64,000 nt of DNA from Phenylobacterium hankyongense (lineage in GTDB: Bacteria > Pseudomonadota > Alphaproteobacteria > Caulobacterales > Caulobacteraceae): NCBI RefSeq assembly GCF_003254505.1, contig NZ_QFYP01000001.1:1906001-1970000 (forward strand), read 5' to 3'. A program made the position numbers and the translations under genes. Positions 1 through 64,000 of the stretch are shown here, one piece after another. Positions within the stretch are counted from its first letter, which is position 1. Each line of letters opens with the position of its first letter. The notes beneath the pieces are model-generated. The model saw nothing but the letters and a program-made list of their open reading frames with translations. It had not been told where the DNA came from and did no database searches.

Positions 1-770
1 GCTTCCTGGTGATCATGCAGGGCCAGGCGCGGGCCTAGGAAGGCGTCGGCGGCGGCCCGGACCTCCGCATACGGCACCTTGAACATCCGCTCGTAGAACA
101 GGACGCCCGCGTGCGGCCGCTGACCGATCCGGGCCGGGTCCAGCCGCTGCACGCCGAATCCCCGTTTCGCATAGGTGAAGAACATCGCCGGCCAGAGGCC
201 GAGCCAGGTCTTGGTCTGCGACGGGAAGAAGCGCACCGCCAGCATCCACGCGAACCATTCGCCGAAGCTCAGCCGGATGCGGCGCACCGGACCGTTCTCC
301 GGCAACGGCGAGGCGCCGTGGAAGAAGGGGCCGCCCAGGCGGGGCCCGTTGTAGAGGCTGATGGTCTCGATGGGGGGGTGTCCGTGCGCGGCCGCCAGCT
401 TGGCGGCCATCAGGGCGCACATGTCGTGGTCCATGTGGCCGCCCTCGTAGGCGGTGACGACGATCTTCTCGACTGCGCCGACCTCGGCGATCGCCTGCCG
501 CAGGGCCTCGTAGGCGGCGGGGAGCGCCCGATGCACGCCGCCGTCCAGCGCGCCGGTCCCCTGGCCGACGTGGAGCACGTGCGCCGGGTCTACCCCCAGG
601 TGGGCGAGCAGCGCGCGGCTCTCGGCGTAGCGCCGCTCGGCCAGCTCGGCGCTGGCGTAGTCGGCGACGTAGAAGAACCGCTGGTCCTCGCCCGCGCGCA
701 CGCCGGCCGTCACCAGCGGCAGGCCGCAGTACTCGTCGTCGAAGTGGGCGAGGATGTAGACGACAGCCAT
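1..770 (-). CDS. PIG-L (LmbE-like) family deacetylase, 3' end off the window
   Basis: The first 256 residues are visible; the C-terminus runs off the left edge. The N-terminus MAVVYILAHFDDE carries the family zinc motif as HFDDE (residues 9-13; usually HPDDE), and a later GGHMDHD matches the second metal-binding histidine region. PIG-L enzymes remove acetyl groups from N-acetylglucosamine-type sugars, so a role in surface glycan or small-molecule maturation is inferred. The start lies 1 bp after the stop of the upstream acetyltransferase gene, so the two are probably co-translated. The Pro-to-Phe change in the motif is unusual but leaves the H, D, D and E residues intact. Confidence 0.8.
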   Translation of the reverse strand, partial: MAVVYILAHFDDEYCGLPLVTAGVRAGEDQRFFYVADYASAELAERRYAESRALLAHLGVDPAHVLHVGQGTGALDGGVHRALPAAYEALRQAIAEVGAVEKIVVTAYEGGHMDHDMCALMAAKLAAAHGHPPIETISLYNGPRLGGPFFHGASPLPENGPVRRIRLSFGEWFAWMLAVRFFPSQTKTWLGLWPAMFFTYAKRGFGVQRLDPARIGQRPHAGVLFYERMFKVPYAEVRAAADAFLGPRLALHDHQE

Positions 771-771
771 C

Positions 772-1629
772 TCAGTACGGATCGAAGTCGAGGAAGTTGA
801 GCGCCACCGCATCGGCGCGCAGGGCCGTCGGCGCGGCCGGGCCCAGCGCGCGCCAGATCAGGTTGAGCGGCGAGGGCCTCAACCGCTCGGGCACCGGCAG
901 GAAGCCCTGCCGCCCGAGGTCCCAGCGCGGCTCCAGCCCGATGAACAGGGTCGCGCCGAACGGGGCCACGCCGCTCGGCAGGCCCGTCTCGGCCGCGCCG
1001 GGCAGGAAGGCGCCGCAGCGGACGAAGGGCAGGTGGGTGCGCGCCCAGACGCCGAACAGGTCGCCGCGCCGCGCGCTGGCGTAGCGGCCGGCCGGATTGG
1101 CGAGGCGCCAGCGCAGCAGGTCCTCCCGCCAGGCGCCCTGATACTGCAGGGGCGCGTCCGAGAACCGGCCCGGGACGTGGGAGAGCACGCCGGCCTGCAG
1201 CCGGGCGACCTCCTGGAAGGCGAGCTTGCGCAGGAAGCCGGGCGTGCTGTTGGCGTTGGCGACCCCGATCACGAAGCCGTAGCCGGCGTCCGCGCCCTGG
1301 GCATAGGTCTGCTCGGCCAGCCGGGTGAACAGGCCGCGGCCCTGGTAGTCGGGGTGGGTGGCGGTGTTGAGCGACAACAGGCCCTTGACCGGCCGGCCGT
1401 CGACCAGCGCCTCGGTGGGGCAGGTGACGTAGTGGGCGGCCAGCCGCTCGCCGTCCCAGGCGTCGGCGCCGACCACCGGGCCGGCCGGGTTGTCGCGGTA
1501 GCGCCAGGCCAGGGCCGCCTCGGTGAACTTGCCGTCATCGCCGAACACCTCGCCCAGCAGCCGGGCGTAAGCCTCCAGCTGGCGGGGCGTGGTTCCGGCG
1601 GGGCGGAATTCGAGCGCGCCGCCGGTCAT
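772..1629 (-). CDS. GNAT-family N-acetyltransferase
   Basis: A 285-residue protein. The acetyl-CoA pyrophosphate-binding loop is seen as THPDYQGRGL (residues 91-100), followed by an alpha helix and then GVANANSTPGFLRKLAF, typical of the larger single-domain GNAT members (Acetyltransf_9-like). The C-terminal ~120 residues have no recognisable motif. It sits directly before a PIG-L deacetylase (1 bp gap), which suggests paired acetylation and deacetylation of an amino sugar or similar acceptor; that pairing is inference. The ATG is followed by a good open frame and the gene is divergent from the membrane protein at 1743. Confidence 0.75.
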   Translation of the reverse strand: MTGGALEFRPAGTTPRQLEAYARLLGEVFGDDGKFTEAALAWRYRDNPAGPVVGADAWDGERLAAHYVTCPTEALVDGRPVKGLLSLNTATHPDYQGRGLFTRLAEQTYAQGADAGYGFVIGVANANSTPGFLRKLAFQEVARLQAGVLSHVPGRFSDAPLQYQGAWREDLLRWRLANPAGRYASARRGDLFGVWARTHLPFVRCGAFLPGAAETGLPSGVAPFGATLFIGLEPRWDLGRQGFLPVPERLRPSPLNLIWRALGPAAPTALRADAVALNFLDFDPY

Positions 1630-1742
1630 GCGCGGCCGCTCACGGCGCCGGGCGGGCGCACACGGTCGCGTTCATGATTTCCCCTTCTCATGGCCCCGCC
1701 TGCATCATACCAACGCGCATCGAGCGGCGTCCGGGGCGGAGA

Positions 1743-3119
1743 ATGACGAAGCCTGAACTGAACATCAACGCGCGTGACGGGCTGCGCGTGGTGCTCGCCG
1801 CTGGCTTCCTGCTGCTGCTCGGCGCCAACCTGCCGGGACACCTGTCCTACGACTCCGTGGCGCAGCTCTACGAAGGCCACTTCCATGTGCGCGAGACCTG
1901 GGGTCCGGCCAGCTATGCCTGGCTGCTGGGCCTGTTCGACGCGGTGATCCCGGGCACGGCCCTCTATGTGGTGGCCAGCGCGCTGCTGCTGTTCCTGAGC
2001 CTCGCCTCCTTCGATGGGCTGCGTAATCGCATCGGCTGGGCCGGCGTCGCCGTCGCCGCGCTCGTGCTGCTGACGCCGCAGGTGCTGGTCTACCAGGCGA
2101 TCGTCTGGAAGGACGTGATGTTCGCCAACGCCGCGGTGGCCGCCCTGGTGCTGCTGGCGCACGCCGCGAGAGACTGGGACGACCGCCGCCGCCGCTGGCT
2201 GTGGCTGGTCGGCGTGGTGCTGTTGCTGGCGCTGGCCAGCCTGGTCCGCCAGAACGGGATCATCGTCACCGCGATGGCCGCGCTGGCGCTCGGGTGGATC
2301 GCCAGCCGCGGCCGGTGGGTGCGCGGCGGCGTCTGGGCGCTCGGCCTGCTGTTCGTCGTCCTGCTTGCCGCCCAGGGCCTGACGCGCCTGGCGGAGCCGG
2401 CGAACGCGCCGCCCGACACCGCTTTCCACAAGGGCGTGCGGATCCTCCAGAACTACGACATCGCCGGCGCGGTCACCCTCGACCCCGGCTACCGTCTCAC
2501 GGCTCTGGAAAAGGCCGATCCGGTGGCGGCGAAGGTGATCGAGAGCCGGGCGCCGCTCGGCTATTCCGGCCAGCGGATCGACTTCTTGGACGACGATGCG
2601 GCGTTCGGCGCGGCGCTCTGGGATGTCCCCGACCCGGCCATACGCGCGCAGTGGGCCGACCTCGTGCTGCGCCATCCCGTCTTGTACCTGCGGGTGCGGA
2701 TGGAGGACTTCCGCTGGGTGTTCGCCACCCCGGTCGTGGACCGGTGCCTGCCGATCTACGTCGGCGTCGACGCGCCCGCCGAGAAGATGCAGCCGCTGGG
2801 CCTGCAGCACCGCTTCACGCACGCGGACCGGCAGCTGATGAACTACCACACCTGGTTCCTCGACACGCCGCTCTACTCCCACGTGGCCTATGCGGCGCTC
2901 GGCCTGGTGCTGGCCGGACTGCTGCTGGCGCGGCGCGACCCCGCCGACATCGCCATGATCGCCCTGCTGCTGAGCGGCGTGGCCTTCGCCGCCAGCTTCT
3001 TCGTGATCTCGATCGCCTGCGACTACCGCTACCTCTACTTCACCGACCTCTCGGCGCTGGTGGGGCTGGTCTATGTGGCGGTGGACTTTCCGCTGCGGCG
3101 CCGGCGGGCGGCCGCCTAA
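1743..3119 (+). CDS. Polytopic membrane protein, GT-C-like putative glycosyltransferase (copy 1)
   Basis: A 458-residue protein with about ten hydrophobic segments. The first periplasmic loop reads NLPGHLSYDSV, an acidic motif in the place where GT-C transferases keep their catalytic acid, and the last loop has CDYRYLY. I therefore read it as a lipid-linked-sugar glycosyltransferase-like protein, but no named family is certain. The ATG at 1743 is preferred over the upstream one at 1674 because it has a purine-rich ribosome site (GGGGCGGAG) and matches the N-terminus of the paralogue at 4028. Its stop overlaps the stop of the convergent methyltransferase gene. Confidence 0.7.
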   Translation: MTKPELNINARDGLRVVLAAGFLLLLGANLPGHLSYDSVAQLYEGHFHVRETWGPASYAWLLGLFDAVIPGTALYVVASALLLFLSLASFDGLRNRIGWAGVAVAALVLLTPQVLVYQAIVWKDVMFANAAVAALVLLAHAARDWDDRRRRWLWLVGVVLLLALASLVRQNGIIVTAMAALALGWIASRGRWVRGGVWALGLLFVVLLAAQGLTRLAEPANAPPDTAFHKGVRILQNYDIAGAVTLDPGYRLTALEKADPVAAKVIESRAPLGYSGQRIDFLDDDAAFGAALWDVPDPAIRAQWADLVLRHPVLYLRVRMEDFRWVFATPVVDRCLPIYVGVDAPAEKMQPLGLQHRFTHADRQLMNYHTWFLDTPLYSHVAYAALGLVLAGLLLARRDPADIAMIALLLSGVAFAASFFVISIACDYRYLYFTDLSALVGLVYVAVDFPLRRRRAAA

Positions 3120-3877
3120 CGGGCGAACATCGCCTCCCAGGCGGCGGCGACCTCGAGCCGGGGCTTGCGGGCCGCGATGAACCGGTAGAGCGACAGCTGG
3201 CGGCCCAGGCCGAAGCTGCGGATCTCCACCTCGGCGAACAGGGCCCGCACCAGGGTTTCGATCTCCCGCGCGGTGTTGACGTGCTCGTGGCGCATCAGGT
3301 CGCCGTAGTCGAGGCCGTGGCGCAGGCGGAACTCCAGGCCGGTGGTCAGCGTCCAGCCAAGCCGCCAAAGGAGGCCCCCCTCGCTGGGGATCGCCGCGCG
3401 CAGGGCGCCGCCCGCCTCGAGCAGTTGCGCCGATCGGGCCAGCACCATGGGCAGGTCGCAGATGTGCTCCAGCGAGGCGACGCTGGTCACCCGGTCGTAG
3501 CGGCGCTCGCGCGGGACCTCGGTCACATCGGCGAAGACGTCGCGGACGCGGCCGCGCTCGGGGGCGTCGCGATAGAGGTCGGCGAAGGGCTCGACGATGT
3601 CGTAGGGCGCCGCGGCGGGCTCGAAGGGCGGCTGGTTGAGGGTGCCGGCTCCGAGCTCGAGGGTGGCGCGCGGCGCGCCGCCCACGGCGTCGCGGGCGAC
3701 CTGCAGGTGCAGCCAGCGCTCGAGCCGCTGCGACAGGGAGGCGGCCGGCGTCGCGCCTGCCCGATTCTCCTTGTACTGCTGCACATAGATCGCCTGCAGG
3801 CGGGGCGGCATGGCCGGGCGGGTCTTCGGGAAACTGGCGAGCACGCGCGCTGCGCCCTGGTCCCCACCGCCCGTCAT
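3116..3877 (-). CDS. Class I SAM-dependent methyltransferase
   Basis: A 253-residue protein. Motif I is TLELGAGTLNQPP, followed by PYDIVEP and the post-motif VTSVASLEHICDLP, a standard Rossmann-type methyltransferase layout. Substrate is unknown; placed between two GT-C-like genes and near sulfotransferases it probably acts on a glycan or lipid carrier, which is inference. The start was chosen at 3877 because GGAGGAG lies six bases upstream; longer frames to 4120 are unsupported. It is convergent with the gene ending at 3119 and divergent from the paralogue starting at 4028. Confidence 0.75.
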   Translation of the reverse strand: MTGGGDQGAARVLASFPKTRPAMPPRLQAIYVQQYKENRAGATPAASLSQRLERWLHLQVARDAVGGAPRATLELGAGTLNQPPFEPAAAPYDIVEPFADLYRDAPERGRVRDVFADVTEVPRERRYDRVTSVASLEHICDLPMVLARSAQLLEAGGALRAAIPSEGGLLWRLGWTLTTGLEFRLRHGLDYGDLMRHEHVNTAREIETLVRALFAEVEIRSFGLGRQLSLYRFIAARKPRLEVAAAWEAMFAR

Positions 3878-4027
3878 CCGAAACTCCTCCGCGGCGTCGT
3901 GCGCCAGTGGCGGCAACATAGGGCCCGGATCGCCGGAGGCGAGATGCTTTTGCGGCTTTCCAAGCCCGCAGGCGGCTTTTACCAACGGGTCAAGCTTGTG
4001 TGGGGGATGGCATTGGATCGCGGGACG

Positions 4028-5401
4028 ATGACGCCGGCGGCCGGGCGGGCCGCCATGGCCTTCCGCCTGGTGCTGGTCGCGGGCCTGTTGCTGTCGCTGG
4101 CGGCCAACCTGCCGGGCCACCTGTCGGTCGATTCGGTGATCGCGCTGGAGGAGGCCCGCACCGGCGTCCGCCAGACCTGGGCGCCGGCGGTCAGCTCATG
4201 GCTGCTCGGCCTGTTCGACGGGATCGTCGCCGGCACCGGCCTCTATGTGACCGCCTCGGCGGCGCTGCTGTTCCTGAGCCTCGCCAGCCTGACCAGGCTG
4301 CGGACGCGGGCGTCGTGGGCCGCGCCGCTGCTGGCGCTCGGCGTGGTGCTGACGCCGCAGGTGCTGATCTACCAGGGCATCGTCTGGCGCGACGTGCTGT
4401 TCGCCAATCTCGCCATCGCCGGCTTCATCTTCATCGCCCATGCGGCCCGAGACTGGGAGGTGCGACGACCGGTCGTCGCGCTGGCCGCGGCCTGGCTGTG
4501 CCTGGCCCTGGCCGCTCTGGTGCGCCAGAACGGCGTCATCCTGGTGGTCGCCGCCGCCGTCGTGCTGGCGTGGACGGCGCGGGGCCGCGGCTGGCGTTCG
4601 AGCCTCGCCTGGGGCCTGGGCGGGCTGGCGGCCACGCTCCTGCTCGCCGCCGCTATCAACCATGTCGCCCAGCCGCCGGAGGTCCCCGCGAAGCTCCGGC
4701 CCAACGCGGCGGCGCTGATCCTGCAGCACTACGACATCATCGGCGCCAAGGCCCATCACCCGGCGCTGAGGTTCACCGTCATCGACCGCGCCGCGCCCGC
4801 CGCCGGCCAGATCCTCGAACAGCAGGCGCCGAAGTTCTATTCGGCCGCCCGGATCGACCCCCTCGACCAGGACGACCTCGTCCGCCGCACGCTCTGGCAC
4901 GTGCCCGACCAGGTGATGTCGGCGCAGTGGCGCGAGGTGATCCTGCATGAGCCCGCCGCCTATCTGCTGCACCGCGCCGACGTCTTCCGCTGGGTGCTGC
5001 TGACGCCGCACCTCGACCAGTGCCTGCCGGTGACGGTCGGCGTCGCCGGCCCGCCCGAAATGATGGCGAACCTGGAGATGGTCACCGGGATCGAGCCGCA
5101 GGACCAGGCCCTGGGCGACTATGCGGCGCGCTTCTATGCGACCCCGGTCTATTCGCACCTGACCTGGGTGCTGGTCGCCCTGGCGGTGAGCGGGCTGCTG
5201 CTCCTGCGGCGCGATCCGGCCGACTGGGTGATCGTCGCGCTGGAAGCCGGCGCCCTGCTGTTCGTGGCCAGCTTCTTCGTGATCTCGGTGGCCTGCGACT
5301 ACCGCTACCTCTACTTGCTCGACCTGGCGGCGATGACCGGGGTGCTCTACCTGGCCCTGGATCCGATCACCTGGCCGGCGAGGCGGAAATCCGGCGCCTA
5401 G
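4028..5401 (+). CDS. Polytopic membrane protein, GT-C-like putative glycosyltransferase (copy 2)
   Basis: A 457-residue paralogue of the protein at 1743-3119. The shared landmarks, in the same order, are NLPGHLS.DSV, LLGLFD, LTPQVL.YQ.IVW, AHAARDW, LVRQNG, LQ.YDI.GA, LRRDPAD and CDYRYLY. The match extends over the whole length, so this is a duplication rather than shared domains. Start at ATG 4028 is chosen by alignment with copy 1; ATG 4007 is in frame but its G-run touches the start codon. The stop codon overlaps the convergent sulfotransferase stop in the palindrome CTAG. Function is the same open guess: transfer of a sugar from a lipid carrier. Confidence 0.7.
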   Translation: MTPAAGRAAMAFRLVLVAGLLLSLAANLPGHLSVDSVIALEEARTGVRQTWAPAVSSWLLGLFDGIVAGTGLYVTASAALLFLSLASLTRLRTRASWAAPLLALGVVLTPQVLIYQGIVWRDVLFANLAIAGFIFIAHAARDWEVRRPVVALAAAWLCLALAALVRQNGVILVVAAAVVLAWTARGRGWRSSLAWGLGGLAATLLLAAAINHVAQPPEVPAKLRPNAAALILQHYDIIGAKAHHPALRFTVIDRAAPAAGQILEQQAPKFYSAARIDPLDQDDLVRRTLWHVPDQVMSAQWREVILHEPAAYLLHRADVFRWVLLTPHLDQCLPVTVGVAGPPEMMANLEMVTGIEPQDQALGDYAARFYATPVYSHLTWVLVALAVSGLLLLRRDPADWVIVALEAGALLFVASFFVISVACDYRYLYLLDLAAMTGVLYLALDPITWPARRKSGA

Positions 5402-6456
5402 CTCAGCCGCAGGATGGCGTCGAGCCGACCCTCGGCGAGGCGGCGTTCGCGCCGCAGGGCTTCGAGTTCGGTGCGCAGCTGCTTGATGTCGCGTTCCAGG
5501 CTGTCGCGCTCGAGGACGAGTTGCTGACGCATGTCGTGCAGTTCCGCCCGGGCCAGGTCGAGGTCGCGGGTCAGCGGCGAGACCAGCGCGCCGACCTCTT
5601 GACGGCGCCGCGCCAGGGCCTCGGCCGCGGCGTCGAGCACGGCGCTGTCCGGCGCCTGGCCCGCGGCGGCGGCTTCGAACCAGGCATGGATGGTGGCCGC
5701 CATCTCGCCCGCCCAGCCGAGCGCGGCGAGGTCGCCCTGTGCCGCGTTGTGGCGCAGGTCCGGCGACAGGAACTTGTCGATCGCGCCGGCCGCCCGCTCG
5801 GTGAGCCTCGGAAGCGGCGCGCCGTGCGCGGCCTCGATCCGAGCCGCCTCGCCGCGCCAGTCCCGCAGCAGGCTGTCGTAGCCGACGAAGGCGCGCGGCA
5901 GGTCGCGGCTGTAGGCCTCCGCCGCCAGCATGTAGGCGCTCCAGAGCAGCACCGACTTTTCCGCGGTGAAGCCGTCGCGGCGCGACAGGGAGCCGGCCAC
6001 CGCCAGCGGATGGCGCACGGGAACGACGCAGCGGGCGCCGACCTCGAGTTCGCTCAGCACGGCGCGCCAGAAGGGCAGCAGCACCGTCGCCCGGGGGTCC
6101 TTCAGCAGCGGATGCCGCGCCTCGCCGAATTCCTCGGCGAACAGCGTCCGGGCGCGGCTCAGCCACTGGGCTTCCGCATCGCCGCCCAGGGGCCGGAACG
6201 GGAAGGCGAAGACGTCGTCCCACGCCGAGTCCGCCGCCCGCAGCCGCCCGTCGTTGAGGATCGCCACCTTCCAGGGCTCGAAGTAGCCTTTCGCGTTGTG
6301 CTCGTCGCCGGGCATGACGTTCTCGGGCAGGCGCGCGCCCGCCAGCGCCAGCAGCTGGGTCACGGCAGAGGTGCCCGAGCGGTGCATGCCCAGGACGAGG
6401 TAGGCGGTCCGCGCCGAGGCGCCCTGCGGCCCGGAGCCGGGATTCTTCGTGGTCAT
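5398..6456 (-). CDS. Sulfotransferase-family protein with C-terminal coiled coil
   Basis: A 352-residue protein. The N-terminal P-loop-like PAPS-binding motif is LGMHRSGTSAVTQLL (about residues 22-36), and VVPVRHPLAVAGSLSRRDG fits the 3'-phosphate-binding arginine/serine region. The last ~60 residues are rich in heptad-like Leu/Arg/Glu (ARAELHDMRQQL, ERDSLERDIKQL) and should form a coiled coil, which is unusual for a plain sulfotransferase and may serve oligomerisation. Related proteins occur in bacterial polysaccharide loci. Start at 6456 is chosen as the first ATG inside the conserved region; the ribosome site is weak. Confidence 0.75.
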   Translation of the reverse strand: MTTKNPGSGPQGASARTAYLVLGMHRSGTSAVTQLLALAGARLPENVMPGDEHNAKGYFEPWKVAILNDGRLRAADSAWDDVFAFPFRPLGGDAEAQWLSRARTLFAEEFGEARHPLLKDPRATVLLPFWRAVLSELEVGARCVVPVRHPLAVAGSLSRRDGFTAEKSVLLWSAYMLAAEAYSRDLPRAFVGYDSLLRDWRGEAARIEAAHGAPLPRLTERAAGAIDKFLSPDLRHNAAQGDLAALGWAGEMAATIHAWFEAAAAGQAPDSAVLDAAAEALARRRQEVGALVSPLTRDLDLARAELHDMRQQLVLERDSLERDIKQLRTELEALRRERRLAEGRLDAILRLS

Positions 6457-6584
6457 GTCAGGCCGAGTGGTACGGGCCGCCGCCGATGGTCGCAAGGGCC
6501 GGCTGCGGTTGATCGACCGGACCTTCTGTTGCACAGAGGCCCTCGCCGCCGCGCCGGGGCCATCGCGAAGGGATAGTACGCCGC

Positions 6585-8585
6585 ATGGCCGTCCAGGCCC
6601 CAGCTGACGAGGTCGATCCGATCCTCTCCACGGCGGTCGACGCGGCCTTCTACCTGGCCGTCAATCCGGATCTGGCGAACATCCCCGGCCTCGATCCCGT
6701 CCGCCATTATGCCGAGCACGGCTGGCGGGAGGACCGCGACCCGGCGCCGTGGTTCTCGGTGGGCGCCTACCTGAAGGCCTACCCCGACGTGGCGGCGATC
6801 GGGACCGACCCCTTCCTCCACTTCCTGACCCGCGGCCGGCGCGAGGGTCGCGACGTCTTTCCGTCCCAGGCCGGCGAGGCCTACCTGGAGACTCGTCTCC
6901 AGCGCGGCCAGACGCCGGGCTGGGGGTTCGAGCCCAGCCTGGCCGCGCCCGACCGGGGCGCCGGGCGGCCGTCGGAGCCGGCGGCTGTGGATCCGGTCGA
7001 TCCGGTGGCCGCGCGGCTGCGCGCCGACCGCGAGCTGATCGCCGACGAGTTCGACGTGCCCTTCTACCTGAGCCTCAGGCCCGACGTGGCCGCGGCGGGC
7101 GTCGACCCGATCGAACACTTCCTGATCGACGGCTGGCGCGAGAACGCCCGCCCGAACCCCCGCTTCTCGCCGAGCCAATACCTGGAGAGCTATCCGGACG
7201 TCGCCGCCGCGGGGATCAATCCGTTCGTCCACTTCCTGCGCACGGGGCGGGCGGAAGGCCGGCTCGCCCATTCGGACCTCGGCTTCCGCTACGACATCAT
7301 CGCCGAGCTGACGCCGGTCGGCGCGCGCGTCGCCGCGGCGGCCCAGGCCGCCGCCCGGCTGAAGCCCAAGACCGACGCGGCGCTCGCCGCGGCCCTGGCC
7401 AAGTCGCGGACCGGGCTGCGTGACCTGCACATCACCTTCAGCCACGACGACTACTCCGCCAACATGGGCGGCGTGCAGCTTTGCCTGCAGCGGGAGGACG
7501 CCCGGCTGGCCGAGCTCGGCCGCGATCACCTGCACCTCTATCCGGCGGCGGTCTGGCCGGTGACGCGGGCGGCCGGAGAGCCCGGCCCGCTCGGCGTGCT
7601 CTTCAACGGCCGCCGGGTCGGGATGTTTTGCGGCACGACGGTCGCCAGGACCCTGCGCAAGGCGGCCGCGGCGGTCGAGGCGGGCGCCCGTAGCTTCGCG
7701 GTGCACAGCCTGCTCGGCCACAGCGCCGACGAAACGGTCGACATCGTCGAGGCCGCGGGGCTGCAGGCCGGCTATTTCTGGCTGCACGACTTCGCCAGCC
7801 TCTGCGCCGGCTTCCACCTGCTCCGCAACGACGTGGAGGACTGCGGTGCGCCGCCGCCGGACAGCCCCGCCTGCGGGATCTGCGCCTACGGGCCCTGGCG
7901 CGCGCGTCACCTGGACGCCCACACCCGGCTGTTCGAGCGGCTCGACCTGACGGTGATCAGCCCATCGGAAACCACGCTGGCGTTCTGGCGGGCGAGCTGG
8001 AGCTTCCCGACGGCGGGGGAGGTGGTGCATCCGCACGCCCGGCTGGCGCCGCGCGGACCGGCGGCGCCGAAGGTCCGGCCGCGACCCTTCCGCCTGGCGT
8101 TCGCCGGCGTGCCTGCGGCCCACAAGGGCTGGCCGATCTTCCGCGACCTGGCGCTCGACCATGCCGACGACGACCGCTACGCCTTCCTGCATCTGGGGGC
8201 CCGCGAGGCGCCTGGGCTACCGGTGAGCTTCCACCCTGTCTCGGTCTCCGAGGCCAATCCCCGCGCCATGCAGGAGGCCGTCGAGGCGCTGGAGGTGGAC
8301 GCGGTGCTGATCTGGTCCCTCTGCCGCGAGACCTTCTCGTTCATCGCCTATGAGGCGGTCGCCGGCGGCGCGGCGGTGATCACCGGCCCGGACAGCGGCA
8401 ATGTCGCGGCCTTCGTGGAGGGCTCCGGCCACGGGCGGGTGCTGGCCGACGAGGCCGCGCTGGCCGCCGCCTTCGTCAGCGGCGAGATCGCCGCCCTGGC
8501 CCGCTCGCGCCGCAAACCGCAGCTCTATGACCTGGAGTTCAGCGGCGTCACCGTCGACCTGCTCGCGCGGGGCGCCTCGGCATGA
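6585..8585 (+). CDS. Multi-repeat plus GT-B glycosyltransferase fusion protein
   Basis: A 666-residue protein. Residues ~15-110 and ~145-240 hold four copies of a ~40-residue repeat (for example FYLSLRPDVAAAGVDPIEHF then GWREN.RPNPRF), a module also seen in alphaproteobacterial surface and RTX-linked proteins. Residues ~275-666 look like a GT4-type GT-B transferase: a CGAPPPDSPACGIC cysteine cluster, FAGVPAAHKGW at the start of the second Rossmann domain, and ETFSFIAYEAVAGGAAVI as the nucleotide-sugar-binding E...E segment. It overlaps the next glycosyltransferase by 4 bp (ATGA). Probably a cytoplasmic or membrane-associated enzyme of surface-glycan assembly; sugar and acceptor unknown. Confidence 0.75.
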   Translation: MAVQAPADEVDPILSTAVDAAFYLAVNPDLANIPGLDPVRHYAEHGWREDRDPAPWFSVGAYLKAYPDVAAIGTDPFLHFLTRGRREGRDVFPSQAGEAYLETRLQRGQTPGWGFEPSLAAPDRGAGRPSEPAAVDPVDPVAARLRADRELIADEFDVPFYLSLRPDVAAAGVDPIEHFLIDGWRENARPNPRFSPSQYLESYPDVAAAGINPFVHFLRTGRAEGRLAHSDLGFRYDIIAELTPVGARVAAAAQAAARLKPKTDAALAAALAKSRTGLRDLHITFSHDDYSANMGGVQLCLQREDARLAELGRDHLHLYPAAVWPVTRAAGEPGPLGVLFNGRRVGMFCGTTVARTLRKAAAAVEAGARSFAVHSLLGHSADETVDIVEAAGLQAGYFWLHDFASLCAGFHLLRNDVEDCGAPPPDSPACGICAYGPWRARHLDAHTRLFERLDLTVISPSETTLAFWRASWSFPTAGEVVHPHARLAPRGPAAPKVRPRPFRLAFAGVPAAHKGWPIFRDLALDHADDDRYAFLHLGAREAPGLPVSFHPVSVSEANPRAMQEAVEALEVDAVLIWSLCRETFSFIAYEAVAGGAAVITGPDSGNVAAFVEGSGHGRVLADEAALAAAFVSGEIAALARSRRKPQLYDLEFSGVTVDLLARGASA

Positions 8586-9601
8586 AGGTCCTCTGCTATT
8601 CCAGCTTCACCTTCTCCTACCTGAACCGGGCGCGGGTGCTGTTCCAGACGGTGCGGCGCTTCCATCCGGACTGGGAACTGGTGGCGCTGATCACCGACGA
8701 ACCGCCGCCGGAGTTCGAGTTCGACCTGGCCCGGGAGCCCTTCGACCGGGTGGTGCACGCCCGCGATCTCGGCGTGCCGGATTTCGAACGGTGGCTGTTC
8801 AAGCACGACGTGGTGGAGATCTGCACCGCGGTGAAGGGCCCCTTCCTCCACCAGGCGTGCGGGTGGGGCTCCGACGCGGTGATCTACCTCGATCCGGACA
8901 CCGCCCTGTTCTCCAGCCTGGAGCCGCTGGAGCGTTGGCTGGAGGACTACGACATCCTCCTGACGCCGCACCTGATCGACCCCAACGTGACCACGGCCGC
9001 GATCCTCGACAACGACCTGTCGGCCTCGCGCACCGGGATCTTCAACCTGGGCTTCGTGGCGGTGCGGACCACCGGCGAGGGGGCGCGGTTCGCCAAGTGG
9101 TGGAACGACCGGCTGCTCAGCTACTGCTACGACGACATCCCCAACGGCCTGTTCGTGGACCAGCGGTGGTGCGACCACACGCCGGCCCTGTTCGACAAGG
9201 TCAAGGTGATCCGCGATCCCGGCTACAACGTCGCCAGCTGGAACCTCAGCACGCGGACCGTCGCGGTGGAGAAAGACGGCCGGATCACCGTCAACGGGGC
9301 GCCGCTGCGCTTCTGGCACTTCACCAAGCTGGGCCCGCTCGGCGACACCATGACCAAGCGCTACGCCGGCCGCAACTTCCCGGTCTACGAGGTCTGGAGG
9401 TGGTACAAGACCCAGGTGGCGGCGGTCACCGATCCGGCCATCCCGGCCCGCTGGTGGGCCTACCAGGACTTCGATGACGGCACGCCGATCGAGAAGGCCC
9501 ACCGGGTGCTCTACCGCGAGCGCGAGGACCTGCAGGCTGCGTATCCCAATCCGTTCGCGGTCGGCGGCTTCAGCCTCTGGCTCGAGCGCGAGGGCCGCTG
9601 A
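8582..9601 (+). CDS. GT-A fold glycosyltransferase
   Basis: A 339-residue protein. The metal-binding DxD motif is seen in AVIYLDPDTALF (DPD at residues 104-106), with a preceding LFQTVRRFHPDWELVALI that resembles GT8-like nucleotide-sugar folds. No membrane segment is visible. It is translationally coupled to the repeat-GT gene before it, so the two likely act in sequence on one glycan. Donor and acceptor cannot be named from sequence. Confidence 0.75.
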   Translation: MKVLCYSSFTFSYLNRARVLFQTVRRFHPDWELVALITDEPPPEFEFDLAREPFDRVVHARDLGVPDFERWLFKHDVVEICTAVKGPFLHQACGWGSDAVIYLDPDTALFSSLEPLERWLEDYDILLTPHLIDPNVTTAAILDNDLSASRTGIFNLGFVAVRTTGEGARFAKWWNDRLLSYCYDDIPNGLFVDQRWCDHTPALFDKVKVIRDPGYNVASWNLSTRTVAVEKDGRITVNGAPLRFWHFTKLGPLGDTMTKRYAGRNFPVYEVWRWYKTQVAAVTDPAIPARWWAYQDFDDGTPIEKAHRVLYREREDLQAAYPNPFAVGGFSLWLEREGR

Positions 9602-9610
9602 GCGCGCGCC

Positions 9611-9639
9611 TTGACAGCGGCGTGGGCGCGCCTGAGACA
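9611..9639 (+). promoter_or_regulatory. Weak promoter candidate before the repeat protein gene
   Basis: A perfect TTGACA hexamer lies at 9611-9616, in the only gap of the 6585-10940 gene run. The matching -10 region is poor (GAGACA at 9634-9639), so this could be chance in a GC-rich spacer. Confidence 0.2.
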
Positions 9640-9683
9640 GACCCGGAATCCCCGGAGGGACCGCAGACCCTGCGGTCGAGGTC

Positions 9684-10940
9684 TTGAACAAGCCCACCGC
9701 CCAACCCACCGCCGCGAATGACGGCCTTTCGGGCGACCTGGCCGCCAAGGCCGCCGCCGTCGCCAGGCGCATGGCCGAGTTGCGCGCCGCCCTGGCCGCC
9801 GCCGAGGAGGCCGTCGCGGCCGCCCGGAGGCTGACGCACGAGGCCCAGGTGCGCGAGGCGATGGTGCGGGTCGACCTGACGCAGGCGATCACCGAGGCGC
9901 TGGTCGGGCGGGCCGAGCTCGCCGCCCGGCAGCGCGCGCAGGCCGTGCGCGCCTACTTCGGCGAGACGGAGCAGGGGCGCCCGCGCCGCCGCAACCGGAT
10001 CGGTCGCCGCCTCGACGCGATCCTGGCGCGGCTGACCTCCCTAGGCCGCGCGCTGGTCATCGCCCGGGCCGGGGTGTGGCGTCCGAGCGGTCGGCCGCTC
10101 TACGATCTCAGGCACATGGCGGCCTATGCGCGGCGAGGCGCCGATCCTTCGGTCCAGCCGCCGGCGCCGTTCGAGCAGGCCTGGTATCTCGCGACCTATC
10201 CCGACGTCGCCGCCAGCGGCCGCGCGCCGCTGCTGCATTACCTTCTGGCCGGCGCCGCCGAGGACCGGACGCCGCACCGGCTGTTCGACGCGGCCTGGTA
10301 TCGCCGCGAGAACGCCCAGGCGCTCGCCGCCAGCGGCCAGTCTTCGTTCGAACACTTCGCTTCGCGCGGCGCGGCGGAGGGCCGCAACCCGCACCCGCTG
10401 TTCGACATGGCCCACTATGCGAGCCAGGCCCCGGCGCTGCTGGCCGGCGAGGACATGCTGTCGCACTACCTGCGCGAGGGCTGGACCCGGGACCTCAGTC
10501 CGCATCCGCTGTTCGACCCCGCGTGGTACCGCGGCCAGGCCCCGGACGCCGCGGACGTCCCGCCGCTGGTCCACTACGTGCTGGAAGGCTGGCGCGCCGG
10601 CCTCTCGCCGCACCCGCTGTTCGACGTGACCTGGTACCTCGCGCGGAGCCCCGACGTCGTGGAGGCCGGAAGGGAACCCCTGGCGCACTTCCTGGACGTC
10701 GGGGCGGCGGAGGGACGCAGTCCCGGGCCGTGGTTCGACCTGCCGCACTATGTGGCCGTCCGCGGCGGCGCGCTGGCGACGGGGACCAATCCCTTGATCG
10801 ACTACCTGCAGGGCGGCGCCTGGGCCGTGACCGAAGCGCGTCCCGGCTTCCCGACCGCCGCCTATCTGGCGGCCTGTCCGGGCCTGGTGCGCGAGGGCCT
10901 CACTCCGCTGGAGCACTGGGCGCGTCGGAGCGCTGGCTGA
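9684..10940 (+). CDS. Coiled-coil protein with seven 'FD..WYL..PDV' repeats
   Basis: A 418-residue protein with no enzyme domain. Residues ~15-90 are alanine/glutamate/arginine-rich and heptad-like (AELRAALAAAEEAVAAARRL); residues ~165-418 hold seven tandem ~37-residue repeats, each starting FD.AWY or similar and ending HYLL.G..E.R.PHPLF. The same repeat occurs in the glycosyltransferase at 6585, so this may be its structural or scaffolding partner. The start is a TTG at 9684; the first in-frame ATG is 9771 and would cut part of the coiled coil. Its 3' end overlaps the convergent DUF6270 gene by 41 bp. Confidence 0.6.
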   Translation: MNKPTAQPTAANDGLSGDLAAKAAAVARRMAELRAALAAAEEAVAAARRLTHEAQVREAMVRVDLTQAITEALVGRAELAARQRAQAVRAYFGETEQGRPRRRNRIGRRLDAILARLTSLGRALVIARAGVWRPSGRPLYDLRHMAAYARRGADPSVQPPAPFEQAWYLATYPDVAASGRAPLLHYLLAGAAEDRTPHRLFDAAWYRRENAQALAASGQSSFEHFASRGAAEGRNPHPLFDMAHYASQAPALLAGEDMLSHYLREGWTRDLSPHPLFDPAWYRGQAPDAADVPPLVHYVLEGWRAGLSPHPLFDVTWYLARSPDVVEAGREPLAHFLDVGAAEGRSPGPWFDLPHYVAVRGGALATGTNPLIDYLQGGAWAVTEARPGFPTAAYLAACPGLVREGLTPLEHWARRSAG

Positions 10941-11709
10941 CCGGACGGGCGATCCCCAACGCCTCCAGCTGGCGCCAGATCGCCTCGTAGTAGGCCGGCA
11001 CGTAGTGGAAGGGACTGAGGCCCCACTGGTGCGCCTCGTCGGCGATCCGCTGGCTCGGCGCCTCGACGCGGCTCAGCGGCGGCATCAGGGCTGTGAACCA
11101 GGCTTCGTACCGGGCGAGGAGGGCGTTGTGCGCGGCGATCTCCGCCGTCCGCCCCTGCAGGATCTCGACATCGGGAATGGGCCGCCGGCGGCCGGCCGCG
11201 GACCGGCTCTGCTTCGCCCAGCGGGCGGCGTGCAGGATCAGCTGGGCGTCCTGCAACGGAGTCGCCCGCACCAGCGCCGCGAACTCCTCCGCCGCGGCCG
11301 ACCACAGGCGGCCGCATCCGCCAGATAGCCGCGGGATCGGCCGGGCTCCGGCCAGGGCCGGCTGTTCGAGGTAGCCGCTGGCCTCCAGCTCCCAGCTGTG
11401 GGTGACGATGCTGTCGCCGACCGCCAGCAGGTCGAAGCGCTCGTCGATGAAGTCGAAGATCAGATGGGTCGGCCGATAGGCCACCAGCTGGGCCAGGGCG
11501 GTCTTGCGCAGGTCGGCGACCAGCGCGCGGTGCTGGTGCTGGCGCAGGTCGCGGGGCGGCGCGGCAGCGGGCTGGAATCCCGCCACCGGCGCAGCCAGCA
11601 GGCTCGGGAAGCTGGTCCTGGAGATGTAGAGCGGACCCTCGGGCGAATCGCCGCGGACCGGCCAGAGATCGCGGGTGATGCAGCTGCCGATGATCGCGAC
11701 CCTGGCCAT
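10900..11709 (-). CDS. DUF6270 domain-containing protein
   Basis: A 269-residue protein. The N-terminus MARVAIIGSCITRDLW has the GSC.TRD signature that opens DUF6270 proteins, and FHYVPAYYEAIWRQL near the C-terminus matches their conserved end. The GSC motif resembles the nucleophile block of SGNH hydrolases, so an esterase-like role on acyl groups of a glycan is possible but unproven. Members are found in polysaccharide loci. Start 11709 is chosen at the conserved N-terminus rather than the upstream in-frame ATG at 11802. Confidence 0.65.
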   Translation of the reverse strand: MARVAIIGSCITRDLWPVRGDSPEGPLYISRTSFPSLLAAPVAGFQPAAAPPRDLRQHQHRALVADLRKTALAQLVAYRPTHLIFDFIDERFDLLAVGDSIVTHSWELEASGYLEQPALAGARPIPRLSGGCGRLWSAAAEEFAALVRATPLQDAQLILHAARWAKQSRSAAGRRRPIPDVEILQGRTAEIAAHNALLARYEAWFTALMPPLSRVEAPSQRIADEAHQWGLSPFHYVPAYYEAIWRQLEALGIARPVSQRSDAPSAPAE

Positions 11710-11795
11710 CCTGCTTCCCGTCGTCCCCTTGTGCGGCCCTCGCCGTTCTAGCACGTGGAGAGCGTGCGAGGGGGCTTCGCAGCCGGGGGCCGGCA

Positions 11796-11824
11796 TTGAC
11801 ATAGTTTAAGCCCCCAAGCATCTC
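11796..11824 (+). promoter_or_regulatory. Possible promoter of the type I secretion operon
   Basis: TTGACA at 11796-11801 lies 142 bp upstream of the ABC transporter start, followed by an AT-richer patch (TAGTTTAAG). No good -10 is visible at standard spacing. The 11710-11942 gap holds no other recognisable feature. Confidence 0.25.
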
Positions 11825-11942
11825 TCCGCCGCCTCCGGGCGTTCCGGGCGCGACGCCGGCAGGAAACATCCCGGTCGGCGTTCACCGCAATTAGGCCACC
11901 TTTCCGGTATCTTGGGCGGCTCGGACGGGACATCGGCGCGCA

Positions 11943-13673
11943 ATGAAATTCTTTACGTTCCTCGCAAACCAGCCAGACAACGTGCTCACGCGGGCCCTCG
12001 GCGAGGGCAAGCGCCCGTTCGCCGTGGCCGCTGCGTTCAGCTTCTTCTCCAACGTGCTGTATCTGGCGCTGCCCCTCTACACCTATCAGGTGTACGGCCG
12101 GGTGTTGGTGAGCCAGAGCATATCGACGCTCATCTGGCTGACGGCGGTGACGCTGTTCGTGTTCGCCGTGTCCAGCGCCATCGACGACTACCGTGCGCGG
12201 ATCCTCATCAACTATGGGGTCGTGCTGGACCAGCGGGTGTCGGGACGGCTGTTCACCGGCCTGTTCGACGCCGCCGTGCGTGGCGACCAGAGCGCCCGCT
12301 CGCAGGTGCTGCGCGACCTCGACCAGTTCCGCCAGACCCTGACCGGCGTAGCCGCGGCGGCCTTCTTCGACGTGCCGTGGATTCCGGTCTTCCTGGGGGT
12401 CCTCTTCATCATCGACCCGTTGATCGGCGTGCTGACGACGGTGGGGGCGCTGGTGCTGCTGGGGCTCGCCCTGCTCCAGGAGCGGGCGATCCGGCCGCCG
12501 ATGAAGGAGGCCAACGACGCGGCGCTGAAGAGCTACGCCTTCACCGAGGCGGCGCTGCGCAACGGCGAGGTGGTCCGCGCCATGGGCATGCTGCCGACCC
12601 TGGGCGCCGCCTGGGCCGGGCACCGGGCGGTGACCATCGAGCGCGGTGCGGCCTCGGCCGAGATGTCCAACGCCTTCACCGACACCATCAAGGCGGTCCG
12701 CATGGGCATGCAGGTGCTGATCGTGGCGATCGGCGCCTACCTGATCCTGAAGGGCAAGATCCACTCCGGCATGCTGTTCGCCAACATGATCTTGGCGAGC
12801 CGCGCCCTGCAGCCGATCGAGAAGATCGTCGGCTCGTGGGAGCCGCTGAACAACATGGCCCGCGCCCACGGGCGGCTGATGGCCATGCTGCAACAGGCCG
12901 AGCCGCCGTCCGCCGCCACCACCCTGCCGCGTCCGAAGGGCCGGCTGTCGGTGGAACAGCTCAACTATGCGCCGCGCGGCGCCAACAAGCTGATCCTGGC
13001 GAACGTCAACTTCGTGCTGGAGCCTGGCGAAGTGCTGGGCGTGATCGGCCCGTCGGGAGCCGGCAAGTCGACGCTGGCGCGCCTGCTGGTCGGCATCTGG
13101 CGGCCGAACAACGGCGTGGTCCGCCTCGACGGCGCCGACGTCTTCACCTGGGAGCGCGCCGACTTCGGTCGTCACGTGGGCTATCTGCCGCAGGACACCG
13201 AACTGTTCGCCGGGACCGTGCGCCACAACATCGGCCGCTTCCGCGCCGACGTGACGGACGAAGAGGTCGTGCGCGCCGCGCAACTGGCCGGCGTCCACGA
13301 GCTGATCCTGCGCATGCCCAAGGGCTATGACACCGATGTGGGCGAAGGCGGCGTGATCCTCTCCGCCGGCCAGCGCCAGCGGGTCGGGCTCGCCCGGGCG
13401 ATGCTGGGCGATCCCGCCTTCATCGTGCTCGACGAGCCCAACGCCAGTCTCGACGCCGAGGGCGAAGAGGCGTTGCTGAGGGCGATCGACGCCATGAAGG
13501 CGAACGGCGCGACGGTGGTGATCATCTCGCACAAGGCCGGCATCTTCCGCCCGGCCGACAAGATGCTGGTGCTGCGCGACGGCCGGCTCGAGCTGTTCGG
13601 CCCGCGCGACCAGGTCATGAGCCGGCTGATGAAGCCCGCCGAGGTGCGGGCGGTTGAGGGGGCCGCACGATGA
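11943..13673 (+). CDS. Type I secretion ABC transporter, permease/ATPase (PrtD/RsaD-type)
   Basis: A 576-residue half-transporter: transmembrane region ~25-280 with VFLGVLFIIDP and two paired helices, then the nucleotide-binding domain with Walker A GPSGAGKS (369-376), signature LSAGQRQR (473-480) and Walker B FIVLDE (493-498). In type I systems it energises one-step export of unfolded RTX proteins across both membranes. The gene is followed by the membrane-fusion partner (4 bp ATGA overlap) and by an RTX gene, its probable cargo, as in the Caulobacter RsaD/RsaE S-layer exporter. The signature has Ala for the usual second-position Gly; I believe this occurs in this subfamily. Confidence 0.9.
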   Translation: MKFFTFLANQPDNVLTRALGEGKRPFAVAAAFSFFSNVLYLALPLYTYQVYGRVLVSQSISTLIWLTAVTLFVFAVSSAIDDYRARILINYGVVLDQRVSGRLFTGLFDAAVRGDQSARSQVLRDLDQFRQTLTGVAAAAFFDVPWIPVFLGVLFIIDPLIGVLTTVGALVLLGLALLQERAIRPPMKEANDAALKSYAFTEAALRNGEVVRAMGMLPTLGAAWAGHRAVTIERGAASAEMSNAFTDTIKAVRMGMQVLIVAIGAYLILKGKIHSGMLFANMILASRALQPIEKIVGSWEPLNNMARAHGRLMAMLQQAEPPSAATTLPRPKGRLSVEQLNYAPRGANKLILANVNFVLEPGEVLGVIGPSGAGKSTLARLLVGIWRPNNGVVRLDGADVFTWERADFGRHVGYLPQDTELFAGTVRHNIGRFRADVTDEEVVRAAQLAGVHELILRMPKGYDTDVGEGGVILSAGQRQRVGLARAMLGDPAFIVLDEPNASLDAEGEEALLRAIDAMKANGATVVIISHKAGIFRPADKMLVLRDGRLELFGPRDQVMSRLMKPAEVRAVEGAAR

Positions 13674-15040
13674 AACTTGATATCCAGCCCCATCGCTCCA
13701 GCTACGTCGCCCCGACGTTCGGCGACGACCGGGTTCCGCTCGACCCACGGCTCGAACAGCGGATGCGGCGGCCGATGGTCGTCGGAGCCGCCATCATCGG
13801 CACGCTGGTGGTCGGGCTGGGTCTGTGGGCCTCGCTCACCCCGCTCAGCACCGGCGTCACCGCGCCGGCCGAGGTGCGCGTCGAGGCCAACCGCAAGACC
13901 CTGCGCCACCGCGAAGGAGGCACGGTCCGGCAGATCCTGGTGCGCGAGGGCCAGCACGTCACCGCCGGGCAGCCGCTGATCCTGTTCGACGACGTCGAGG
14001 CTCGCGCCTCCAACGACGTCTTCCAGAACCAGGCCGACAGCATGATGAGCCAGGCCGCGCGCCTGACAGCCGAGGCCACCAATCGGCCGAATCTGGAGTT
14101 CCCGCCGGAGCTCACCAGCCGGATTTCCGATCCGCGGGTCGCCAGCATGATTCGCGACCAGCAGTTCCTGTTCGCGACCCGCCTGCAGTTGTTCCAGAGC
14201 CAGGGCTCGGTGCTGGACCAGCGGCTCGACCAGATCCGGAACCAGATCGTCGGCAACCAGGCGCAGGTCGCCTCGGTGGACGAGCAGCGCAAGCTCACCG
14301 CCGAGGAGATGGCCGGCTATCAGACGCTCTATGAGAAGGGCTTCGCGCCCAAGCCGCTGATCCTGCGCTACCAGCGCTCGATCGCCGACCTCGACGGCCG
14401 CAAGGGCTCGCTGCTGGCCGACATCGCGCGCCTGCACCAGCAGATGGGCGAGACCAACATGAACCTGGCAACCCTGCGCGACCAGCGCCAGAGCCAGGCC
14501 GCCGAGCAGCTGCGCGACACCCAGTCGAAGATCGCCGACGTGATGCCGCGCCTGGCCGCCGCCAAGCAGACCCTGGCCTCCACCGTGGTCCGCTCGCCGG
14601 TCGACGGCTACGTCTTCAACCTGACGCAGTTCACCCTCGGCGGGGTGACCTCGCCCGGTGAGGTGCTGATGGATGTGGTGCCCGCCAACTCGCCGCTGAT
14701 GGTCACCGCCACGATCAAGCCGGAGGACATCGAGGAGGTGCACGTGGGCATGGACGCCCGGGTGCGGATCACCGGCCTGAACCAGCGCTGGGTCAGCCCG
14801 TTGCCGGCCAAGGTCGCGGTGGTCTCGGCCGACCGGATCACCAACGAGAAGACCGGTCTCGCCTTCTACCGGGTCGATCTGCGAATCGATCCGAAGGAGC
14901 TCACGAACCTGAAGCGCGGCGCCCAGGTGACCCCCGGGATGGGCGCCCAGGCGATGATCGTGACGGGCAAGCGGACCATCATGGGCTTCCTGATTTCGCC
15001 CATCACCGACACTCTCCACGACGCCTTCCGCGAGCAGTAA
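13670..15040 (+). CDS. HlyD-family periplasmic adaptor of type I secretion (PrtE/RsaE-type)
   Basis: A 456-residue protein with one N-terminal membrane anchor (GAAIIGTLVVGLGLWASLTPL, about residues 42-60), a lipoyl-like half (APAEVRVEANRKTLRHREGG), a long coiled-coil hairpin (~110-290, Gln/Arg/Asp-rich) and a C-terminal beta-barrel half (VVRSPVDGYVFNL, then the MVTATIKPEDIEEVHVGM block). It bridges the inner-membrane ABC transporter to an outer-membrane TolC-like pore. No TolC homologue is present in this window, so that pore must be encoded elsewhere. It is followed by a strong terminator. Confidence 0.9.
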   Translation: MKLDIQPHRSSYVAPTFGDDRVPLDPRLEQRMRRPMVVGAAIIGTLVVGLGLWASLTPLSTGVTAPAEVRVEANRKTLRHREGGTVRQILVREGQHVTAGQPLILFDDVEARASNDVFQNQADSMMSQAARLTAEATNRPNLEFPPELTSRISDPRVASMIRDQQFLFATRLQLFQSQGSVLDQRLDQIRNQIVGNQAQVASVDEQRKLTAEEMAGYQTLYEKGFAPKPLILRYQRSIADLDGRKGSLLADIARLHQQMGETNMNLATLRDQRQSQAAEQLRDTQSKIADVMPRLAAAKQTLASTVVRSPVDGYVFNLTQFTLGGVTSPGEVLMDVVPANSPLMVTATIKPEDIEEVHVGMDARVRITGLNQRWVSPLPAKVAVVSADRITNEKTGLAFYRVDLRIDPKELTNLKRGAQVTPGMGAQAMIVTGKRTIMGFLISPITDTLHDAFREQ

Positions 15041-15046
15041 TCGCAG

Positions 15047-15088
15047 GGCCGCAGAGCGCGTTTCGACGCGCTCTGCGGCCACGTTTTG
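15047..15088 (+). terminator. Rho-independent terminator after the secretion operon
   Basis: A perfect 14-bp inverted repeat (15047-15060 with 15067-15080, GGCCGCAGAGCGCG arms) around a TTTCGA loop, followed by ACGTTTT. It starts six bases after the adaptor stop codon and should separate export genes from the RTX gene's own promoter. Confidence 0.8.
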
Positions 15089-15134
15089 CTGTTGCGTGAT
15101 AGGCGGTCTTCCGATACGTCTTCCCTCGGGCTCG

Positions 15135-15163
15135 TTTAACCTTCGCCGCAGCCATGCTATGGC
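15135..15163 (+). promoter_or_regulatory. Candidate housekeeping promoter of the RTX gene
   Basis: TTTAAC at 15135-15140 and GCTATGGC at 15156-15163 fit the Caulobacter housekeeping pattern TTGACGS-N10-14-GCTANAWC with a 13-base gap. The site is between the terminator and the RTX start, giving a leader of roughly 80 bases. A strong separate promoter is expected for an S-layer-like protein. Confidence 0.45.
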
Positions 15164-15251
15164 GCTTGGGGTAATGGACCGCCGGGACTGCTCCATCGGG
15201 GATGGGGGTCAGGCGTGCCGGGGGTCCGTGTGACACAGACTGGAGAGACTA

Positions 15252-15869
15252 ATGGCGACCTATATTTTCGAGACAATGACGCAGGCGGACGCTACGGCGT
15301 TCACCTCAACTGACTTCATCATCTTCCAAAACGGCATCGCGGTCGGCGCTAACACCAGCGTCATCTACAACGCGGCGACGGCGACCTCGACCGATAGCGT
15401 GACGATTACCGAAGTGGGCGGCAAAGCGCTCACCTTCGATATCGCGGCGGTGGGCAATCGCGACTTCACCATCTATCAAGATGGGTCGAAGCTTGAGGTT
15501 GGTACGCTCGGCCCCGACACCAACCCGGCGGCGAACACGACCGCGTTCGCCGATGGCCTCTACGGCGGCAACGGCAACGACACCCTCGCTGGCGGCGCTG
15601 GCGCCGACCTGCTGCAAGGCAACCGGGGCGACGACAGCCTCAACGGCGGCACCGGCAACGACTCGGTCTACGGCGGCCAGGGCAACGACACGATCATCAC
15701 CGGCTCGGGCAGCAACTACGCCAGGGCAACCTCGGCGACGACACGATCGACGGCTCGGCCGGCACCGCGACGGGCAGCCAGTGGCTGTACGGCGGCCAGG
15801 GCAACGACGTCATCATCGGCGCCACTAGCGGCGATCTGCTGTTCGGCAACCTCGGCGACGACAGCGTGA
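15252..15869 (+). CDS. RTX calcium-binding S-layer-like protein, N-terminal part before a frameshift
   Basis: The frame opens with MATYIFETMTQADATAF after a clear GGAGAG ribosome site and reads through a ~95-residue N-terminal domain into RTX nonapeptides (GGNGNDTLAGGAGADLL, GGTGNDSVYGGQGNDTI). At about 15720 the RTX pattern breaks into an Arg/Thr/Ala-rich string and ends at TGA 15867-15869. The RTX pattern resumes at once in the +2-shifted frame (from 15722), so one base appears to be missing near AACTACG|CCAGGGC. Restoring it gives a single protein of 777 residues ending at 17584. This is either a true broken allele or a sequencing or assembly error. Confidence 0.7.
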   Translation: MATYIFETMTQADATAFTSTDFIIFQNGIAVGANTSVIYNAATATSTDSVTITEVGGKALTFDIAAVGNRDFTIYQDGSKLEVGTLGPDTNPAANTTAFADGLYGGNGNDTLAGGAGADLLQGNRGDDSLNGGTGNDSVYGGQGNDTIITGSGSNYARATSATTRSTARPAPRRAASGCTAARATTSSSAPLAAICCSATSATTA

Positions 15870-17584
15870 CCGGCGGCGGCGGCAACGACTCCATCTACGG
15901 CGAAGACGGCAATGACACGCTGACTGAAGGCGCCAGCGGCGTGTTCAGCATCGATGGCGGCAACGGCACCGATACGATCACGATCACTGCCGGCACCGGC
16001 TCGGCCAACATCGTTGGCGGCGCCGGCGACGATACCATCACTGTCTCGAACAACACCGGCGCCAACTACATCCAGGGCAATGCCGGCAACGATTCGATCA
16101 CCAGCGCGAGCTCGGGCAATGACACCATCCTCGGTGGCCAGGGCGACGACACGATCCTCAACACCGCGGGCGGCAACCACTACTTTGATGGCAACCTCGG
16201 CAACGACAACATCACCAGCGGCACGGGCAACGACACCCTGCTGGGTGAAGCCGGTAACGACACCATCGTCGGCGGCGGCGGCAACGACCTGATCGACGGC
16301 GGCGACGGCACCAACTTCCTCACCGGCGGCACGGGCGCTGACACCATCCTCGGCGGCACGGGCAACGACACGATCCTGGCCGACGACGGCAACAACAGCG
16401 TGAACGCCGGCGCGGGTAACAACTCGATCACGGCCACGGCTGGCAACGACACGATCACGGCGGGTGCGGGCAACGACACTGTCGATGCGGGCGCCGGCAA
16501 CAACAACGTGAACGTGGGCGATGGCGCCAACTTCGTCACGACCGGTGCCGGTAATGACGTCATCACCACCGGAGCCGGGAACGATACGATTCTGGCTGGC
16601 GCTGGTGCGAACTTGATCGCCGCTGGCGATGGCCTGAACAACATCACGTTCGGCGCGGGCGACACGACCGTCACCGGCGGCGCGGGCAACGACATCGTCC
16701 TGAACAACGGCGCGGGTGGCAACGACACCATCAGCGTCGGCGACGGTGCCAACAACATCACCACCGTGGGCGGCAACGACCACATCACCACGGGCATCGG
16801 CAACGACACCATCGTCGGTGGCGGCGGCAACGATGTGATCGTGGCGGGCGACGGTGCGAACAGCGTCACGGCTGGCGCGGGCCACGACACGATCTCGGGC
16901 GGGTCGGGCAACGACACCATCCTCGGTGGCGGCGGCAACGACGTCATCAATGCTGGCGACGGCGCGAACACGGTGAGCACCGGCACGGGCGACGACAACA
17001 TCATCGCGGGCGCCGGCAACGACACGATCACGGCCAACAACGGTGAGAACACGATCGACGCGGGCGCCGGCGCCAACCATGTGACCGCGGGTATCGGCAA
17101 CGACACGATCACGACGGGTTCCGGCAACGACACGATCTACTCCGACGCGGGTTCGGACACGATCAATGCCGGCGCGGGCAACGACATGATCACCGGCGGC
17201 GCCGGCAAGGACATCATGTTCGGCGGAACGGGTTCGGACACCTTCGTGTTCTCTCCCCTCGACTCGAGCACGGTGGCCGGCTCCGGCGACCAGATCCGCG
17301 ACTGGGAGTCGATCGACAAGCTCGACTTCGCTGGCGGCGCTGGCACCTCGTCGAACTACATCGAGAACAGCGCGACCGACTATGGCGCGGCGCTGTCCTA
17401 CGCGAACGACCAGATCAACAACCACGCCTACACCTACGTGGCGGTTCAGGTCGGGTCCGACGTGGTGGTGTTCTCCGACAGCATCGCCACCAGCGCCAAC
17501 GGCACGACCAACGCCGGCGCTGAAGATGCGGTTGTCCTGGTTGGCCGTTCGCTGGCCGACATCGACTTCAGCAACATCATCTAA
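15866..17584 (+). CDS. RTX calcium-binding S-layer-like protein, C-terminal part after the frameshift
   Basis: The frame is open from 15722; the first usable start is GTG 15866, but it is best read as the continuation of the gene starting at 15252. It encodes several dozen GG.GND/GAGNDTI-type RTX repeats that bind calcium in a parallel beta-roll outside the cell, then a non-repetitive C-terminus (DTFVFSPLDSS, GDQIRDWESIDKLDF, ending VLVGRSLADIDFSNII) that looks like the uncleaved type I secretion signal. Acidic and nearly free of basic residues, as S-layer and RTX proteins are. The exporter genes lie just upstream. Confidence 0.8.
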   Translation: MTGGGGNDSIYGEDGNDTLTEGASGVFSIDGGNGTDTITITAGTGSANIVGGAGDDTITVSNNTGANYIQGNAGNDSITSASSGNDTILGGQGDDTILNTAGGNHYFDGNLGNDNITSGTGNDTLLGEAGNDTIVGGGGNDLIDGGDGTNFLTGGTGADTILGGTGNDTILADDGNNSVNAGAGNNSITATAGNDTITAGAGNDTVDAGAGNNNVNVGDGANFVTTGAGNDVITTGAGNDTILAGAGANLIAAGDGLNNITFGAGDTTVTGGAGNDIVLNNGAGGNDTISVGDGANNITTVGGNDHITTGIGNDTIVGGGGNDVIVAGDGANSVTAGAGHDTISGGSGNDTILGGGGNDVINAGDGANTVSTGTGDDNIIAGAGNDTITANNGENTIDAGAGANHVTAGIGNDTITTGSGNDTIYSDAGSDTINAGAGNDMITGGAGKDIMFGGTGSDTFVFSPLDSSTVAGSGDQIRDWESIDKLDFAGGAGTSSNYIENSATDYGAALSYANDQINNHAYTYVAVQVGSDVVVFSDSIATSANGTTNAGAEDAVVLVGRSLADIDFSNII

Positions 17585-17607
17585 TACCGAGCCAGACTCG
17601 GAAAACT

Positions 17608-17640
17608 TTGGGGGGCCGCCTTCGGGCGGCCCCCTTTTTA
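17608..17640 (+). terminator. Rho-independent terminator after the RTX gene
   Basis: Perfect 10-bp stem GGGGGCCGCC (17611-17620) and GGCGGCCCCC (17625-17634) with a TTCG tetraloop, followed by TTTTT. It lies about 25 bases after the RTX stop codon. Confidence 0.9.
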
Positions 17641-18097
17641 TTTGGGCTCTGCTCCGGCTCCCAGGGTCGTCCTCCGGTGACCGGCGTGGCCGCGTCGGCC
17701 TGCATGCTTGGCCCTCGCCCGCTATCGCTGCGTCCAGCCACCCTCCAAGCGCCGCCATCTCGACTTATGGGCCATGGGCCCCCGCGCCATGGCGGCGGCC
17801 GCGCCTCCAGCGCTCGATCCGCCATGACACGACGAGCCGGGCGCCGGCCAGATGCCGGTCGCCAACTGAATGGAAATATCGGGAATGATGGCCCGCCTGC
17901 CGCGTCGCCGCAGCCCTGCCGCCAAACGACGACCGGGCGGCGGGTTCAGGAACCCACCGCCCGGCCAATGCGACACAGCCTTGGAGAGCTAGGCTGACAC
18001 CAAACCTTAGCGGAAAGCGCTGCCGTGCGAAAGCGAATCCCGATCACGTGTCAGTTAACATCATTCTACGGTTCGGCGCCGATCGCGCCGGCGCCGC
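17641..18097 (+). other. Non-coding gap between convergent RTX and M23 genes
   Basis: No reading frame here has a ribosome site or a protein-like composition on either strand. The only structure seen is an inverted repeat at 17933-17964 (15-base arms starting CCGGGCGG, one mismatch, two-base spacer) without a T-run. It could end transcription from the M23 side or be a remnant. Confidence 0.5.
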
Positions 18098-19093
18098 CTA
18101 GATGCGCATCTGGAAGCGCTGGGTGATCGCCACCGCCCCGTGGCGGTACACCCGGTACTCGGCCGAGTAGACGCCCGGCGGCCAGCCGGCGGGCGGGCGT
18201 TTGCGGCCCACCTGGCTCAGATAATAGGCCTTGTCGTGGTCGAGCGGCGCGCTGCGGTTGGTCGCCACCACCGCGCCGTCCGGGCCCTTCACCGTAAGCT
18301 CCAGCTCGTCGCCCGCCTCCAGGCCGATGGTCCGCACGTAGGCGACGATGGCCGGCGAGGCGAGGGAGGGCGCGGCCACCGTGGCCTCCTCCACCGCCTC
18401 CGGCGCCGCCACGCCGGCAGCGAACCCGGTGTTCAGCACCACGCCCCGCCGGTAAGCCAGCGCCTGGGCGGCCGACGGCGTCCAGAGCGAGGCCTGCGGC
18501 TTGCAGGCCGTTGTCTGGGCGGGGTCCGGCGCGAAGGGATCGACCACGGCGTTGTTGTGCCGCACCATGAAATGCAGGTGCGGGAACTCGGTGTTCCCCG
18601 ACAGCCCCACCTTTGCGAGCGGCTGGCCGACGGCGACGGCGTCCCCGGGCTTCACCCGCACGCTGCCCCGCGCCAGGTGGCAGTAGCCGGTGATCCAACC
18701 GGGCGCGACCTCGACCACCACCCCGTTGCCGCAGTCCTGGCCGTTCAGGGCCGGGGCGCCGGGCGCGCGGATCGAGATGTCGGGCAGGCCGTCGCGAACC
18801 CTCAGCACCCGACCGGGCGCGGCCGCGAGCACAGCGACCCCAGCCCGCTGGGCGGCCATGCTGAGCACCCGGATGTCGACGCCGTCGTGCTTGTCGTAGG
18901 TCCGGTGGCCGCAACGATAGTCCAGCACGCCGGGGCTCGGATCGCGGTCTACGTAGTTCTGCACCTCGCAGGTCCGGCCGATCTCGCAGGCGAGGGGAAA
19001 CGCGAGTTTCGGCCCCTCCGGCGCGGCGCCAACCGCGGGCGCGCCGACGAACAACATGGCGCCGAACAGGGCGAGCGGTGCGAGGCGGCGCAT
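18098..19093 (-). CDS. Secreted M23 (LytM-type) peptidase
   Basis: A 331-residue protein. Signal peptide MRRLAPLALFGAMLFVGAPA with a likely cut after AVGA (~residue 23). The M23 zinc site is seen as KHDGVDIRV (first His and Asp) and PHLHFMV (HxH), with YCHLARGSV between. M23 enzymes cut glycyl or cross-link bonds in peptidoglycan; some are catalytically dead regulators, but here all ligands are present. The C-terminal ~100 residues are an extra beta-rich domain (YVRTIGLEAGDELELTV) of unknown role. Start 19093 has an AGGA ribosome site; longer frames up to 19519 are shadows. Confidence 0.85.
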   Translation of the reverse strand: MRRLAPLALFGAMLFVGAPAVGAAPEGPKLAFPLACEIGRTCEVQNYVDRDPSPGVLDYRCGHRTYDKHDGVDIRVLSMAAQRAGVAVLAAAPGRVLRVRDGLPDISIRAPGAPALNGQDCGNGVVVEVAPGWITGYCHLARGSVRVKPGDAVAVGQPLAKVGLSGNTEFPHLHFMVRHNNAVVDPFAPDPAQTTACKPQASLWTPSAAQALAYRRGVVLNTGFAAGVAAPEAVEEATVAAPSLASPAIVAYVRTIGLEAGDELELTVKGPDGAVVATNRSAPLDHDKAYYLSQVGRKRPPAGWPPGVYSAEYRVYRHGAVAITQRFQMRI

Positions 19094-19152
19094 CGGGCGG
19101 TCCTTTCTCCCAGGGGCAGGGACGCTCCCCCGGCGCTCGGACGAAAATGTGG

Positions 19153-19896
19153 CTAGCCGAACCTGATCCCGGTCAACGTCTCGAGGCGGGCCTGGTCGCG
19201 CGCGTAGAGGCCGCGCAGGAAGGCGCCGTCCTCGGGCGTCAGCTCGGAGCCATAGTCCATCTCCCGCCCGACGTGGGCGTCGCGCGGCGCCGGCGCCGGT
19301 CCCGGCGGCAGGCCCAGCAGCCGACGCGTGGCGCCGAGCGCCGGGGCCGGATCGCGCCGCAGGTCCTCCGAGCGCAGGATCAGCACCTGGTCGCGCGGGA
19401 ACAGGCCGAACAGCCGCTCCACCTGCTCGCCGTAATAGCCCCGCTCCACGTAGGAGAATTCCCGGTGGAAGCCCCAGGGCTCGGCCGCGAACAGCCGCCG
19501 CCGGCCCTGGCGGATGCACCAGGCGAAGGGCTCGGTCTCCACGCCGCGGGCGTACTCCATGCGCCAGTGCGACCAGGCCCGTTCAACCGGATCGCGCAGC
19601 ACCAGGATCAGCCGCATCGCCGGGTTGTAGGCGCGGATCCGCTCCAGGCAGTCCGGCCAGTAGGCGTAGATCGGCGTCGCCTCGCCGCACGGGCGCCCCG
19701 CCGGATCGTCGAAGTGAGCGTGATAGGCGCCGTAGTCCGGCCGCGACCAGTCCTGCGTCTCGTCGTCGAAGAAATGGACCTCCTTGGTCCGGGAGACGGC
19801 GATGTCGCGGTCCTGCGCCAGGTAGTCGAACAGCGCCGTGGTGCCGCCCTTCTGGACGCCGGCGACGATGAAGTTGACGAGCGGCGGTTGGGCCAT
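19153..19896 (-). CDS. Sulfotransferase (heparan-sulfate/NodH-like)
   Basis: A 247-residue protein with the two PAPS-binding blocks of the family: FIVAGVQKGGTTALFDYL at the N-terminus (5'-phosphosulfate loop) and LILVLRDPVERAWSHWRMEY (3'-phosphate motif). EVHFFDD and FSYVERGYYGEQVERLFGLF match further conserved stretches. It would move sulfate from PAPS to a sugar hydroxyl. A second sulfotransferase sits at 5398, and cysQ, which clears the PAP by-product, at 43657. The gene is divergent from rfbF (150 bp). Confidence 0.85.
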   Translation of the reverse strand: MAQPPLVNFIVAGVQKGGTTALFDYLAQDRDIAVSRTKEVHFFDDETQDWSRPDYGAYHAHFDDPAGRPCGEATPIYAYWPDCLERIRAYNPAMRLILVLRDPVERAWSHWRMEYARGVETEPFAWCIRQGRRRLFAAEPWGFHREFSYVERGYYGEQVERLFGLFPRDQVLILRSEDLRRDPAPALGATRRLLGLPPGPAPAPRDAHVGREMDYGSELTPEDGAFLRGLYARDQARLETLTGIRFG

Positions 19897-20045
19897 GGCC
19901 CTGATTGTCGCGCCGGCGCTCCGGCTGCAAGCCCCCGCAGGGCTTTCGCGCTTCATCGCGCGCGAGGTCCGCGATAAGAGAGGCCTGGGTTTGCGGGCGC
20001 GATCTTGGCTTGCGGATCGCGGGGGCGGCCTGCAAGAGGCGAAGA

Positions 20046-20813
20046 ATGAAGACGGTGATCCTGGCGGGCGGGCTCGGCACGCGCATTTCCGAAGAAAGCC
20101 ACCTGAAGCCCAAGACGATGATCGAGATCGGCGGCCGGCCGATCCTTTGGCATATCCTGACGCTGTTCTCGCACTACGGCTTCAACGACTTCATCGTCTG
20201 CCTCGGCTACAAGGGCTACGTCATCAAGGAGTACTTCGCCAACTACGTGCTCCACAACGCCGACCTTACCGTGGACCTCGGCAAGGGCTCGGTGGAGTAC
20301 CATACGACCAAGCACGAGCCCTGGCGGGTGACCCTGGTCGACACCGGCACGGAGACCATGACCGGCGGGCGGCTGAAACGGGTGGCGCCGTATCTGGACC
20401 CCGGCGAGCCGTTCTTTATGACCTATAGCGACGGCGTCGCCGACATCGATCTGCGCGCGCTCGCGGACTTCCATCGCCAGCACGGCAAGGCCGCGACGGT
20501 GACGGCGGTGGCGCCGCCCGGCCGGTTCGGCGCGCTGGAGATCCACGACGGCCGCGTCGAACGCTTCATGGAGAAGCCGCCGGGCGACAACGCCATGATC
20601 AACGGCGGCTTCTTCGTCCTGCAGCCCGAGGTGGTCGGCCGCATCGCCGGCGACGACACGGTGTTCGAGTCCGGCCCGCTAGAGGCGCTGGCGCACGACG
20701 GCCAGCTGATGGCCTACCGGCACGACCGCTTCTGGGCGCCCATGGACACGCTGCGCGACAAGAACACCCTGGAGGCGCTCTGGGCGTCCGGCCAGGCGCC
20801 GTGGCGGCGGTGA
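20046..20813 (+). CDS. rfbF: Glucose-1-phosphate cytidylyltransferase
   Basis: A 255-residue enzyme: CTP + glucose-1-phosphate to CDP-glucose. The nucleotidyl-transfer loop is LAGGLGTRISEESHLKPKTM at residues 6-25, and MTYSDGVADID holds the metal-binding aspartates. FAPM-like endings (RFWAPMDTLRDKNTLE) are the family's C-terminal hallmark. First gene of a five-gene operon for a CDP-6-deoxyhexose; start chosen at the conserved MKTVILAGG with GAGG upstream. Confidence 0.95.
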   Translation: MKTVILAGGLGTRISEESHLKPKTMIEIGGRPILWHILTLFSHYGFNDFIVCLGYKGYVIKEYFANYVLHNADLTVDLGKGSVEYHTTKHEPWRVTLVDTGTETMTGGRLKRVAPYLDPGEPFFMTYSDGVADIDLRALADFHRQHGKAATVTAVAPPGRFGALEIHDGRVERFMEKPPGDNAMINGGFFVLQPEVVGRIAGDDTVFESGPLEALAHDGQLMAYRHDRFWAPMDTLRDKNTLEALWASGQAPWRR

Positions 20814-21862
20814 ACCCGGAGTTCTGGCGGGGCCGCCGCGTCCTGCTCACCGGCCACACCGGCTTCAAGGGCTCCTGGGCGGCGATCTGGCTGTCGCGGA
20901 TGGGCGCGGAGGTCACCGGCATCGCCCTGCCGCCGGACCAGACGCCGAGCCTGTTCCAGCTGGCCGGAGTGGGGCGGCGGATCACCTCGCGGTTCGTCGA
21001 CCTGCGCAACGCCGACGCCGTTGCGGCGGACCTGAGGGCGGGCGCCTACGACCTGGTGCTGCATATGGCCGCCCAGCCGATCGTGCGCGCGGCCATCGAG
21101 GACCCGATCACCACCTATGAGACCAACGTCATGGGCACGGCCCACCTGCTGCAGGCGCTCCGCCAGCAGGCCGCGCTGAAGGCGGTCCTGGTGGTCACCT
21201 CCGACAAGGTCTACGCCAACGCCGAGACCGGGCGCAGCTTCGCCGAAGGCGACGCCCTGGGCGGCAAGGACCCCTACTCGGCGTCCAAGGCCGCAGCGGA
21301 GATCGTCACCGCCAGCTTCGCGCGCAGCTATTTCGACCCGGCCGGCGTGCCGGTGGCGACCGCCCGAGGCGGCAATGTGATCGGCGGCGGCGACTTTTCC
21401 CGCGACCGGCTGGTGGCCGATATCGTGCGGGCGGCGCAGGCCGGCGAGCCGGTCGTGCTGCGGCACCCGGAAGCGACCCGGCCGTGGCAGCACGTGCTGG
21501 ACTGCCTGGCCGGCTATTTCACTCATCTGGAGGCTCTGGCGACCGATCCGGCCATGCCGCGGGCGCTCAACTTCGGCCCCAGGCCCGGAGGGCCCGTGGT
21601 GAGCGTCGGCGAACTCGCGACCCTCGGCGTCGAGGCGCTCGGCGCCCAGCCCTGGCGTCACGCGCCGGACCCGGCCTCCCTGGAGGCCAAGGCGCTCGCG
21701 GTGGACTCCAGCCAAGCCAAGCGCGCGCTCGGTTTCGAGAGCCGCCTGGACGCGCCGGAGGCCGTCGCCCTGACCATGGAGTGGTACCGGCGCCAGGCGG
21801 CCGGCGAAGATGCGCTCGCCTTGTGCCTGGAGCAGATCGAAGGCTACGAAGGCCGCCCATGA
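20810..21862 (+). CDS. rfbG: CDP-glucose 4,6-dehydratase
   Basis: A 350-residue SDR enzyme making CDP-4-dehydro-6-deoxyglucose. Opening NPEFWRGRRVLLTGHTGFKG holds the NAD loop (TGHTGFKG), VVTSDKVYAN the catalytic Thr/Ser-Asp-Lys region, and YSASKAAAE the Tyr-x3-Lys pair; RPWQHVLDCL.GYF is specific to this family. The start is taken as GTG 20810, which overlaps the rfbF stop by 4 bp; GTG 20801 is also in frame and adds three residues. Confidence 0.93.
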   Translation: MNPEFWRGRRVLLTGHTGFKGSWAAIWLSRMGAEVTGIALPPDQTPSLFQLAGVGRRITSRFVDLRNADAVAADLRAGAYDLVLHMAAQPIVRAAIEDPITTYETNVMGTAHLLQALRQQAALKAVLVVTSDKVYANAETGRSFAEGDALGGKDPYSASKAAAEIVTASFARSYFDPAGVPVATARGGNVIGGGDFSRDRLVADIVRAAQAGEPVVLRHPEATRPWQHVLDCLAGYFTHLEALATDPAMPRALNFGPRPGGPVVSVGELATLGVEALGAQPWRHAPDPASLEAKALAVDSSQAKRALGFESRLDAPEAVALTMEWYRRQAAGEDALALCLEQIEGYEGRP

Positions 21863-23097
21863 CGCCTCCGCCCTGCCGGTTCTGCCGTAAGCCGCTCACC
21901 CACACCTTCGTCGACCTCGGCTGCCAGCCGCTGGCCAACAGCTATCTGACGCCCGCCCAGCTCGCGGCCGGGACCGAGCAGGCCTATCCGCTGCATGCCC
22001 GGGTCTGCGACAACTGCTTCCTGGTGCAGGTGGACGACGCCGTGCCGGCCGAGGCGATCTTCGACGAAGGCTACGCCTACTTCTCCTCCTACTCCCCGAG
22101 CTGGGTCGAGCACGCCCGCCGGTACGCCGTGGCGATGACGGAACGGTTCGGTCTCGGCCCGGACTCCCTGGTGGTCGAGGTGGCGAGCAACGACGGCTAC
22201 CTGCTGCAGCATTTCCTGGCCGCCGACATCCCGGTGCTCGGCATCGAGCCGACGGCCAACACCGCCGAGGCGGCCCGCGCCCGCGGCGTGCGCACCGAGG
22301 TGATGTTCTTCAACGAGCAGACCGGCCGCGAGCTCGCCGCGCGGGGCCAGCGCGCCGACCTGATGGCGGCCAACAATGTGCTCGCCCACGTGCCCGACAT
22401 CGGCGCGTTCGTGGCCGGGTTCCCGCACGTGCTGAAGGCGGAGGGGGTGCTCACCTTCGAGTTCCCGCACCTCCTGAACCTGATCGAGAAGGTGCAGTTC
22501 GACACCATCTATCACGAGCACTTCTCCTACCTCTCGCTGGTGGCGGTGGAGCAGGTGCTGGCCGCCAACGGGCTGCGACCGTTCGACGTCGAGCTCCTGC
22601 CCACCCACGGCGGATCGCTGCGGCTGTTCTGCGTGCATGTGGGCTCCGGGCATGAGGAGACCGAGGCGCTGCAGGCGCTGCGGGCGCGCGAGGCGGCGGC
22701 CGGGCTCGACCGGATCGAGACCTACGGCGGCTTCACGCCGCGGGTGGAGGCGGTGCGCGACAGCTTCCGCGGCTTCCTCGACAGCGCCAGAGCGCAGGGA
22801 CAGCGGATCGCCGCCTACGGGGCGGCGGCCAAGGGCAACACCTTCCTCAACTACTGCGGCGCAAGCGCCGACGACATCGTCGCGGCCTTCGACGCCAATC
22901 CCGCCAAACAGGGCCGCTTCCTGCCCGGCAGCCACGTGCCGATCCTCGGGCCGGAGGCGGTGGCGGAGCTCAGGCCCGACTACGTCCTGATCCTGCCCTG
23001 GAACCTGAAGGACGAGATCATGGGCCAGCTGGCCTTCATCGGCGACTGGGGCGGGCGGTTCGTCACCGCCTCGCCGCAGACGCAAGTCCTCAGCTGA
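21859..23097 (+). CDS. NDP-sugar C-methyltransferase (TylCIII/TcaB9-like)
   Basis: A 412-residue protein with the three-domain layout of sugar C-methyltransferases: N-terminal zinc finger (C6, C9, C50, C53), central SAM domain (VVEVASNDGYLLQHF, ~105-119; FEFPHLLNLI) and the catalytic-region YHEHFSYLSL, then a C-terminal Rossmann-like domain (AYGAAAKGNTFLNYCG). The family adds a methyl group at C3 of a 4-keto-6-deoxy sugar. Placed straight after rfbG (ATGA overlap), it should act on CDP-4-dehydro-6-deoxyglucose or a derivative, giving a branched sugar. Confidence 0.88.
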   Translation: MTPPPCRFCRKPLTHTFVDLGCQPLANSYLTPAQLAAGTEQAYPLHARVCDNCFLVQVDDAVPAEAIFDEGYAYFSSYSPSWVEHARRYAVAMTERFGLGPDSLVVEVASNDGYLLQHFLAADIPVLGIEPTANTAEAARARGVRTEVMFFNEQTGRELAARGQRADLMAANNVLAHVPDIGAFVAGFPHVLKAEGVLTFEFPHLLNLIEKVQFDTIYHEHFSYLSLVAVEQVLAANGLRPFDVELLPTHGGSLRLFCVHVGSGHEETEALQALRAREAAAGLDRIETYGGFTPRVEAVRDSFRGFLDSARAQGQRIAAYGAAAKGNTFLNYCGASADDIVAAFDANPAKQGRFLPGSHVPILGPEAVAELRPDYVLILPWNLKDEIMGQLAFIGDWGGRFVTASPQTQVLS

Positions 23098-23627
23098 TGC
23101 GGTTCACCGAGACCGAGATCGCCGGCGTGGTCGTGGTCGACATCGAGCCGCGCACCGACGCGCGCGGCGCCTTCGCCCGGCTCCACTGTCCAGAGGAATT
23201 CGCCGCGGCGGGCCACCCGTTCGCGCCGGTCCAGACCAGCCTCTCGCGCAATCCTGCGGCCGGGACGCTGCGGGGGCTGCACTACCAGCCGGCGCCGCAT
23301 GCGGAGGTGAAGTTGGTGCGCTGCGTCCGTGGACGGATCTTCGACGTGGCCGTGGACCTGCGGCCGGCGAGCCCGACGCACCGCCGGTGGGCCGCCGCCG
23401 AGCTCAGCGCCGACAATGCGCGGGCCCTGCTGATCCCGGAGGGCGTCGCCCACGGCTTCCTGACCCTGGAGGCGGACACCGACGTCCTCTACCAGATCGC
23501 GCCGATGTTCGAGCCCGGCCACGAGGCCGGCGTCCGCTGGGACGATCCGGCGTTCGGGATCTCCTGGCCGCGGGCGCCGCAGGTGATCTCCGACCGCGAC
23601 CAGGCCTTCCCGCTGTACGGGGCCTGA
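23097..23627 (+). CDS. dTDP-4-dehydrorhamnose 3,5-epimerase-like protein (RmlC/RfbC family)
   Basis: A 176-residue cupin. The family landmarks are present: DARGAF, the catalytic base in RGLHYQ (H62), K72 in KLVRC, FDVAVDLR, PEGVAHGF and GISWP. The stretch that normally reads LYK..NYYSP here reads VLYQIAPMFEP, so the usual catalytic Tyr (acid that protonates C5) is replaced by Phe and its neighbour by Met. It may therefore epimerise only one carbon or have another specificity. It shares one base with the previous stop (TGATG) and is the fourth operon gene. Confidence 0.85.
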   Translation: MRFTETEIAGVVVVDIEPRTDARGAFARLHCPEEFAAAGHPFAPVQTSLSRNPAAGTLRGLHYQPAPHAEVKLVRCVRGRIFDVAVDLRPASPTHRRWAAAELSADNARALLIPEGVAHGFLTLEADTDVLYQIAPMFEPGHEAGVRWDDPAFGISWPRAPQVISDRDQAFPLYGA

Positions 23628-23629
23628 CG

Positions 23630-24580
23630 ATGGCGGCGATCCTGCTCACCGGCGCGAGTTCCTTCACCGGCCTGTGGATCGCCGAGGCCCTGAGCGCCCA
23701 GGGCCATGAAGTCGTCGCACCGCTGCGGCGCGCCCGCGACGCCGACGCCGGGCTGCGGGGGCTGCGGGTCGCCAGGCTGGCGCAGGCGGCCGACCTGGTC
23801 TTCGACGCCCCGCTCGGCTCGCCGGCCTTTCTGCGGCTCGTCAAGGGGCGGCGGTGGGATCTGCTGGCGCACCATGCCGCCGACATCCCCAACTATCGGA
23901 GTCCTGACTACGACCCTGTGGCCGGGCTGGTGCGGAACACCGAGGGTGCTGCGGCAACCATCAAGGCGTTCGCCAGGGCCGGCGGCGCGGCGGTGCTGGC
24001 CACCGGCACGGTCTTCGAGACCGGCGAGGGCGGCGACCCGCAGGCGCCGGCCGCGACGCCCTACGGCCTCTCCAAGGCGCTGACCAACGAGACCCTGCGC
24101 CACCTCGCCGGCTGGGCCGGTCTCGGGTTCGGCCGGTTCGTCATCCCGGCGCCGTTCGGCCCCTGGGAGGAGCGCGGCCTGGCCTGGTCCCTGTTCCAGG
24201 CCTGGGTCGAGGGGCGGACGGGGGAGGTGCGCACGCCGACTTACGTGCGCGACCACCTCGCCGCGCCGCTGCTGGCCGGAGCCTACGTCGAGGCCGTGGC
24301 GGAGCTTCTGGCCGGTCAGGACGGGCTGGTCGCCAGGCCCTCGGGCACCGTCGCCACGGTGGGCGCCTTCGCGCGCCAACTGGCCGAGGAGGTGCGGTCG
24401 CGGACCTCACTCGATTGCGCCCTCGTGGAGCACCCGCAGACCGCCTTCCCCGAGCCGCGGGCGCGGTTCAACAGCAGTCCCCGGAGCTTCGCCGGCGCGG
24501 CGGAAGCCGCCTTCTGGGACAACTACGTGGCCTTCTACCTCGACCTCCAGGCCCGCGGCCTGCTGCAGGGCGCGGCCTAG
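23630..24580 (+). CDS. NAD-dependent epimerase/dehydratase (extended SDR), likely CDP-sugar 4-ketoreductase
   Basis: A 316-residue SDR. NAD(P)-binding LLTGASSFTGLWIAEAL at the N-terminus, catalytic YGLSK (Tyr-x3-Lys), and RFVIPAPFGPWEERG in the substrate region. As the last gene of the CDP-sugar operon it is best placed as the 4-ketoreductase that finishes the C-methylated deoxyhexose, but epimerase activity cannot be excluded. Its stop codon sits in a CTAG shared with the convergent GT41 gene. Confidence 0.82.
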   Translation: MAAILLTGASSFTGLWIAEALSAQGHEVVAPLRRARDADAGLRGLRVARLAQAADLVFDAPLGSPAFLRLVKGRRWDLLAHHAADIPNYRSPDYDPVAGLVRNTEGAAATIKAFARAGGAAVLATGTVFETGEGGDPQAPAATPYGLSKALTNETLRHLAGWAGLGFGRFVIPAPFGPWEERGLAWSLFQAWVEGRTGEVRTPTYVRDHLAAPLLAGAYVEAVAELLAGQDGLVARPSGTVATVGAFARQLAEEVRSRTSLDCALVEHPQTAFPEPRARFNSSPRSFAGAAEAAFWDNYVAFYLDLQARGLLQGAA

Positions 24581-26859
24581 CGGGACGGCTCCACGGCGCC
24601 GGCCACGGCGTCGAAGAAGTCGGCGGCCCAGGCGTTGCTGTCGCCCAGGGGGCTGGCCCGCATGCGGTCGCGCAGGCTGCGGCGCAGCTGCCCGATGCGC
24701 GCCGGGTCGGCCGCCAGGGCCACGGCGGCGTCCTCGTAGGCCTGGACCGTGGTCGTGCAGAACTCTTCCAGCCCGAGGTTCATCAGCACCGAGTAGCTCA
24801 GCCGCTCGTAGAGCGCCTCGCCCACCAGGGTGATCACCGGGGCCCCCATCCACAGGGACTCGCAGGTCGTGGTGCCGCCGGTCTGGGGGAAGGTGTCCAG
24901 CGACATGTCGATCTGGTTGTAGAACGGCAGGTGGCGGCCGCGGATGGATTCGAACAGCAGGCGCTCCGGGGCCACCCCCTCGGCGGCGAAGGCGGCGGCC
25001 ATGTTGGCGCGGAAAGTCGGCGAGCCGCACTCCGGCCGGATGAACATGAAGCGCGACCCCGGGGTGCGGGCGACGATCCGCGCCCAGGCGGCCAGCATCT
25101 CCCGACCGTACTTGTACGGATTGTTCGCCGTGCCGAAGGTGACGAAGCCGTTGCGTTCGACCGGCGCGATCGGCTCGACCGCGGGCTCGGGGCGGAAGGC
25201 CTCCCGCGCCAGGCTGTACCAGCAGTGCGGCAGCATCAGCGGCTTCTCGATCAACAGCTCCGGCGCCGCCGGGGTCATGTACGGATCGAGGATCAGGTAG
25301 TCGATCGTCGAGGGCCCGGCGGAGTGGGCGTAGCCCAGCCAGCTCGCCGCGATCGGGGCGGGCTTGTAGGACATGACGTTGAGCTTGTTCATGTGGGTCG
25401 AGCCGCCGAGCTCGATCAGGATGTCGAGGTCGTCGTCGGCGATCATCTGGGCCGCGTCATGGTCGCCGATGGCCGGACGCCAGCGGAAGGCGTCGACGAG
25501 GGACTCGATATGCCGCTGCATCGGGTCGGCTTCGCCGCGGTTGAACGAGTAGCAATAGACCTCGAACCGTGACCGGTCGTAGGCCTCGACCAGCGGCAGG
25601 GCGAAGTAGCCCACCGGATGCGAGCGCAGGTCCGACGACATGAATCCGATCCGCAGCTTCGCCCGTGGCGTCCGCGCCGGCGGCCGGGTGATCGGTCGCA
25701 GCGCCGCGTCGGCCTCGGCGCCGCGGCCCCAGATCCGGTGCAGCTCCACCAGCTCCCGCCGGTCCTCGGGGGAGCGGACCCGCGGCGGCTGGTTCATCAG
25801 CGCGGCGTGCATGCCGGCTTCCGCCCAGCGCCGGCCCAAGGTCAGCGCCCGTCCGAGGCGATCCAGCTCGTCGTAGGCGCCCACCCGCAGGAAGATCTCG
25901 CTGGCCACCTTCTCGTGGCGCGGCGTCAGGGCGCCGTTGCCGATCAGCCGCCGGACGACCTGGTACGACTCCTCGATGTGCGCCGCCTCGTCGTCGTAGC
26001 GCGAGCGCTGCAGGCTTTCGGCGAGGGCGAAGACGTAGTCGCGGTTGGCCGGCTCCAGCTCCACCGCACGACGCAGGTGCTGGTTCGCGCGGCGCCGGTC
26101 GGCGTCGGCGAAGGCCGCGCCCAGTTGGCGATGGATCCAGCCTTCGCCCTCGTGGGCGGGCAACTGGCTCAGCAGATAGTCCTCGGCCTCCTGGTTGCGG
26201 CCTTCGCGCCGCAGCAGGATCGCCACCCCCTCGATGAGCCGTGCGTCGTTGGGGTGCGCCTGCCGGGCTCGTGACAGCACCTCGTTCGCCTCGTCGTGGC
26301 GGTGGAGGTCGCTGAGCGTTCCGCTCAGGTCGAGCCAGGCGTTGATGGCGTTGCGGTCGAGCATCACCGCCTGCCGGAACCGCGCCAGGGCGGCGTCGGA
26401 ACGGCCCTGCTTCAGCAAGGCCCGCCCCAGCAGCCGCTGGTATTCCGCATTCTTGGGCTCGAGGCGGAGAAGCTTGGTCAGCAGGCCCTCGGCGGCCGCG
26501 CCGTCCTCCCGGTCGAGGTGGGTGTTGGCGAGGTTCGAGAGCGCCGCGGTGCTCTTCGGCTGCAGCCGCAGCGCGGTGGTCAGGGCGGCCACCGCCTCGT
26601 CGAGGCGGCCCAGCCGCCGCAAGGCGACGCCGCGGGTGTTCCACAGGTCGAGGCTGCGCGGATAGAGCGCCACGCCCTTGGCGGTCCAGGCCTCGACATC
26701 GACGAAACGGCCGGCGCGGTGAAGCTGGACGGCGAGGCCCGCGTAGATGGCCAGGGGTTGCTGCGGGTTGCTTTCGAGCAGCGCCACCAGGTGGCCGATG
26801 CCCTCCTGCGTACGTCCCGCCTGCAGCGCCTGCTGCGCCGCCGCCAATCGTTCGTCCAT
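24577..26859 (-). CDS. TPR-repeat plus GT41 (O-GlcNAc transferase/SPINDLY-type) glycosyltransferase
   Basis: A 760-residue protein. Residues ~1-390 are tandem TPR units (LDLWNTRGVALRRLGRLDEA, NAINAWLDLSGTL...), and ~430-760 are a GT41 domain: KLRIGFMSSDLRSHPVGYF, DILIELGGSTHMNKL, SWLGYAHSAGPSTIDYLI, FGTANNPYKYG, and DTFPQTGGTTTCESLWMGAPV near the nucleotide-sugar site. GT41 enzymes put a sugar on Ser/Thr of proteins in the cytoplasm, the TPRs picking the substrate. Caulobacter FlmG, a flagellin glycosyltransferase, has a similar layout, but no flagellar gene is nearby. Start 26859 chosen by the first TPR and a GGAAG site; longer frames are unsupported. Confidence 0.85.
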   Translation of the reverse strand: MDERLAAAQQALQAGRTQEGIGHLVALLESNPQQPLAIYAGLAVQLHRAGRFVDVEAWTAKGVALYPRSLDLWNTRGVALRRLGRLDEAVAALTTALRLQPKSTAALSNLANTHLDREDGAAAEGLLTKLLRLEPKNAEYQRLLGRALLKQGRSDAALARFRQAVMLDRNAINAWLDLSGTLSDLHRHDEANEVLSRARQAHPNDARLIEGVAILLRREGRNQEAEDYLLSQLPAHEGEGWIHRQLGAAFADADRRRANQHLRRAVELEPANRDYVFALAESLQRSRYDDEAAHIEESYQVVRRLIGNGALTPRHEKVASEIFLRVGAYDELDRLGRALTLGRRWAEAGMHAALMNQPPRVRSPEDRRELVELHRIWGRGAEADAALRPITRPPARTPRAKLRIGFMSSDLRSHPVGYFALPLVEAYDRSRFEVYCYSFNRGEADPMQRHIESLVDAFRWRPAIGDHDAAQMIADDDLDILIELGGSTHMNKLNVMSYKPAPIAASWLGYAHSAGPSTIDYLILDPYMTPAAPELLIEKPLMLPHCWYSLAREAFRPEPAVEPIAPVERNGFVTFGTANNPYKYGREMLAAWARIVARTPGSRFMFIRPECGSPTFRANMAAAFAAEGVAPERLLFESIRGRHLPFYNQIDMSLDTFPQTGGTTTCESLWMGAPVITLVGEALYERLSYSVLMNLGLEEFCTTTVQAYEDAAVALAADPARIGQLRRSLRDRMRASPLGDSNAWAADFFDAVAGAVEPSR

Positions 26860-26930
26860 CACGCTTCCGGATCTACGGGCCCCAGCGCTCATTAGAGAGC
26901 GGCGGCGGCGCTGACCAGCGGAAGGAGCGC

Positions 26931-27230
26931 CTAGGGCCGCGAGGCGGGCCCCTCCGCGCCGGGCATGTCGCCTTTCTCGAAGCGCCACTTCAGGACCAGG
27001 ATGGTCGCCGACATCAGGAGGCAGACCACGTTCGACCCGATCACCGGCCAGCTCTGGATGAGCACGCCGTAGGCGATCCACAGGCTGAAGCCGGTCACCG
27101 TCACCACGTACATCCGCAGCGAGACCGAGGAGGCGTCGCGCTCGCGCCAGATCTTCACGATCTGCGGCCCGAAGCTGGTCATCGAGCAGAGCGCCGCGCC
27201 CGTGCCGACGATGTTGGCGAGGAGGGACAA
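26931..27230 (-). CDS. SemiSWEET (MtN3/PQ-loop) sugar transporter
   Basis: A 99-residue protein with three transmembrane helices and the PQ-loop motif as TSFGPQIVKIW near residues 18-28; SVSLRMYVVTVTGFSLWIAYG is the second conserved block. SemiSWEETs dimerise to carry sugars along their gradient across the inner membrane. The start is a TTG four bases after the stop of the response regulator, so it is probably the third gene of the LOV-kinase operon. The TTG start is inferred from operon spacing and family length. Confidence 0.8.
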   Translation of the reverse strand: MSLLANIVGTGAALCSMTSFGPQIVKIWRERDASSVSLRMYVVTVTGFSLWIAYGVLIQSWPVIGSNVVCLLMSATILVLKWRFEKGDMPGAEGPASRP

Positions 27231-27234
27231 GGGT

Positions 27235-27696
27235 TCAGCCGGCCTGCGCCATCCCGCCCCAGCGGTCCTGGAAGGCCGGCGACAGCGTCAGGCCCAGCGG
27301 CGGGGGTCCGGGCGCCTGGCCGTCCCGCAGGCAGGCCTGCAGGAAGATCAGCGCCATCTTCACCGCGTGCTCGGAGTAGGGCTTGCCGATCACCCCGCAG
27401 GCGCCGGCGAAGTCGGCCGGCAGGCGCTTGACGTTGGCGGTCATGAACAGGACAACCGCGCCGCAATCCTGGGCGATCCGGCGGGCCACCTCCACGCCGG
27501 TCGGGCCATCGCGCAGGTGGACGTCGACCAGGGCGAGGTCGGGCGTCAGCGAGCGGGCCAGCTCGACCGCCTCCTCGGAAGTCATGGCATGGCCCACCTC
27601 CCGGCACCCGCTCTCGCGCACCAGGAAGCCCAGCTCGAAGGCGAGGAGCACCTCGTCTTCCACGATCAGGACGTCGAGGGGGGCGGCGGCGGTCAT
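27235..27696 (-). CDS. Single-domain response regulator
   Basis: A 153-residue receiver protein. Acidic pocket VEDE (residues 12-15), phospho-acceptor D58 in LALVDVHLRDG, Thr in LFMTANV and Lys in GVIGKPY. The ~30 residues after the receiver are Pro/Gly-rich with no output domain. It starts 1 bp after the LOV kinase stop, so it is the likely phosphotransfer partner, comparable in layout to LovR beside LovK in Caulobacter. Confidence 0.88.
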   Translation of the reverse strand: MTAAAPLDVLIVEDEVLLAFELGFLVRESGCREVGHAMTSEEAVELARSLTPDLALVDVHLRDGPTGVEVARRIAQDCGAVVLFMTANVKRLPADFAGACGVIGKPYSEHAVKMALIFLQACLRDGQAPGPPPLGLTLSPAFQDRWGGMAQAG

Positions 27697-27697
27697 G

Positions 27698-28753
27698 TCA
27701 GGCGGGGGTGCTCACAGGCACCGTAACGACCACCTTCACGCCCGGTTGCGTGTCGGTGATCTCCAGTCGCCCCCGCAGCTGTTGCGACAGCAGCTGCACG
27801 ATGGTCGTCCCGAAGCCGGCCGGTCGCCCGGTCGCCCGGCCGACGCCGTCGTCCGCGATGGTCATGAGGAACCGGTCCTCCACCTGCCGGGTGGTGACGT
27901 CGATGCGGCCCTCCCGGCCGGCGGGGAAGGCGTGCTTGAGGGCGTTGCAGATCAGCTCGTTCGCCACCAGGGCCAGCGGCGCGGCCTGGGCGGCCGGCAC
28001 CGCCACATGCTCCAGGTCCAGCCGGATCCGGATGTCGTCACGGCCGGCCGAGGCGGCCAGGTCGGAGGTGAGGTCGCGCAGGAACTCCGCCACGTCGAAG
28101 CGCTCCAGGTCGTCGCTCTGGAACAGCCGGCGGTGGACGGTGGCCACCGCGCTCACCCGTTCCAGCATGCTGCGCAGCGCCAGCCGGGTGCGCTCGTCCT
28201 CGGTGCGACGGCTCTGCAGGAGCAGCAGGGAGGAGATCAGCTGGAGGTTGTTCTTCACCCGGTGGTCCACCTCGTGGAGCAAGGTGGTCTTCTGTTCGAG
28301 CGCGCGTTCCAGCTCGCGCGTGCGGGTGTCGATGTCGGTGCGAAGCCCCTCGCTGGAGCGGATCAGCGACAGCTCCGCGGTCTTTTTGTCGCTGACATCG
28401 GACTGTGAGCCGAAGAAGTAGATGATGCCGCCGGCCTCGTCGGCGACCGGGCTCACGTACAGGCGGTTCCAGAAAGTCGAGCCGTCCTTGCGGTAGTTCA
28501 GCAGCTCGACGCTGATCTCCTCGCCGGCGCCGATCGCCTGGCGCAGGCGGGCGACCTGCTCGGGGTCCGTCAGGGGTCCTTGCAGGAAGCGGCAGTTGCG
28601 CCCGATCACCTCGTCGCGCCGGTAGCCCGTCAACGCCAGGAAGGCGTCGTTGGCGAAGATGATCGGCTGGTCGATGACCTTGGCGTCGGCGATGACGACG
28701 GGCATCCGCGCGCCGCGCATCACCGTCCCGAAGGGATCCCTGACTTCGTCCAT
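27698..28753 (-). CDS. lovK: LOV-domain blue-light histidine kinase (HWE/HisKA_2 type)
   Basis: A 351-residue soluble sensor kinase. The LOV photosensor spans ~10-125 with the flavin-adduct cysteine in GRNCRFLQ (C54) and VELLNYRKDGSTFWNRL; a coiled-coil linker (~125-160) leads to HEVDHRVKNNLQL (phospho-accepting H164) of the HisKA_2/HWE group and an ATPase domain (ANELICNALKHAF, GVGRATGRPAGFG). Blue light should form a Cys-FMN adduct and change kinase activity. Start ATG 28753 is preferred; an in-frame TTG at 28804 adds 17 residues. Confidence 0.87.
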   Translation of the reverse strand: MDEVRDPFGTVMRGARMPVVIADAKVIDQPIIFANDAFLALTGYRRDEVIGRNCRFLQGPLTDPEQVARLRQAIGAGEEISVELLNYRKDGSTFWNRLYVSPVADEAGGIIYFFGSQSDVSDKKTAELSLIRSSEGLRTDIDTRTRELERALEQKTTLLHEVDHRVKNNLQLISSLLLLQSRRTEDERTRLALRSMLERVSAVATVHRRLFQSDDLERFDVAEFLRDLTSDLAASAGRDDIRIRLDLEHVAVPAAQAAPLALVANELICNALKHAFPAGREGRIDVTTRQVEDRFLMTIADDGVGRATGRPAGFGTTIVQLLSQQLRGRLEITDTQPGVKVVVTVPVSTPA

Positions 28754-28839
28754 TGGCTGAACCGGTGCTCCCAAATCCGGACGATCAACAACGGCAACGG
28801 CCAAGGTTTGTTCCGGTCAGACGATCTCCCAGCCGTCCG

Positions 28840-28857
28840 CTGTCATGTCCGTGACAC
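28840..28857 (+). promoter_or_regulatory. Pho-box-like PhoB site upstream of phoR
   Basis: CTGTCAT (28840-28846), four bases, then GTGACAC (28851-28857), against the Pho-box pattern CTGTCAT-N4-CTGTCAC. The first half is perfect and the second matches 5 of 7. It is 41 bp upstream of phoR, so PhoB may control its own kinase operon. Confidence 0.5.
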
Positions 28858-28898
28858 ACCCGTGAGGATGCTGGAGAATCCTTCCACGGAGATTCGCC

Positions 28899-30317
28899 GT
28901 GTCGCTTCCGCCGCCCCCGCCGCTGGCGTCCCACGCGCCGCACGCCCCGCCCTGGCCGATCCTGGCCGTGGGCGCGACGGCGCTCGTGGTCCTGGCCGCG
29001 CTGACGGCCCTGCATCGTCTCGACCCGATAGCGGCCGGGCCGGCCGCGCTGGTGGTCGCCGTGGCGACCGCACTGGCGGTGGTTGCGGCCAACCGCTTCG
29101 CGCAGGCGCGCTTCCTGGAGCTTTCCCACGCGGCCACCGAGCGGGCCGGCGAGCCGCCGCCGTTCGCCAGCCTGATCAACGCCCTGCCGGACCCGATCCT
29201 GGTGATCTCCGCCGCCGAGCCGGAGGACATCACCAGCCTGCGCTACATCTTCGCCAACAGCGCGGCGCGCAACCTGCTGCGCATCGACAGCGGCGAGGGG
29301 CTGCTGGTGGGCGTGATCCGCGACCCGGCGGTGCTGGAGGCGGTGGACACGGCGCTGTTCGCCGCCCTCGACGCCGAGACCGTCTACGAGACCACCGGCG
29401 CCCAGCCGCTGACCCTGCGCGCCCACGCCCGCCCGCTGGGCCTGGCCCTGGACGGCCGCCGCCTGGCGCTGCTGGTGTTCCGCGACGAGACCGAGGTGCG
29501 GCGCGTGGAACGCACCCGCGCCGATTTCCTGGCCAACGCCAGCCATGAGCTGCGCACGCCGCTGGCCTCCCTGGCCGGGTTCATCGAGACCCTGCGCGGC
29601 CACGCCCGCGACGACGCCGGCGCCCGCGAGCGCTTCCTGGCGATCATGCAGGCGCAGGCGGAGCGGATGTCGCGGCTGATCGCCGACCTGATGTCGCTGT
29701 CGCGGATCGAGCTCAACGAGCACATCGCGCCGTCCGACGAGCTGGACCTGGCCCTGTGCGTCACCGACGTGCTGGACGCCCTGGCGCCGATCGCCCGCGA
29801 ACGCAGCGTGGCGCTGGTCCCGACCCTGCCGGCGCGGGGCGTCGCGCGGGTGGCCGGCGACCGCGACCAGATCCTGCAGGTGGTGCAGAACCTGGTCGAC
29901 AACGCCATGAAGTACTCCGTGGCCGGCGGCTCCGTGAGCGTCGCCGTCGAGGTCGGGGCCACGGCCGAGGCAGCCGCCGCTGGCCTGCGGAGCGACAGCG
30001 CCCGGCTGTCGCTGCTCACCCCGGACCACCCCGGCGGCGCCTACGCCGTCCTGCGGGTCAGCGACCAGGGCGCGGGGATCGCGCGCGAACACCTGCCCCG
30101 GCTGACCGAACGCTTCTATCGGGTGGAGGGCCAGAAGAGCGGCGAGCGCTCCGGCACCGGCCTGGGCCTGGCGATCGTCAAGCACATCGCCAACCGCCAT
30201 CGCGGCGGGCTGGCGGTGGAAAGCGCGCCCGGCCAGGGGACCACCTTCACCGCCTATTTCCCGCTGCTGCCGGCCGCCGCCGCGGCCGCGCCGGCCCGTG
30301 TCGCGAAAGCGTCATGA
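28899..30317 (+). CDS. phoR: Phosphate-regulon sensor histidine kinase PhoR
   Basis: A 472-residue kinase: Pro-rich N-terminus, two membrane helices (~20-65), a PAS domain (~90-195), HisKA with FLANASHELRTPL (H216), then an ATPase with LVDNAMKYS (N box), DQGAGI (G1), and GTGLGLAI (G2). It phosphorylates PhoB when phosphate is scarce. GTG start has GGAG at 7 bases. It is followed by phoU and phoB; the pstSCAB transporter genes that usually sit between are absent. Confidence 0.9.
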   Translation: MSLPPPPPLASHAPHAPPWPILAVGATALVVLAALTALHRLDPIAAGPAALVVAVATALAVVAANRFAQARFLELSHAATERAGEPPPFASLINALPDPILVISAAEPEDITSLRYIFANSAARNLLRIDSGEGLLVGVIRDPAVLEAVDTALFAALDAETVYETTGAQPLTLRAHARPLGLALDGRRLALLVFRDETEVRRVERTRADFLANASHELRTPLASLAGFIETLRGHARDDAGARERFLAIMQAQAERMSRLIADLMSLSRIELNEHIAPSDELDLALCVTDVLDALAPIARERSVALVPTLPARGVARVAGDRDQILQVVQNLVDNAMKYSVAGGSVSVAVEVGATAEAAAAGLRSDSARLSLLTPDHPGGAYAVLRVSDQGAGIAREHLPRLTERFYRVEGQKSGERSGTGLGLAIVKHIANRHRGGLAVESAPGQGTTFTAYFPLLPAAAAAAPARVAKAS

Positions 30318-30360
30318 GATTGTTGCATAGGACCAGCCATCGGCGGGCAAGGTCCACCGT

Positions 30361-30401
30361 AGGCCGGCGGGCCCGGGACGACGGTCCCGGACGACCGGCC
30401 T
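30361..30401 (+). other. Two-storey hairpin between phoR and phoU
   Basis: Outer stem AGGCCGG (30361-30367) pairs with CCGGCCT (30395-30401); inner stem CCGGGAC (30373-30379) pairs with GTCCCGG (30384-30390) around GACG. No T-run follows. It may stabilise or separate the phoR and phoU parts of the transcript. Confidence 0.45.
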
Positions 30402-30420
30402 GGGCAGGCGAGGCGCTCCC

Positions 30421-31116
30421 ATGAACGAACACATCGTCAAGTCCTACGAGGACGAGCTCAACACGCTCACGGCCGAATGCACGCGGATGGGCGGGCTCAC
30501 CGAGGCGCAGATCGCCGACGCGCTCGCCGCCGTGGTCAAGCGCAACCACGACCTCGCCGCCGCCGTGGTCGGCCGCGACGACCGGCTGGACGAATCGGAA
30601 CGCGAGATCGAGCGCCGGGCGATCCGGCTGATCGCGCTGCGCCAGCCGATGGCCAGCGACCTGCGCCGCACCGTCGCCGCCATGAAGATCGCCAACAACC
30701 TCGAGCGCTGCGGGGACCTGGCCAAGAACATCGCCAAGCGCAGCCTGGTGATCATCGAGTCCGACCCGATGACCCCGCTCACCCGTTCGATCGAGCGGAT
30801 GGGCAAGCTGGTGCTCACCCGCCTGACCACCGTGCTCGACGCCTACACCCGCTCCGACCTGGAGCGCGCGCTCGCGGTCTGGTCGCAGGACGACGAGGTC
30901 GACGAGCACTACAACAGCCTGTTCCGCGAGCTGCTGACCTACATGATGGGCGACCCGCGCACGATCACCGCCTCCGCCCACATGCTGTTCGTGGCCAAGA
31001 ACCTGGAGCGGATCGGCGACCACGCCACCAACATCGCCGAGATCGTCCACTACGAGATCACCGGCGAGGACATGATCTCGCCCGCCCGTCCGAAGACCGA
31101 CTCCCTGAAGGCCTAG
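30421..31116 (+). CDS. phoU: Phosphate signalling protein PhoU
   Basis: A 231-residue all-helical protein of two three-helix bundles. The repeated metal-binding motifs are seen as MKIANNLERCGDLAKNIAKR (~88-107) and FVAKNLERIGDHATNIAE (~194-211). PhoU links phosphate transport to PhoR and restrains PhoB when phosphate is plentiful. phoB follows ten bases downstream. Confidence 0.95.
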   Translation: MNEHIVKSYEDELNTLTAECTRMGGLTEAQIADALAAVVKRNHDLAAAVVGRDDRLDESEREIERRAIRLIALRQPMASDLRRTVAAMKIANNLERCGDLAKNIAKRSLVIIESDPMTPLTRSIERMGKLVLTRLTTVLDAYTRSDLERALAVWSQDDEVDEHYNSLFRELLTYMMGDPRTITASAHMLFVAKNLERIGDHATNIAEIVHYEITGEDMISPARPKTDSLKA

Positions 31117-31126
31117 GAGCGCCACC

Positions 31127-31816
31127 TTGAAGCCCAGCATCCTGGTGGTCGAGGACGAGGACTCCCTCGCCACCCTCCTGCAGTACAACCTGGAGAAGGA
31201 GGGCTACGACGTCCGCCTGGCCAACGACGGCGAAGAGGCGCTGCTGCTGGTCGACGAGAAGCTGCCGGACTTGGTGGTGCTGGACTGGATGCTGCCCAAG
31301 GTCTCCGGCATCGAGGTCTGCCGCCGGCTGCGGCAAGGGTCGGAAAGCCGGAATATCCCGATCATCATGCTGACCGCCCGCGGCGAGGAGACCGACCGCA
31401 TCCGCGGCCTGGACACCGGCGCCGACGACTATGTGGTCAAGCCGGTCTCGATGACCGAGCTGGCGGCCCGCATCCGCGCGGTGCTGCGGCGGCTGCGGCC
31501 GGGCCTGGCCGAGGACCGCGTCCGCCGCGGCGACATCATCATCGATCGCGTGGCGCACCGGGTGAAGCGCTCCGGCCAGGAGATCCACCTCGGTCCGACC
31601 GAGTTCCGGCTGCTGGACTACCTGATGCAGCACCCCGGCCGGGTGTTCTCCCGCGAGCAGCTGCTGGACGCGGTCTGGGGCTCGGACGTCTATGTCGAGG
31701 CCCGCACCGTCGACGTGCACATCGGCCGGCTGCGCAAGGCGCTGAACGCCACCGAGGACGACAATCCGATCCGGACCGTGCGCTCGGCCGGTTATTCCCT
31801 CGATCTCGACGGCTGA
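31127..31816 (+). CDS. phoB: Phosphate-regulon response regulator PhoB
   Basis: A 229-residue OmpR-family regulator. Receiver domain with VVEDEDSL and phospho-acceptor D53 (LVVLDWMLPKVSG), Lys in VVKPVSM; C-terminal winged helix with GPTEFRLLDYLMQHPGRVFS, EARTVDVHIGRLRKAL and VRSAGYSL. It binds Pho boxes. The start is a TTG with AGGAG seven bases upstream, immediately after phoU. Confidence 0.95.
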   Translation: MKPSILVVEDEDSLATLLQYNLEKEGYDVRLANDGEEALLLVDEKLPDLVVLDWMLPKVSGIEVCRRLRQGSESRNIPIIMLTARGEETDRIRGLDTGADDYVVKPVSMTELAARIRAVLRRLRPGLAEDRVRRGDIIIDRVAHRVKRSGQEIHLGPTEFRLLDYLMQHPGRVFSREQLLDAVWGSDVYVEARTVDVHIGRLRKALNATEDDNPIRTVRSAGYSLDLDG

Positions 31817-31860
31817 GATTCCGTCCGCAGGCTGGTATGCTGGGGGTCGGGAGACGCCCG

Positions 31861-32343
31861 ATGACCCAGCCTCCAGGCCTGAAACTCGACCACGTGGTCT
31901 TCCCGGTGCGCGACGCCGCCGCCACCCTGCAGTTCTACACCGAGGTGCTCGGCCTGCCGCTGGTCGGCGCGCAAAGCGGCGACGACTGGGACGGCTATCC
32001 CTGGCTGATGATGGTGTTCGGCCTCGACGGCGGGCAGGAGATCGTCGCCGTGGCGCTGCGCGGCGCGCCGGCGCCGGACTATCGCGGCTTGCCCGTCGAC
32101 GCCCGCCACTATGCGCTCGCCGCACCCGCCGAGGACGACATCGACCGCTGGCGCTCGCGGCTCAGCCGCGCCGACGTGGACTTCTGGGAGGAGCGCCACG
32201 GCGACCAGCGCTCGCTCTATTTCGCCGACCCCGACGGCGTCATCCTGGAGATCACCTGGCCGCGGTCGCCGACCCTGCGGGTGGGGCGTCCGGACCTCGT
32301 CGCGATGGTCGAGCGCTGGATCAAGACACCCGTCCCGGCTTGA
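31861..32343 (+). CDS. VOC (glyoxalase/bleomycin-resistance) superfamily protein
   Basis: A 160-residue protein with the paired beta-alpha-beta-beta-beta modules of the VOC fold: KLDHVVFPVRDAAATLQFY opens the first and the metal-region SLYFADPDGVILEITW closes the second. Substrate unknown. ATG 31861 has GGGAGA upstream, better than ATG 31837. It lies between phoB and purD and may be co-transcribed with purD (33 bp gap). Confidence 0.8.
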   Translation: MTQPPGLKLDHVVFPVRDAAATLQFYTEVLGLPLVGAQSGDDWDGYPWLMMVFGLDGGQEIVAVALRGAPAPDYRGLPVDARHYALAAPAEDDIDRWRSRLSRADVDFWEERHGDQRSLYFADPDGVILEITWPRSPTLRVGRPDLVAMVERWIKTPVPA

Positions 32344-32376
32344 CCCTGGCCGGCGCGCAGGCGAAAGCGCGCGACC

Positions 32377-33648
32377 ATGAACATCCTTCTCGTGGGCTCC
32401 GGCGGGCGCGAACACGCCCTGGCCTGGAAGATCGCCCAGTCTCCACAGCTGACCCGGCTGGTGGCGGCGCCCGGCAACCCCGGCATGGCCGCGATCTGCG
32501 AGACCCGGGAGATCGGCGTCACCGACGTCGACGGCCTCGTGGCCCTGGCCCGGGAGATGGCCGCCGACCTGGTGGTCATCGGCCCCGAGCTGTCGGTCGC
32601 CGCCGGCCTCGCCGACGCCCTGCAACTGGCCGGCGTCCCCTGTTTCGGCCCCACCGCCCAGGCCGGGCAGCTGGAATCCTCCAAGGCCTTCACCAAGGCC
32701 TTCGCCGACCGCCACGGCCTGCCGACCTCGGCCTACGCGGTGTGCGAGGACGCGAGCGCGGCCAAGGCGGCGCTCGACCGGTTCGAGCCGCCCTATGTGA
32801 TCAAGGCCGACGGCCTGGCGGCCGGCAAGGGCGTGGTGATCGCCACCGCCCGCGCCGAGGCCGAGGCGGCCATCGACGATGCGCTCGGCGGCCGGTTCGG
32901 TGCGGCCGGCGCCCGGGTGGTGATCGAGGAGTTCCTGGAAGGCGAGATCGGCTCGCTGTTCGCGCTGTGCGACGGCGAGACCTCGATGCTGTTCGGTTGG
33001 GCGCAGGACCACAAGCGGGCCTTCGACAACGACCAGGGGCCGAACACCGGCGGCATGGGGACCTATTCGCCGGCCCCGGTCTTCACGCCCGAGCTGGTCG
33101 AGCAGACCCGGACGCGGTTGGCCGAGCCGGCCTTCGCCGGCATCGCCGCCGAGGGCGCGCCCTACCGCGGCGTACTGTTCGTGGAGCTGATGGCCACCGC
33201 CCACGGCCCCAAGCTGGTGGAGTTCAACGCCCGGTTCGGCGATCCGGAATGCCAGGTGCTGATGCTGCGCCTGGAGAGCGACCTGGTGCCCTACCTGGAA
33301 GCCTGCGCGACCGGGACGCTGAAGGACCTGCCGCAGCCGGTGTGGCGCGACCAAGCGGCGGTGTGCGTCGTGCTGGCGGCCGAGGGCTATCCCGGCAAGC
33401 CGAAGGCCGGCGGCGAAATCCGCGACGCCGACCAGGACTTCGGGGAGGACGTGGTGGTCTTTCACGCCGGGACCCGGCGCGATCCGGACGGGACCCTGCG
33501 GGCGGCGGGCGGCCGCGTGCTCAACGTCTGCGCGCGAGGCCCGACCCTGCAGGCGGCCCGCGACAAGGCCTATGCGGCGATCGCCGCCATCGACTTCCCC
33601 GACGGCTTCTGCCGCCAGGACATCGGCTGGCGGGCGCTCGCCCGCTGA
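32377..33648 (+). CDS. purD: Phosphoribosylamine--glycine ligase
   Basis: A 423-residue ATP-grasp enzyme joining phosphoribosylamine and glycine in purine synthesis. N-terminal VGSGGREHALAWK, ATP-grasp YVIKADGLAAGKGVVIA, AQDHKRAFDNDQGPNTGGMG and VEFNARFGDPECQ are all in order and the length matches the family. No sign of damage. Confidence 0.97.
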   Translation: MNILLVGSGGREHALAWKIAQSPQLTRLVAAPGNPGMAAICETREIGVTDVDGLVALAREMAADLVVIGPELSVAAGLADALQLAGVPCFGPTAQAGQLESSKAFTKAFADRHGLPTSAYAVCEDASAAKAALDRFEPPYVIKADGLAAGKGVVIATARAEAEAAIDDALGGRFGAAGARVVIEEFLEGEIGSLFALCDGETSMLFGWAQDHKRAFDNDQGPNTGGMGTYSPAPVFTPELVEQTRTRLAEPAFAGIAAEGAPYRGVLFVELMATAHGPKLVEFNARFGDPECQVLMLRLESDLVPYLEACATGTLKDLPQPVWRDQAAVCVVLAAEGYPGKPKAGGEIRDADQDFGEDVVVFHAGTRRDPDGTLRAAGGRVLNVCARGPTLQAARDKAYAAIAAIDFPDGFCRQDIGWRALAR

Positions 33649-33717
33649 GCGCCTTGCCGCGCCGCCGTCCGGCCCGGTAGAGTGCGTTCAAACAGTTGTA
33701 CGAGGGAAGGGTTCGCC

Positions 33718-34797
33718 ATGGCCGTGGTCGACGCCGCCGAGCAGCAGCGCGAGCAGCTGAACACGGGCACCAAGGAGGTGGCGGAGAGCCACCGCTTCGA
33801 CGAGGCCGCCCTCGACCGCTGGATGACCGCCAACGTCGCCGGCTACGCGGGACCGCTGGAGGTGCGTCAGTTCAAGGGCGGCCAGTCCAACCCGACCTAC
33901 CAGCTGATCACCCCGGGAAAGAAATACGTCCTGCGCCGCAAGCCGCCGGGCAAGCTGCTGCCGTCGGCGCACGCGGTCGACCGCGAGTACAAGGTGATCA
34001 CCGCGCTGGGCTCCACCGGCTTCCCGGTGGCGAAGACCTACGGCCTGTGCACCGACGACGCGGTGATCGGCACCTGGTTCTACGTCATGGACATGGTCGA
34101 GGGCCGGATCCTCTGGGACCAGACCCTGCCGCAGTACCAGCCGGCCGAGCGGCGGGCGATCTTCCGCTCGAAGATCAAGGTCCTCGCCGATCTGCACAAC
34201 ACCGACTACGAGGCCATCGGCCTGGGCGATTACGGCAAGCCCGGCAACTACATGGGCCGCCAGGTCGACCGCTGGACAAAGCAGTACAAGGCCTCCGAGA
34301 CCGAGCACATCGAGGAGATGGAGCGCCTGATCGAGTGGCTGCCGAGGACCCTGCCGGCGCAGGAGCGCACCTCGGTGGTGCACGGCGACTACCGGCTCGA
34401 CAACATGATCTTCCACCCCACCGAGCCGCGGGTCACCGCGGTGCTGGACTGGGAGCTGTCGACGCTGGGCGAGCCACTGGCGGACTTCACCTACCTGCTG
34501 GCCAACTGGGTCAACGGCTCGATCTCGCAGATCCCCGACCTCGAGGCCCACGGCATCCCCACCATCGCCGAGGCGGTGGAGGAGTACTGCCAGCTGACCG
34601 GCCGCACCGGCCTGCCCGACCTCAACTGGTACTTCGCCTACAACCAGTTCCGGCTGGCCGGCATCTGCCAGGGGATCGTCGGACGGGTGCGCGACGGCAC
34701 CGCCAACAGCCCGCAGGCCGCCGCCATGGCCGAGCGGGTGCCGCTGCTGGCCAAGGCCGCCTGGGGCTTCGCCCAGAAGGCCGGCGCGGTCGCCTAA
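33718..34797 (+). CDS. Phosphotransferase-family protein (APH/ACAD10-like kinase fold)
   Basis: A 359-residue protein of the aminoglycoside-phosphotransferase superfamily. YVLRRKPPGKLLPSAHAV holds the nucleotide-site Lys, VVHGDYRLDNMIFHP the catalytic HGD...DN block, and AVLDWELSTLGEPLADF the metal-binding Asp. The GLADFTYLL region and overall order match the subgroup next to acyl-CoA dehydrogenases in fatty-acid or sterol catabolism, so a small-molecule kinase is likely. Resistance is not implied. Its stop overlaps the convergent lpxK stop. Confidence 0.85.
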   Translation: MAVVDAAEQQREQLNTGTKEVAESHRFDEAALDRWMTANVAGYAGPLEVRQFKGGQSNPTYQLITPGKKYVLRRKPPGKLLPSAHAVDREYKVITALGSTGFPVAKTYGLCTDDAVIGTWFYVMDMVEGRILWDQTLPQYQPAERRAIFRSKIKVLADLHNTDYEAIGLGDYGKPGNYMGRQVDRWTKQYKASETEHIEEMERLIEWLPRTLPAQERTSVVHGDYRLDNMIFHPTEPRVTAVLDWELSTLGEPLADFTYLLANWVNGSISQIPDLEAHGIPTIAEAVEEYCQLTGRTGLPDLNWYFAYNQFRLAGICQGIVGRVRDGTANSPQAAAMAERVPLLAKAAWGFAQKAGAVA

Positions 34798-35804
34798 GCG
34801 GCGACGACGCGGGCCATCATCTGGTCGAGCGCGTCGCCGTCCTTGAACACCGCGCGGACCGGCCAGGGGGTGACGCGCTCGCGCCACGCGGCCGGCAGGC
34901 GCACCCAGTCCTTCTCGGTGGTGACCAGGCCCGCGCCGAACTGCGCGGCGCGCTCGGCCAGGCGTTGCAGGGTGGCCTCGTCATAGGCGACGTGGTCGGG
35001 GAAGGGCGCGAAGTCGGCGAGCTCGCAGCCGGCGGCCTTCAGCGCCCGCTCCACCTTCCAGGGCTTGCCGACGCCCGCGAAGCCCAACTGGGGCCCGGAC
35101 GGCGGGGCGGCGTCGGCCTGCAGGTGGGCGCAGAGCACCGGAACGGACCTCAGTATGCGGACCAGGTCCGGCTCGGGGACCGGCAGGTCGGCGGGCAGCA
35201 GGATCACCGCCCCGTCGGCGCGGGCCAGGCCGGCGGCCAGCGGCTCGCGCATCGGTCCGGCCGGGAAGACGCGTCCATCCCCGAACGGCCACTCCTCGCC
35301 CCGTGTCTCGCCGTCCACCACCACCAGCGACAGGACCTTCTTCAGCGAGGGGTTCTGGTGGCCGTCGTCCATCACCACCACCGCCGCGCCGGCCGCCGCG
35401 GCCGCCTGGGCTCCGGCCGCCCGGTCGCGGGCGATCCAGACCGGGAAGTCGCGGGCCAGCATCAGCGGCTCGTCGCCGACGTCGGCGCTGGTGTGGACCT
35501 GCGGATCGACCCGCACGGGGCCTAAGAGTCGGCCGCCATAGCCGCGGGAGAGCAGGTGGACGGCCACGCCGCGGGCCGCCAGCCGCCCGGCCACGGCGCG
35601 GACCACCGGGGTCTTGCCCGTGCCGCCGAGCGTCAGGTTGCCGATGCAGATCACCGGCACGCCCGGGTCGACCGGCTGGGCGCGGGCGATGCGGCGCGCG
35701 GTCACCGCCGCCCAAATCCAGGACACCGGGGTCAGCAGGGCGCGGCTCGCCGGCATGACCCGGCGGTCGCGGGTGTACCACCAGCGGGGCGTTCCCAGCT
35801 TCAT
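34794..35804 (-). CDS. lpxK: Tetraacyldisaccharide 4'-kinase
   Basis: A 336-residue membrane-associated P-loop kinase that adds the 4'-phosphate of lipid A. N-terminal PRWWYTRDRR, Walker A in CIGNLTLGGTGKTPVVRA, LSRGYGGRLLGPVRVD and VMDDGHQNPSL are the family blocks. ATG overlaps the waaA stop by 4 bp. Last gene of the msbA-like/DUF374/CDF/waaA/lpxK operon. Confidence 0.95.
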   Translation of the reverse strand: MKLGTPRWWYTRDRRVMPASRALLTPVSWIWAAVTARRIARAQPVDPGVPVICIGNLTLGGTGKTPVVRAVAGRLAARGVAVHLLSRGYGGRLLGPVRVDPQVHTSADVGDEPLMLARDFPVWIARDRAAGAQAAAAAGAAVVVMDDGHQNPSLKKVLSLVVVDGETRGEEWPFGDGRVFPAGPMREPLAAGLARADGAVILLPADLPVPEPDLVRILRSVPVLCAHLQADAAPPSGPQLGFAGVGKPWKVERALKAAGCELADFAPFPDHVAYDEATLQRLAERAAQFGAGLVTTEKDWVRLPAAWRERVTPWPVRAVFKDGDALDQMMARVVAA

Positions 35805-37075
35805 GCCGGCAACAGGGGGTCGATGAGCGTCAGCGCCGCCGCCAGGGCCGCACCCTGGCGCTCGGCATAGCTCAGCGCGGCCTCGCCGATGCGCCGCGCG
35901 ACGACCGGCTGCGCCAGCAGGCCGTGAAGGTGCCGGGCCAGCGCCCCCGGGTCGGCGGCCTGGATGGCGGCCGCCTCGGCGAACATCTCGTCATAGACGT
36001 CGCGGGCGTTGAACACGTGCGGCCCGGTGACGATGGGCACGCCCAGCCGGGCCGGCTCCAGCGGATTGTGGCCGCCGATCCCCGTCACCAGGCTGCCGCC
36101 CATCACCGCCACGTCGGCCAGGCGCAGGAACAGGCCGAGCTCGCCCAGCGTGTCGACAACATAGGCGCCGGTCTGCGGCGTGATGGCCTCGCCCAGGCTG
36201 CGGCGGCCGACCCGAAAGCCCGCGCTCGCGAGATCCGCGGCGACGGCCGGGCCACGATCCGGATGGCGGGGCGCGACCACCAGCAATCCCCTGTCGGCGG
36301 CCTGGCGGAAGGCCTGCGCCACGATCGGCTCTTCGCCCGGATGGGTGCTCGCCGCCAGCACCACCCTGCGCCCGCCCGTCGCGGCGCGCAGACGGCCGAG
36401 TTCGGCCTCGTCGAACGGCGGCGGGTCGCCCACCAGCTTCAGGTTCAGCCGCGGTCCCGGGCTGGCGCCCAGGCGCCGCAGCCGACCCTCGGTCGCCGCG
36501 TCCTGCGCCAGCACCAGCTCGAAGGCGCCGAGCACGGCGCGGGCCGAGGCGGGCGCACGGGCCCAGCCGACGGCGCTGTCCTCGGTCATCCGCGCCGACA
36601 GCAGCGCCAGGCGCACGCCGCGGGCCTTGGCGCCGAGGATCAGGTTGGGCCAGAGCTCGCTCTCCACCTGCAGGCCGACGTCGGGCCGCCAGTGGTCGAG
36701 GAAGCGGCCGACCGCCGCCGGGCCGTCGACGGGCGCGAACTGGTGGATCACGCCGGGCGGCAGGCGCCGGGCCAGCACCTCCGCCGAGGTCACGGTGCCG
36801 GAGGTGACCAGCAGGGCGAGGTCCGGCCGCCGGGCCCGCAGCGCCGCCACCAGCGGCAGCAGCGACAGGCTCTCGCCGACGCTCACCCCGTGCAGCCAGG
36901 CCAGCGGGCCGGCGGGCCTGGCCACGGTGGCGCGGCCCAGCCGCTCGGAGAGGCGGGCCGCGTCCTCCTTGCCGCGGCGGGCGCGGCGGCGCAGCAGGCT
37001 CGGGGCCAGGGGCTCCAGGAGGCCGGCGGCCGCGGCGTAGAGGGCCAGCGGCAGGGGGCGGGCGCTGGCGATCAC
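35801..37075 (-). CDS. waaA: 3-deoxy-D-manno-octulosonic acid (Kdo) transferase
   Basis: A 424-residue GT30 enzyme that adds Kdo to lipid A precursor on the inner face of the inner membrane. WLHGVSVGESLSLLPL holds the acceptor-side Glu, FAPVDGPAAVGRFLDHWRP and ESELWPNLI follow, and GGSLVTGIGGHNPLEPARLG is the donor-binding stretch. The start is GTG 37075, overlapping the CDF gene stop by 4 bp (GTGA). Confidence 0.95.
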   Translation of the reverse strand: MIASARPLPLALYAAAAGLLEPLAPSLLRRRARRGKEDAARLSERLGRATVARPAGPLAWLHGVSVGESLSLLPLVAALRARRPDLALLVTSGTVTSAEVLARRLPPGVIHQFAPVDGPAAVGRFLDHWRPDVGLQVESELWPNLILGAKARGVRLALLSARMTEDSAVGWARAPASARAVLGAFELVLAQDAATEGRLRRLGASPGPRLNLKLVGDPPPFDEAELGRLRAATGGRRVVLAASTHPGEEPIVAQAFRQAADRGLLVVAPRHPDRGPAVAADLASAGFRVGRRSLGEAITPQTGAYVVDTLGELGLFLRLADVAVMGGSLVTGIGGHNPLEPARLGVPIVTGPHVFNARDVYDEMFAEAAAIQAADPGALARHLHGLLAQPVVARRIGEAALSYAERQGAALAAALTLIDPLLPA

Positions 37076-38112
37076 ACCACGTCGGCAGGGGCGAGGCGGC
37101 AGGCGTGCGCCGCGTCGGTCTCCACCTGCACGGTGGCATGGCCGATGTTGAAGCGCTTGTGCAGCCCTTCGCACGCCAGGTGCAGGAAGGCGTCGGCGTC
37201 GCCCTGGGCGGGGCGGATCACGTGGCAGGTCAGCGCCGTCTCGGTGGTGCTGAGCGCCCAGATGTGCAGGTCGTGGATCTCCTCGACGCCGGGCAGGGCC
37301 GCCAGCCAGGCGCGGACGGCGCCGACGTCGACGCCCCGGGGCGCGGCGTCCAGCGCCAGGTCCATGGAGTCCCGCAGCAGGCTCCAGGTGCCGATCACGA
37401 TCACCGCGGCGATGGCCAGGCTGAGCGCCGGGTCGATCCACAGGATGTGGGTCCAGGCCATGACCCCGGCGGCGACCACGACCGCGAGGGAGACGGCGGC
37501 GTCGCCGGCCATGTGCAGGAAGGCCCCGCGGGCGTTCAGGTCGCCGTGCCGCCCGCGCAGGAACAGCAGGGCCGTGACGGTGTTGATGGCCACCCCGAGG
37601 CCGGCGGTCAGCATCACCACCTGGGTGACGACCGGGGCCGGTTCGGTGAGCCGGCGGACCGACTCCGAGACGATCGCGCCCAGCGCCACCAGCAGCAGCA
37701 CGGCGTTGGCCAAGGAGGCCAGGATGGTGGCCTTGCGCAGGCCGTAGGTGCGCCGCGCGGTGGGCGCGCTCTTGGCCAGCGCCATGGCGCCCCAGGCCAG
37801 CAGCAGCGCCAGCACGTCGGAAAGATTGTGGCCGGCGTCCGCCAGCAGCGCCATCGAGCCCGACCACAGCCCGGCGCCGACCTCGGCCGCCACGAAGACG
37901 GTGTTCAGCACCACCCCGATGGCGAAGGCCCGGCCCATGTCCACCGGCGCGTGATGGTGGTGGTGATGGCCGTGCCCGTGCCCGTGCCCATGCCCGTGAT
38001 GGGCCTGATGATCATGGTCGTGCCCATGGTCGTGCCCATGTTCGTGGTCGTGATCGTGCTCATGACCATGGGGGTGATCATGGGCGGGCGCCGGGGCGTG
38101 GGAATGGACCAT
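37072..38112 (-). CDS. Cation diffusion facilitator (CzcD/ZitB-like) metal exporter
   Basis: A 346-residue CDF transporter. The first ~55 residues are an extreme His/Asp/Gly-rich tail (over 20 His) that can bind metal in the cytoplasm. Six helices follow with the transport site HNLSD (helix 2) and HMAGD (helix 5), then a C-terminal metallochaperone-like domain. It should move Zn2+ or a similar ion out by proton antiport. It lies inside the lipid A operon, overlapping waaA by 4 bp and 32 bp after the DUF374 gene. Confidence 0.92.
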   Translation of the reverse strand: MVHSHAPAPAHDHPHGHEHDHDHEHGHDHGHDHDHQAHHGHGHGHGHGHHHHHHAPVDMGRAFAIGVVLNTVFVAAEVGAGLWSGSMALLADAGHNLSDVLALLLAWGAMALAKSAPTARRTYGLRKATILASLANAVLLLVALGAIVSESVRRLTEPAPVVTQVVMLTAGLGVAINTVTALLFLRGRHGDLNARGAFLHMAGDAAVSLAVVVAAGVMAWTHILWIDPALSLAIAAVIVIGTWSLLRDSMDLALDAAPRGVDVGAVRAWLAALPGVEEIHDLHIWALSTTETALTCHVIRPAQGDADAFLHLACEGLHKRFNIGHATVQVETDAAHACRLAPADVV

Positions 38113-38144
38113 CAGCGCTTATGTCTCACCGCACCGCGCAGTGA

Positions 38145-38852
38145 TCAATCCACAGTGCGGCCGACCAGCGATTCTGCCCGACGTGTGGCCGCGGAGAGGC
38201 GCCCCGACCAATCCTCTATCAGCCGCGCCACCGTGGCCTCGTCGGCGTCGGCGGGGACGTGCAGCGGGCCCTCCCACACCGCCGCGCCGCGCCCGAACGG
38301 CAGGGCGAACATCACCTTGTCCCAGGTGTTGCGGGCCTGCAGGGCCGGGTTGGCGGCGATGCCGATCAGGAACACCGGCTGGCCGGAGCGCTTGGCGATC
38401 TGCACCGCGCCGGGGGCGATCACCTCGTTGGGGCCGCGCGGGCCGTCGGGCGTGACCACCAGGGCGCCGCCGTCGGCCACCCAGGTCACCGCCTCGCGGA
38501 TCGCGGCCACCGCCTGGCGGGCCTTGGCCGAGTCGCCCTTCTTGGCGGAGGACACCCGGATCGCCGGGAAGCCGGACATCGCCAGCGCCTTGGCGATGAA
38601 CTCCCCGTCCGCCGAGGGCGAGACGAAGGCCCGGGTGCGCTTGCGCCACCACTGGGGCGCCATCGCCAGGCAAAGCGGGATGCGGCCATGCCAGAACAGG
38701 GCGATCGCGCCCGAATCGCCGGCCAGCACCGGCTCCACGCAGGCGACGTTCTCGTGCCGCCAGCGCACGGTCGCCAGCACGATGCGCAGATAGCTGCCCA
38801 GCAGCCAGCCGAGGACCGCCTGGACCCCCTCGTTCCGCAGGATGCCCTTCAA
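38145..38852 (-). CDS. DUF374 lysophospholipid acyltransferase-family protein
   Basis: A 235-residue protein. FWHGRIPLCLAMAP replaces the usual HX4D entry of the acyltransferase fold in DUF374 style, VSPSADGEFIAKAL and VVTPDGPRGPNEV are the other family blocks. Position among msbA-like and waaA genes suggests acylation or handling of lipid A precursors. It starts with TTG overlapping the ABC gene stop (TTGA). Confidence 0.88.
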   Translation of the reverse strand: MKGILRNEGVQAVLGWLLGSYLRIVLATVRWRHENVACVEPVLAGDSGAIALFWHGRIPLCLAMAPQWWRKRTRAFVSPSADGEFIAKALAMSGFPAIRVSSAKKGDSAKARQAVAAIREAVTWVADGGALVVTPDGPRGPNEVIAPGAVQIAKRSGQPVFLIGIAANPALQARNTWDKVMFALPFGRGAAVWEGPLHVPADADEATVARLIEDWSGRLSAATRRAESLVGRTVD

Positions 38853-40624
38853 GCGGCGGTCTCCGCCTCCAGGTCCTGGCTCCTCGCCAGGCGCGCGTAG
38901 AGGCCCCGCTCCCGCATCAGGCTGTCGTGGTCGCCGGTCTCGACGATCCGCCCCTGGTCGATGACGTAGATGCGGTCGGCGCCGCGGACGGTGGAGAGCC
39001 GGTGGGCGATCAGGATGGTGGTGCGCCCGGCCATCAGCCGCTTCAGCGCCGCCTGCACCTGCGCCTCGCTCTCGGTGTCGAGCGCGCTGGTGGCTTCGTC
39101 GAGCAGCAGGATCGGCGCGTCCTTGAGGAACGCCCGGGCGATGGCGATCCGCTGGCGCTGGCCGCCGGACAGCCGCGCGCCCGCCTCGCCGACGCCGGTG
39201 TCGTAGCCGTTGGGCAGGTTGAGGATGAAGTCGTGGGCCGCGGCGGCGCGGGCGGCCTGCTCGACCTCGGCCAGGGAGGCGTCCGGCCGGGCGTAGGCGA
39301 TGTTGGCGCGGATGGTGTCGTCGAACAGGAACGGCTCCTGCGTCACCAGCGCGATCTGGCGGCGCAGGGAGGGCAGGGTGACGTCGCGCAGGTCATGGCC
39401 GTCGATCAGCACCCGTCCGCAACTCGGGTCGTAGAAGCGGGGGATGAGGTTGAGGATGGTGGTCTTGCCGCCGCCGGACGGGCCGACCAGGGCCACCGTC
39501 TCGCCCCGCCGCACTTCGAACGCTACGTCCGACAGGGTCGGCGGGCCTTCCGCGCCATAGGTGAAGCCGACGTCTTCGAAGCGGATCGTCGTCTGGCCGA
39601 CCGGCAGCGGTGCGGCGCCCGGCCGCTCTCTGACCTCCGGCTCGACGTCGAGGGCGGCGAACAGCCGCCGCGCCGCCGACATGCCCTCGGCGAACACCGT
39701 CTGCAGGTTGGCGAGCTGGCGCAGGGACTGCGAGGCGGTGCCCAGCGCGAACATGAAGGCCACGAAGGCGCCGACGGTCATGTGGCCGTTCAGCGAGCGC
39801 CAGCCGGCATAGGCGAACACCACGGCCGTCAGCAGGGTCATCACCAGCTCGGTGGCGGGCGCGGCGCGGGAGCGGGCGTTGGCGCCCTTGATCAGGTGCT
39901 CCTGACGGCGGTGGACCACTTCGGCGACGCGGGCCTCCTCGTAGTCCTCGCGGTTCTCGATCTTCACCACGCGCACGCCGTCCAGGCTCTCCATGATCGC
40001 CGTGGACAGGGCGGAGGTCTCGACCATGGCCCCGCGCGCGGCCTTGGTCGTGCGCTTGGAGAACCTGCGCATGATCCAGCCGGCGGCCGGCAGCCCGGCC
40101 ACCATCACCAGCGACAGCACCAGGTCGTTGGAGATCATCACCGTGATCGCGCCCAGCACGATCAGCAGGTTCTGGGTGTAGTTGATCACGCCGGCGGTCG
40201 CCGCCTCGCGGATCAGGCCGGCGTCATAGAGCACCGAGGAGACGTAGGCGCCCGAGTGCTGGCTGCGGAGCCGCGAGAGGTCGGCCCGGACCAGCTTGCC
40301 GAACAGCTGCACCTGGACGTCGCCGACCACGCCGTTGCCGATGCGATTGACCAGGGTGGCCTGGATGAACTGGGCGACGGTGCGCGCCACCGCGTAGAGG
40401 GCGATGGTCAGCGGCAGGATGATCAGCTGGCCGGGCTTGTGGAAGACCATCAGGTCGTTGGTCGCCGGCTCGATGATCTGCACGAGCTTGGTGGTCAGGT
40501 AGGCCACCGCGATGGCGGCCAGCAGGGCGGTCACCCAGCCCTTCCAGCGGGGCTTCATATAGACGCGCGCCACCCGCACGATCAGGTCGCGGGCTGAAAG
40601 CTCTGGCGGGTCGCGCTCGCTCAT
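38849..40624 (-). CDS. msbA: MsbA-like lipid A/phospholipid ABC exporter
   Basis: A 591-residue full half-transporter: six helices (~30-310), then Walker A GPSGGGKT, signature LSGGQRQR, Walker B ILLLDEATSALD and H-loop LIAHRLST. It is in one operon with DUF374, waaA and lpxK, which supports flipping of core-lipid A to the periplasmic leaflet. The order is msbA-DUF374-CDF-waaA-lpxK on the minus strand. Confidence 0.85.
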   Translation of the reverse strand: MSERDPPELSARDLIVRVARVYMKPRWKGWVTALLAAIAVAYLTTKLVQIIEPATNDLMVFHKPGQLIILPLTIALYAVARTVAQFIQATLVNRIGNGVVGDVQVQLFGKLVRADLSRLRSQHSGAYVSSVLYDAGLIREAATAGVINYTQNLLIVLGAITVMISNDLVLSLVMVAGLPAAGWIMRRFSKRTTKAARGAMVETSALSTAIMESLDGVRVVKIENREDYEEARVAEVVHRRQEHLIKGANARSRAAPATELVMTLLTAVVFAYAGWRSLNGHMTVGAFVAFMFALGTASQSLRQLANLQTVFAEGMSAARRLFAALDVEPEVRERPGAAPLPVGQTTIRFEDVGFTYGAEGPPTLSDVAFEVRRGETVALVGPSGGGKTTILNLIPRFYDPSCGRVLIDGHDLRDVTLPSLRRQIALVTQEPFLFDDTIRANIAYARPDASLAEVEQAARAAAAHDFILNLPNGYDTGVGEAGARLSGGQRQRIAIARAFLKDAPILLLDEATSALDTESEAQVQAALKRLMAGRTTILIAHRLSTVRGADRIYVIDQGRIVETGDHDSLMRERGLYARLARSQDLEAETAA

Positions 40625-40729
40625 AGGTCTGGGATCGTCCGATGCGGGCCGCAGGTCAAGCCGATGGCCGGTCGCGGCGCGACCAACGAGCCGCTTCCGT
40701 CGGGCTGCGCGAGGCCCTAGTTAGGCCCG

Positions 40730-41413
40730 ATGACCAGCGAACAAGCCCCGGCCGGATTCGACCTTGCGACCCCCTCCGGGCGGCTGAAGACCTATGCCGA
40801 CTATCTCTGGAACGACCATGCCTACCTGCGGCTGGGCTTCCAGAACGCCCACTGGATCTCCGACGAGCTGGTGCGCACCAACCAGCCGTGGCCGCACCAG
40901 CTGGCCGCCTGGAAGGCGCGCGGCGTCAAGACCGTCATCAACCTGCGGGGCGGCTTCGACGCCAGCTTCCACGCCCTGGAGAAAGACGCCTGCCGGCGGC
41001 TGGGCCTGGAGATGGTCGATTTCACCGTCACCTCGCGCGAGGTGCCGAGCCGCGAGCGGGTGCTGGGCGCCAAGCGGCTGTTCGACACCATCGCCTATCC
41101 GGCGCTGATGCATTGCAAGTCGGGCGCGGACCGGGCCGGGATCATGAGCGTCCTCTACATGCACTTCCGGAAGGGCCGGACCATCCGCGAGGCCATGGAC
41201 CAGCTGCACCTTCGCTACCTGCATGTGCGCCAGGGAAAGACCGGCGTGCTGGACTACACCTTCGAGCGCTATCTCCAGCAGGGCGAGCCGGCCGGCCTGT
41301 CGTTCCTGGAGTGGGTCGAGAGCCCGATGTTCGATCCGGCCGGCATGAAGGCCGACTTCCGGGCTCAGATGTGGGGCAGCCTGCTCACCGAACGACTGCT
41401 CAACCGGGAGTAA
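40730..41413 (+). CDS. Dual-specificity/tyrosine phosphatase-family protein
   Basis: A 227-residue protein. The catalytic CX5R loop is HCKSGADRAGI (C129, R135), with GVKTVINLRGG as the preceding beta strand and a late Asp region, matching the DSP-like group of bacterial phosphatases. Function of the C-terminal ~60 residues unknown. It is followed by a 72-residue protein and a hybrid kinase on the same strand and may be part of a signalling cluster. Confidence 0.8.
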   Translation: MTSEQAPAGFDLATPSGRLKTYADYLWNDHAYLRLGFQNAHWISDELVRTNQPWPHQLAAWKARGVKTVINLRGGFDASFHALEKDACRRLGLEMVDFTVTSREVPSRERVLGAKRLFDTIAYPALMHCKSGADRAGIMSVLYMHFRKGRTIREAMDQLHLRYLHVRQGKTGVLDYTFERYLQQGEPAGLSFLEWVESPMFDPAGMKADFRAQMWGSLLTERLLNRE

Positions 41414-41472
41414 TTGCGCCTAAGTCGACGATACGACAGACGTGCGCTGCTCCTGCGTGCAACTCTGCGCCC

Positions 41473-41691
41473 ATGAGCCAAGAGGTCCTGACCCTGGAGC
41501 CGAAGGAAGACGTCTTCACGCTGCTCTGCGTGCGCGCGGACGGCGTGGCGTCGGTGGTCGACCTTGTGGCGTCGGCGGACCTGCCGGCGGTGCGGCGGCG
41601 TGCGACCGCCCTGCTGCGCGAACACGCCAGCTGCGACGTGGTCGAGGTCTGGCGCGACGGCGCCCTGATCGAGCAGCTCGACCGCGCCTGA
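41473..41691 (+). CDS. Small conserved-looking hypothetical protein, 72 aa
   Basis: [18 protein letters not shown]... with an alternation of beta-like and helical stretches ([12 protein letters not shown]) and ending [16 protein letters not shown]. No known domain is recognised. Codon pattern looks coding; it sits 59 bases after the phosphatase and 55 before the hybrid kinase. Confidence 0.5.
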
Positions 41692-41746
41692 GGGGCCGCG
41701 CCGGCTGTTGCACGGTGACTTAAGGTTTGCCCCTCAGGGTGGCTCC

Positions 41747-43386
<1,640 letters not shown>

Positions 43387-43390
<4 letters not shown>

Positions 43391-43629
43391 TGCGCGTGGC
43401 CCTCGTCGGCGTCGGGGGCCAGCAGCTTGTGCGCATGGATGATGAAGTAGCGCATATGGGCGTTGTCGACCGTGGACTGGGCCTTGTTGCGCCAGGCGTT
43501 CAGCGCCGCCTCGTAGTTCGGGTAGGCGCCGACCAGGTCGACCTTGGAGAGGTCGCGGAATTCCGCGGGACCTTCCAGGCTCCTCAGCTCGCCGCCGATG
43601 ACCAGGTGCAGGAGCTGCTTGTCGGACAT
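43387..43629 (-). CDS. DUF4170 domain-containing protein
   Basis: An 80-residue alphaproteobacterial protein of unknown function. The hallmarks are [30 protein letters not shown] and [18 protein letters not shown]. Stop overlaps the hybrid kinase stop in a CTAG. It is 27 bp after cysQ and likely co-transcribed with cysQ and pmbA. Confidence 0.85.
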
Positions 43630-43647
43630 GGGTCGCTTTCGTAACGG

Positions 43648-43668
43648 GTGAAACCTTCAGGGTTTCAC
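43648..43668 (-). other. Hairpin at the cysQ stop codon
   Basis: GTGAAACC (43648-43655) pairs with GGTTTCAC (43661-43668) around a five-base loop. The cysQ stop codon lies in the loop. No T-run follows, so it may be an intercistronic stabiliser before DUF4170. Confidence 0.4.
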
Positions 43669-44454
43669 GGCGATATGCCGGACGCGCTCCAGGATCAATG
43701 GGGCGAGGCCCGGCGCGGCGCAAACCAGGCTGTTTTGGATCGGTTGCGGGCCATTGTAGGCGAACGGCCGGCCGGTGTGGTCGCCGACGAAACAGCCGGC
43801 CTCGGTGGCGATGAGGTCCGCGGCCGCCAAGTCCCAGTCGTGCTTGGGCGCCACGGCGACGGCGGCGTCGAACAGGCCCGCCGCCACCAGGCACATGCGA
43901 TAGGCCGTCGAGTTGCGCTGTTCGACCCGCATCGACGGCCAGGGAATCGGCCAGGAGGCCTGCTCGAACAGCCGCGCGTCGCCGACCATGCCGCAGCCCT
44001 CCAGCGCGCTGACGTCGCTGGGGCGGATGGCGGCGCTGTCCAGGGTGGCGCCGCCGCCGGCGGTGGCGGCGTAGGTCTCGCCCAGCTGCGGGGCGAACAC
44101 CACGCCGGCGATCGGCCGGTGGTCCTCGACCACCGCCACCGACACCGACCACCAGGGCCGGTCGTTGAGGAAGGCGCGGGTGCCGTCGATCGGGTCGACC
44201 ACGAACAGCCGCCGCCGCGACAGCCTGGCGGGGTCGTCGGCGGTCTCTTCCGAGAGCCAGCCGTAGTCGGGACGGGCGGCGCCCAGCCGCTCCTTCAGCA
44301 GCCTGTCGGCGGCCAGGTCGGCATTGGTGACCGGCGAATTGCCGGCCTTGTACTCGATCTCCAGGCCCCGGGCGCGCAACTGCTCCGCCAGTTCGCCGGC
44401 CTCGCGGGCGGCGTCCAGGATCAGGGCCAGGTCGTCCGTGGCCGTGGGGCTCAT
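43657..44454 (-). CDS. cysQ: 3'(2'),5'-bisphosphate nucleotidase (inositol monophosphatase family)
   Basis: A 265-residue Mg-dependent phosphatase. Family blocks are SPVTNADLAADRLL, WLSEETADD, FVVDPIDGTRAFL (metal site) and HDWDLAAADLIATEAG. It hydrolyses PAP, the by-product of sulfate transfer from PAPS, which fits the two sulfotransferases in the glycan island. Overlaps pmbA by 4 bp. Confidence 0.92.
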   Translation of the reverse strand: MSPTATDDLALILDAAREAGELAEQLRARGLEIEYKAGNSPVTNADLAADRLLKERLGAARPDYGWLSEETADDPARLSRRRLFVVDPIDGTRAFLNDRPWWSVSVAVVEDHRPIAGVVFAPQLGETYAATAGGGATLDSAAIRPSDVSALEGCGMVGDARLFEQASWPIPWPSMRVEQRNSTAYRMCLVAAGLFDAAVAVAPKHDWDLAAADLIATEAGCFVGDHTGRPFAYNGPQPIQNSLVCAAPGLAPLILERVRHIAVKP

Positions 44455-45791
44455 CGGCCCGCGATGGCGAGGCCGTCGATCAGCACCGAGGGCGCGTTGG
44501 AGGCACCGCGGATCTCCAGGTCCGAACCCGGGACCAGCCGGGCGTAGATGTCGATCAGGTTGCCGGCGACGGTGATCTCGCTGACCGGATAGGCCAGCTC
44601 GCCGCCCTCGAACCAGAAGCCCGAGCAGCCCACCGACCAGTCGCCGGTGTTGCCGTTCAGCGAGGGGCCGAACATCGAGGTGACCACCAGGCCGGCGCCG
44701 GCGTCCTTCATCAGCTGCGCCTGGTCGTGCTCGCCGGGCTGCAGGGTCAGGTTGCTGGGGCTGACCCCGGGCGGGCCGGCCAGGCCGCGCGAGGCGTGGC
44801 CGGTGGTGGAAAGGCCCAGCTGCCGCGCCGAGGACGAGTTCAGCAGCCAGGTGGTCAGCACGCCGTCGTCGATGATGGCGGTGAGGCCGTTGGCCACGCC
44901 CTCGTCGTCGAAGGGCGAGGAGCCGAGGCCGCGCAGCCGGTGCGGATCGTCGGTGACGGTGACGCCCTTGGCGAAGACCTGCTGGCCGAGCTTGTCCTTC
45001 AGGAACGAGGTGCCGCGGGCGATCGAGGGCCCGGAGATGGCGCCGATCAACGGGCCCAGCAAGGAGGCGGCCAGGCGGTTCTCGAAGATCACCGGGGCGG
45101 TGGTGGAATCGATCTTCCGCGCCCCGAGCCGGGCGGCGGCGCGGCGGCCGGCCTCCGCGCCGATGGCGTCGGGGGCCGGCAGGTCGGCCTGCCAGCGCAC
45201 CGAGCGGCCGTCATAGCCGTTCTCCATGCCGTCCTCGTCGCCGGCGATGGCCGACGCGCCGATCGAGAAGCCCGAGGCCCGGTGCAGGCCGGAGAAGCCG
45301 CCACTGGTCACCATCCGCCACTGCGAGGCCGACCAGGAGCCCGAGGCGCCGTCGGAGTTGGTCACTTTCGGCACCGCGCGGGCGGCGGCCTCGGCGGCGC
45401 GGGCCTTGTCCTCCAGCGCCTGCGGCGAGGGCTCGGAGGGGTCGTAGAGGTCGAGGTCGGGCAGGGGGCCGCGGGCCAGCCGGTCAGGGTCGGCGAGGCC
45501 GGCGTAAGGGTCTTCCGGGGCCAGCCGGGCCATGGCCACGACGCGCTCCACCAGCTTGGCGCGCGCCTCGAGGCTGATGTCGGAGCCGGAGACGCTGGCC
45601 TGGCGGCGGCCGACGAACACCCGCAGGCCGAGGTCGCGGGACTCCTCGCGTTCCACCTCTTCCAGGTCGCCCAGGCGCACGCTGATCGAAAGGGCCCGGC
45701 GCTCGGCGCCGACAGCCTCGGCCGCATCGGCGCCGGCCTTCAGCGCGGCGGCGACAACGTCTTGCAACAGGTTTTCGTCCATCCCGGGCAT
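44451..45791 (-). CDS. pmbA: TldD/PmbA-family metalloprotease subunit
   Basis: A 446-residue PmbA/TldE-type protein, the partner that lacks the HExxH of TldD. Blocks VTNSDGASGSWSASQWRMV, GRRAAARLGARKI, GVTVTDDPHRLRG and NLTLQPGEHDQAQLMKD are present. The TldD-TldE dimer degrades unfolded peptides and processes toxins or modified peptides. TldD is not in this window. ATG 45791 gives the longest frame; ATG 45782 (MDENLL) is equally likely. Confidence 0.92.
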   Translation of the reverse strand: MPGMDENLLQDVVAAALKAGADAAEAVGAERRALSISVRLGDLEEVEREESRDLGLRVFVGRRQASVSGSDISLEARAKLVERVVAMARLAPEDPYAGLADPDRLARGPLPDLDLYDPSEPSPQALEDKARAAEAAARAVPKVTNSDGASGSWSASQWRMVTSGGFSGLHRASGFSIGASAIAGDEDGMENGYDGRSVRWQADLPAPDAIGAEAGRRAAARLGARKIDSTTAPVIFENRLAASLLGPLIGAISGPSIARGTSFLKDKLGQQVFAKGVTVTDDPHRLRGLGSSPFDDEGVANGLTAIIDDGVLTTWLLNSSSARQLGLSTTGHASRGLAGPPGVSPSNLTLQPGEHDQAQLMKDAGAGLVVTSMFGPSLNGNTGDWSVGCSGFWFEGGELAYPVSEITVAGNLIDIYARLVPGSDLEIRGASNAPSVLIDGLAIAGR

Positions 45792-45831
45792 ATGGCGGAG
45801 CGCAGCGGCCCCGGCAAGCTCGGCAGGCGTA

Positions 45832-46233
45832 TCAGGGGATGGCGTAGAACAGCAGGGCCACGGCCGCGGCGATGTAGGCGATCCAGGTCAGCAGCACGCC
45901 CGCGGCGCGCGGCAGCGAGGCCCCGCCGCTGCGCGACAGGCCGACGGCGTGGACGACGCGGCCGGCTAGCAGCACCAGCCCCACCACATGCACCACCATC
46001 GGCGGCGCGCCGACCATCGCCAGGACCGCAAGCGCCGCCAGGCCGGCGGGCACGTACTCGGTGGCGTTGCCGAAGGCCCGGATGGCCTGGGCGAGCTGGG
46101 GAACGTCGCCGTCGCCCAGCGCCACCTGATGGCGCCGGCGCTGACGCACCACCAGCACCGACAGCACCAGCAGCAGCACCAGGTGCAGGCCGACCCAGAG
46201 CGCGGCCGCGTGTGCCGAAGCGGTGACCTCCAT
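45832..46233 (-). CDS. MAPEG-family membrane protein
   Basis: A 133-residue protein with four transmembrane helices. FGNATEYVPAGLAALAVLAM is the MAPEG signature helix region (Asn-x-x-Glu). MAPEG members include glutathione-dependent eicosanoid-type transferases; bacterial members are poorly characterised. Start 46233 has GGGGGAG upstream. Confidence 0.82.
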   Translation of the reverse strand: MEVTASAHAAALWVGLHLVLLLVLSVLVVRQRRRHQVALGDGDVPQLAQAIRAFGNATEYVPAGLAALAVLAMVGAPPMVVHVVGLVLLAGRVVHAVGLSRSGGASLPRAAGVLLTWIAYIAAAVALLFYAIP

Positions 46234-46381
46234 CGCGCAATCTCCCCCGTCAGCCGGCCAGTTGCGGCTGGTTCGCACGGCGAGGCAAGGCTGGCGCCGC
46301 GGCCGCCTGGCGTTTCGGGGATGCTCAGGCCGCCGGGGGTCTGCTAAACCATGGTCGACGAACAAGCGTTTGGGGGAGTCG

Positions 46382-47329
46382 ATGCGTATCAGGGATTGGC
46401 TGGGCGGCGCATTCGTCGCCGGCGCGATGCTGGCGGCGCCTCAGGCCGCCATGGCCTGGTCGAACCAGGGGCACATGGTCACCGGCGCGATCGCCTATGA
46501 CGACCTGGCGAAGGCCGATCCCGCACTGGCGGCGCGGATCGAGACCCTGATGGCCTCCCACCCTGACAAGGCCCGCTTCGAGCGTGGCCTGGCGGGCTAC
46601 GCCGGCGAGGCGCGCACGCGGCGGCTGTTCGAGCTGATGGCCAGGTGGCCCGACGACGTCCGCGAAGGCCCCTACGACCATCCGGCCTGGCACTACTGGC
46701 TGCGCTTGATCCCGTCGAAGGCCGATCCGATCAAGGCTCCGCCCGCGCTCCTGGCGACGACGACCGGCGAAGCCGCCGAGGCCTACCGGCTCAACCTGGC
46801 GACGGTGCGTGACGCCTATGCGCCCGCGGCGGAGCGGGCCGTCGCCCTGTGCTGGGTGTTCCACCTAGCCGGCGACATCCAGCAGCCGCTGCACGCAGGG
46901 CACCTGATCTCCGGCCGCTTTCCGTTGAGCGACCAGGCGGGAGGCAAGGCCTTCGTCCGGCCGCAAGCCGGCGCGGACGGCGTCAACCTGCACCAGTACT
47001 GGGACGACGCCATCGGCGGCGACGCCGAGGGGGACGCCAACGTCGAGGCGGTGCGCCTGCGGCTCGAAGGCGCCTGGTCGCGGCCGGACCTGAACGAGCT
47101 GGACGGCAAGGCGGGCCCCGACGCCTTCCACGCCTGGGCGGACGAGAGCCTCGAGCTGGCGCGGACCGTCGTCTACAGCGACGGCGCGTTCGAGGGCGCG
47201 GCGAACGCCGCCTCGGCGCAGCCGCCGCCGGCGGGCTACGAGGCCTCCCGCCGCCGCGTCGGCGAGCGCCGGATCGCGCTTGGCGGCCACCGGATCGCCG
47301 ACGCCGTGCGGGCCGCCTTCGCGCCCTAG
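46382..47329 (+). CDS. Secreted S1/P1 zinc nuclease
   Basis: A 315-residue exported nuclease. Signal peptide 1-25 (cut in AMA|W) exposes Trp26, the amino-terminal zinc ligand of this family, followed by GH. HYWLRLIP, VFHLAGDIQQPLHAG and NLHQYWDDAI carry the remaining His/Asp ligands of the three-zinc site. It cuts single-stranded DNA and RNA and removes 3'-phosphates, possibly to salvage phosphate or nucleotides in the periplasm or outside. Confidence 0.9.
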   Translation: MRIRDWLGGAFVAGAMLAAPQAAMAWSNQGHMVTGAIAYDDLAKADPALAARIETLMASHPDKARFERGLAGYAGEARTRRLFELMARWPDDVREGPYDHPAWHYWLRLIPSKADPIKAPPALLATTTGEAAEAYRLNLATVRDAYAPAAERAVALCWVFHLAGDIQQPLHAGHLISGRFPLSDQAGGKAFVRPQAGADGVNLHQYWDDAIGGDAEGDANVEAVRLRLEGAWSRPDLNELDGKAGPDAFHAWADESLELARTVVYSDGAFEGAANAASAQPPPAGYEASRRRVGERRIALGGHRIADAVRAAFAP

Positions 47330-47342
47330 GCGGCGGCCCCGG

Positions 47343-48857
47343 TCAGGGTTTCCCGGGCAGGCCGAGGCGGGCCCACTTCTCGGTGACCGCGTCGATCGTC
47401 GTCTGGTCCATGCCGAGCTTCTCGCCCCACTCCCGATGGGTCTCCGGCGGCCATTTGTTGGTGGCGTCGAGGCCGATCTTCGAGCCCAGGCCGCTCTCCG
47501 GCGAGGCGAAGTCGAGGTAGTCGATGGGGGTGTTCTCGACGACGGTGATGTCGCGGGCCGGGTCCATGCGGGTCGAGATCGCCCACATGACGTCCTTCCA
47601 GTCGCGGGCGTCGATGTCGTCGTCCACGACGATCACCCACTTGGTGTACATGAACTGCCGCAGGTAGCTCCAGACGCCCATCATCACCCGCTTGGCGTGG
47701 CCGGCGTAGGCCTTCTTCATCGACACCACGGCGATGCGGTAGGAGCAGCCCTCGGGCGGCAGCCAGAAGTCGACGATCTCCGGGAACTGCTGGCGCAGCA
47801 GCGGGATGAAGACCTCGTTGAGAGCCTCCCCGAGCACACTGGGCTCGTCCGGCGGGCGGCCGGTGAAGGTCGTCAGGTAAATCGGGTCCTTGCGCATGGT
47901 GATGGCGCTGACCTGGAACACCGGGAACTTCTCTACCGAGTTATAATACCCGGTATGATCTCCGTAAGGCCCCTCGTCGGCGTAGTCGTCCAGCAGGACG
48001 TGGCCCTCGATGACGATCTCGGCGTTGGCGGGGACCAGCAGGGGCACGGTCTTGGCCGGGACCAGCTCGACCTTGGCGCCGCGCATCAGGCCGGCGAACT
48101 GGTATTCGCTGAGCGTCTCGGGGACCGGGGTCACCGCCGCCAGGATGGTGCCGGGGTCGGCGCCGATCACCGCGCAGGCGGGCAGGGGCTCGCGGCGGCC
48201 CTCGGCCTTCCAGCGGCGGTGGTGCTGGGCGCCGCCGCGGTGGGCGAGCCAGCGCATGATGGTGCGGTCCTTGCCCAGCACCTGCATGCGGTAGATGCCG
48301 AGGTTGTAGTCGTCCTCCCGGTCCGCCGAGGGCCCCTTGGTGACCACCAGCGGCCAGGTGATCAGCGGCGCGGGCTCGCCGGGCCAGCAGGTCTGGATCG
48401 GCAGCTTGGTCAGGTCGATGTCGGCGCCCTTCCAGACCACCTCCTGCACAGGCGCCTTCTTCACCGTCTGCGGGCGCACGGCCATGACGGTGCGGGCCAT
48501 GGGCAGCATCTCCCAGGCGTCCTTCAGCCCGCGCGGCGGCTCCGGCGCGCGCAGGAAGGCCAAGAGCTCGCCGACCTCTCGCAGGTCGGCGGCGGTGGTG
48601 CGCTCGCGGCCCTCCAGGGTCACGCCCATGGCCACCCGCTTGACGGTGCCGAACAGGTTGACCAGGCAGGGCATGGGCGACCGCTCGCCGTCGGCGCGGA
48701 TGACGTTCTCGAACAGCACCGCGGGGCCGCCCTGGATCAGCAGGCGGCGGTGGATCTCGGTCATCTCCAGCACGGTGGAGACCGGTTCGGACACCCGCAC
48801 CAGTTCGCCGGCGCGCTCCAGCTTCGCCAGGAATTCCCGCAAGGACCGATAGGCCAT
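47343..48857 (-). CDS. ubiD: 4-hydroxy-3-polyprenylbenzoate decarboxylase
   Basis: A 504-residue UbiD enzyme that uses prenylated [64 protein letters not shown] and [18 protein letters not shown] are standard blocks. It decarboxylates the ubiquinone precursor; ubiA is 7 kb away. The prFMN-making UbiX partner is not in the window. Confidence 0.95.
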
Positions 48858-48935
48858 GATCTCTCCGCCGACTGCGGCCGGAAGCTAGGCGGCCGGGGCT
48901 CCCCTGTCACGCCTTGCCGGGTTTAGGATGAGCCG

Positions 48936-49160
48936 ATGAAGCGCATCGACCTCGACGACCTGCCGCCGCGGGCGGCCGCCCTGCTTACCGGCGCCGAACC
49001 CGGAGAGGAGGTGGTGCTGGTCCGCGACGGCCTGGTGGTGGGCCGGCTGGTGGGCGGCGCGGCGGAGCCGCAGGCCCTGCCGGACGACGAAGAGCCCTCC
49101 GAAGAGCAGGCGAAAGAGATCTTCGAGCACTTCCGCTCGATCGTGGAGGACGAGTTCTAG
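48936..49160 (+). CDS. Small hypothetical protein with antitoxin-like N-terminus, 74 aa
   Basis: MKRIDLDDLPPRAAALLTGAEPGEEVVLVRDGLVVGRL resembles the beta-strand dimer region of Phd/YefM antitoxins ('...GEEV.LTR.G.PVARLV...'). The C-terminus is acidic and helical. No toxin gene is next to it; a role as an orphan transcription regulator is a guess. Stop overlaps the convergent YjbR stop in CTAG. Confidence 0.5.
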   Translation: MKRIDLDDLPPRAAALLTGAEPGEEVVLVRDGLVVGRLVGGAAEPQALPDDEEPSEEQAKEIFEHFRSIVEDEF

Positions 49161-49504
49161 GCCTCGACCTTGGCGTCGCGTTCCTTGACCAGCTTCTTTG
49201 GGGCGATCCTGCGCCAGCGGCGGTCGAGGAAGTTGCGGAAGGACCCGGGGTGCAGGGTGGCGATCCGCGCCAGCACGCAGGGATAGTCCTTGTAGTGCGC
49301 GGTCAGGTGGAAGGTGGCGGGCTCGGCCTCCATCAGCATCTCGCGCTCGTCGAAGCTGACGTCCATCAGCACCATGCTCTGGTCGTCGCGGCGCAGGCGG
49401 GTGAAGAACTTGCCGTTCACCTTGAACGACGGCGAGCCGTAGCTCATGCCCTCCTCCGCGCCGGGGAAGGACATCACGATGGCCTTCATTTCCTCCGGGC
49501 TCAT
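49157..49504 (-). CDS. MmcQ/YjbR family protein
   Basis: A 115-residue protein with the YjbR double-wing fold. The conserved SFPGAEEGMSYGSPSFKVNGKFF opening and LDRRWRRIAPKKL ending are clear. Some members bind DNA, most are uncharacterised. Confidence 0.85.
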   Translation of the reverse strand: MSPEEMKAIVMSFPGAEEGMSYGSPSFKVNGKFFTRLRRDDQSMVLMDVSFDEREMLMEAEPATFHLTAHYKDYPCVLARIATLHPGSFRNFLDRRWRRIAPKKLVKERDAKVEA

Positions 49505-49555
49505 GCGTCCTCCAGTTGGGTGGTGCTCACCAGCTTGCGCCCCTGGGCCGGGGCG

Positions 49556-50896
49556 TCAATCGCGATGGGCGCGCGCGGCGCGCGGTTCCGCCGTGGCCTG
49601 AACCTCCGCCGCCGGACTCAGCGCCAGGATACGCAGGGCGTCATCGATCGGAATGAAGAAGTTGAGGTTGTGCGAGATCCCGTCCGGCGCGTAGCCCCAG
49701 TCGGTGATGCCCACCACCTGGCCGTTCTCGTCCAGCAGCGGACCGCCGGAATTGCCGTGGTCGACGGCGACGTCGCTCTGGATGAAGCGCTGTCCCTCGT
49801 GCATGCGCACCGCCGAGACGACCCCCTTGGTGAGGGTGTTCTGGAAGTCCTTTTCCAGCGGCATGCCGATGGCGAACACGGTCTCTCCAGCCTCAGGCGC
49901 GGCCGTGCGTAGCGGCAGCGCCGCCCGACCGTGCGGATCGACCTTGATCAGCGCCACGTCGCGGCGGACATCGGAGCGAAGCACCTCGCCGACGCTCTCC
50001 GAACGGTCCGACCAGCGGATCCGGACCTTCGGCGCTGCGCCCACGACATGGTGGTTGGTCAGAACCAAGCCGTCGGGCGAAATCAGGAAGCCGCTGCCCA
50101 TGGAGTCGCCTGCGAAGACGGCCACCACGGACGACGGGGCGGTCGAGAGGGAGCGCTTGGCCGCGAGGCTGCGGGTGAAGCTCATCGGCGTGGCGGGAGC
50201 CCGGACCTGTGGCGCCGTCGCGCCGGCGGTGACCACCTTGCGGAATTCCTCCGAGGCGAGCAGCTGGCGCACGTTCTCGCGGAACGCCGCGTAGAGCGCC
50301 GGCTCGACGCCCTCCGTGGCCGACCCGGTGAGCAGGCCGCCGCCCGTCGTGGAGGCCTTCGCCACGACGCGGCCCTGGACGGCGGAATAGACCTCCCAGC
50401 GCGCATTCATGGTGATGACCGCCCCGGGCGCCTTGGGCATGAACGGATTGGGGCAATCGACGCAGATCCGGCCCTTGATGTCGTCGATCAGGACGCCGAC
50501 CTGCAGGTCGTAGGAGCCCCCGTTGTCGCCGAACAGACTCTCGGAGCTGCTCGCCTTGAATCCGGCCTTCACGAGCTCCTCGTCGAAGGCGCTCACCAAT
50601 GCGGCGTCGTCGGTTTCGATGCGGCCTCGCTTCCACGGGACGAGGGAGGCTGTCCGGGAGGCGTTAGTCTCGATTTGAACGACCGTTACCGAGTACACAA
50701 CCGCCCAGGGCTCGCCGTCGCGGGGGTGGATGACGACCTTCGCCAGCTTGACCGGCTGCGCCTTCTCGCCAGACGCCAACGGTTGCAGGACGACCGGAGG
50801 CGGCGGCTCCAGGTGCCGCAGCGTCTGGTAGTCGGCGCCCGACGCCGCGCCGGCGACCAAGGCGAGCGCCAGGCCCGCCATCCCCCATATCTTCAT
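49556..50896 (-). CDS. Exported trypsin-like (S1C) serine protease with novel N-terminal domain
   Basis: A 446-residue protein. Signal peptide ~1-20 (AGAASGA), then a ~220-residue N-terminal domain without clear family (VYSVTVVQIETNAS; a CVDC pair at 145-148), then a DegP-like catalytic domain with triad H283 (TNHHV), D313 (RRDVALIKVD) and S383 (HGNSGGPLL). No PDZ domain follows. Likely periplasmic. Start 50896 chosen by the signal peptide and GGGGGG-AAG upstream. The ~40-residue stretch 101-140 resembles lipoprotein or CsgG-like folds, but this is uncertain. Confidence 0.82.
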   Translation of the reverse strand: MKIWGMAGLALALVAGAASGADYQTLRHLEPPPPVVLQPLASGEKAQPVKLAKVVIHPRDGEPWAVVYSVTVVQIETNASRTASLVPWKRGRIETDDAALVSAFDEELVKAGFKASSSESLFGDNGGSYDLQVGVLIDDIKGRICVDCPNPFMPKAPGAVITMNARWEVYSAVQGRVVAKASTTGGGLLTGSATEGVEPALYAAFRENVRQLLASEEFRKVVTAGATAPQVRAPATPMSFTRSLAAKRSLSTAPSSVVAVFAGDSMGSGFLISPDGLVLTNHHVVGAAPKVRIRWSDRSESVGEVLRSDVRRDVALIKVDPHGRAALPLRTAAPEAGETVFAIGMPLEKDFQNTLTKGVVSAVRMHEGQRFIQSDVAVDHGNSGGPLLDENGQVVGITDWGYAPDGISHNLNFFIPIDDALRILALSPAAEVQATAEPRAARAHRD

Positions 50897-50960
50897 CGCT
50901 TCCCCCCAATTCAGCCGCCCCAGCAAAGCCTTGAGACGTTAACAGCTCATGGTTGCGACG

Positions 50961-51299
50961 CTACTCGCTCCACACCGCCAGCTCGTTGCCGCTGGGGTCG
51001 CGGAAGTGGAATCGCCGGCCGCCGGGGAAGGCGAAGATCGGGCGGGTGACGGCGCCGCCGCCGGCACGCACCCTGGCCTCCATGACCTCCAGGTCCTTGG
51101 CGTAGAGGATCACCAGAGGCTTGTCGGCCTGGTCGGCGGCGTCGGCGTTGAAGCCGCCGTCGAGGCCCTCGTGGAAGGCCGTATAGGCCGGGCCGTAGTT
51201 GGTGAAGGTCCAGCCGAACGCCGCCTCATAGAAGCGCCGGGTGGCCACCAGGTCGCCGCCGGGCAGCTCCACATAGTCGATCTTACCGTCCTCGCGCAT
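50961..51299 (-). CDS. VOC superfamily protein (glyoxalase-like)
   Basis: A 112-residue protein with the VOC opening IDYVELPGGDLVATRRFYEAAFGW and the closing RFHFRDPSGNELAVW. Substrate is unknown. It may be a single-gene unit. Confidence 0.82.
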   Translation of the reverse strand: MREDGKIDYVELPGGDLVATRRFYEAAFGWTFTNYGPAYTAFHEGLDGGFNADAADQADKPLVILYAKDLEVMEARVRAGGGAVTRPIFAFPGGRRFHFRDPSGNELAVWSE

Positions 51300-51340
51300 G
51301 CCGCGTCCCCAGAGTTCCTCGTTTGTTCCAGGCTAGCGCC

Positions 51341-52006
51341 TCAACCTGGCAGAGTCCACACCGCGGTCTTCTTGACCTCCTGGTCCTCCAGCTCGCGGGT
51401 GGTGGCGACCTGGTATTCGGCGAGCTTCTCCAGGCCCTGGCGGGGGAAGTAGCTGCGGCCGGGGTCGCCGATCAGCACCGTGGCGCCGGCCGCCCGCGCG
51501 GCGCCCAGCCAGTCCATGACGCGTTCGGCGAGCGGCTTCTCGTAGCAGATGTCGCCGGCCAGGATGACCTGGGCCCAGGCGGGCGGCGGGCTCTCCAGCA
51601 GGTCGGCGTCGGTGAAGTCACAGGCGACGCCGTTGGCCGCCATGTTCAACGCCAGCGCCGCGCCGCAGAACGGGTCGATGTCGGCGCAGAGCACGTCGGC
51701 CGCGCCGGCCTTCAGCGCCGCGACGCCGACGATCCCGGAGCCGGAGGCGAAGTCGACCACCCGCTGGCCGGCGACGATCTGCGGATGGTCTAGGACATAG
51801 CGCGCCAGGGCCTGGCCGCCCGCCCAGGCGAAGGCCCAGAACGGCGGCGGCAGGCCGATCTCCTGCAGCGCCTCCTCGGTCAGCCGCCAGATGGGGGTGA
51901 TCTCGTCGGCCAGGTAGAGTTCGAGCTCGGGCGTGTGCGGCGGGCGCTGCCGCCGGGTGTTCGCCAGGATGAACTCGCGGCGGACGTCCGGCGTGGGGGC
52001 TATCAT
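51341..52006 (-). CDS. Class I methyltransferase, ETFB-lysine-methyltransferase-like (COG3897)
   Basis: A 221-residue protein. PFWAFAWAGGQALARYVLD, VVDFASGSGIVGVAAL (motif I), DIDPFCGAALALNMAANG and VILAGDICYEKPLAERV are in the order of the ETFB methyltransferase family, which trimethylates a lysine on electron-transfer flavoprotein beta. The substrate is inferred from family only. Confidence 0.82.
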   Translation of the reverse strand: MIAPTPDVRREFILANTRRQRPPHTPELELYLADEITPIWRLTEEALQEIGLPPPFWAFAWAGGQALARYVLDHPQIVAGQRVVDFASGSGIVGVAALKAGAADVLCADIDPFCGAALALNMAANGVACDFTDADLLESPPPAWAQVILAGDICYEKPLAERVMDWLGAARAAGATVLIGDPGRSYFPRQGLEKLAEYQVATTRELEDQEVKKTAVWTLPG

Positions 52007-52067
52007 CGGCCAGTCCTTGTCGTCCCGGGCCGCCGGGTCAATGGCAGTTCGGCCCGCTGGCTGGCGA

Positions 52068-52571
52068 TCAGGTCCGAAAGCGCAGGATCGGTCCGTTCCA
52101 GCGCGCGTCGTCGAGGTCGAACTCTGTCACCTCGCGGGCGGCGGGACACTCGGCGACGGTGCGCCGCCAGAAGGCCTGGGCGGCGAGGTTCTTGCGCACG
52201 ACCGCCACCTCCCACTGGCCGCGGGCCTCGCCGAACAGCCGATGGGCGGCAAGCTTTCCCAAGCCCTGGCGGCGGTACTTCCGGGCCACGAAGAACTCGG
52301 CGATCGCGTGGTCGACCGGCCGGCTGGAGTGGGCGTGGTCGTTGACCAGGGCGAAACCCGCCAGCGCGCCGTCGGCCTCGAACAGGACGGCGCGCCAGCC
52401 GGGCGTGTCCCAATAGGGATCCAGCGGATAGTCCTCGTACCGGCCGTCGGGCTCCAGGTCTCCGACGGCCGTCCAGGCCCAGAACTCCGAGAAGTCGTGC
52501 ATGTAGAGCAGCAGCAGGTTCTGGAGCGTCGCCGCGTCCGCGGACGAGGCCCTCACCAGCCGCAGCTCCAT
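52068..52571 (-). CDS. GNAT-family acetyltransferase
   Basis: A 167-residue protein with the acetyl-CoA loop in FFVARKYRRQGLGKLAAHRLF (R/Q-x-x-G-x-G/A) and ends near WNGPILRF. Acceptor unknown. It starts 4 bp after the M20 peptidase stop and may be in its operon. Confidence 0.8.
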   Translation of the reverse strand: MELRLVRASSADAATLQNLLLLYMHDFSEFWAWTAVGDLEPDGRYEDYPLDPYWDTPGWRAVLFEADGALAGFALVNDHAHSSRPVDHAIAEFFVARKYRRQGLGKLAAHRLFGEARGQWEVAVVRKNLAAQAFWRRTVAECPAAREVTEFDLDDARWNGPILRFRT

Positions 52572-52575
52572 GGCG

Positions 52576-53997
52576 TCAGGCCCCGTCGGCGTAGAGCTTG
52601 ACGAGGTCGGTGAGGTAGTCGCGGCCGACGTAGAGGCTCTTGACCTCGATGTTCTCGTTCAGGCCGTGGACGCCGTTGCCGTCCGGGTCGCCCCAGGGGC
52701 CGGGCACGCCGTAGGTCGGGATGCCGATGGCCTCCAGGAAGATGCCGTCGGTGGCGCCCGTGGACATCACCGGCACCACCGGGACGCCGGGGAAGTACTT
52801 GGCCGACAGCTTCTCGGCCGGGCCCATGACCTTGGGATCGAGCGGCGGCGGCACGGCGACGGGGCGCAGCGGCGGGGTCGGCGTGATCTTCACGTTCGGG
52901 CCGACCACGGCGGCGATCTCGGCCTGGGTCTGCTCGACGGTGCGGCCGGGGAACATCCGGCAGTTGACGTTGACGCCGGCGCGCTGGGGCAGGGCGTTGT
53001 TGGCGTGGCCACCGTCCAGCAGCGTCGCCACGCAGGTGGTGCGCAACATCGAGTGGTAGGTGCGGTCCTTGTTGACGATGGCCTCGGCGGCCTTGTCGTC
53101 GGGGTTCTTCGAGATCGCCACCATGGCGCGGCCGAGGTCGTCGGGACGCGCCGCGCCGGCCTTGGCGAAGAAGGTGCGGGTGGTGTCGGTCATCTGCACC
53201 GGGAACTCGTGGGCGCGCAGCTTCACCAGGGCGTCGGCCAGGTCGTAGATGGCGTTCTCGCGCACCGGGATCGACGAGTGGCCGCCGGGGTTGGTGGTTT
53301 CCAGGCGGAAGTTCTGCACCGCCTTCTCGCCGACCTGCATGCTCTGGTCGACCAGCTTGTGGTGGCCGTCGGTCTCGCCGCCGCCGCCTTCGTTGAGAGC
53401 GAACTCCGCGGCGATCAGGTCGGGCTTGTTCTGCGCCAGCCACTGGGCGCCGTTGAAGGCCCAGGTGGTTTCCTCGCCGCAGGTCAGGGCCATCTTGATG
53501 GTGCGCTTGGGCTTGTAGCCGGCGGTCTTGAACCGGACCATGTCGTCGGCCCAGATCGCCGCCATCGACTTATCGTCGGCCGCGCCGCGGGCGTAGAAGT
53601 AGCCGTTCTCCTCCACCAGCTTGAACGGGTCGCGGGTCCAGTCCTCGCGCTTGGCCTCGACCACGTCGAGGTGGGCCAGGAGCAGGATCGGCTTGGCGGT
53701 CTTGCTGGTCCCGGGAAGGACGGCGACCAGGCCGCCCTCCTTCGGATGTTCGGGGGTGGCGAACAGGGTGAGCTGACTGTCGGCGAAGCCGGCGGCCTTC
53801 AGGCGCGCGGCGATCTGCTCGGCGGCCTGGGTGCAGCTGCCGCTGGAGACGGTGGTGTTGGTCTCCACCAGCTCCTTGTAGAGCTCCCGGAACTTGACCT
53901 GGTCCGGCCGAAGCGCCGGCGTTGCGGGCTGCGCCGCGGCGCCCGCGCCCTGCGCCAACATGGCGGTCCCCAATGCGACCGCGATCCACTTGCTCAT
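52576..53997 (-). CDS. Exported M20-family zinc peptidase
   Basis: A 473-residue peptidase. Signal peptide ~1-22 (MSKWIAVALGTAMLAQGAGA). Zinc and catalytic residues are seen in LLLAHLDVVEAK (HxD), RGAADDKSMAA, CGEETT (Glu-Glu pair) and NPGGHSSIP; STGATDGIFLEAIGIPTYGV is the C-terminal His-equivalent region, and NGVHGLNENI carries the last His. It hydrolyses small peptides or N-acyl amino acids in the periplasm. Start 53997 has GGGGGAC upstream. Confidence 0.88.
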   Translation of the reverse strand: MSKWIAVALGTAMLAQGAGAAAQPATPALRPDQVKFRELYKELVETNTTVSSGSCTQAAEQIAARLKAAGFADSQLTLFATPEHPKEGGLVAVLPGTSKTAKPILLLAHLDVVEAKREDWTRDPFKLVEENGYFYARGAADDKSMAAIWADDMVRFKTAGYKPKRTIKMALTCGEETTWAFNGAQWLAQNKPDLIAAEFALNEGGGGETDGHHKLVDQSMQVGEKAVQNFRLETTNPGGHSSIPVRENAIYDLADALVKLRAHEFPVQMTDTTRTFFAKAGAARPDDLGRAMVAISKNPDDKAAEAIVNKDRTYHSMLRTTCVATLLDGGHANNALPQRAGVNVNCRMFPGRTVEQTQAEIAAVVGPNVKITPTPPLRPVAVPPPLDPKVMGPAEKLSAKYFPGVPVVPVMSTGATDGIFLEAIGIPTYGVPGPWGDPDGNGVHGLNENIEVKSLYVGRDYLTDLVKLYADGA

Positions 53998-54083
53998 GAA
54001 AATCGTCCCCCGAAGGCGCCGAAAAACCGGCGTCAGCGGCAATTTTGAGCACGGGCGGCGGCGGGGGAAAAGCGGCTTTGCGC

Positions 54084-55013
54084 TCAGGCGGCCTTGGACG
54101 AGGCCAGCTGCAGGACGCTGAGATAGCCCGGCGCGGTGAGCATGTCGTCGAGCACCCCCTTGCGCTTCAGCATCCGGTGGGCGCGGGGCAGCTGGTAGCA
54201 GGGCACGTGCATGAACATGTGATGTTCGCAGTGGTAGTTGACGTAGTAGGGCGCGATGAACGCCCGCTCGAGCCAGTTGGCGTGGGTGGTGCGGGCGTGG
54301 CGCAGGGGGTCCGGCTCGTCCTTGGCCACGCAGGCGTGCTCGGCGATGTTGCGCAGGCGGGTGACCATCGGCAGCCAGGTGGCCTGCGGGGCCAGCCACA
54401 GCACCGGCCACACCCACCACAGGCCGAACGGCGCGGTCAGCGCCACGGTCACCACCATGCCGGTGAAGAACCGCCGGCGGCGCACCACGGCGTCCTTGAG
54501 GATCGGCCACAGCGGCTCGTCGGGCTTGCGCTCGCGCAGGCGCTTCACCAGCCCCGACCACTTCAGCTTGTAGTAGGTCTGCCCGGTCAGATCGCGGACG
54601 ATCTTGCGCCGCAGGGAGGTGCGGGTGATCGGGAACGGCGCGGAGAGCACCAGATCCGGGTCCTCCCCCTGCTGGGCGTACTTGTGGTGGCTCAGGTGGT
54701 AGGGCCGGTAGGCCATCAGGTCGCCGGTGGTCAGGAAATTGCCGGCCCAGTCGTTGACCTTGAGGTTGGGGTGGAGGGCGGCGTGCGCGGCGTCGTGCAT
54801 CAGGATCGCCAGTCCGAGCTGCCGGGCGCCGATGATGGCGATGGCCAGCGGGATGGTGACCGGCCACAGCACCGCCATGGCGCCGGCCGCGAAGATCACC
54901 GCCCAGGCGTGGGCGATCAGGGCCAGCCCCTTCCACGACGAACGACGGGCCAGCGGCGCCCACTCGTGGGGCGCGAACAGGGTCTTCGGATCGACGCGGG
55001 CGGCTACGGCCAT
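54084..55013 (-). CDS. Membrane fatty-acid desaturase-family protein
   Basis: A 309-residue protein with four membrane segments and the three histidine boxes of the family: HDAAHAALH, HLSHH and NYHCEHHMFMH. The iron-bound site inserts double bonds or hydroxylates lipids (desaturase or beta-carotene-hydroxylase relatives). Acyl substrate unknown. Confidence 0.85.
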   Translation of the reverse strand: MAVAARVDPKTLFAPHEWAPLARRSSWKGLALIAHAWAVIFAAGAMAVLWPVTIPLAIAIIGARQLGLAILMHDAAHAALHPNLKVNDWAGNFLTTGDLMAYRPYHLSHHKYAQQGEDPDLVLSAPFPITRTSLRRKIVRDLTGQTYYKLKWSGLVKRLRERKPDEPLWPILKDAVVRRRRFFTGMVVTVALTAPFGLWWVWPVLWLAPQATWLPMVTRLRNIAEHACVAKDEPDPLRHARTTHANWLERAFIAPYYVNYHCEHHMFMHVPCYQLPRAHRMLKRKGVLDDMLTAPGYLSVLQLASSKAA

Positions 55014-55084
55014 ACGCGCATCATACGCCTGTAAGCGCAGGGAAAACAGGATGACGGCGGGGAAGGGCGGGACGGTCCCTTCTC

Positions 55085-55186
55085 GTCATGGTCCGGCTTG
55101 TCCGGGCCATCCAGCCCAACGCGCCCGCTCAGCTGGTGACGTTCGGCCTTGGGATGGGTCACCCGGACAAGCCGGGTGATGACGAC
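55085..55186. repeat. Imperfect inverted repeat (REP-like) between desaturase and ubiA
   Basis: GTCATGGTCCGGCTTGTCCGG (start 55085) faces CCCGGACAAGCCGGGTGATGAC (end near 55183), with GGATGG steps inside. The shared half-site GGACAAGCCGG is typical of palindromic intergenic repeats in alphaproteobacteria. It is followed by CTTTTTGG and may also stop transcription of the desaturase or ubiA. Confidence 0.5.
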
Positions 55187-55206
55187 GCTTTTTGGTCCTT
55201 CGCGGC

Positions 55207-56130
55207 TTAGAGCCGGACCGCCCCCGCCGCCAGGGCCGCGAACAGGATCAGCCCCGCCCAGGTGTTGGACTTGAAGAGCGCCAGCGCCAGCACCGGCTGC
55301 TCGATGCGGACCCGGTGCGACTGCATCCACAGGTGGGTGGCGTAGAGGGCGACCAGCGGCGCGAACAGCAGGCCGAGCCCGCCCGACCAGGCCGCGGCGA
55401 CGGCCAGGACCACGCAGGCGGCGTAGAAGCCGAGGATGGCGCGCGGCGCGTTCTCCCCCAGCCGCCGGGCGGAGGACTTCACCCCGGCCAGCGCGTCGTC
55501 CTCCAGGTCCTGGATGGCGTAGATGGTGTCGTAGCCGAGGGTCCAGAAGACGCCCGAGGCATAGAGCAGGAGGGCGGGAAGGCTGAGCTCGTGGGTCGCC
55601 GCCGCATAGCCCAGCAAGGCGCCCCAGTTGAAGGTCAGGCCCAGCCAGGCCTGCGGCCACCAGGTGATCCGCTTCATGAACGGATAGGCGGCGACCAGCG
55701 CCAGCGAGCCGACGCCGAGGCCGATGGCCAGCGGCCCCATGGTCAGCAGGATCAAGAGCGAGACCAGGCTGCAGCCGACCACGAAGGCCCAGGCCTGCCT
55801 GACGCGGATCTGGCCGGCGGGGATCGGCCGAAGGGCGGTGCGGGCGACCTTGGCGTCGATGTCGCGGTCGACGATGTCGTTGTAGGCGCAGCCCGCCGCC
55901 CGCATCAGCGCCGCGCCGACGAAGATCTCCGCCAGCAGCCGCAGGTCGGGCCAGCGGCCCTGCATGGCGCAGGCCAGCGCCACCCCCTGCCAGCCCGGCA
56001 GCATCAGCAGCCAGATGCCGGTCGGCCGGTCGAACCGCCCGAGCTTCAGCCACGGCCGCAGGCCCGCCGGCGCATGGCGGTCCACCCAGTTGGCGGGCGC
56101 GGCGTCGGGGAGCGGCGCGGTCTTGGTCAT
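55207..56130 (-). CDS. ubiA: 4-hydroxybenzoate polyprenyltransferase
   Basis: A 307-residue membrane prenyltransferase with eight or nine helices. Aspartate motifs are GCAYNDIVDRDID (NDxxDxxxD) and YDTIYAIQDLEDD. It joins 4-hydroxybenzoate to polyprenyl diphosphate in ubiquinone synthesis. Start 56130 is chosen at MTKTAPLPD; the region upstream (56131-56504) holds a leader for the divergent ABC gene. Confidence 0.93.
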   Translation of the reverse strand: MTKTAPLPDAAPANWVDRHAPAGLRPWLKLGRFDRPTGIWLLMLPGWQGVALACAMQGRWPDLRLLAEIFVGAALMRAAGCAYNDIVDRDIDAKVARTALRPIPAGQIRVRQAWAFVVGCSLVSLLILLTMGPLAIGLGVGSLALVAAYPFMKRITWWPQAWLGLTFNWGALLGYAAATHELSLPALLLYASGVFWTLGYDTIYAIQDLEDDALAGVKSSARRLGENAPRAILGFYAACVVLAVAAAWSGGLGLLFAPLVALYATHLWMQSHRVRIEQPVLALALFKSNTWAGLILFAALAAGAVRL

Positions 56131-56224
56131 CGCCGCGTGGTAGCAGAATTTTCGCCGCCGAAAGGCGCCGCTGTTGCAGAAAAGCTGCACGCCGGCGCTG
56201 CGCAAACCCCGTTCGGCGAAATGG

Positions 56225-56253
56225 TTGACGGCGGCGTTAACCCTCCTTAATTT
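56225..56253 (+). promoter_or_regulatory. Candidate promoter upstream of the ABC exporter leader
   Basis: TTGACG (56225-56230) and TAATTT (56248-56253) lie 17 bases apart. TTAA-N6-TTAA (56237-56250) sits across the spacer and is close to the CtrA pattern TTAA-N7-TTAA, one base short. Transcription from here would include the small ORF at 56290. Confidence 0.45.
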
Positions 56254-56289
56254 CCGCCCTCCACTCGAGCCGGACGGAGGGTCGTACCG

Positions 56290-56346
56290 ATGACGCGCAT
56301 CACACCGACCGCTTCGCGCCGACCCGCTGGGCCGCCGCGCCGCTAA
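56290..56346 (+). CDS. Possible 18-aa leader peptide (uORF) before the ABC exporter
   Basis: A short frame MTRITPTASRRPAGPPRR ending in TAA, with a strong GGAGGG ribosome site at 56276-56281, eight bases upstream. The GPP and Arg-rich end could slow ribosomes. It is followed by ~158 bases of leader that contains a hairpin (56416-56435, CCGGAGC arms). A chance ORF is not excluded; too short for homology. Confidence 0.35.
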   Translation: MTRITPTASRRPAGPPRR

Positions 56347-56415
56347 CTCACACGGGACCGCTTCGGACGGGGCTTCCACGCCTGGATTTCGAAGTCACTT
56401 CCCATGCCGTGGCCG

Positions 56416-56435
56416 CCGGAGCCGAGCAGCTCCGG
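56416..56435 (+). other. Leader hairpin between uORF and ABC exporter
   Basis: CCGGAGC (56416-56422) pairs with GCTCCGG (56429-56435) around CGAGCA, followed by a C/T-rich run without clear termination signal. The sequence CCGTGGCCGCCG also occurs twice (56407-56418 and 56470-56481). Confidence 0.35.
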
Positions 56436-56504
56436 CCCCCCATTTCCCCTTTCGCCTGACGCGCCCTGTCCGTGGCCGCCGCCGGGCTCTCGCCGAGCTT
56501 ATCC

Positions 56505-58292
56505 ATGACCGACCATTACGAGGACAGCGACGAACATCGTCAGCGGGTCCTGAAGAACCACCAGGTGTTGGGATTCATCGCCGGCTTCTGGCTGCGCCAA
56601 CCCTGGCTGTTGATCGGCACCGTCGGCCTGACCCTGGTCGCCATCGGCTTCGACCTGGCCCTGCCGTGGGCGGCGGGCCGGCTGGTCAATGCTGTGGCGG
56701 CGGGCCCGGCGCATCCGGATCCGGCGTGGCGCGCCTGGGCGGTGTTCGTCGGCGTCTACCTGGCGTTCTCCGTCATCCGCAACCTGGCCATGCGGTTCCT
56801 GATCCCGATGTCGGCCAACAACATGAAGGCGATGACCGACGAGGCCTTCCGGCGGGTGCAGGCCTTCTCCTCCGACTGGCACGCCGACACCTTCGCCGGC
56901 GCCACCGTCCGGCGGCTGAGCCGCGCGATGTGGGGCTATGACACCGTCACCGACGCGGCTTTGATCTGGTTCGGACCGGCCGGCGTGGTGCTGCTCGGCC
57001 TGTGCGTGATGATGCTGCTGCGCTGGCCGGTGGTGGGGCTGTTCGCGCTTTGCGTGGTGGTGCTCTACGTCGTCTCCAACATCGTGCTGACCTCGCTCTA
57101 CGCCCGGCCCGCCAACCTGAGGTCGGTGGCGCTGGACTCGCGGATCGGCGGGGCGCTGGCGGACTCCATCTCCTCCAACTCGACGGTGAAGGCGTTCGGC
57201 GCCGAGGCGCGGGAGGACGTGCGCATCGCCGGGGTCACGGAGATGTGGCGCAAGGCCACCATCCGCACCTGGAGCCGGTTCACCGACCTGTGGCTGCTGC
57301 ACAGCCTGGTCCTGGTGGGCCTGCAGGCCGGGCTGTCGGGCCTGCTGGTCTGGGAGTGGACCAAGGGCCGGGCCAACGCCGGCGACATCGCCTTTGCGGT
57401 GACCTCGTTCATGCTGATGACCAGCTACCTGCGCAACATCGGCGACAACATCCGCATGGCGCAGCGCGGGCTGGACGACAGCGAGGACGTCGCCCGCTAT
57501 GCGACCACGCCGCCGCAGGTGCTGGACGCGCCGGCGGCCGGGGGCTTCCGCGCCGACCTCGGGGAGGTCGTCTTCGACCACGTGACCTTCCGCTACAAGT
57601 CGGCGGAGCGGCCGCTGTACGACGGCTTCTCGCTGACCATCGCGCCCGGCGAGCGGGTGGCGCTGGTGGGGCCGACCGGGTCGGGCAAGTCGACCTTCGT
57701 CAAGTTGATCCAGCGGCTCTACGACGTGGAGGGCGGCCGCATCCTGATCGACGGCCAGGACATCGCGCAGGTGACGCAGGGCTCGCTGCGGCGGGCGATC
57801 GCGGTGGTGCCCCAGGACCCGGCGCTGTTCCACCGCAGCCTCGCGGAGAACATCGCCTACGCCCGCCCCGACGCCACCCGCGACGAGGTGGAGCTGGCCG
57901 CCCGCCGCGCCCGCGCCCACGACTTCATCGCCCGGCTGCCGAACGGCTACGCCACCCTGGTGGGCGAGCGCGGCGTGAAGCTGTCCGGCGGCGAGCGGCA
58001 GCGGGTGGCGATCGCCCGGGCGTTCCTGGCCGACGCCCCGATCCTGGTGCTGGACGAGGCCACCTCCTCGCTCGACGTGGAGACCGAGCGGCAGGTGCAG
58101 GCGGCCATGGAGGAGCTGATGGTCGGCCGCACCACGGTGGTCATCGCCCACCGCCTGTCCACCATCCGCGGCGCCGACCGCATCCTAGTGTTCGACAACG
58201 GCCGCATCGTCGAGGAAGGCCGCCACACCGACCTGGTCAACCAGGGCGGCGCCTACGCCCGGCTGCACGCGGTGACGGAGGGTTGGGCTTAG
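56505..58292 (+). CDS. ABC-type exporter (permease-ATPase half transporter)
   Basis: A 595-residue half transporter of the multidrug/lipid exporter type. Six helices span ~30-330; then Walker A GPTGSGKST, signature LSGGERQR, Walker B ILVLDEATSSLD and H-loop IAHRLST. Unlike the MsbA-like gene at 38849, it has no lipid A neighbours and a long leader. Substrate unknown. Start ATG 56505 is preferred to GTG 56472. It is followed by the DUF559-repeat unit. Confidence 0.88.
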   Translation: MTDHYEDSDEHRQRVLKNHQVLGFIAGFWLRQPWLLIGTVGLTLVAIGFDLALPWAAGRLVNAVAAGPAHPDPAWRAWAVFVGVYLAFSVIRNLAMRFLIPMSANNMKAMTDEAFRRVQAFSSDWHADTFAGATVRRLSRAMWGYDTVTDAALIWFGPAGVVLLGLCVMMLLRWPVVGLFALCVVVLYVVSNIVLTSLYARPANLRSVALDSRIGGALADSISSNSTVKAFGAEAREDVRIAGVTEMWRKATIRTWSRFTDLWLLHSLVLVGLQAGLSGLLVWEWTKGRANAGDIAFAVTSFMLMTSYLRNIGDNIRMAQRGLDDSEDVARYATTPPQVLDAPAAGGFRADLGEVVFDHVTFRYKSAERPLYDGFSLTIAPGERVALVGPTGSGKSTFVKLIQRLYDVEGGRILIDGQDIAQVTQGSLRRAIAVVPQDPALFHRSLAENIAYARPDATRDEVELAARRARAHDFIARLPNGYATLVGERGVKLSGGERQRVAIARAFLADAPILVLDEATSSLDVETERQVQAAMEELMVGRTTVVIAHRLSTIRGADRILVFDNGRIVEEGRHTDLVNQGGAYARLHAVTEGWA

Positions 58293-58299
58293 GGTTTAG

Positions 58300-58380
58300 G
58301 GGCGGCGGCCTTGCGCCCCCTCCGTCTCGCCGCTGCGCGGCGATCCACCTCCCCCGTCGTCTGCGCGACAGGGGAGGAGC
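58300..58380 (+). repeat. 81-bp intergenic repeat, copy 1 (direct)
   Basis: GGGCGGCGGCCTTGCGCCCC... through ...GGGGAGGAGC. It matches copy 2 (58836-58916) at 80 of 81 positions; the single difference is A58370 versus G58906. Each copy can fold as two hairpins (CGCCGC...GCGGCG and CCTCCCCC...GGGGAGG). Confidence 0.95.
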
Positions 58381-58392
58381 AGGGCGGCTTTC

Positions 58393-58460
58393 GCTCCTCC
58401 CCCGAAGGGAACACTTCGGGGGAGGGGGACCGCGAAGCGGTGGAGGCGGCGCAAGGCCGC
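58393..58460 (-). repeat. Diverged inverted copy of the 81-bp repeat
   Basis: Read on the minus strand it begins GCGGCCTTGCGCC.CCTCC and ends GGGGGAGGAGC, the same ends as copy 1 with a different, shorter middle (CGAAG-TGTTCCCTTCG hairpin). It lies 10 bases before the DUF559 stop codon. Confidence 0.8.
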
Positions 58461-58469
58461 ACCCACCAG

Positions 58470-58829
58470 CTAGGAAGGCCTCCCCGACGCCAGGCCTAAG
58501 ACCCACTCGGCCACGGCTTCCGGATCCTCAAGGACGGAGGACGCCGGAATCCGCAGCACCTGTATCCCCTGTTCCCGCAGGTGGGCGTCGCGACGCTGAT
58601 CGCGCTCCGGCCGGTCCCCCATGTCGTGGGACGCCCCATCCACTTCCACGCACAGCCTCGCTTCGGCGCAATAGAAGTCGAGCACATAGGGGCCGATCGG
58701 GTGCTGCCGGCGGACGACCGGGCGCCCGGCGTCGCGACGCCGCAGGCGCACCCACAGAAGCTTCTCCGGGAGGCTGAGGACCCTGCGGAGCTGTTTCGCC
58801 CGGGTTTGGGTTGGGCTGGGCGCTCTCAT
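58470..58829 (-). CDS. DUF559 domain-containing protein (Vsr/PD-(D/E)XK endonuclease-like)
   Basis: A 119-residue protein. The DUF559 core is complete: LPEKLLWVRLRRRDAG, FRRQ-like VVRRQHPIGPYVLDFYC (D51), ARLCVEVDGASH (E62, D64) and GIQVLRIPAS. The family has the fold of very-short-patch-repair nucleases with an Asp/Glu active site, which is present here. The start codon is six bases from the repeat at 58836-58916 and the stop ten bases from the inverted repeat at 58393-58460. Confidence 0.85.
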   Translation of the reverse strand: MRAPSPTQTRAKQLRRVLSLPEKLLWVRLRRRDAGRPVVRRQHPIGPYVLDFYCAEARLCVEVDGASHDMGDRPERDQRRDAHLREQGIQVLRIPASSVLEDPEAVAEWVLGLASGRPS

Positions 58830-58835
58830 AGGTCT

Positions 58836-58916
58836 GGGCGGCGGCCTTGCGCCCCCTCCGTCTCGCCGCTGCGCGGCGATCCACCTCCCCCGTCGTCTGC
58901 GCGACGGGGGAGGAGC
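58836..58916 (+). repeat. 81-bp intergenic repeat, copy 2 (direct)
   Basis: Same sequence and orientation as 58300-58380 with one mismatch. It abuts the end of ycaQ, whose stop codon starts four bases later, and lies just ahead of the DUF559 start on the minus strand, so it may hold its promoter. Confidence 0.95.
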
Positions 58917-58919
58917 GGG

Positions 58920-60122
58920 TTAGGACGACGCATCGGTGAGCGCTGCGGCCAGGTCGCCCTTGGGTTCGATGCGGACGGCGCCAAGTCCCAGCCAGCCGGC
59001 CATCAGCTTGAGTTCGATGGCCAGCCGGACCGGCGTCTCCGCCGTGGCCCAGGGTTCGGCGTGGGCGGCCTGGACCACCAGGACGCCGGCCTTGCGCTCG
59101 GCCTTCAGGTCGACGCGGGCGGTGAGGGCGTCGCCTTCCAGGAACGGCAGGACGTAGTAGCCGTGGGTGCGCTTTTCGGCCGGGGTGTAGATCTCCAGCC
59201 GCACGCGGACGCCGAACATCCGCTCGGTGCGCTCGCGGAACCAGATGGCGTTGTCGAAGGGGGAGAGCAGGGCGGCGGCGTCGATGCGGCGCGGCCTGCG
59301 GGCGGCGGGGTCGAGGTAGGCGGGCTCGCGCCAGCCCTTCACCGCCACGGGCGCGAGGTCGCCGGCCTCGACCAGCTCGGCGAGCCGTCCCCGGGTCTCC
59401 GCCACCCCCATGCGGAAGTAGTCGCGCAGGTCGCGCTCGGTGGCGACGCCGAGCGCGCGGCCGGCGATCCGCAGCAGCTGGCGCTGGGCCTCCTCGCGCG
59501 GCGGGGTCCGCGCGTTCAGGATCGCCCGCGGCAGCACCGTCTGCGGCAGACCGTAGACCCGCTCGAAGGTCCCGCGCCGGGTGGCGGCGGTGAGCTCGCC
59601 GGTCCAGAACAGCACTTCCAGCGCCCGCTTGGACTCGCTCCAGCCCCACCAGCCGCCGTTGCCCTTGTGGCCGAGCTCCAGCTCCGAGGCCGACAGCGGG
59701 CCGCGCTCGGCGATCTCCGCCAGCACCTGGTCGACGAACTCCCGCCGCTCCCGGAGGAAGCGCGCGATCCCCTTCCAGGTGCCGACGCCGTCGTGGGCGT
59801 CGGCCATCCGCCATCGCAGCAGGGGCTGGCTTGAGAGCGGCAGCAGCGAGGCCTCATGCGCCCAGTACTCGAACAGCGCCGGCGCCTTGCCCCAGGCGAC
59901 CTCTTCGAGCAGGGCGCGCGGATAGGCGCCCAGGCGCGAGAAGGCCGGCAGGTAGTGGGTGCGCGAGACCACGTTGACGGAATCGATCTGCACCACGCCC
60001 AGCCGCTCGACCAGCTTGACCAACTGGCGGCGGCCGACCTCGCCGTCAGGGCGCGGCCGGCCGAAGCCCTGGGCGGCGAGCGCGATGCGCCGGGCCTCCG
60101 CGGCCGACAGCGTCGGCGTCAT
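58920..60122 (-). CDS. Winged-helix DNA glycosylase, YcaQ family (HTH_42)
   Basis: A 400-residue protein. The family blocks are LGVVQIDSVNVVSRTHYLPAFSRLG, FEYWAHEASLLP, GELTAATRRGTFERVYGL and WFRERTERMFG. YcaQ-type enzymes unhook interstrand DNA cross-links. Overlaps the aldo/keto reductase gene stop by 4 bp (ATGA); the long frame to 61052 is a shadow. Confidence 0.88.
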   Translation of the reverse strand: MTPTLSAAEARRIALAAQGFGRPRPDGEVGRRQLVKLVERLGVVQIDSVNVVSRTHYLPAFSRLGAYPRALLEEVAWGKAPALFEYWAHEASLLPLSSQPLLRWRMADAHDGVGTWKGIARFLRERREFVDQVLAEIAERGPLSASELELGHKGNGGWWGWSESKRALEVLFWTGELTAATRRGTFERVYGLPQTVLPRAILNARTPPREEAQRQLLRIAGRALGVATERDLRDYFRMGVAETRGRLAELVEAGDLAPVAVKGWREPAYLDPAARRPRRIDAAALLSPFDNAIWFRERTERMFGVRVRLEIYTPAEKRTHGYYVLPFLEGDALTARVDLKAERKAGVLVVQAAHAEPWATAETPVRLAIELKLMAGWLGLGAVRIEPKGDLAAALTDASS

Positions 60123-61099
60123 CCGTGGTCCAGCACCGGCTTCGGCTGGTAGGGCGCCTCGAGCCGGGCGATCTCCTCGTCGGAGAGGGTGACCCCCAGC
60201 GCGCTCACCGCCTCGTCGAGGTGGTGCAGCTTGGAGGCGCCGACGATGGGCGCGGTGATCGCCGGGTTCTTCAGCACCCAGGCGAGCGCCACCTGGGTGT
60301 TGGTGAGCCCCCGTTCGCCGGCGATGCCACTCACCGCCTGCACCACCTGGTGGTCGGCGTCGCGGTAGTAGAGCCGCGGCGAGAACTCGTCGGTGCGGGC
60401 GCGCTCGGTGTTCCCCTCGCCGGGCGCGGCGCGGCCGCCGGCCAGGAAGCCGCGGGCCAGCGGCGACCAGGGGATCACGCCGACGCCTTCGGCGCGGGAG
60501 AGCGGCAGCATCTCGCGCTCCTCCTCGCGGTAGACGAGGTTGTATTGCGGCTGCATCGACACGAAGCGGGCCCAGCCGTTCTGCTCGGAGACCGCGAGCA
60601 TCCTGGCGAACTGCCAGGCGTACATGGACGAGGCGCCGATGTAGCGGGCCTTGCCGGCCTTCACGACGTCGTTCAGCGCCTCCAGGGTCTCCTCGATCGG
60701 CGTCTCGTAGTCGAAGCGGTGGATCTGGTAGAGGTCGACGTAGTCCATCCCCAGGCGCTGCAGGCTGGCGTCGATCTGCGCCATGATGTGCTTGCGCGAC
60801 AGGCCCTTCTGGTTGGGCCGGGGCCCCATGGGGGAGTAGACCTTGGTGGCCACCACCACCTCTTCGCGGCGGGCGAATTCCTTCAGCCAGCGGCCGGTGA
60901 CCTCCTCGCTCTTGCCGAGCGAATAGACGTTGGCGGTGTCGAAGAAGGTGATGCCCTTCTCGACCGCCGACTGGAAGAAGGGCTTGGACTGTTCGGCGTC
61001 GAGCACCCAGGGCCGCCACTCCGGCGAGCCGTAGGTCATGCAGCCCAGGCACAGGCGAGAGACCTGCAGGCCGGTGTTCCCTAGTCGCACGTAGTCCAT
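60119..61099 (-). CDS. Aldo/keto reductase
   Basis: A 326-residue NADPH-dependent TIM-barrel enzyme. VSRLCLGCMTYG opens the barrel; FFDTANVYSLGKSEE holds the catalytic Asp and Tyr, VVVATKVYSPMG the Lys, and YQIHRFDY the His. ILPL-type cofactor segments (IVGASKLHHLDEAVSAL) complete it. Substrate unknown; co-transcribed with ycaQ and ppk2. Confidence 0.9.
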   Translation of the reverse strand: MDYVRLGNTGLQVSRLCLGCMTYGSPEWRPWVLDAEQSKPFFQSAVEKGITFFDTANVYSLGKSEEVTGRWLKEFARREEVVVATKVYSPMGPRPNQKGLSRKHIMAQIDASLQRLGMDYVDLYQIHRFDYETPIEETLEALNDVVKAGKARYIGASSMYAWQFARMLAVSEQNGWARFVSMQPQYNLVYREEEREMLPLSRAEGVGVIPWSPLARGFLAGGRAAPGEGNTERARTDEFSPRLYYRDADHQVVQAVSGIAGERGLTNTQVALAWVLKNPAITAPIVGASKLHHLDEAVSALGVTLSDEEIARLEAPYQPKPVLDHG

Positions 61100-61122
61100 G
61101 TGACGTCCTCTTCCCCGAAGCT

Positions 61123-61881
61123 TCAGTGCTCCAGTCGACCGTCAGTTAGGGCGGCCAGCTCGAATTGGAAGAGCACGTCGGGGTCGGGCGGCGCGACTTC
61201 GCGGGCGATGGCCGGCGGCGCGAGCGCATGGACCAGGTGGCTGATGATCGCCAGCCGGGCGGCCTTCTTGTGGTCGCCGCGGACGCAGATCCATGGCGCG
61301 GCCGGGGTCGACGTGCGGCGCAGCATCTCGTCCCGGGCGTCGGTGTAGGCGTCCCACTTCTCCTGGGCGGCGGCGTCCAGCGGCGAGGACTTCATGACCT
61401 TCAGCGGATCGGTGCGCCGCTGCTCCAGCCGCTTGGCCTGTTCGGATTTCGACACGTCGAGCCAGAACTTGACGATCTTCAGCCCGCTCTCCAGCAGCAT
61501 GGCCTCGAAGCCCGGCACTTCGCGCAGGAAGACCTCCTGCTCCTCGGCCGTCGAGAAGCCCATCACCCGCTCGACCCCGGCGCGATTGTACCAGGAGCGG
61601 TTGAAGATCACCGTCTCGCCGCCGGCCGGCAGGCGCGCCACATAGCGCTGGAAGTACCACTGGCTGCGCTCCTGGTCGGAGGGCTTGGCCAGGGCCACCA
61701 CGCGGGTGTTGCGGACCGACAGGTGCTCGGTCACCGCCCGGATCGCGCCGTCCTTGCCGGCGGCGTCGCGGCCCTCGAAGATGACCAGCACCTTCTCGGG
61801 CTCCGCCATGGCGTGCTGCTGCCAGTGCACGAGGGCGAGCTGGCGTTGCTCGAGTTCGTCGAGGTCATCGTCTTTGGACAT
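61123..61881 (-). CDS. ppk2: Polyphosphate kinase 2
   Basis: A 252-residue PPK2. Walker A in VIFEGRDAAGKDGAI, lid module SQWYFQRYVARLP, Walker B in NRSWYNRAGVERVMGF, and FWLDVSKSEQAKRLEQR. PPK2 uses polyphosphate to phosphorylate nucleotides (ADP/GDP or NMP). It heads the ppk2-AKR-ycaQ operon and is divergent from rsmE (47 bp). Confidence 0.93.
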   Translation of the reverse strand: MSKDDDLDELEQRQLALVHWQQHAMAEPEKVLVIFEGRDAAGKDGAIRAVTEHLSVRNTRVVALAKPSDQERSQWYFQRYVARLPAGGETVIFNRSWYNRAGVERVMGFSTAEEQEVFLREVPGFEAMLLESGLKIVKFWLDVSKSEQAKRLEQRRTDPLKVMKSSPLDAAAQEKWDAYTDARDEMLRRTSTPAAPWICVRGDHKKAARLAIISHLVHALAPPAIAREVAPPDPDVLFQFELAALTDGRLEH

Positions 61882-61928
61882 GTCTTGACCCTAGTCCCGA
61901 TGGAGTGGTGGGCGCTAGAACGGCCGGA

Positions 61929-62666
61929 ATGATCCGCCTGTTCATTCCCCATGACCTGACCGCCGGCGCCGAGCTGGCTCTCGACGAGGCGCAGAGCCGC
62001 TATCTGGCCGCGGTGATGCGGCTCGCGCCCGGCGACGAGCTCTCGGTGTTCAACGGCCGCCACGGCGAGTGGCGGGCGGCGGTGGCCAAGGTCGGCAAGC
62101 GCGCGGTGAGCGTGGCCCTGACGGCGCAGGCGCGGCCCCAGGCGAGCGGCTCCGACCTGGAGCTGGTCATCGCGGTGGTGAAGCGCGGGCGGCTGGAGAC
62201 CATCGTCGAGAAGGCCGCCGAGCTCGGGGCGGCGCGGGTGCGGCCGGTGTTCACCGAGCGGACCAACGCCGACCGCGTCCGGGTCGAGCGGCTGGCGGCG
62301 ATCGCCACCGAGGCCGCCGAGCAGACCGGCCGGCTCGACGTGCCGGAGATCTGCGAGCCGGTGAAGCTGGAGAAGCTGGTGGCCGGCTGGCCGGAGGGCC
62401 GGCGGCTGCTGTTCTGCGACGAGGCCGGCGACGCCGCGCCGGCGCTGGCGGCGCTGCGGGGGCAGCCGGAAGGGCCCTGGTCGATCCTGATCGGGCCGGA
62501 AGGCGGCTTCTCGGCGAAGGAGCGGGAGATGCTGCGGGCGCTGCCCTACGCCACGCCGGCCGGGCTCGGCCCACGCATCCTGCGCGCCGACACCGCGGCG
62601 ATCAGCGCCATGACCCTGTGGCAGGCCGCGCTCGGCGACTGGGGCCCCGGCGAGGGGCGCTCTTGA
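61929..62666 (+). CDS. rsmE: 16S rRNA (uracil-1498-N3)-methyltransferase
   Basis: A 245-residue SPOUT-class enzyme that makes m3U1498 in the small-subunit rRNA. IRLFIPHDLTAGAELALDE, VVKRGRLETIVEKAAELG, FTERTNADRV and LIGPEGGFSAKEREML are the family blocks and the deep-knot GPEGGFS is intact. Confidence 0.93.
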   Translation: MIRLFIPHDLTAGAELALDEAQSRYLAAVMRLAPGDELSVFNGRHGEWRAAVAKVGKRAVSVALTAQARPQASGSDLELVIAVVKRGRLETIVEKAAELGAARVRPVFTERTNADRVRVERLAAIATEAAEQTGRLDVPEICEPVKLEKLVAGWPEGRRLLFCDEAGDAAPALAALRGQPEGPWSILIGPEGGFSAKEREMLRALPYATPAGLGPRILRADTAAISAMTLWQAALGDWGPGEGRS

Positions 62667-62767
62667 GCTTCCAGGATTTGCCCCCACCTAGCCTAGCAGC
62701 GTAAAGATCGCCGCCGCGCGGGCCCTTGCCCGGCGCAGATACAGTTGACGGGCTTGGGAGAACCACG

Positions 62768-64000
62768 ATGACCGAGGTCGCCAGCGACGAGCGTCCGCTC
62801 GTGTTCGAGGATTTGGTACGCTGGTTCGACCAGGGGTCGAAGCCGGCGTCAGCTTGGCGCGTGGGCGCCGAGCACGAGAAATTCGTCTTCCGGCTGGGCA
62901 CGCACGAGCCGGTCCCGTACGAGCCGAACGGCATCAAGGCCCTGCTCGACGGCCTGACCCGCTATGGCTGGGCGCCGATCCACGAAGGCGAGAACGTCAT
63001 CGCCCTGCAGCGCGGCATGGCCAACGTCAGCCTTGAACCCGGCGGTCAGTTCGAGCTCTCCGGCGCGCCGCTGGAGACCATCCACGACATCTGCGAGGAG
63101 ACCGGCGCCCACCTGCAGGAGGTGAAGGTCGTCGCCGACGAGCTGGGCATCGGCTTCCTGGGCCTGGGCTACACCCCGGTCTGGCGACGCGACCAGGTGC
63201 CGGTGATGCCCAAGGGCCGCTACAAGATCATGCGCGAGTACATGCCCAAGGTCGGCTCCATGGGCCTGGACATGATGTTCCGCACCTGCACGGTGCAGGC
63301 CAACCTCGACTTCGGCTCCGAGGCCGACATGGTGGCGAAGTTCCGCACCAGCCTGGCCCTGCAGCCGATCGCCACCGCCCTGTTCGCCAATTCGCCGTTC
63401 ATCGAGGGCAAGCCGTCGGGATTCGTCTCGGCGCGGGCCAACGTCTGGACCGACACCGACAACGACCGCACCGGCATGCTGGACTTCGTCTTCCAGGACG
63501 GCTTCGGCTTCGCCACCTACGCCAACTACGCGCTCGACGTGCCGATGTATTTCGTCAAGCGCGGGGACCGCTACATCGACGTGGCGGGCCGCTCCTTCCG
63601 TGACTTCATGGAGGGCAAGCTGCCCGAGCTGCCGGGCCAGCGCCCGACCCTGAAGGACTGGGCCGACCACACCACCACCATCTTCCCCGAGGTGCGGCTG
63701 AAGCAGTACCTGGAGATGCGCGGCGCCGACTCCGGCCCCTGGAGCCGCCTGTGCGCCCTGCCGGCCCTGTGGACCGGCGTGCTCTACGACAGCGCCGCGC
63801 TGGCCGCCGCCTGGGACCTCTGCAAGGACTGGAAGATCGACGACCACGAGCGCCTGCGCGCCGACGTCGCCCGCATCGGCCTGAAGGCGCAGATCGCCGG
63901 GCGCAGCGTGCAGGACGTGGCCAAGGACATGGTCGCCATCGCCCGCGAGGGCCTGAAGCGCCGCAACCGCCTGTCCGGCGGCCTGGTGGACGAGAGCGGC
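62768..64000 (+). CDS. gshA: Glutamate--cysteine ligase, C-terminal end off the window
   Basis: The first 411 residues are visible, open to the right edge. VGAEHEKFVFRLGTHEPVPYE, VSLEPGGQFELSGAPLETIH, GRYKIMREYMPKVGSMGLDMM and RTCTVQANLDFGSEADM are the plant/alphaproteobacterial type GshA blocks. It makes gamma-glutamylcysteine, the first step to glutathione. The start has GGGAGA seven bases upstream. Confidence 0.95.
   Translation, partial: MTEVASDERPLVFEDLVRWFDQGSKPASAWRVGAEHEKFVFRLGTHEPVPYEPNGIKALLDGLTRYGWAPIHEGENVIALQRGMANVSLEPGGQFELSGAPLETIHDICEETGAHLQEVKVVADELGIGFLGLGYTPVWRRDQVPVMPKGRYKIMREYMPKVGSMGLDMMFRTCTVQANLDFGSEADMVAKFRTSLALQPIATALFANSPFIEGKPSGFVSARANVWTDTDNDRTGMLDFVFQDGFGFATYANYALDVPMYFVKRGDRYIDVAGRSFRDFMEGKLPELPGQRPTLKDWADHTTTIFPEVRLKQYLEMRGADSGPWSRLCALPALWTGVLYDSAALAAAWDLCKDWKIDDHERLRADVARIGLKAQIAGRSVQDVAKDMVAIAREGLKRRNRLSGGLVDESG

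Follow-up and report, generated by a model that had tools for sequence, protein, structure and literature searches.

Introduction

Small nuclease genes placed between two inverted hairpin repeats are known from the REP-RAYT units, also called REPtrons, and from REPINs, whose repeats are in addition dispersed without a gene, often as doublets (PMC2817692, PMC3116915). In the Alphaproteobacteria, CGTC-tagged REPs are abundant palindromes arranged in inverted dimers, and they have been reported without a dedicated transposase (PMC3733652). The DUF559 family, to which VsrA of Caulobacter (PMC12907096) and YcjD of Escherichia coli (PMC1189080) belong, has a Vsr-like fold.

Here we describe a DUF559 gene enclosed by REP-like hairpins in a window of Phenylobacterium hankyongense DNA, the window being the whole stretch of 64,000 nucleotides that was analysed. 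The arrangement is similar to that of the REP/RAYT systems in that the DUF559 gene is flanked by two inverted REP-like palindromes (63 of 80 loci in one set, 62 of 71 in another), the same repeats also occur away from the gene, often as doublets, and the repeat diversifies along with its enzyme. It differs from them in the enzyme, which is a PD-(D/E)XK nuclease and not a Y1 HUH (IS200/IS605-like) transposase, in the larger units made of two hairpins and a G-rich tail, in the lack of a GTAG head in the units of the window and in the inspected alignments of units, and in the absence of a Y1 gene from most of the genomes tested. As the architecture fits the definition of a RAYT unit (PMC2817692) and the enzyme does not, we regard the DUF559 units as an analogue of these systems rather than a member.

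Among other known systems, the Vsr-like (EDxHD) homing endonuclease I-Bth0305I (PDB 3R3P) has a related catalytic domain, by sequence and predicted fold, whereas the DUF559 gene is intergenic, flanked by repeats and free of an intron, and its proposed homing target would be the repeat itself. The mismatch endonucleases Vsr and VsrA, as well as YcjD, have the DUF559/Vsr-like fold in common with the window protein; the difference lies in the palindromic repeats, to which DUF559 was not tied in any earlier report found by our search, with subscription journals and preprints mostly outside its reach. The RepRanger survey of REPs likewise makes no mention of nucleases. The CGTC REPs are also alphaproteobacterial palindromes in inverted dimers, but the published units are shorter, with stems of 8-9 bp (PMC3733652). 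Finally, the MITEs of insertion sequences are gene-less pairs of terminal repeats that derive from a coding element, whereas no DDE transposase was found in the DUF559 unit, nor any duplication of the target in the junctions compared.

Results

A DUF559 gene between inverted hairpin units

The locus occupies the junction between an ABC transporter gene and a gene that we take, following the preliminary description and general knowledge, to be ycaQ. Its features, in window coordinates, are:

56472..58292, plus strand: ABC transporter gene, left neighbour on the host side of the junction
58300..58383, minus strand: outer REP-like unit, in the order tail, hairpin B, hairpin A; hairpin fold z -2.3
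58392..58466, plus strand: inner inverted REP-like unit by the DUF559 stop codon, with hairpin A at 58396-58425, hairpin B at about 58429-58441 and then the G-rich tail; fold z -4.9, 0/200 shuffles
58470..58829, minus strand: DUF559 (PF04480) gene for a PD-(D/E)XK, Vsr-like nuclease of 119 aa
58836..58919, minus strand: right REP-like unit, 6 nt upstream of the DUF559 start codon; fold z -3.8, 0/200 shuffles
58920..60120, minus strand: presumed ycaQ-like gene, start approximate, right neighbour on the host side of the junction

The preliminary description had placed a complete DUF559 gene between two same-orientation copies of an 81-bp repeat that have a single mismatch, with a diverged inverted copy inside. 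All three copies are there: 58300-58383 and 58836-58919 have the same orientation and share 98% identity over 84 nt, with 1 difference in the first 81, and the diverged inverted copy lies between them at about 58392-58460, reaching 58466. The gene is indeed a complete ORF of 119 aa, but the pair that defines its bracket is inverted (58392-58466 and 58836-58919) and is not the near-identical direct pair. Between the ATG end of the gene and the right repeat there are 6 nt, and 9 nt separate the stop codon from the inner copy. The outer left unit is a third one, paired with the inner one as a doublet. The direct 84-bp pair was ruled out as the ends of the element, because in relatives it is an inverted pair that hugs the gene.

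Each unit of the window is predicted to fold into two hairpins with a C/G-rich tail, and a search of the window for the 30-nt hairpin core gave 2 matches, versus 0 in 100 shuffles. The repeat is dispersed in the genome, with 24 copies at the BLAST level and 14 by the strict unit pattern. This genome has 2 DUF559 genes. The second one (L025:1350-1499; G000:C1 ~3525687-3525846) is accompanied by another palindrome, of which no further copies were found in the window genome; its inverted pair, translated in part into the DUF559 reading frame, lies on the 3' side only, so that this gene has no bracket.

The assignment of the protein to DUF559, with D51, E62 and D64 in place, was borne out by a PF04480 match of 90.5 bits (curated cut-off 20.6; E 8e-26) and by the invariance of E22, D51, E62, D64 and H68 in 39 homologues. 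Among eight junction orthologues dN/dS ranges from 0.08 to 0.31, values that are approximate because synonymous sites are near saturation. At the level of the aligned sequences, this comparison shows purifying selection on the gene, with its predicted catalytic residues intact. Both the sequence and the predicted structure (pLDDT 88.9) give the window protein the EDxHD, or Vsr-type, catalytic fold. The folds nearest to the model are NGO0050 (3HRL), itself a DUF559 protein, and then the homing endonuclease I-Bth0305I (E 1e-4), also related by sequence (E 0.0015), ahead of Vsr (E 0.02).

Linkage of DUF559 genes and inverted repeats

DUF559 was detected in 118 of the 149 sampled genomes of Caulobacteraceae, where a single genome can have as many as 13 copies, and in 126 of the 387 alphaproteobacterial genomes sampled. 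Linkage was scored by matching the 300 bp on the left of the gene, inverted, to the 300 bp on its right, with about 166 shifted positions in the same locus serving as control. The first set comprised 80 loci of Alphaproteobacteria of about 12 kb each, weighted to strong Pfam matches and including several copies from some genomes. The inverted pair at the DUF559 gene scored above every same-locus control in 63 of them, with a median score of 67.5 versus 21, and a score of at least 36 was reached by 63/80 DUF559 genes compared to 2/543 other ORFs of the same loci. In a second, independent set of named GTDB genomes, from Phenylobacterium, Caulobacter, Brevundimonas, Asticcacaulis, Novosphingobium, Sphingomonas and other genera, 62 of 71 loci were positive versus about 0.8 expected. 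The association of DUF559 with inverted repeats in the Alphaproteobacteria is close to certain.

The link that the preliminary description had drawn from a single locus is general, as counted with internal controls across Caulobacteraceae and other Alphaproteobacteria. A scatter of repeats with no link to DUF559, which it had considered, was not seen: the repeats are scattered yet tied to the gene. Its idea of a repeat-associated nuclease other than a RAYT finds strong support as an association. Repeat type follows protein type, and RAYT-type enzymes are not needed.

The distance from the end of an arm to the start codon is usually about 0-80 nt, and the stop codon often falls at the opposite arm or within it. 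Arms and gene together span about 430-670 bp. The other 17 of the 80 loci have no inverted pair; some of these have one-sided doublets.

Co-diversification of gene and repeats

Protein identity and arm similarity are correlated, with a rho of 0.94 for 57 same-genome pairs and a Mantel rho of 0.34 over 64 loci, a value as high being reached in 0 of 2000 permutations. Genome G132 has a 45%-identical DUF559 protein that carries wholly different arms. Gene copies of genome G104 whose proteins are 90-95% identical have arms in common and different flanks, and their left arms are closer to left arms than to right arms. The inverted hairpin units on either side of a DUF559 gene diversify along with it, and what recent copies have in common is the gene and its arms, not the flanks. 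Such a dependence between repeat and protein would result from co-inheritance as a block or from specific recognition. Within one genome, left and right repeats are mostly more alike than typical same-side repeats of different genomes (in most of seven gene-bearing genomes, with G593 as an exception), which fits conversion between the flanking repeats or repeated re-insertion.

For a target duplication at the G104 copies, relatives offered no clean orthologous empty site. Just beyond the right arms of the copies L147, L148 and L149 there is a similar GGA(A/G)CGTCCG-like motif, possibly a target preference.

Gene-less units and junction states

The Caulobacteraceae unit pattern gave up to 119 units per genome, and 0 when the pattern was reversed. 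DUF559 is present in 25 of the 26 genomes with at least 5 units, the exception being G071; units occur without DUF559 in both G078 and G071. Genome G044 (Caulobacteraceae, genus g21) has 11 DUF559 genes and 0 units of the type counted in its genus. Elsewhere in the DUF559 loci, cognate units are rare (19 in 636 kb). The hairpin structure is conserved through compensatory change, as seen in hairpin B: across 35 distinct units from the genus, the same pairs appear as C-G, G-C and A-T. Both doublets and single units of this type are dispersed without a gene, and genome G367 has ~30 gene-less doublets of about 110 bp. At one gene-bearing locus of this genome (L100, G367:C1 1419914-1420570), a 10-bp stretch by the gene start (CGTCACTTGC) recurs just beyond the far doublet, as if the doublet and the start region had been duplicated.

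The preliminary description had looked to orthologous ABC-ycaQ junctions for the history of the unit. Empty, repeat-only and repeat-plus-gene states do all occur among relatives, and they are interspersed on the ycaQ tree, which gives no direction of change. Some relatives have empty junctions of 11, 11, 38 and 63 bp, and others have a single unit, a doublet, or one or more doublets with the gene, including doublet-gene-doublet; between species, junctions of 11-63 bp compare with one of ~633 bp. A second junction is 49 bp long in G434 and about 660 bp in G367, where it holds the unit. These comparisons are between species, and they gave neither a target-site duplication nor a precise empty site from the same strain.

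Origin of the REP-DUF559-REP units

These observations suggest a self-spreading DNA unit of a previously undescribed kind, which populates genomes with short palindromes. We assign a probability of roughly 0.6 to the reading that REP-DUF559-REP is a compact mobile or homing-like genetic unit, a non-homologous analogue of the REP/RAYT REPtrons. The more specific proposal has about an even chance of being right: the unit would represent a new class of selfish DNA, in which a Vsr-fold nuclease unrelated to transposases cuts and spreads its own hairpin repeats, with or without the gene, via host recombination. Both the cutting of hairpins by DUF559 and the spreading of the units are inferred from the genomic patterns. 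The nuclease would recognise the hairpin unit that belongs to it, as single-stranded DNA or as a cruciform, then nick or cut it, and the break would be repaired by host recombination off another copy that bears the unit, with the repeats themselves supplying the homology. Like the action of a homing endonuclease, this repair would place copies of the unit at new sites, at times together with a gene enclosed by two units. Gene-less doublets would be non-autonomous products, and recombination between the flanking repeats would remove the gene, with a doublet or one unit staying behind. A PD-(D/E)XK enzyme by itself is not known to join strands, so that spreading would need host repair. Also less in keeping with this reading are the 17 of 80 loci that have no inverted pair, genome G044 with its 11 DUF559 genes and 0 of the counted units, the units of G078 and G071 that have no DUF559 beside them in the genome, and the weaker pattern outside the Alphaproteobacteria.

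The same nuclease could instead serve maintenance, by processing or resolving its cognate hairpins (cruciforms) and thereby limiting replication trouble, the two staying linked without any spreading because loss is costly. The Vsr-like fold of DUF559 and the purifying selection on it are in line with such a role, as is the SOS induction of the Caulobacter DUF559 protein VsrA, which ties it to DNA damage (PMC12907096). We nevertheless consider it unlikely in view of the multicopy DUF559 genes within one genome (up to 13), the recent copies with arms in common and differing flanks, and the units that persist in G078 and G071, where DUF559 genes are absent. That another agent moves DUF559 genes into pre-existing host REP sites, used as safe havens, is quite unlikely. 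The repeat-only states at the same ABC-ycaQ junction would suit this explanation, but host repeats predict no dependence of repeat type on protein type and are therefore disfavoured by the one seen within single genomes (rho 0.94); recent copies moreover retain their own left and right arms, and few cognate units exist elsewhere in the same loci (19 in 636 kb).

Hairpins at gene ends can terminate transcription, and those around DUF559 might be mere terminators of an ordinary very-short-patch mismatch repair enzyme. Although VsrA of Caulobacter has been proposed to be Vsr-like (PMC12907096), we judge this improbable: the hairpins are found on both sides of the gene, upstream included, such flanks occur in just 2/543 other ORFs of the same loci, repeat type follows protein clade, and the homing endonuclease matches the structure better than Vsr does (E 1e-4 versus 0.02). 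Movement of the repeats in trans by RAYT (Y1 HUH) transposases, with DUF559 as a passenger, is highly improbable despite the resemblance of the architecture to REP-RAYT-REP (PMC2817692). A search of 16 genomes for Y1_Tnp (PF01797) gave no match in 14, including those with 98-119 units, with one match above the cut-off in G158 and a weak match with a stop in G006, and the units seen are without the GTAG tag of RAYT REPs.

The association ties DUF559, a large nuclease family of unknown function, to cognate hairpin repeats and gives it a testable role. It shows that the architecture of REP/RAYT systems has also arisen around an unrelated enzyme, and it bears on the reading of Caulobacter VsrA and E. 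coli YcjD. If REP-DUF559-REP is a selfish unit, the origin of many alphaproteobacterial palindromic repeats would be explained, and possibly that of some in Deinococcus, Neisseria and enterobacteria.

DUF559 loci outside the Alphaproteobacteria

The pattern of a DUF559 gene with an inverted pair is weaker outside the Alphaproteobacteria. Among 19 loci of non-alphaproteobacterial Pseudomonadota, an inverted pair scored at least 50 in 9, and 0 were above the 99th percentile of mismatched pairs. The DUF559 gene of Deinococcus psychrotolerans, located within paa genes, is bracketed by arms of about 70 bp (score 115 versus 25). In Neisseria gonorrhoeae, the DUF559 gene (L259 around 3001-3306; NGO0050, structure 3HRL) appears by eye to be flanked by direct copies of ~90 bp with a CCCTCTCCC palindrome.

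E. coli ycjD was rejected as a clean present/absent site, since an efflux gene cluster adjoins sapF in the inspected genomes that have no ycjD. Of 5426 E. coli genomes, 3365 have the gene. In E. coli K-12, ycjD (L267:2193-2546) is a DUF559 gene between sapF and fabI with REP-like units on its 3' side, and by eye the repeats at the DUF559 genes of E. coli and Klebsiella are confined to the 3' side.
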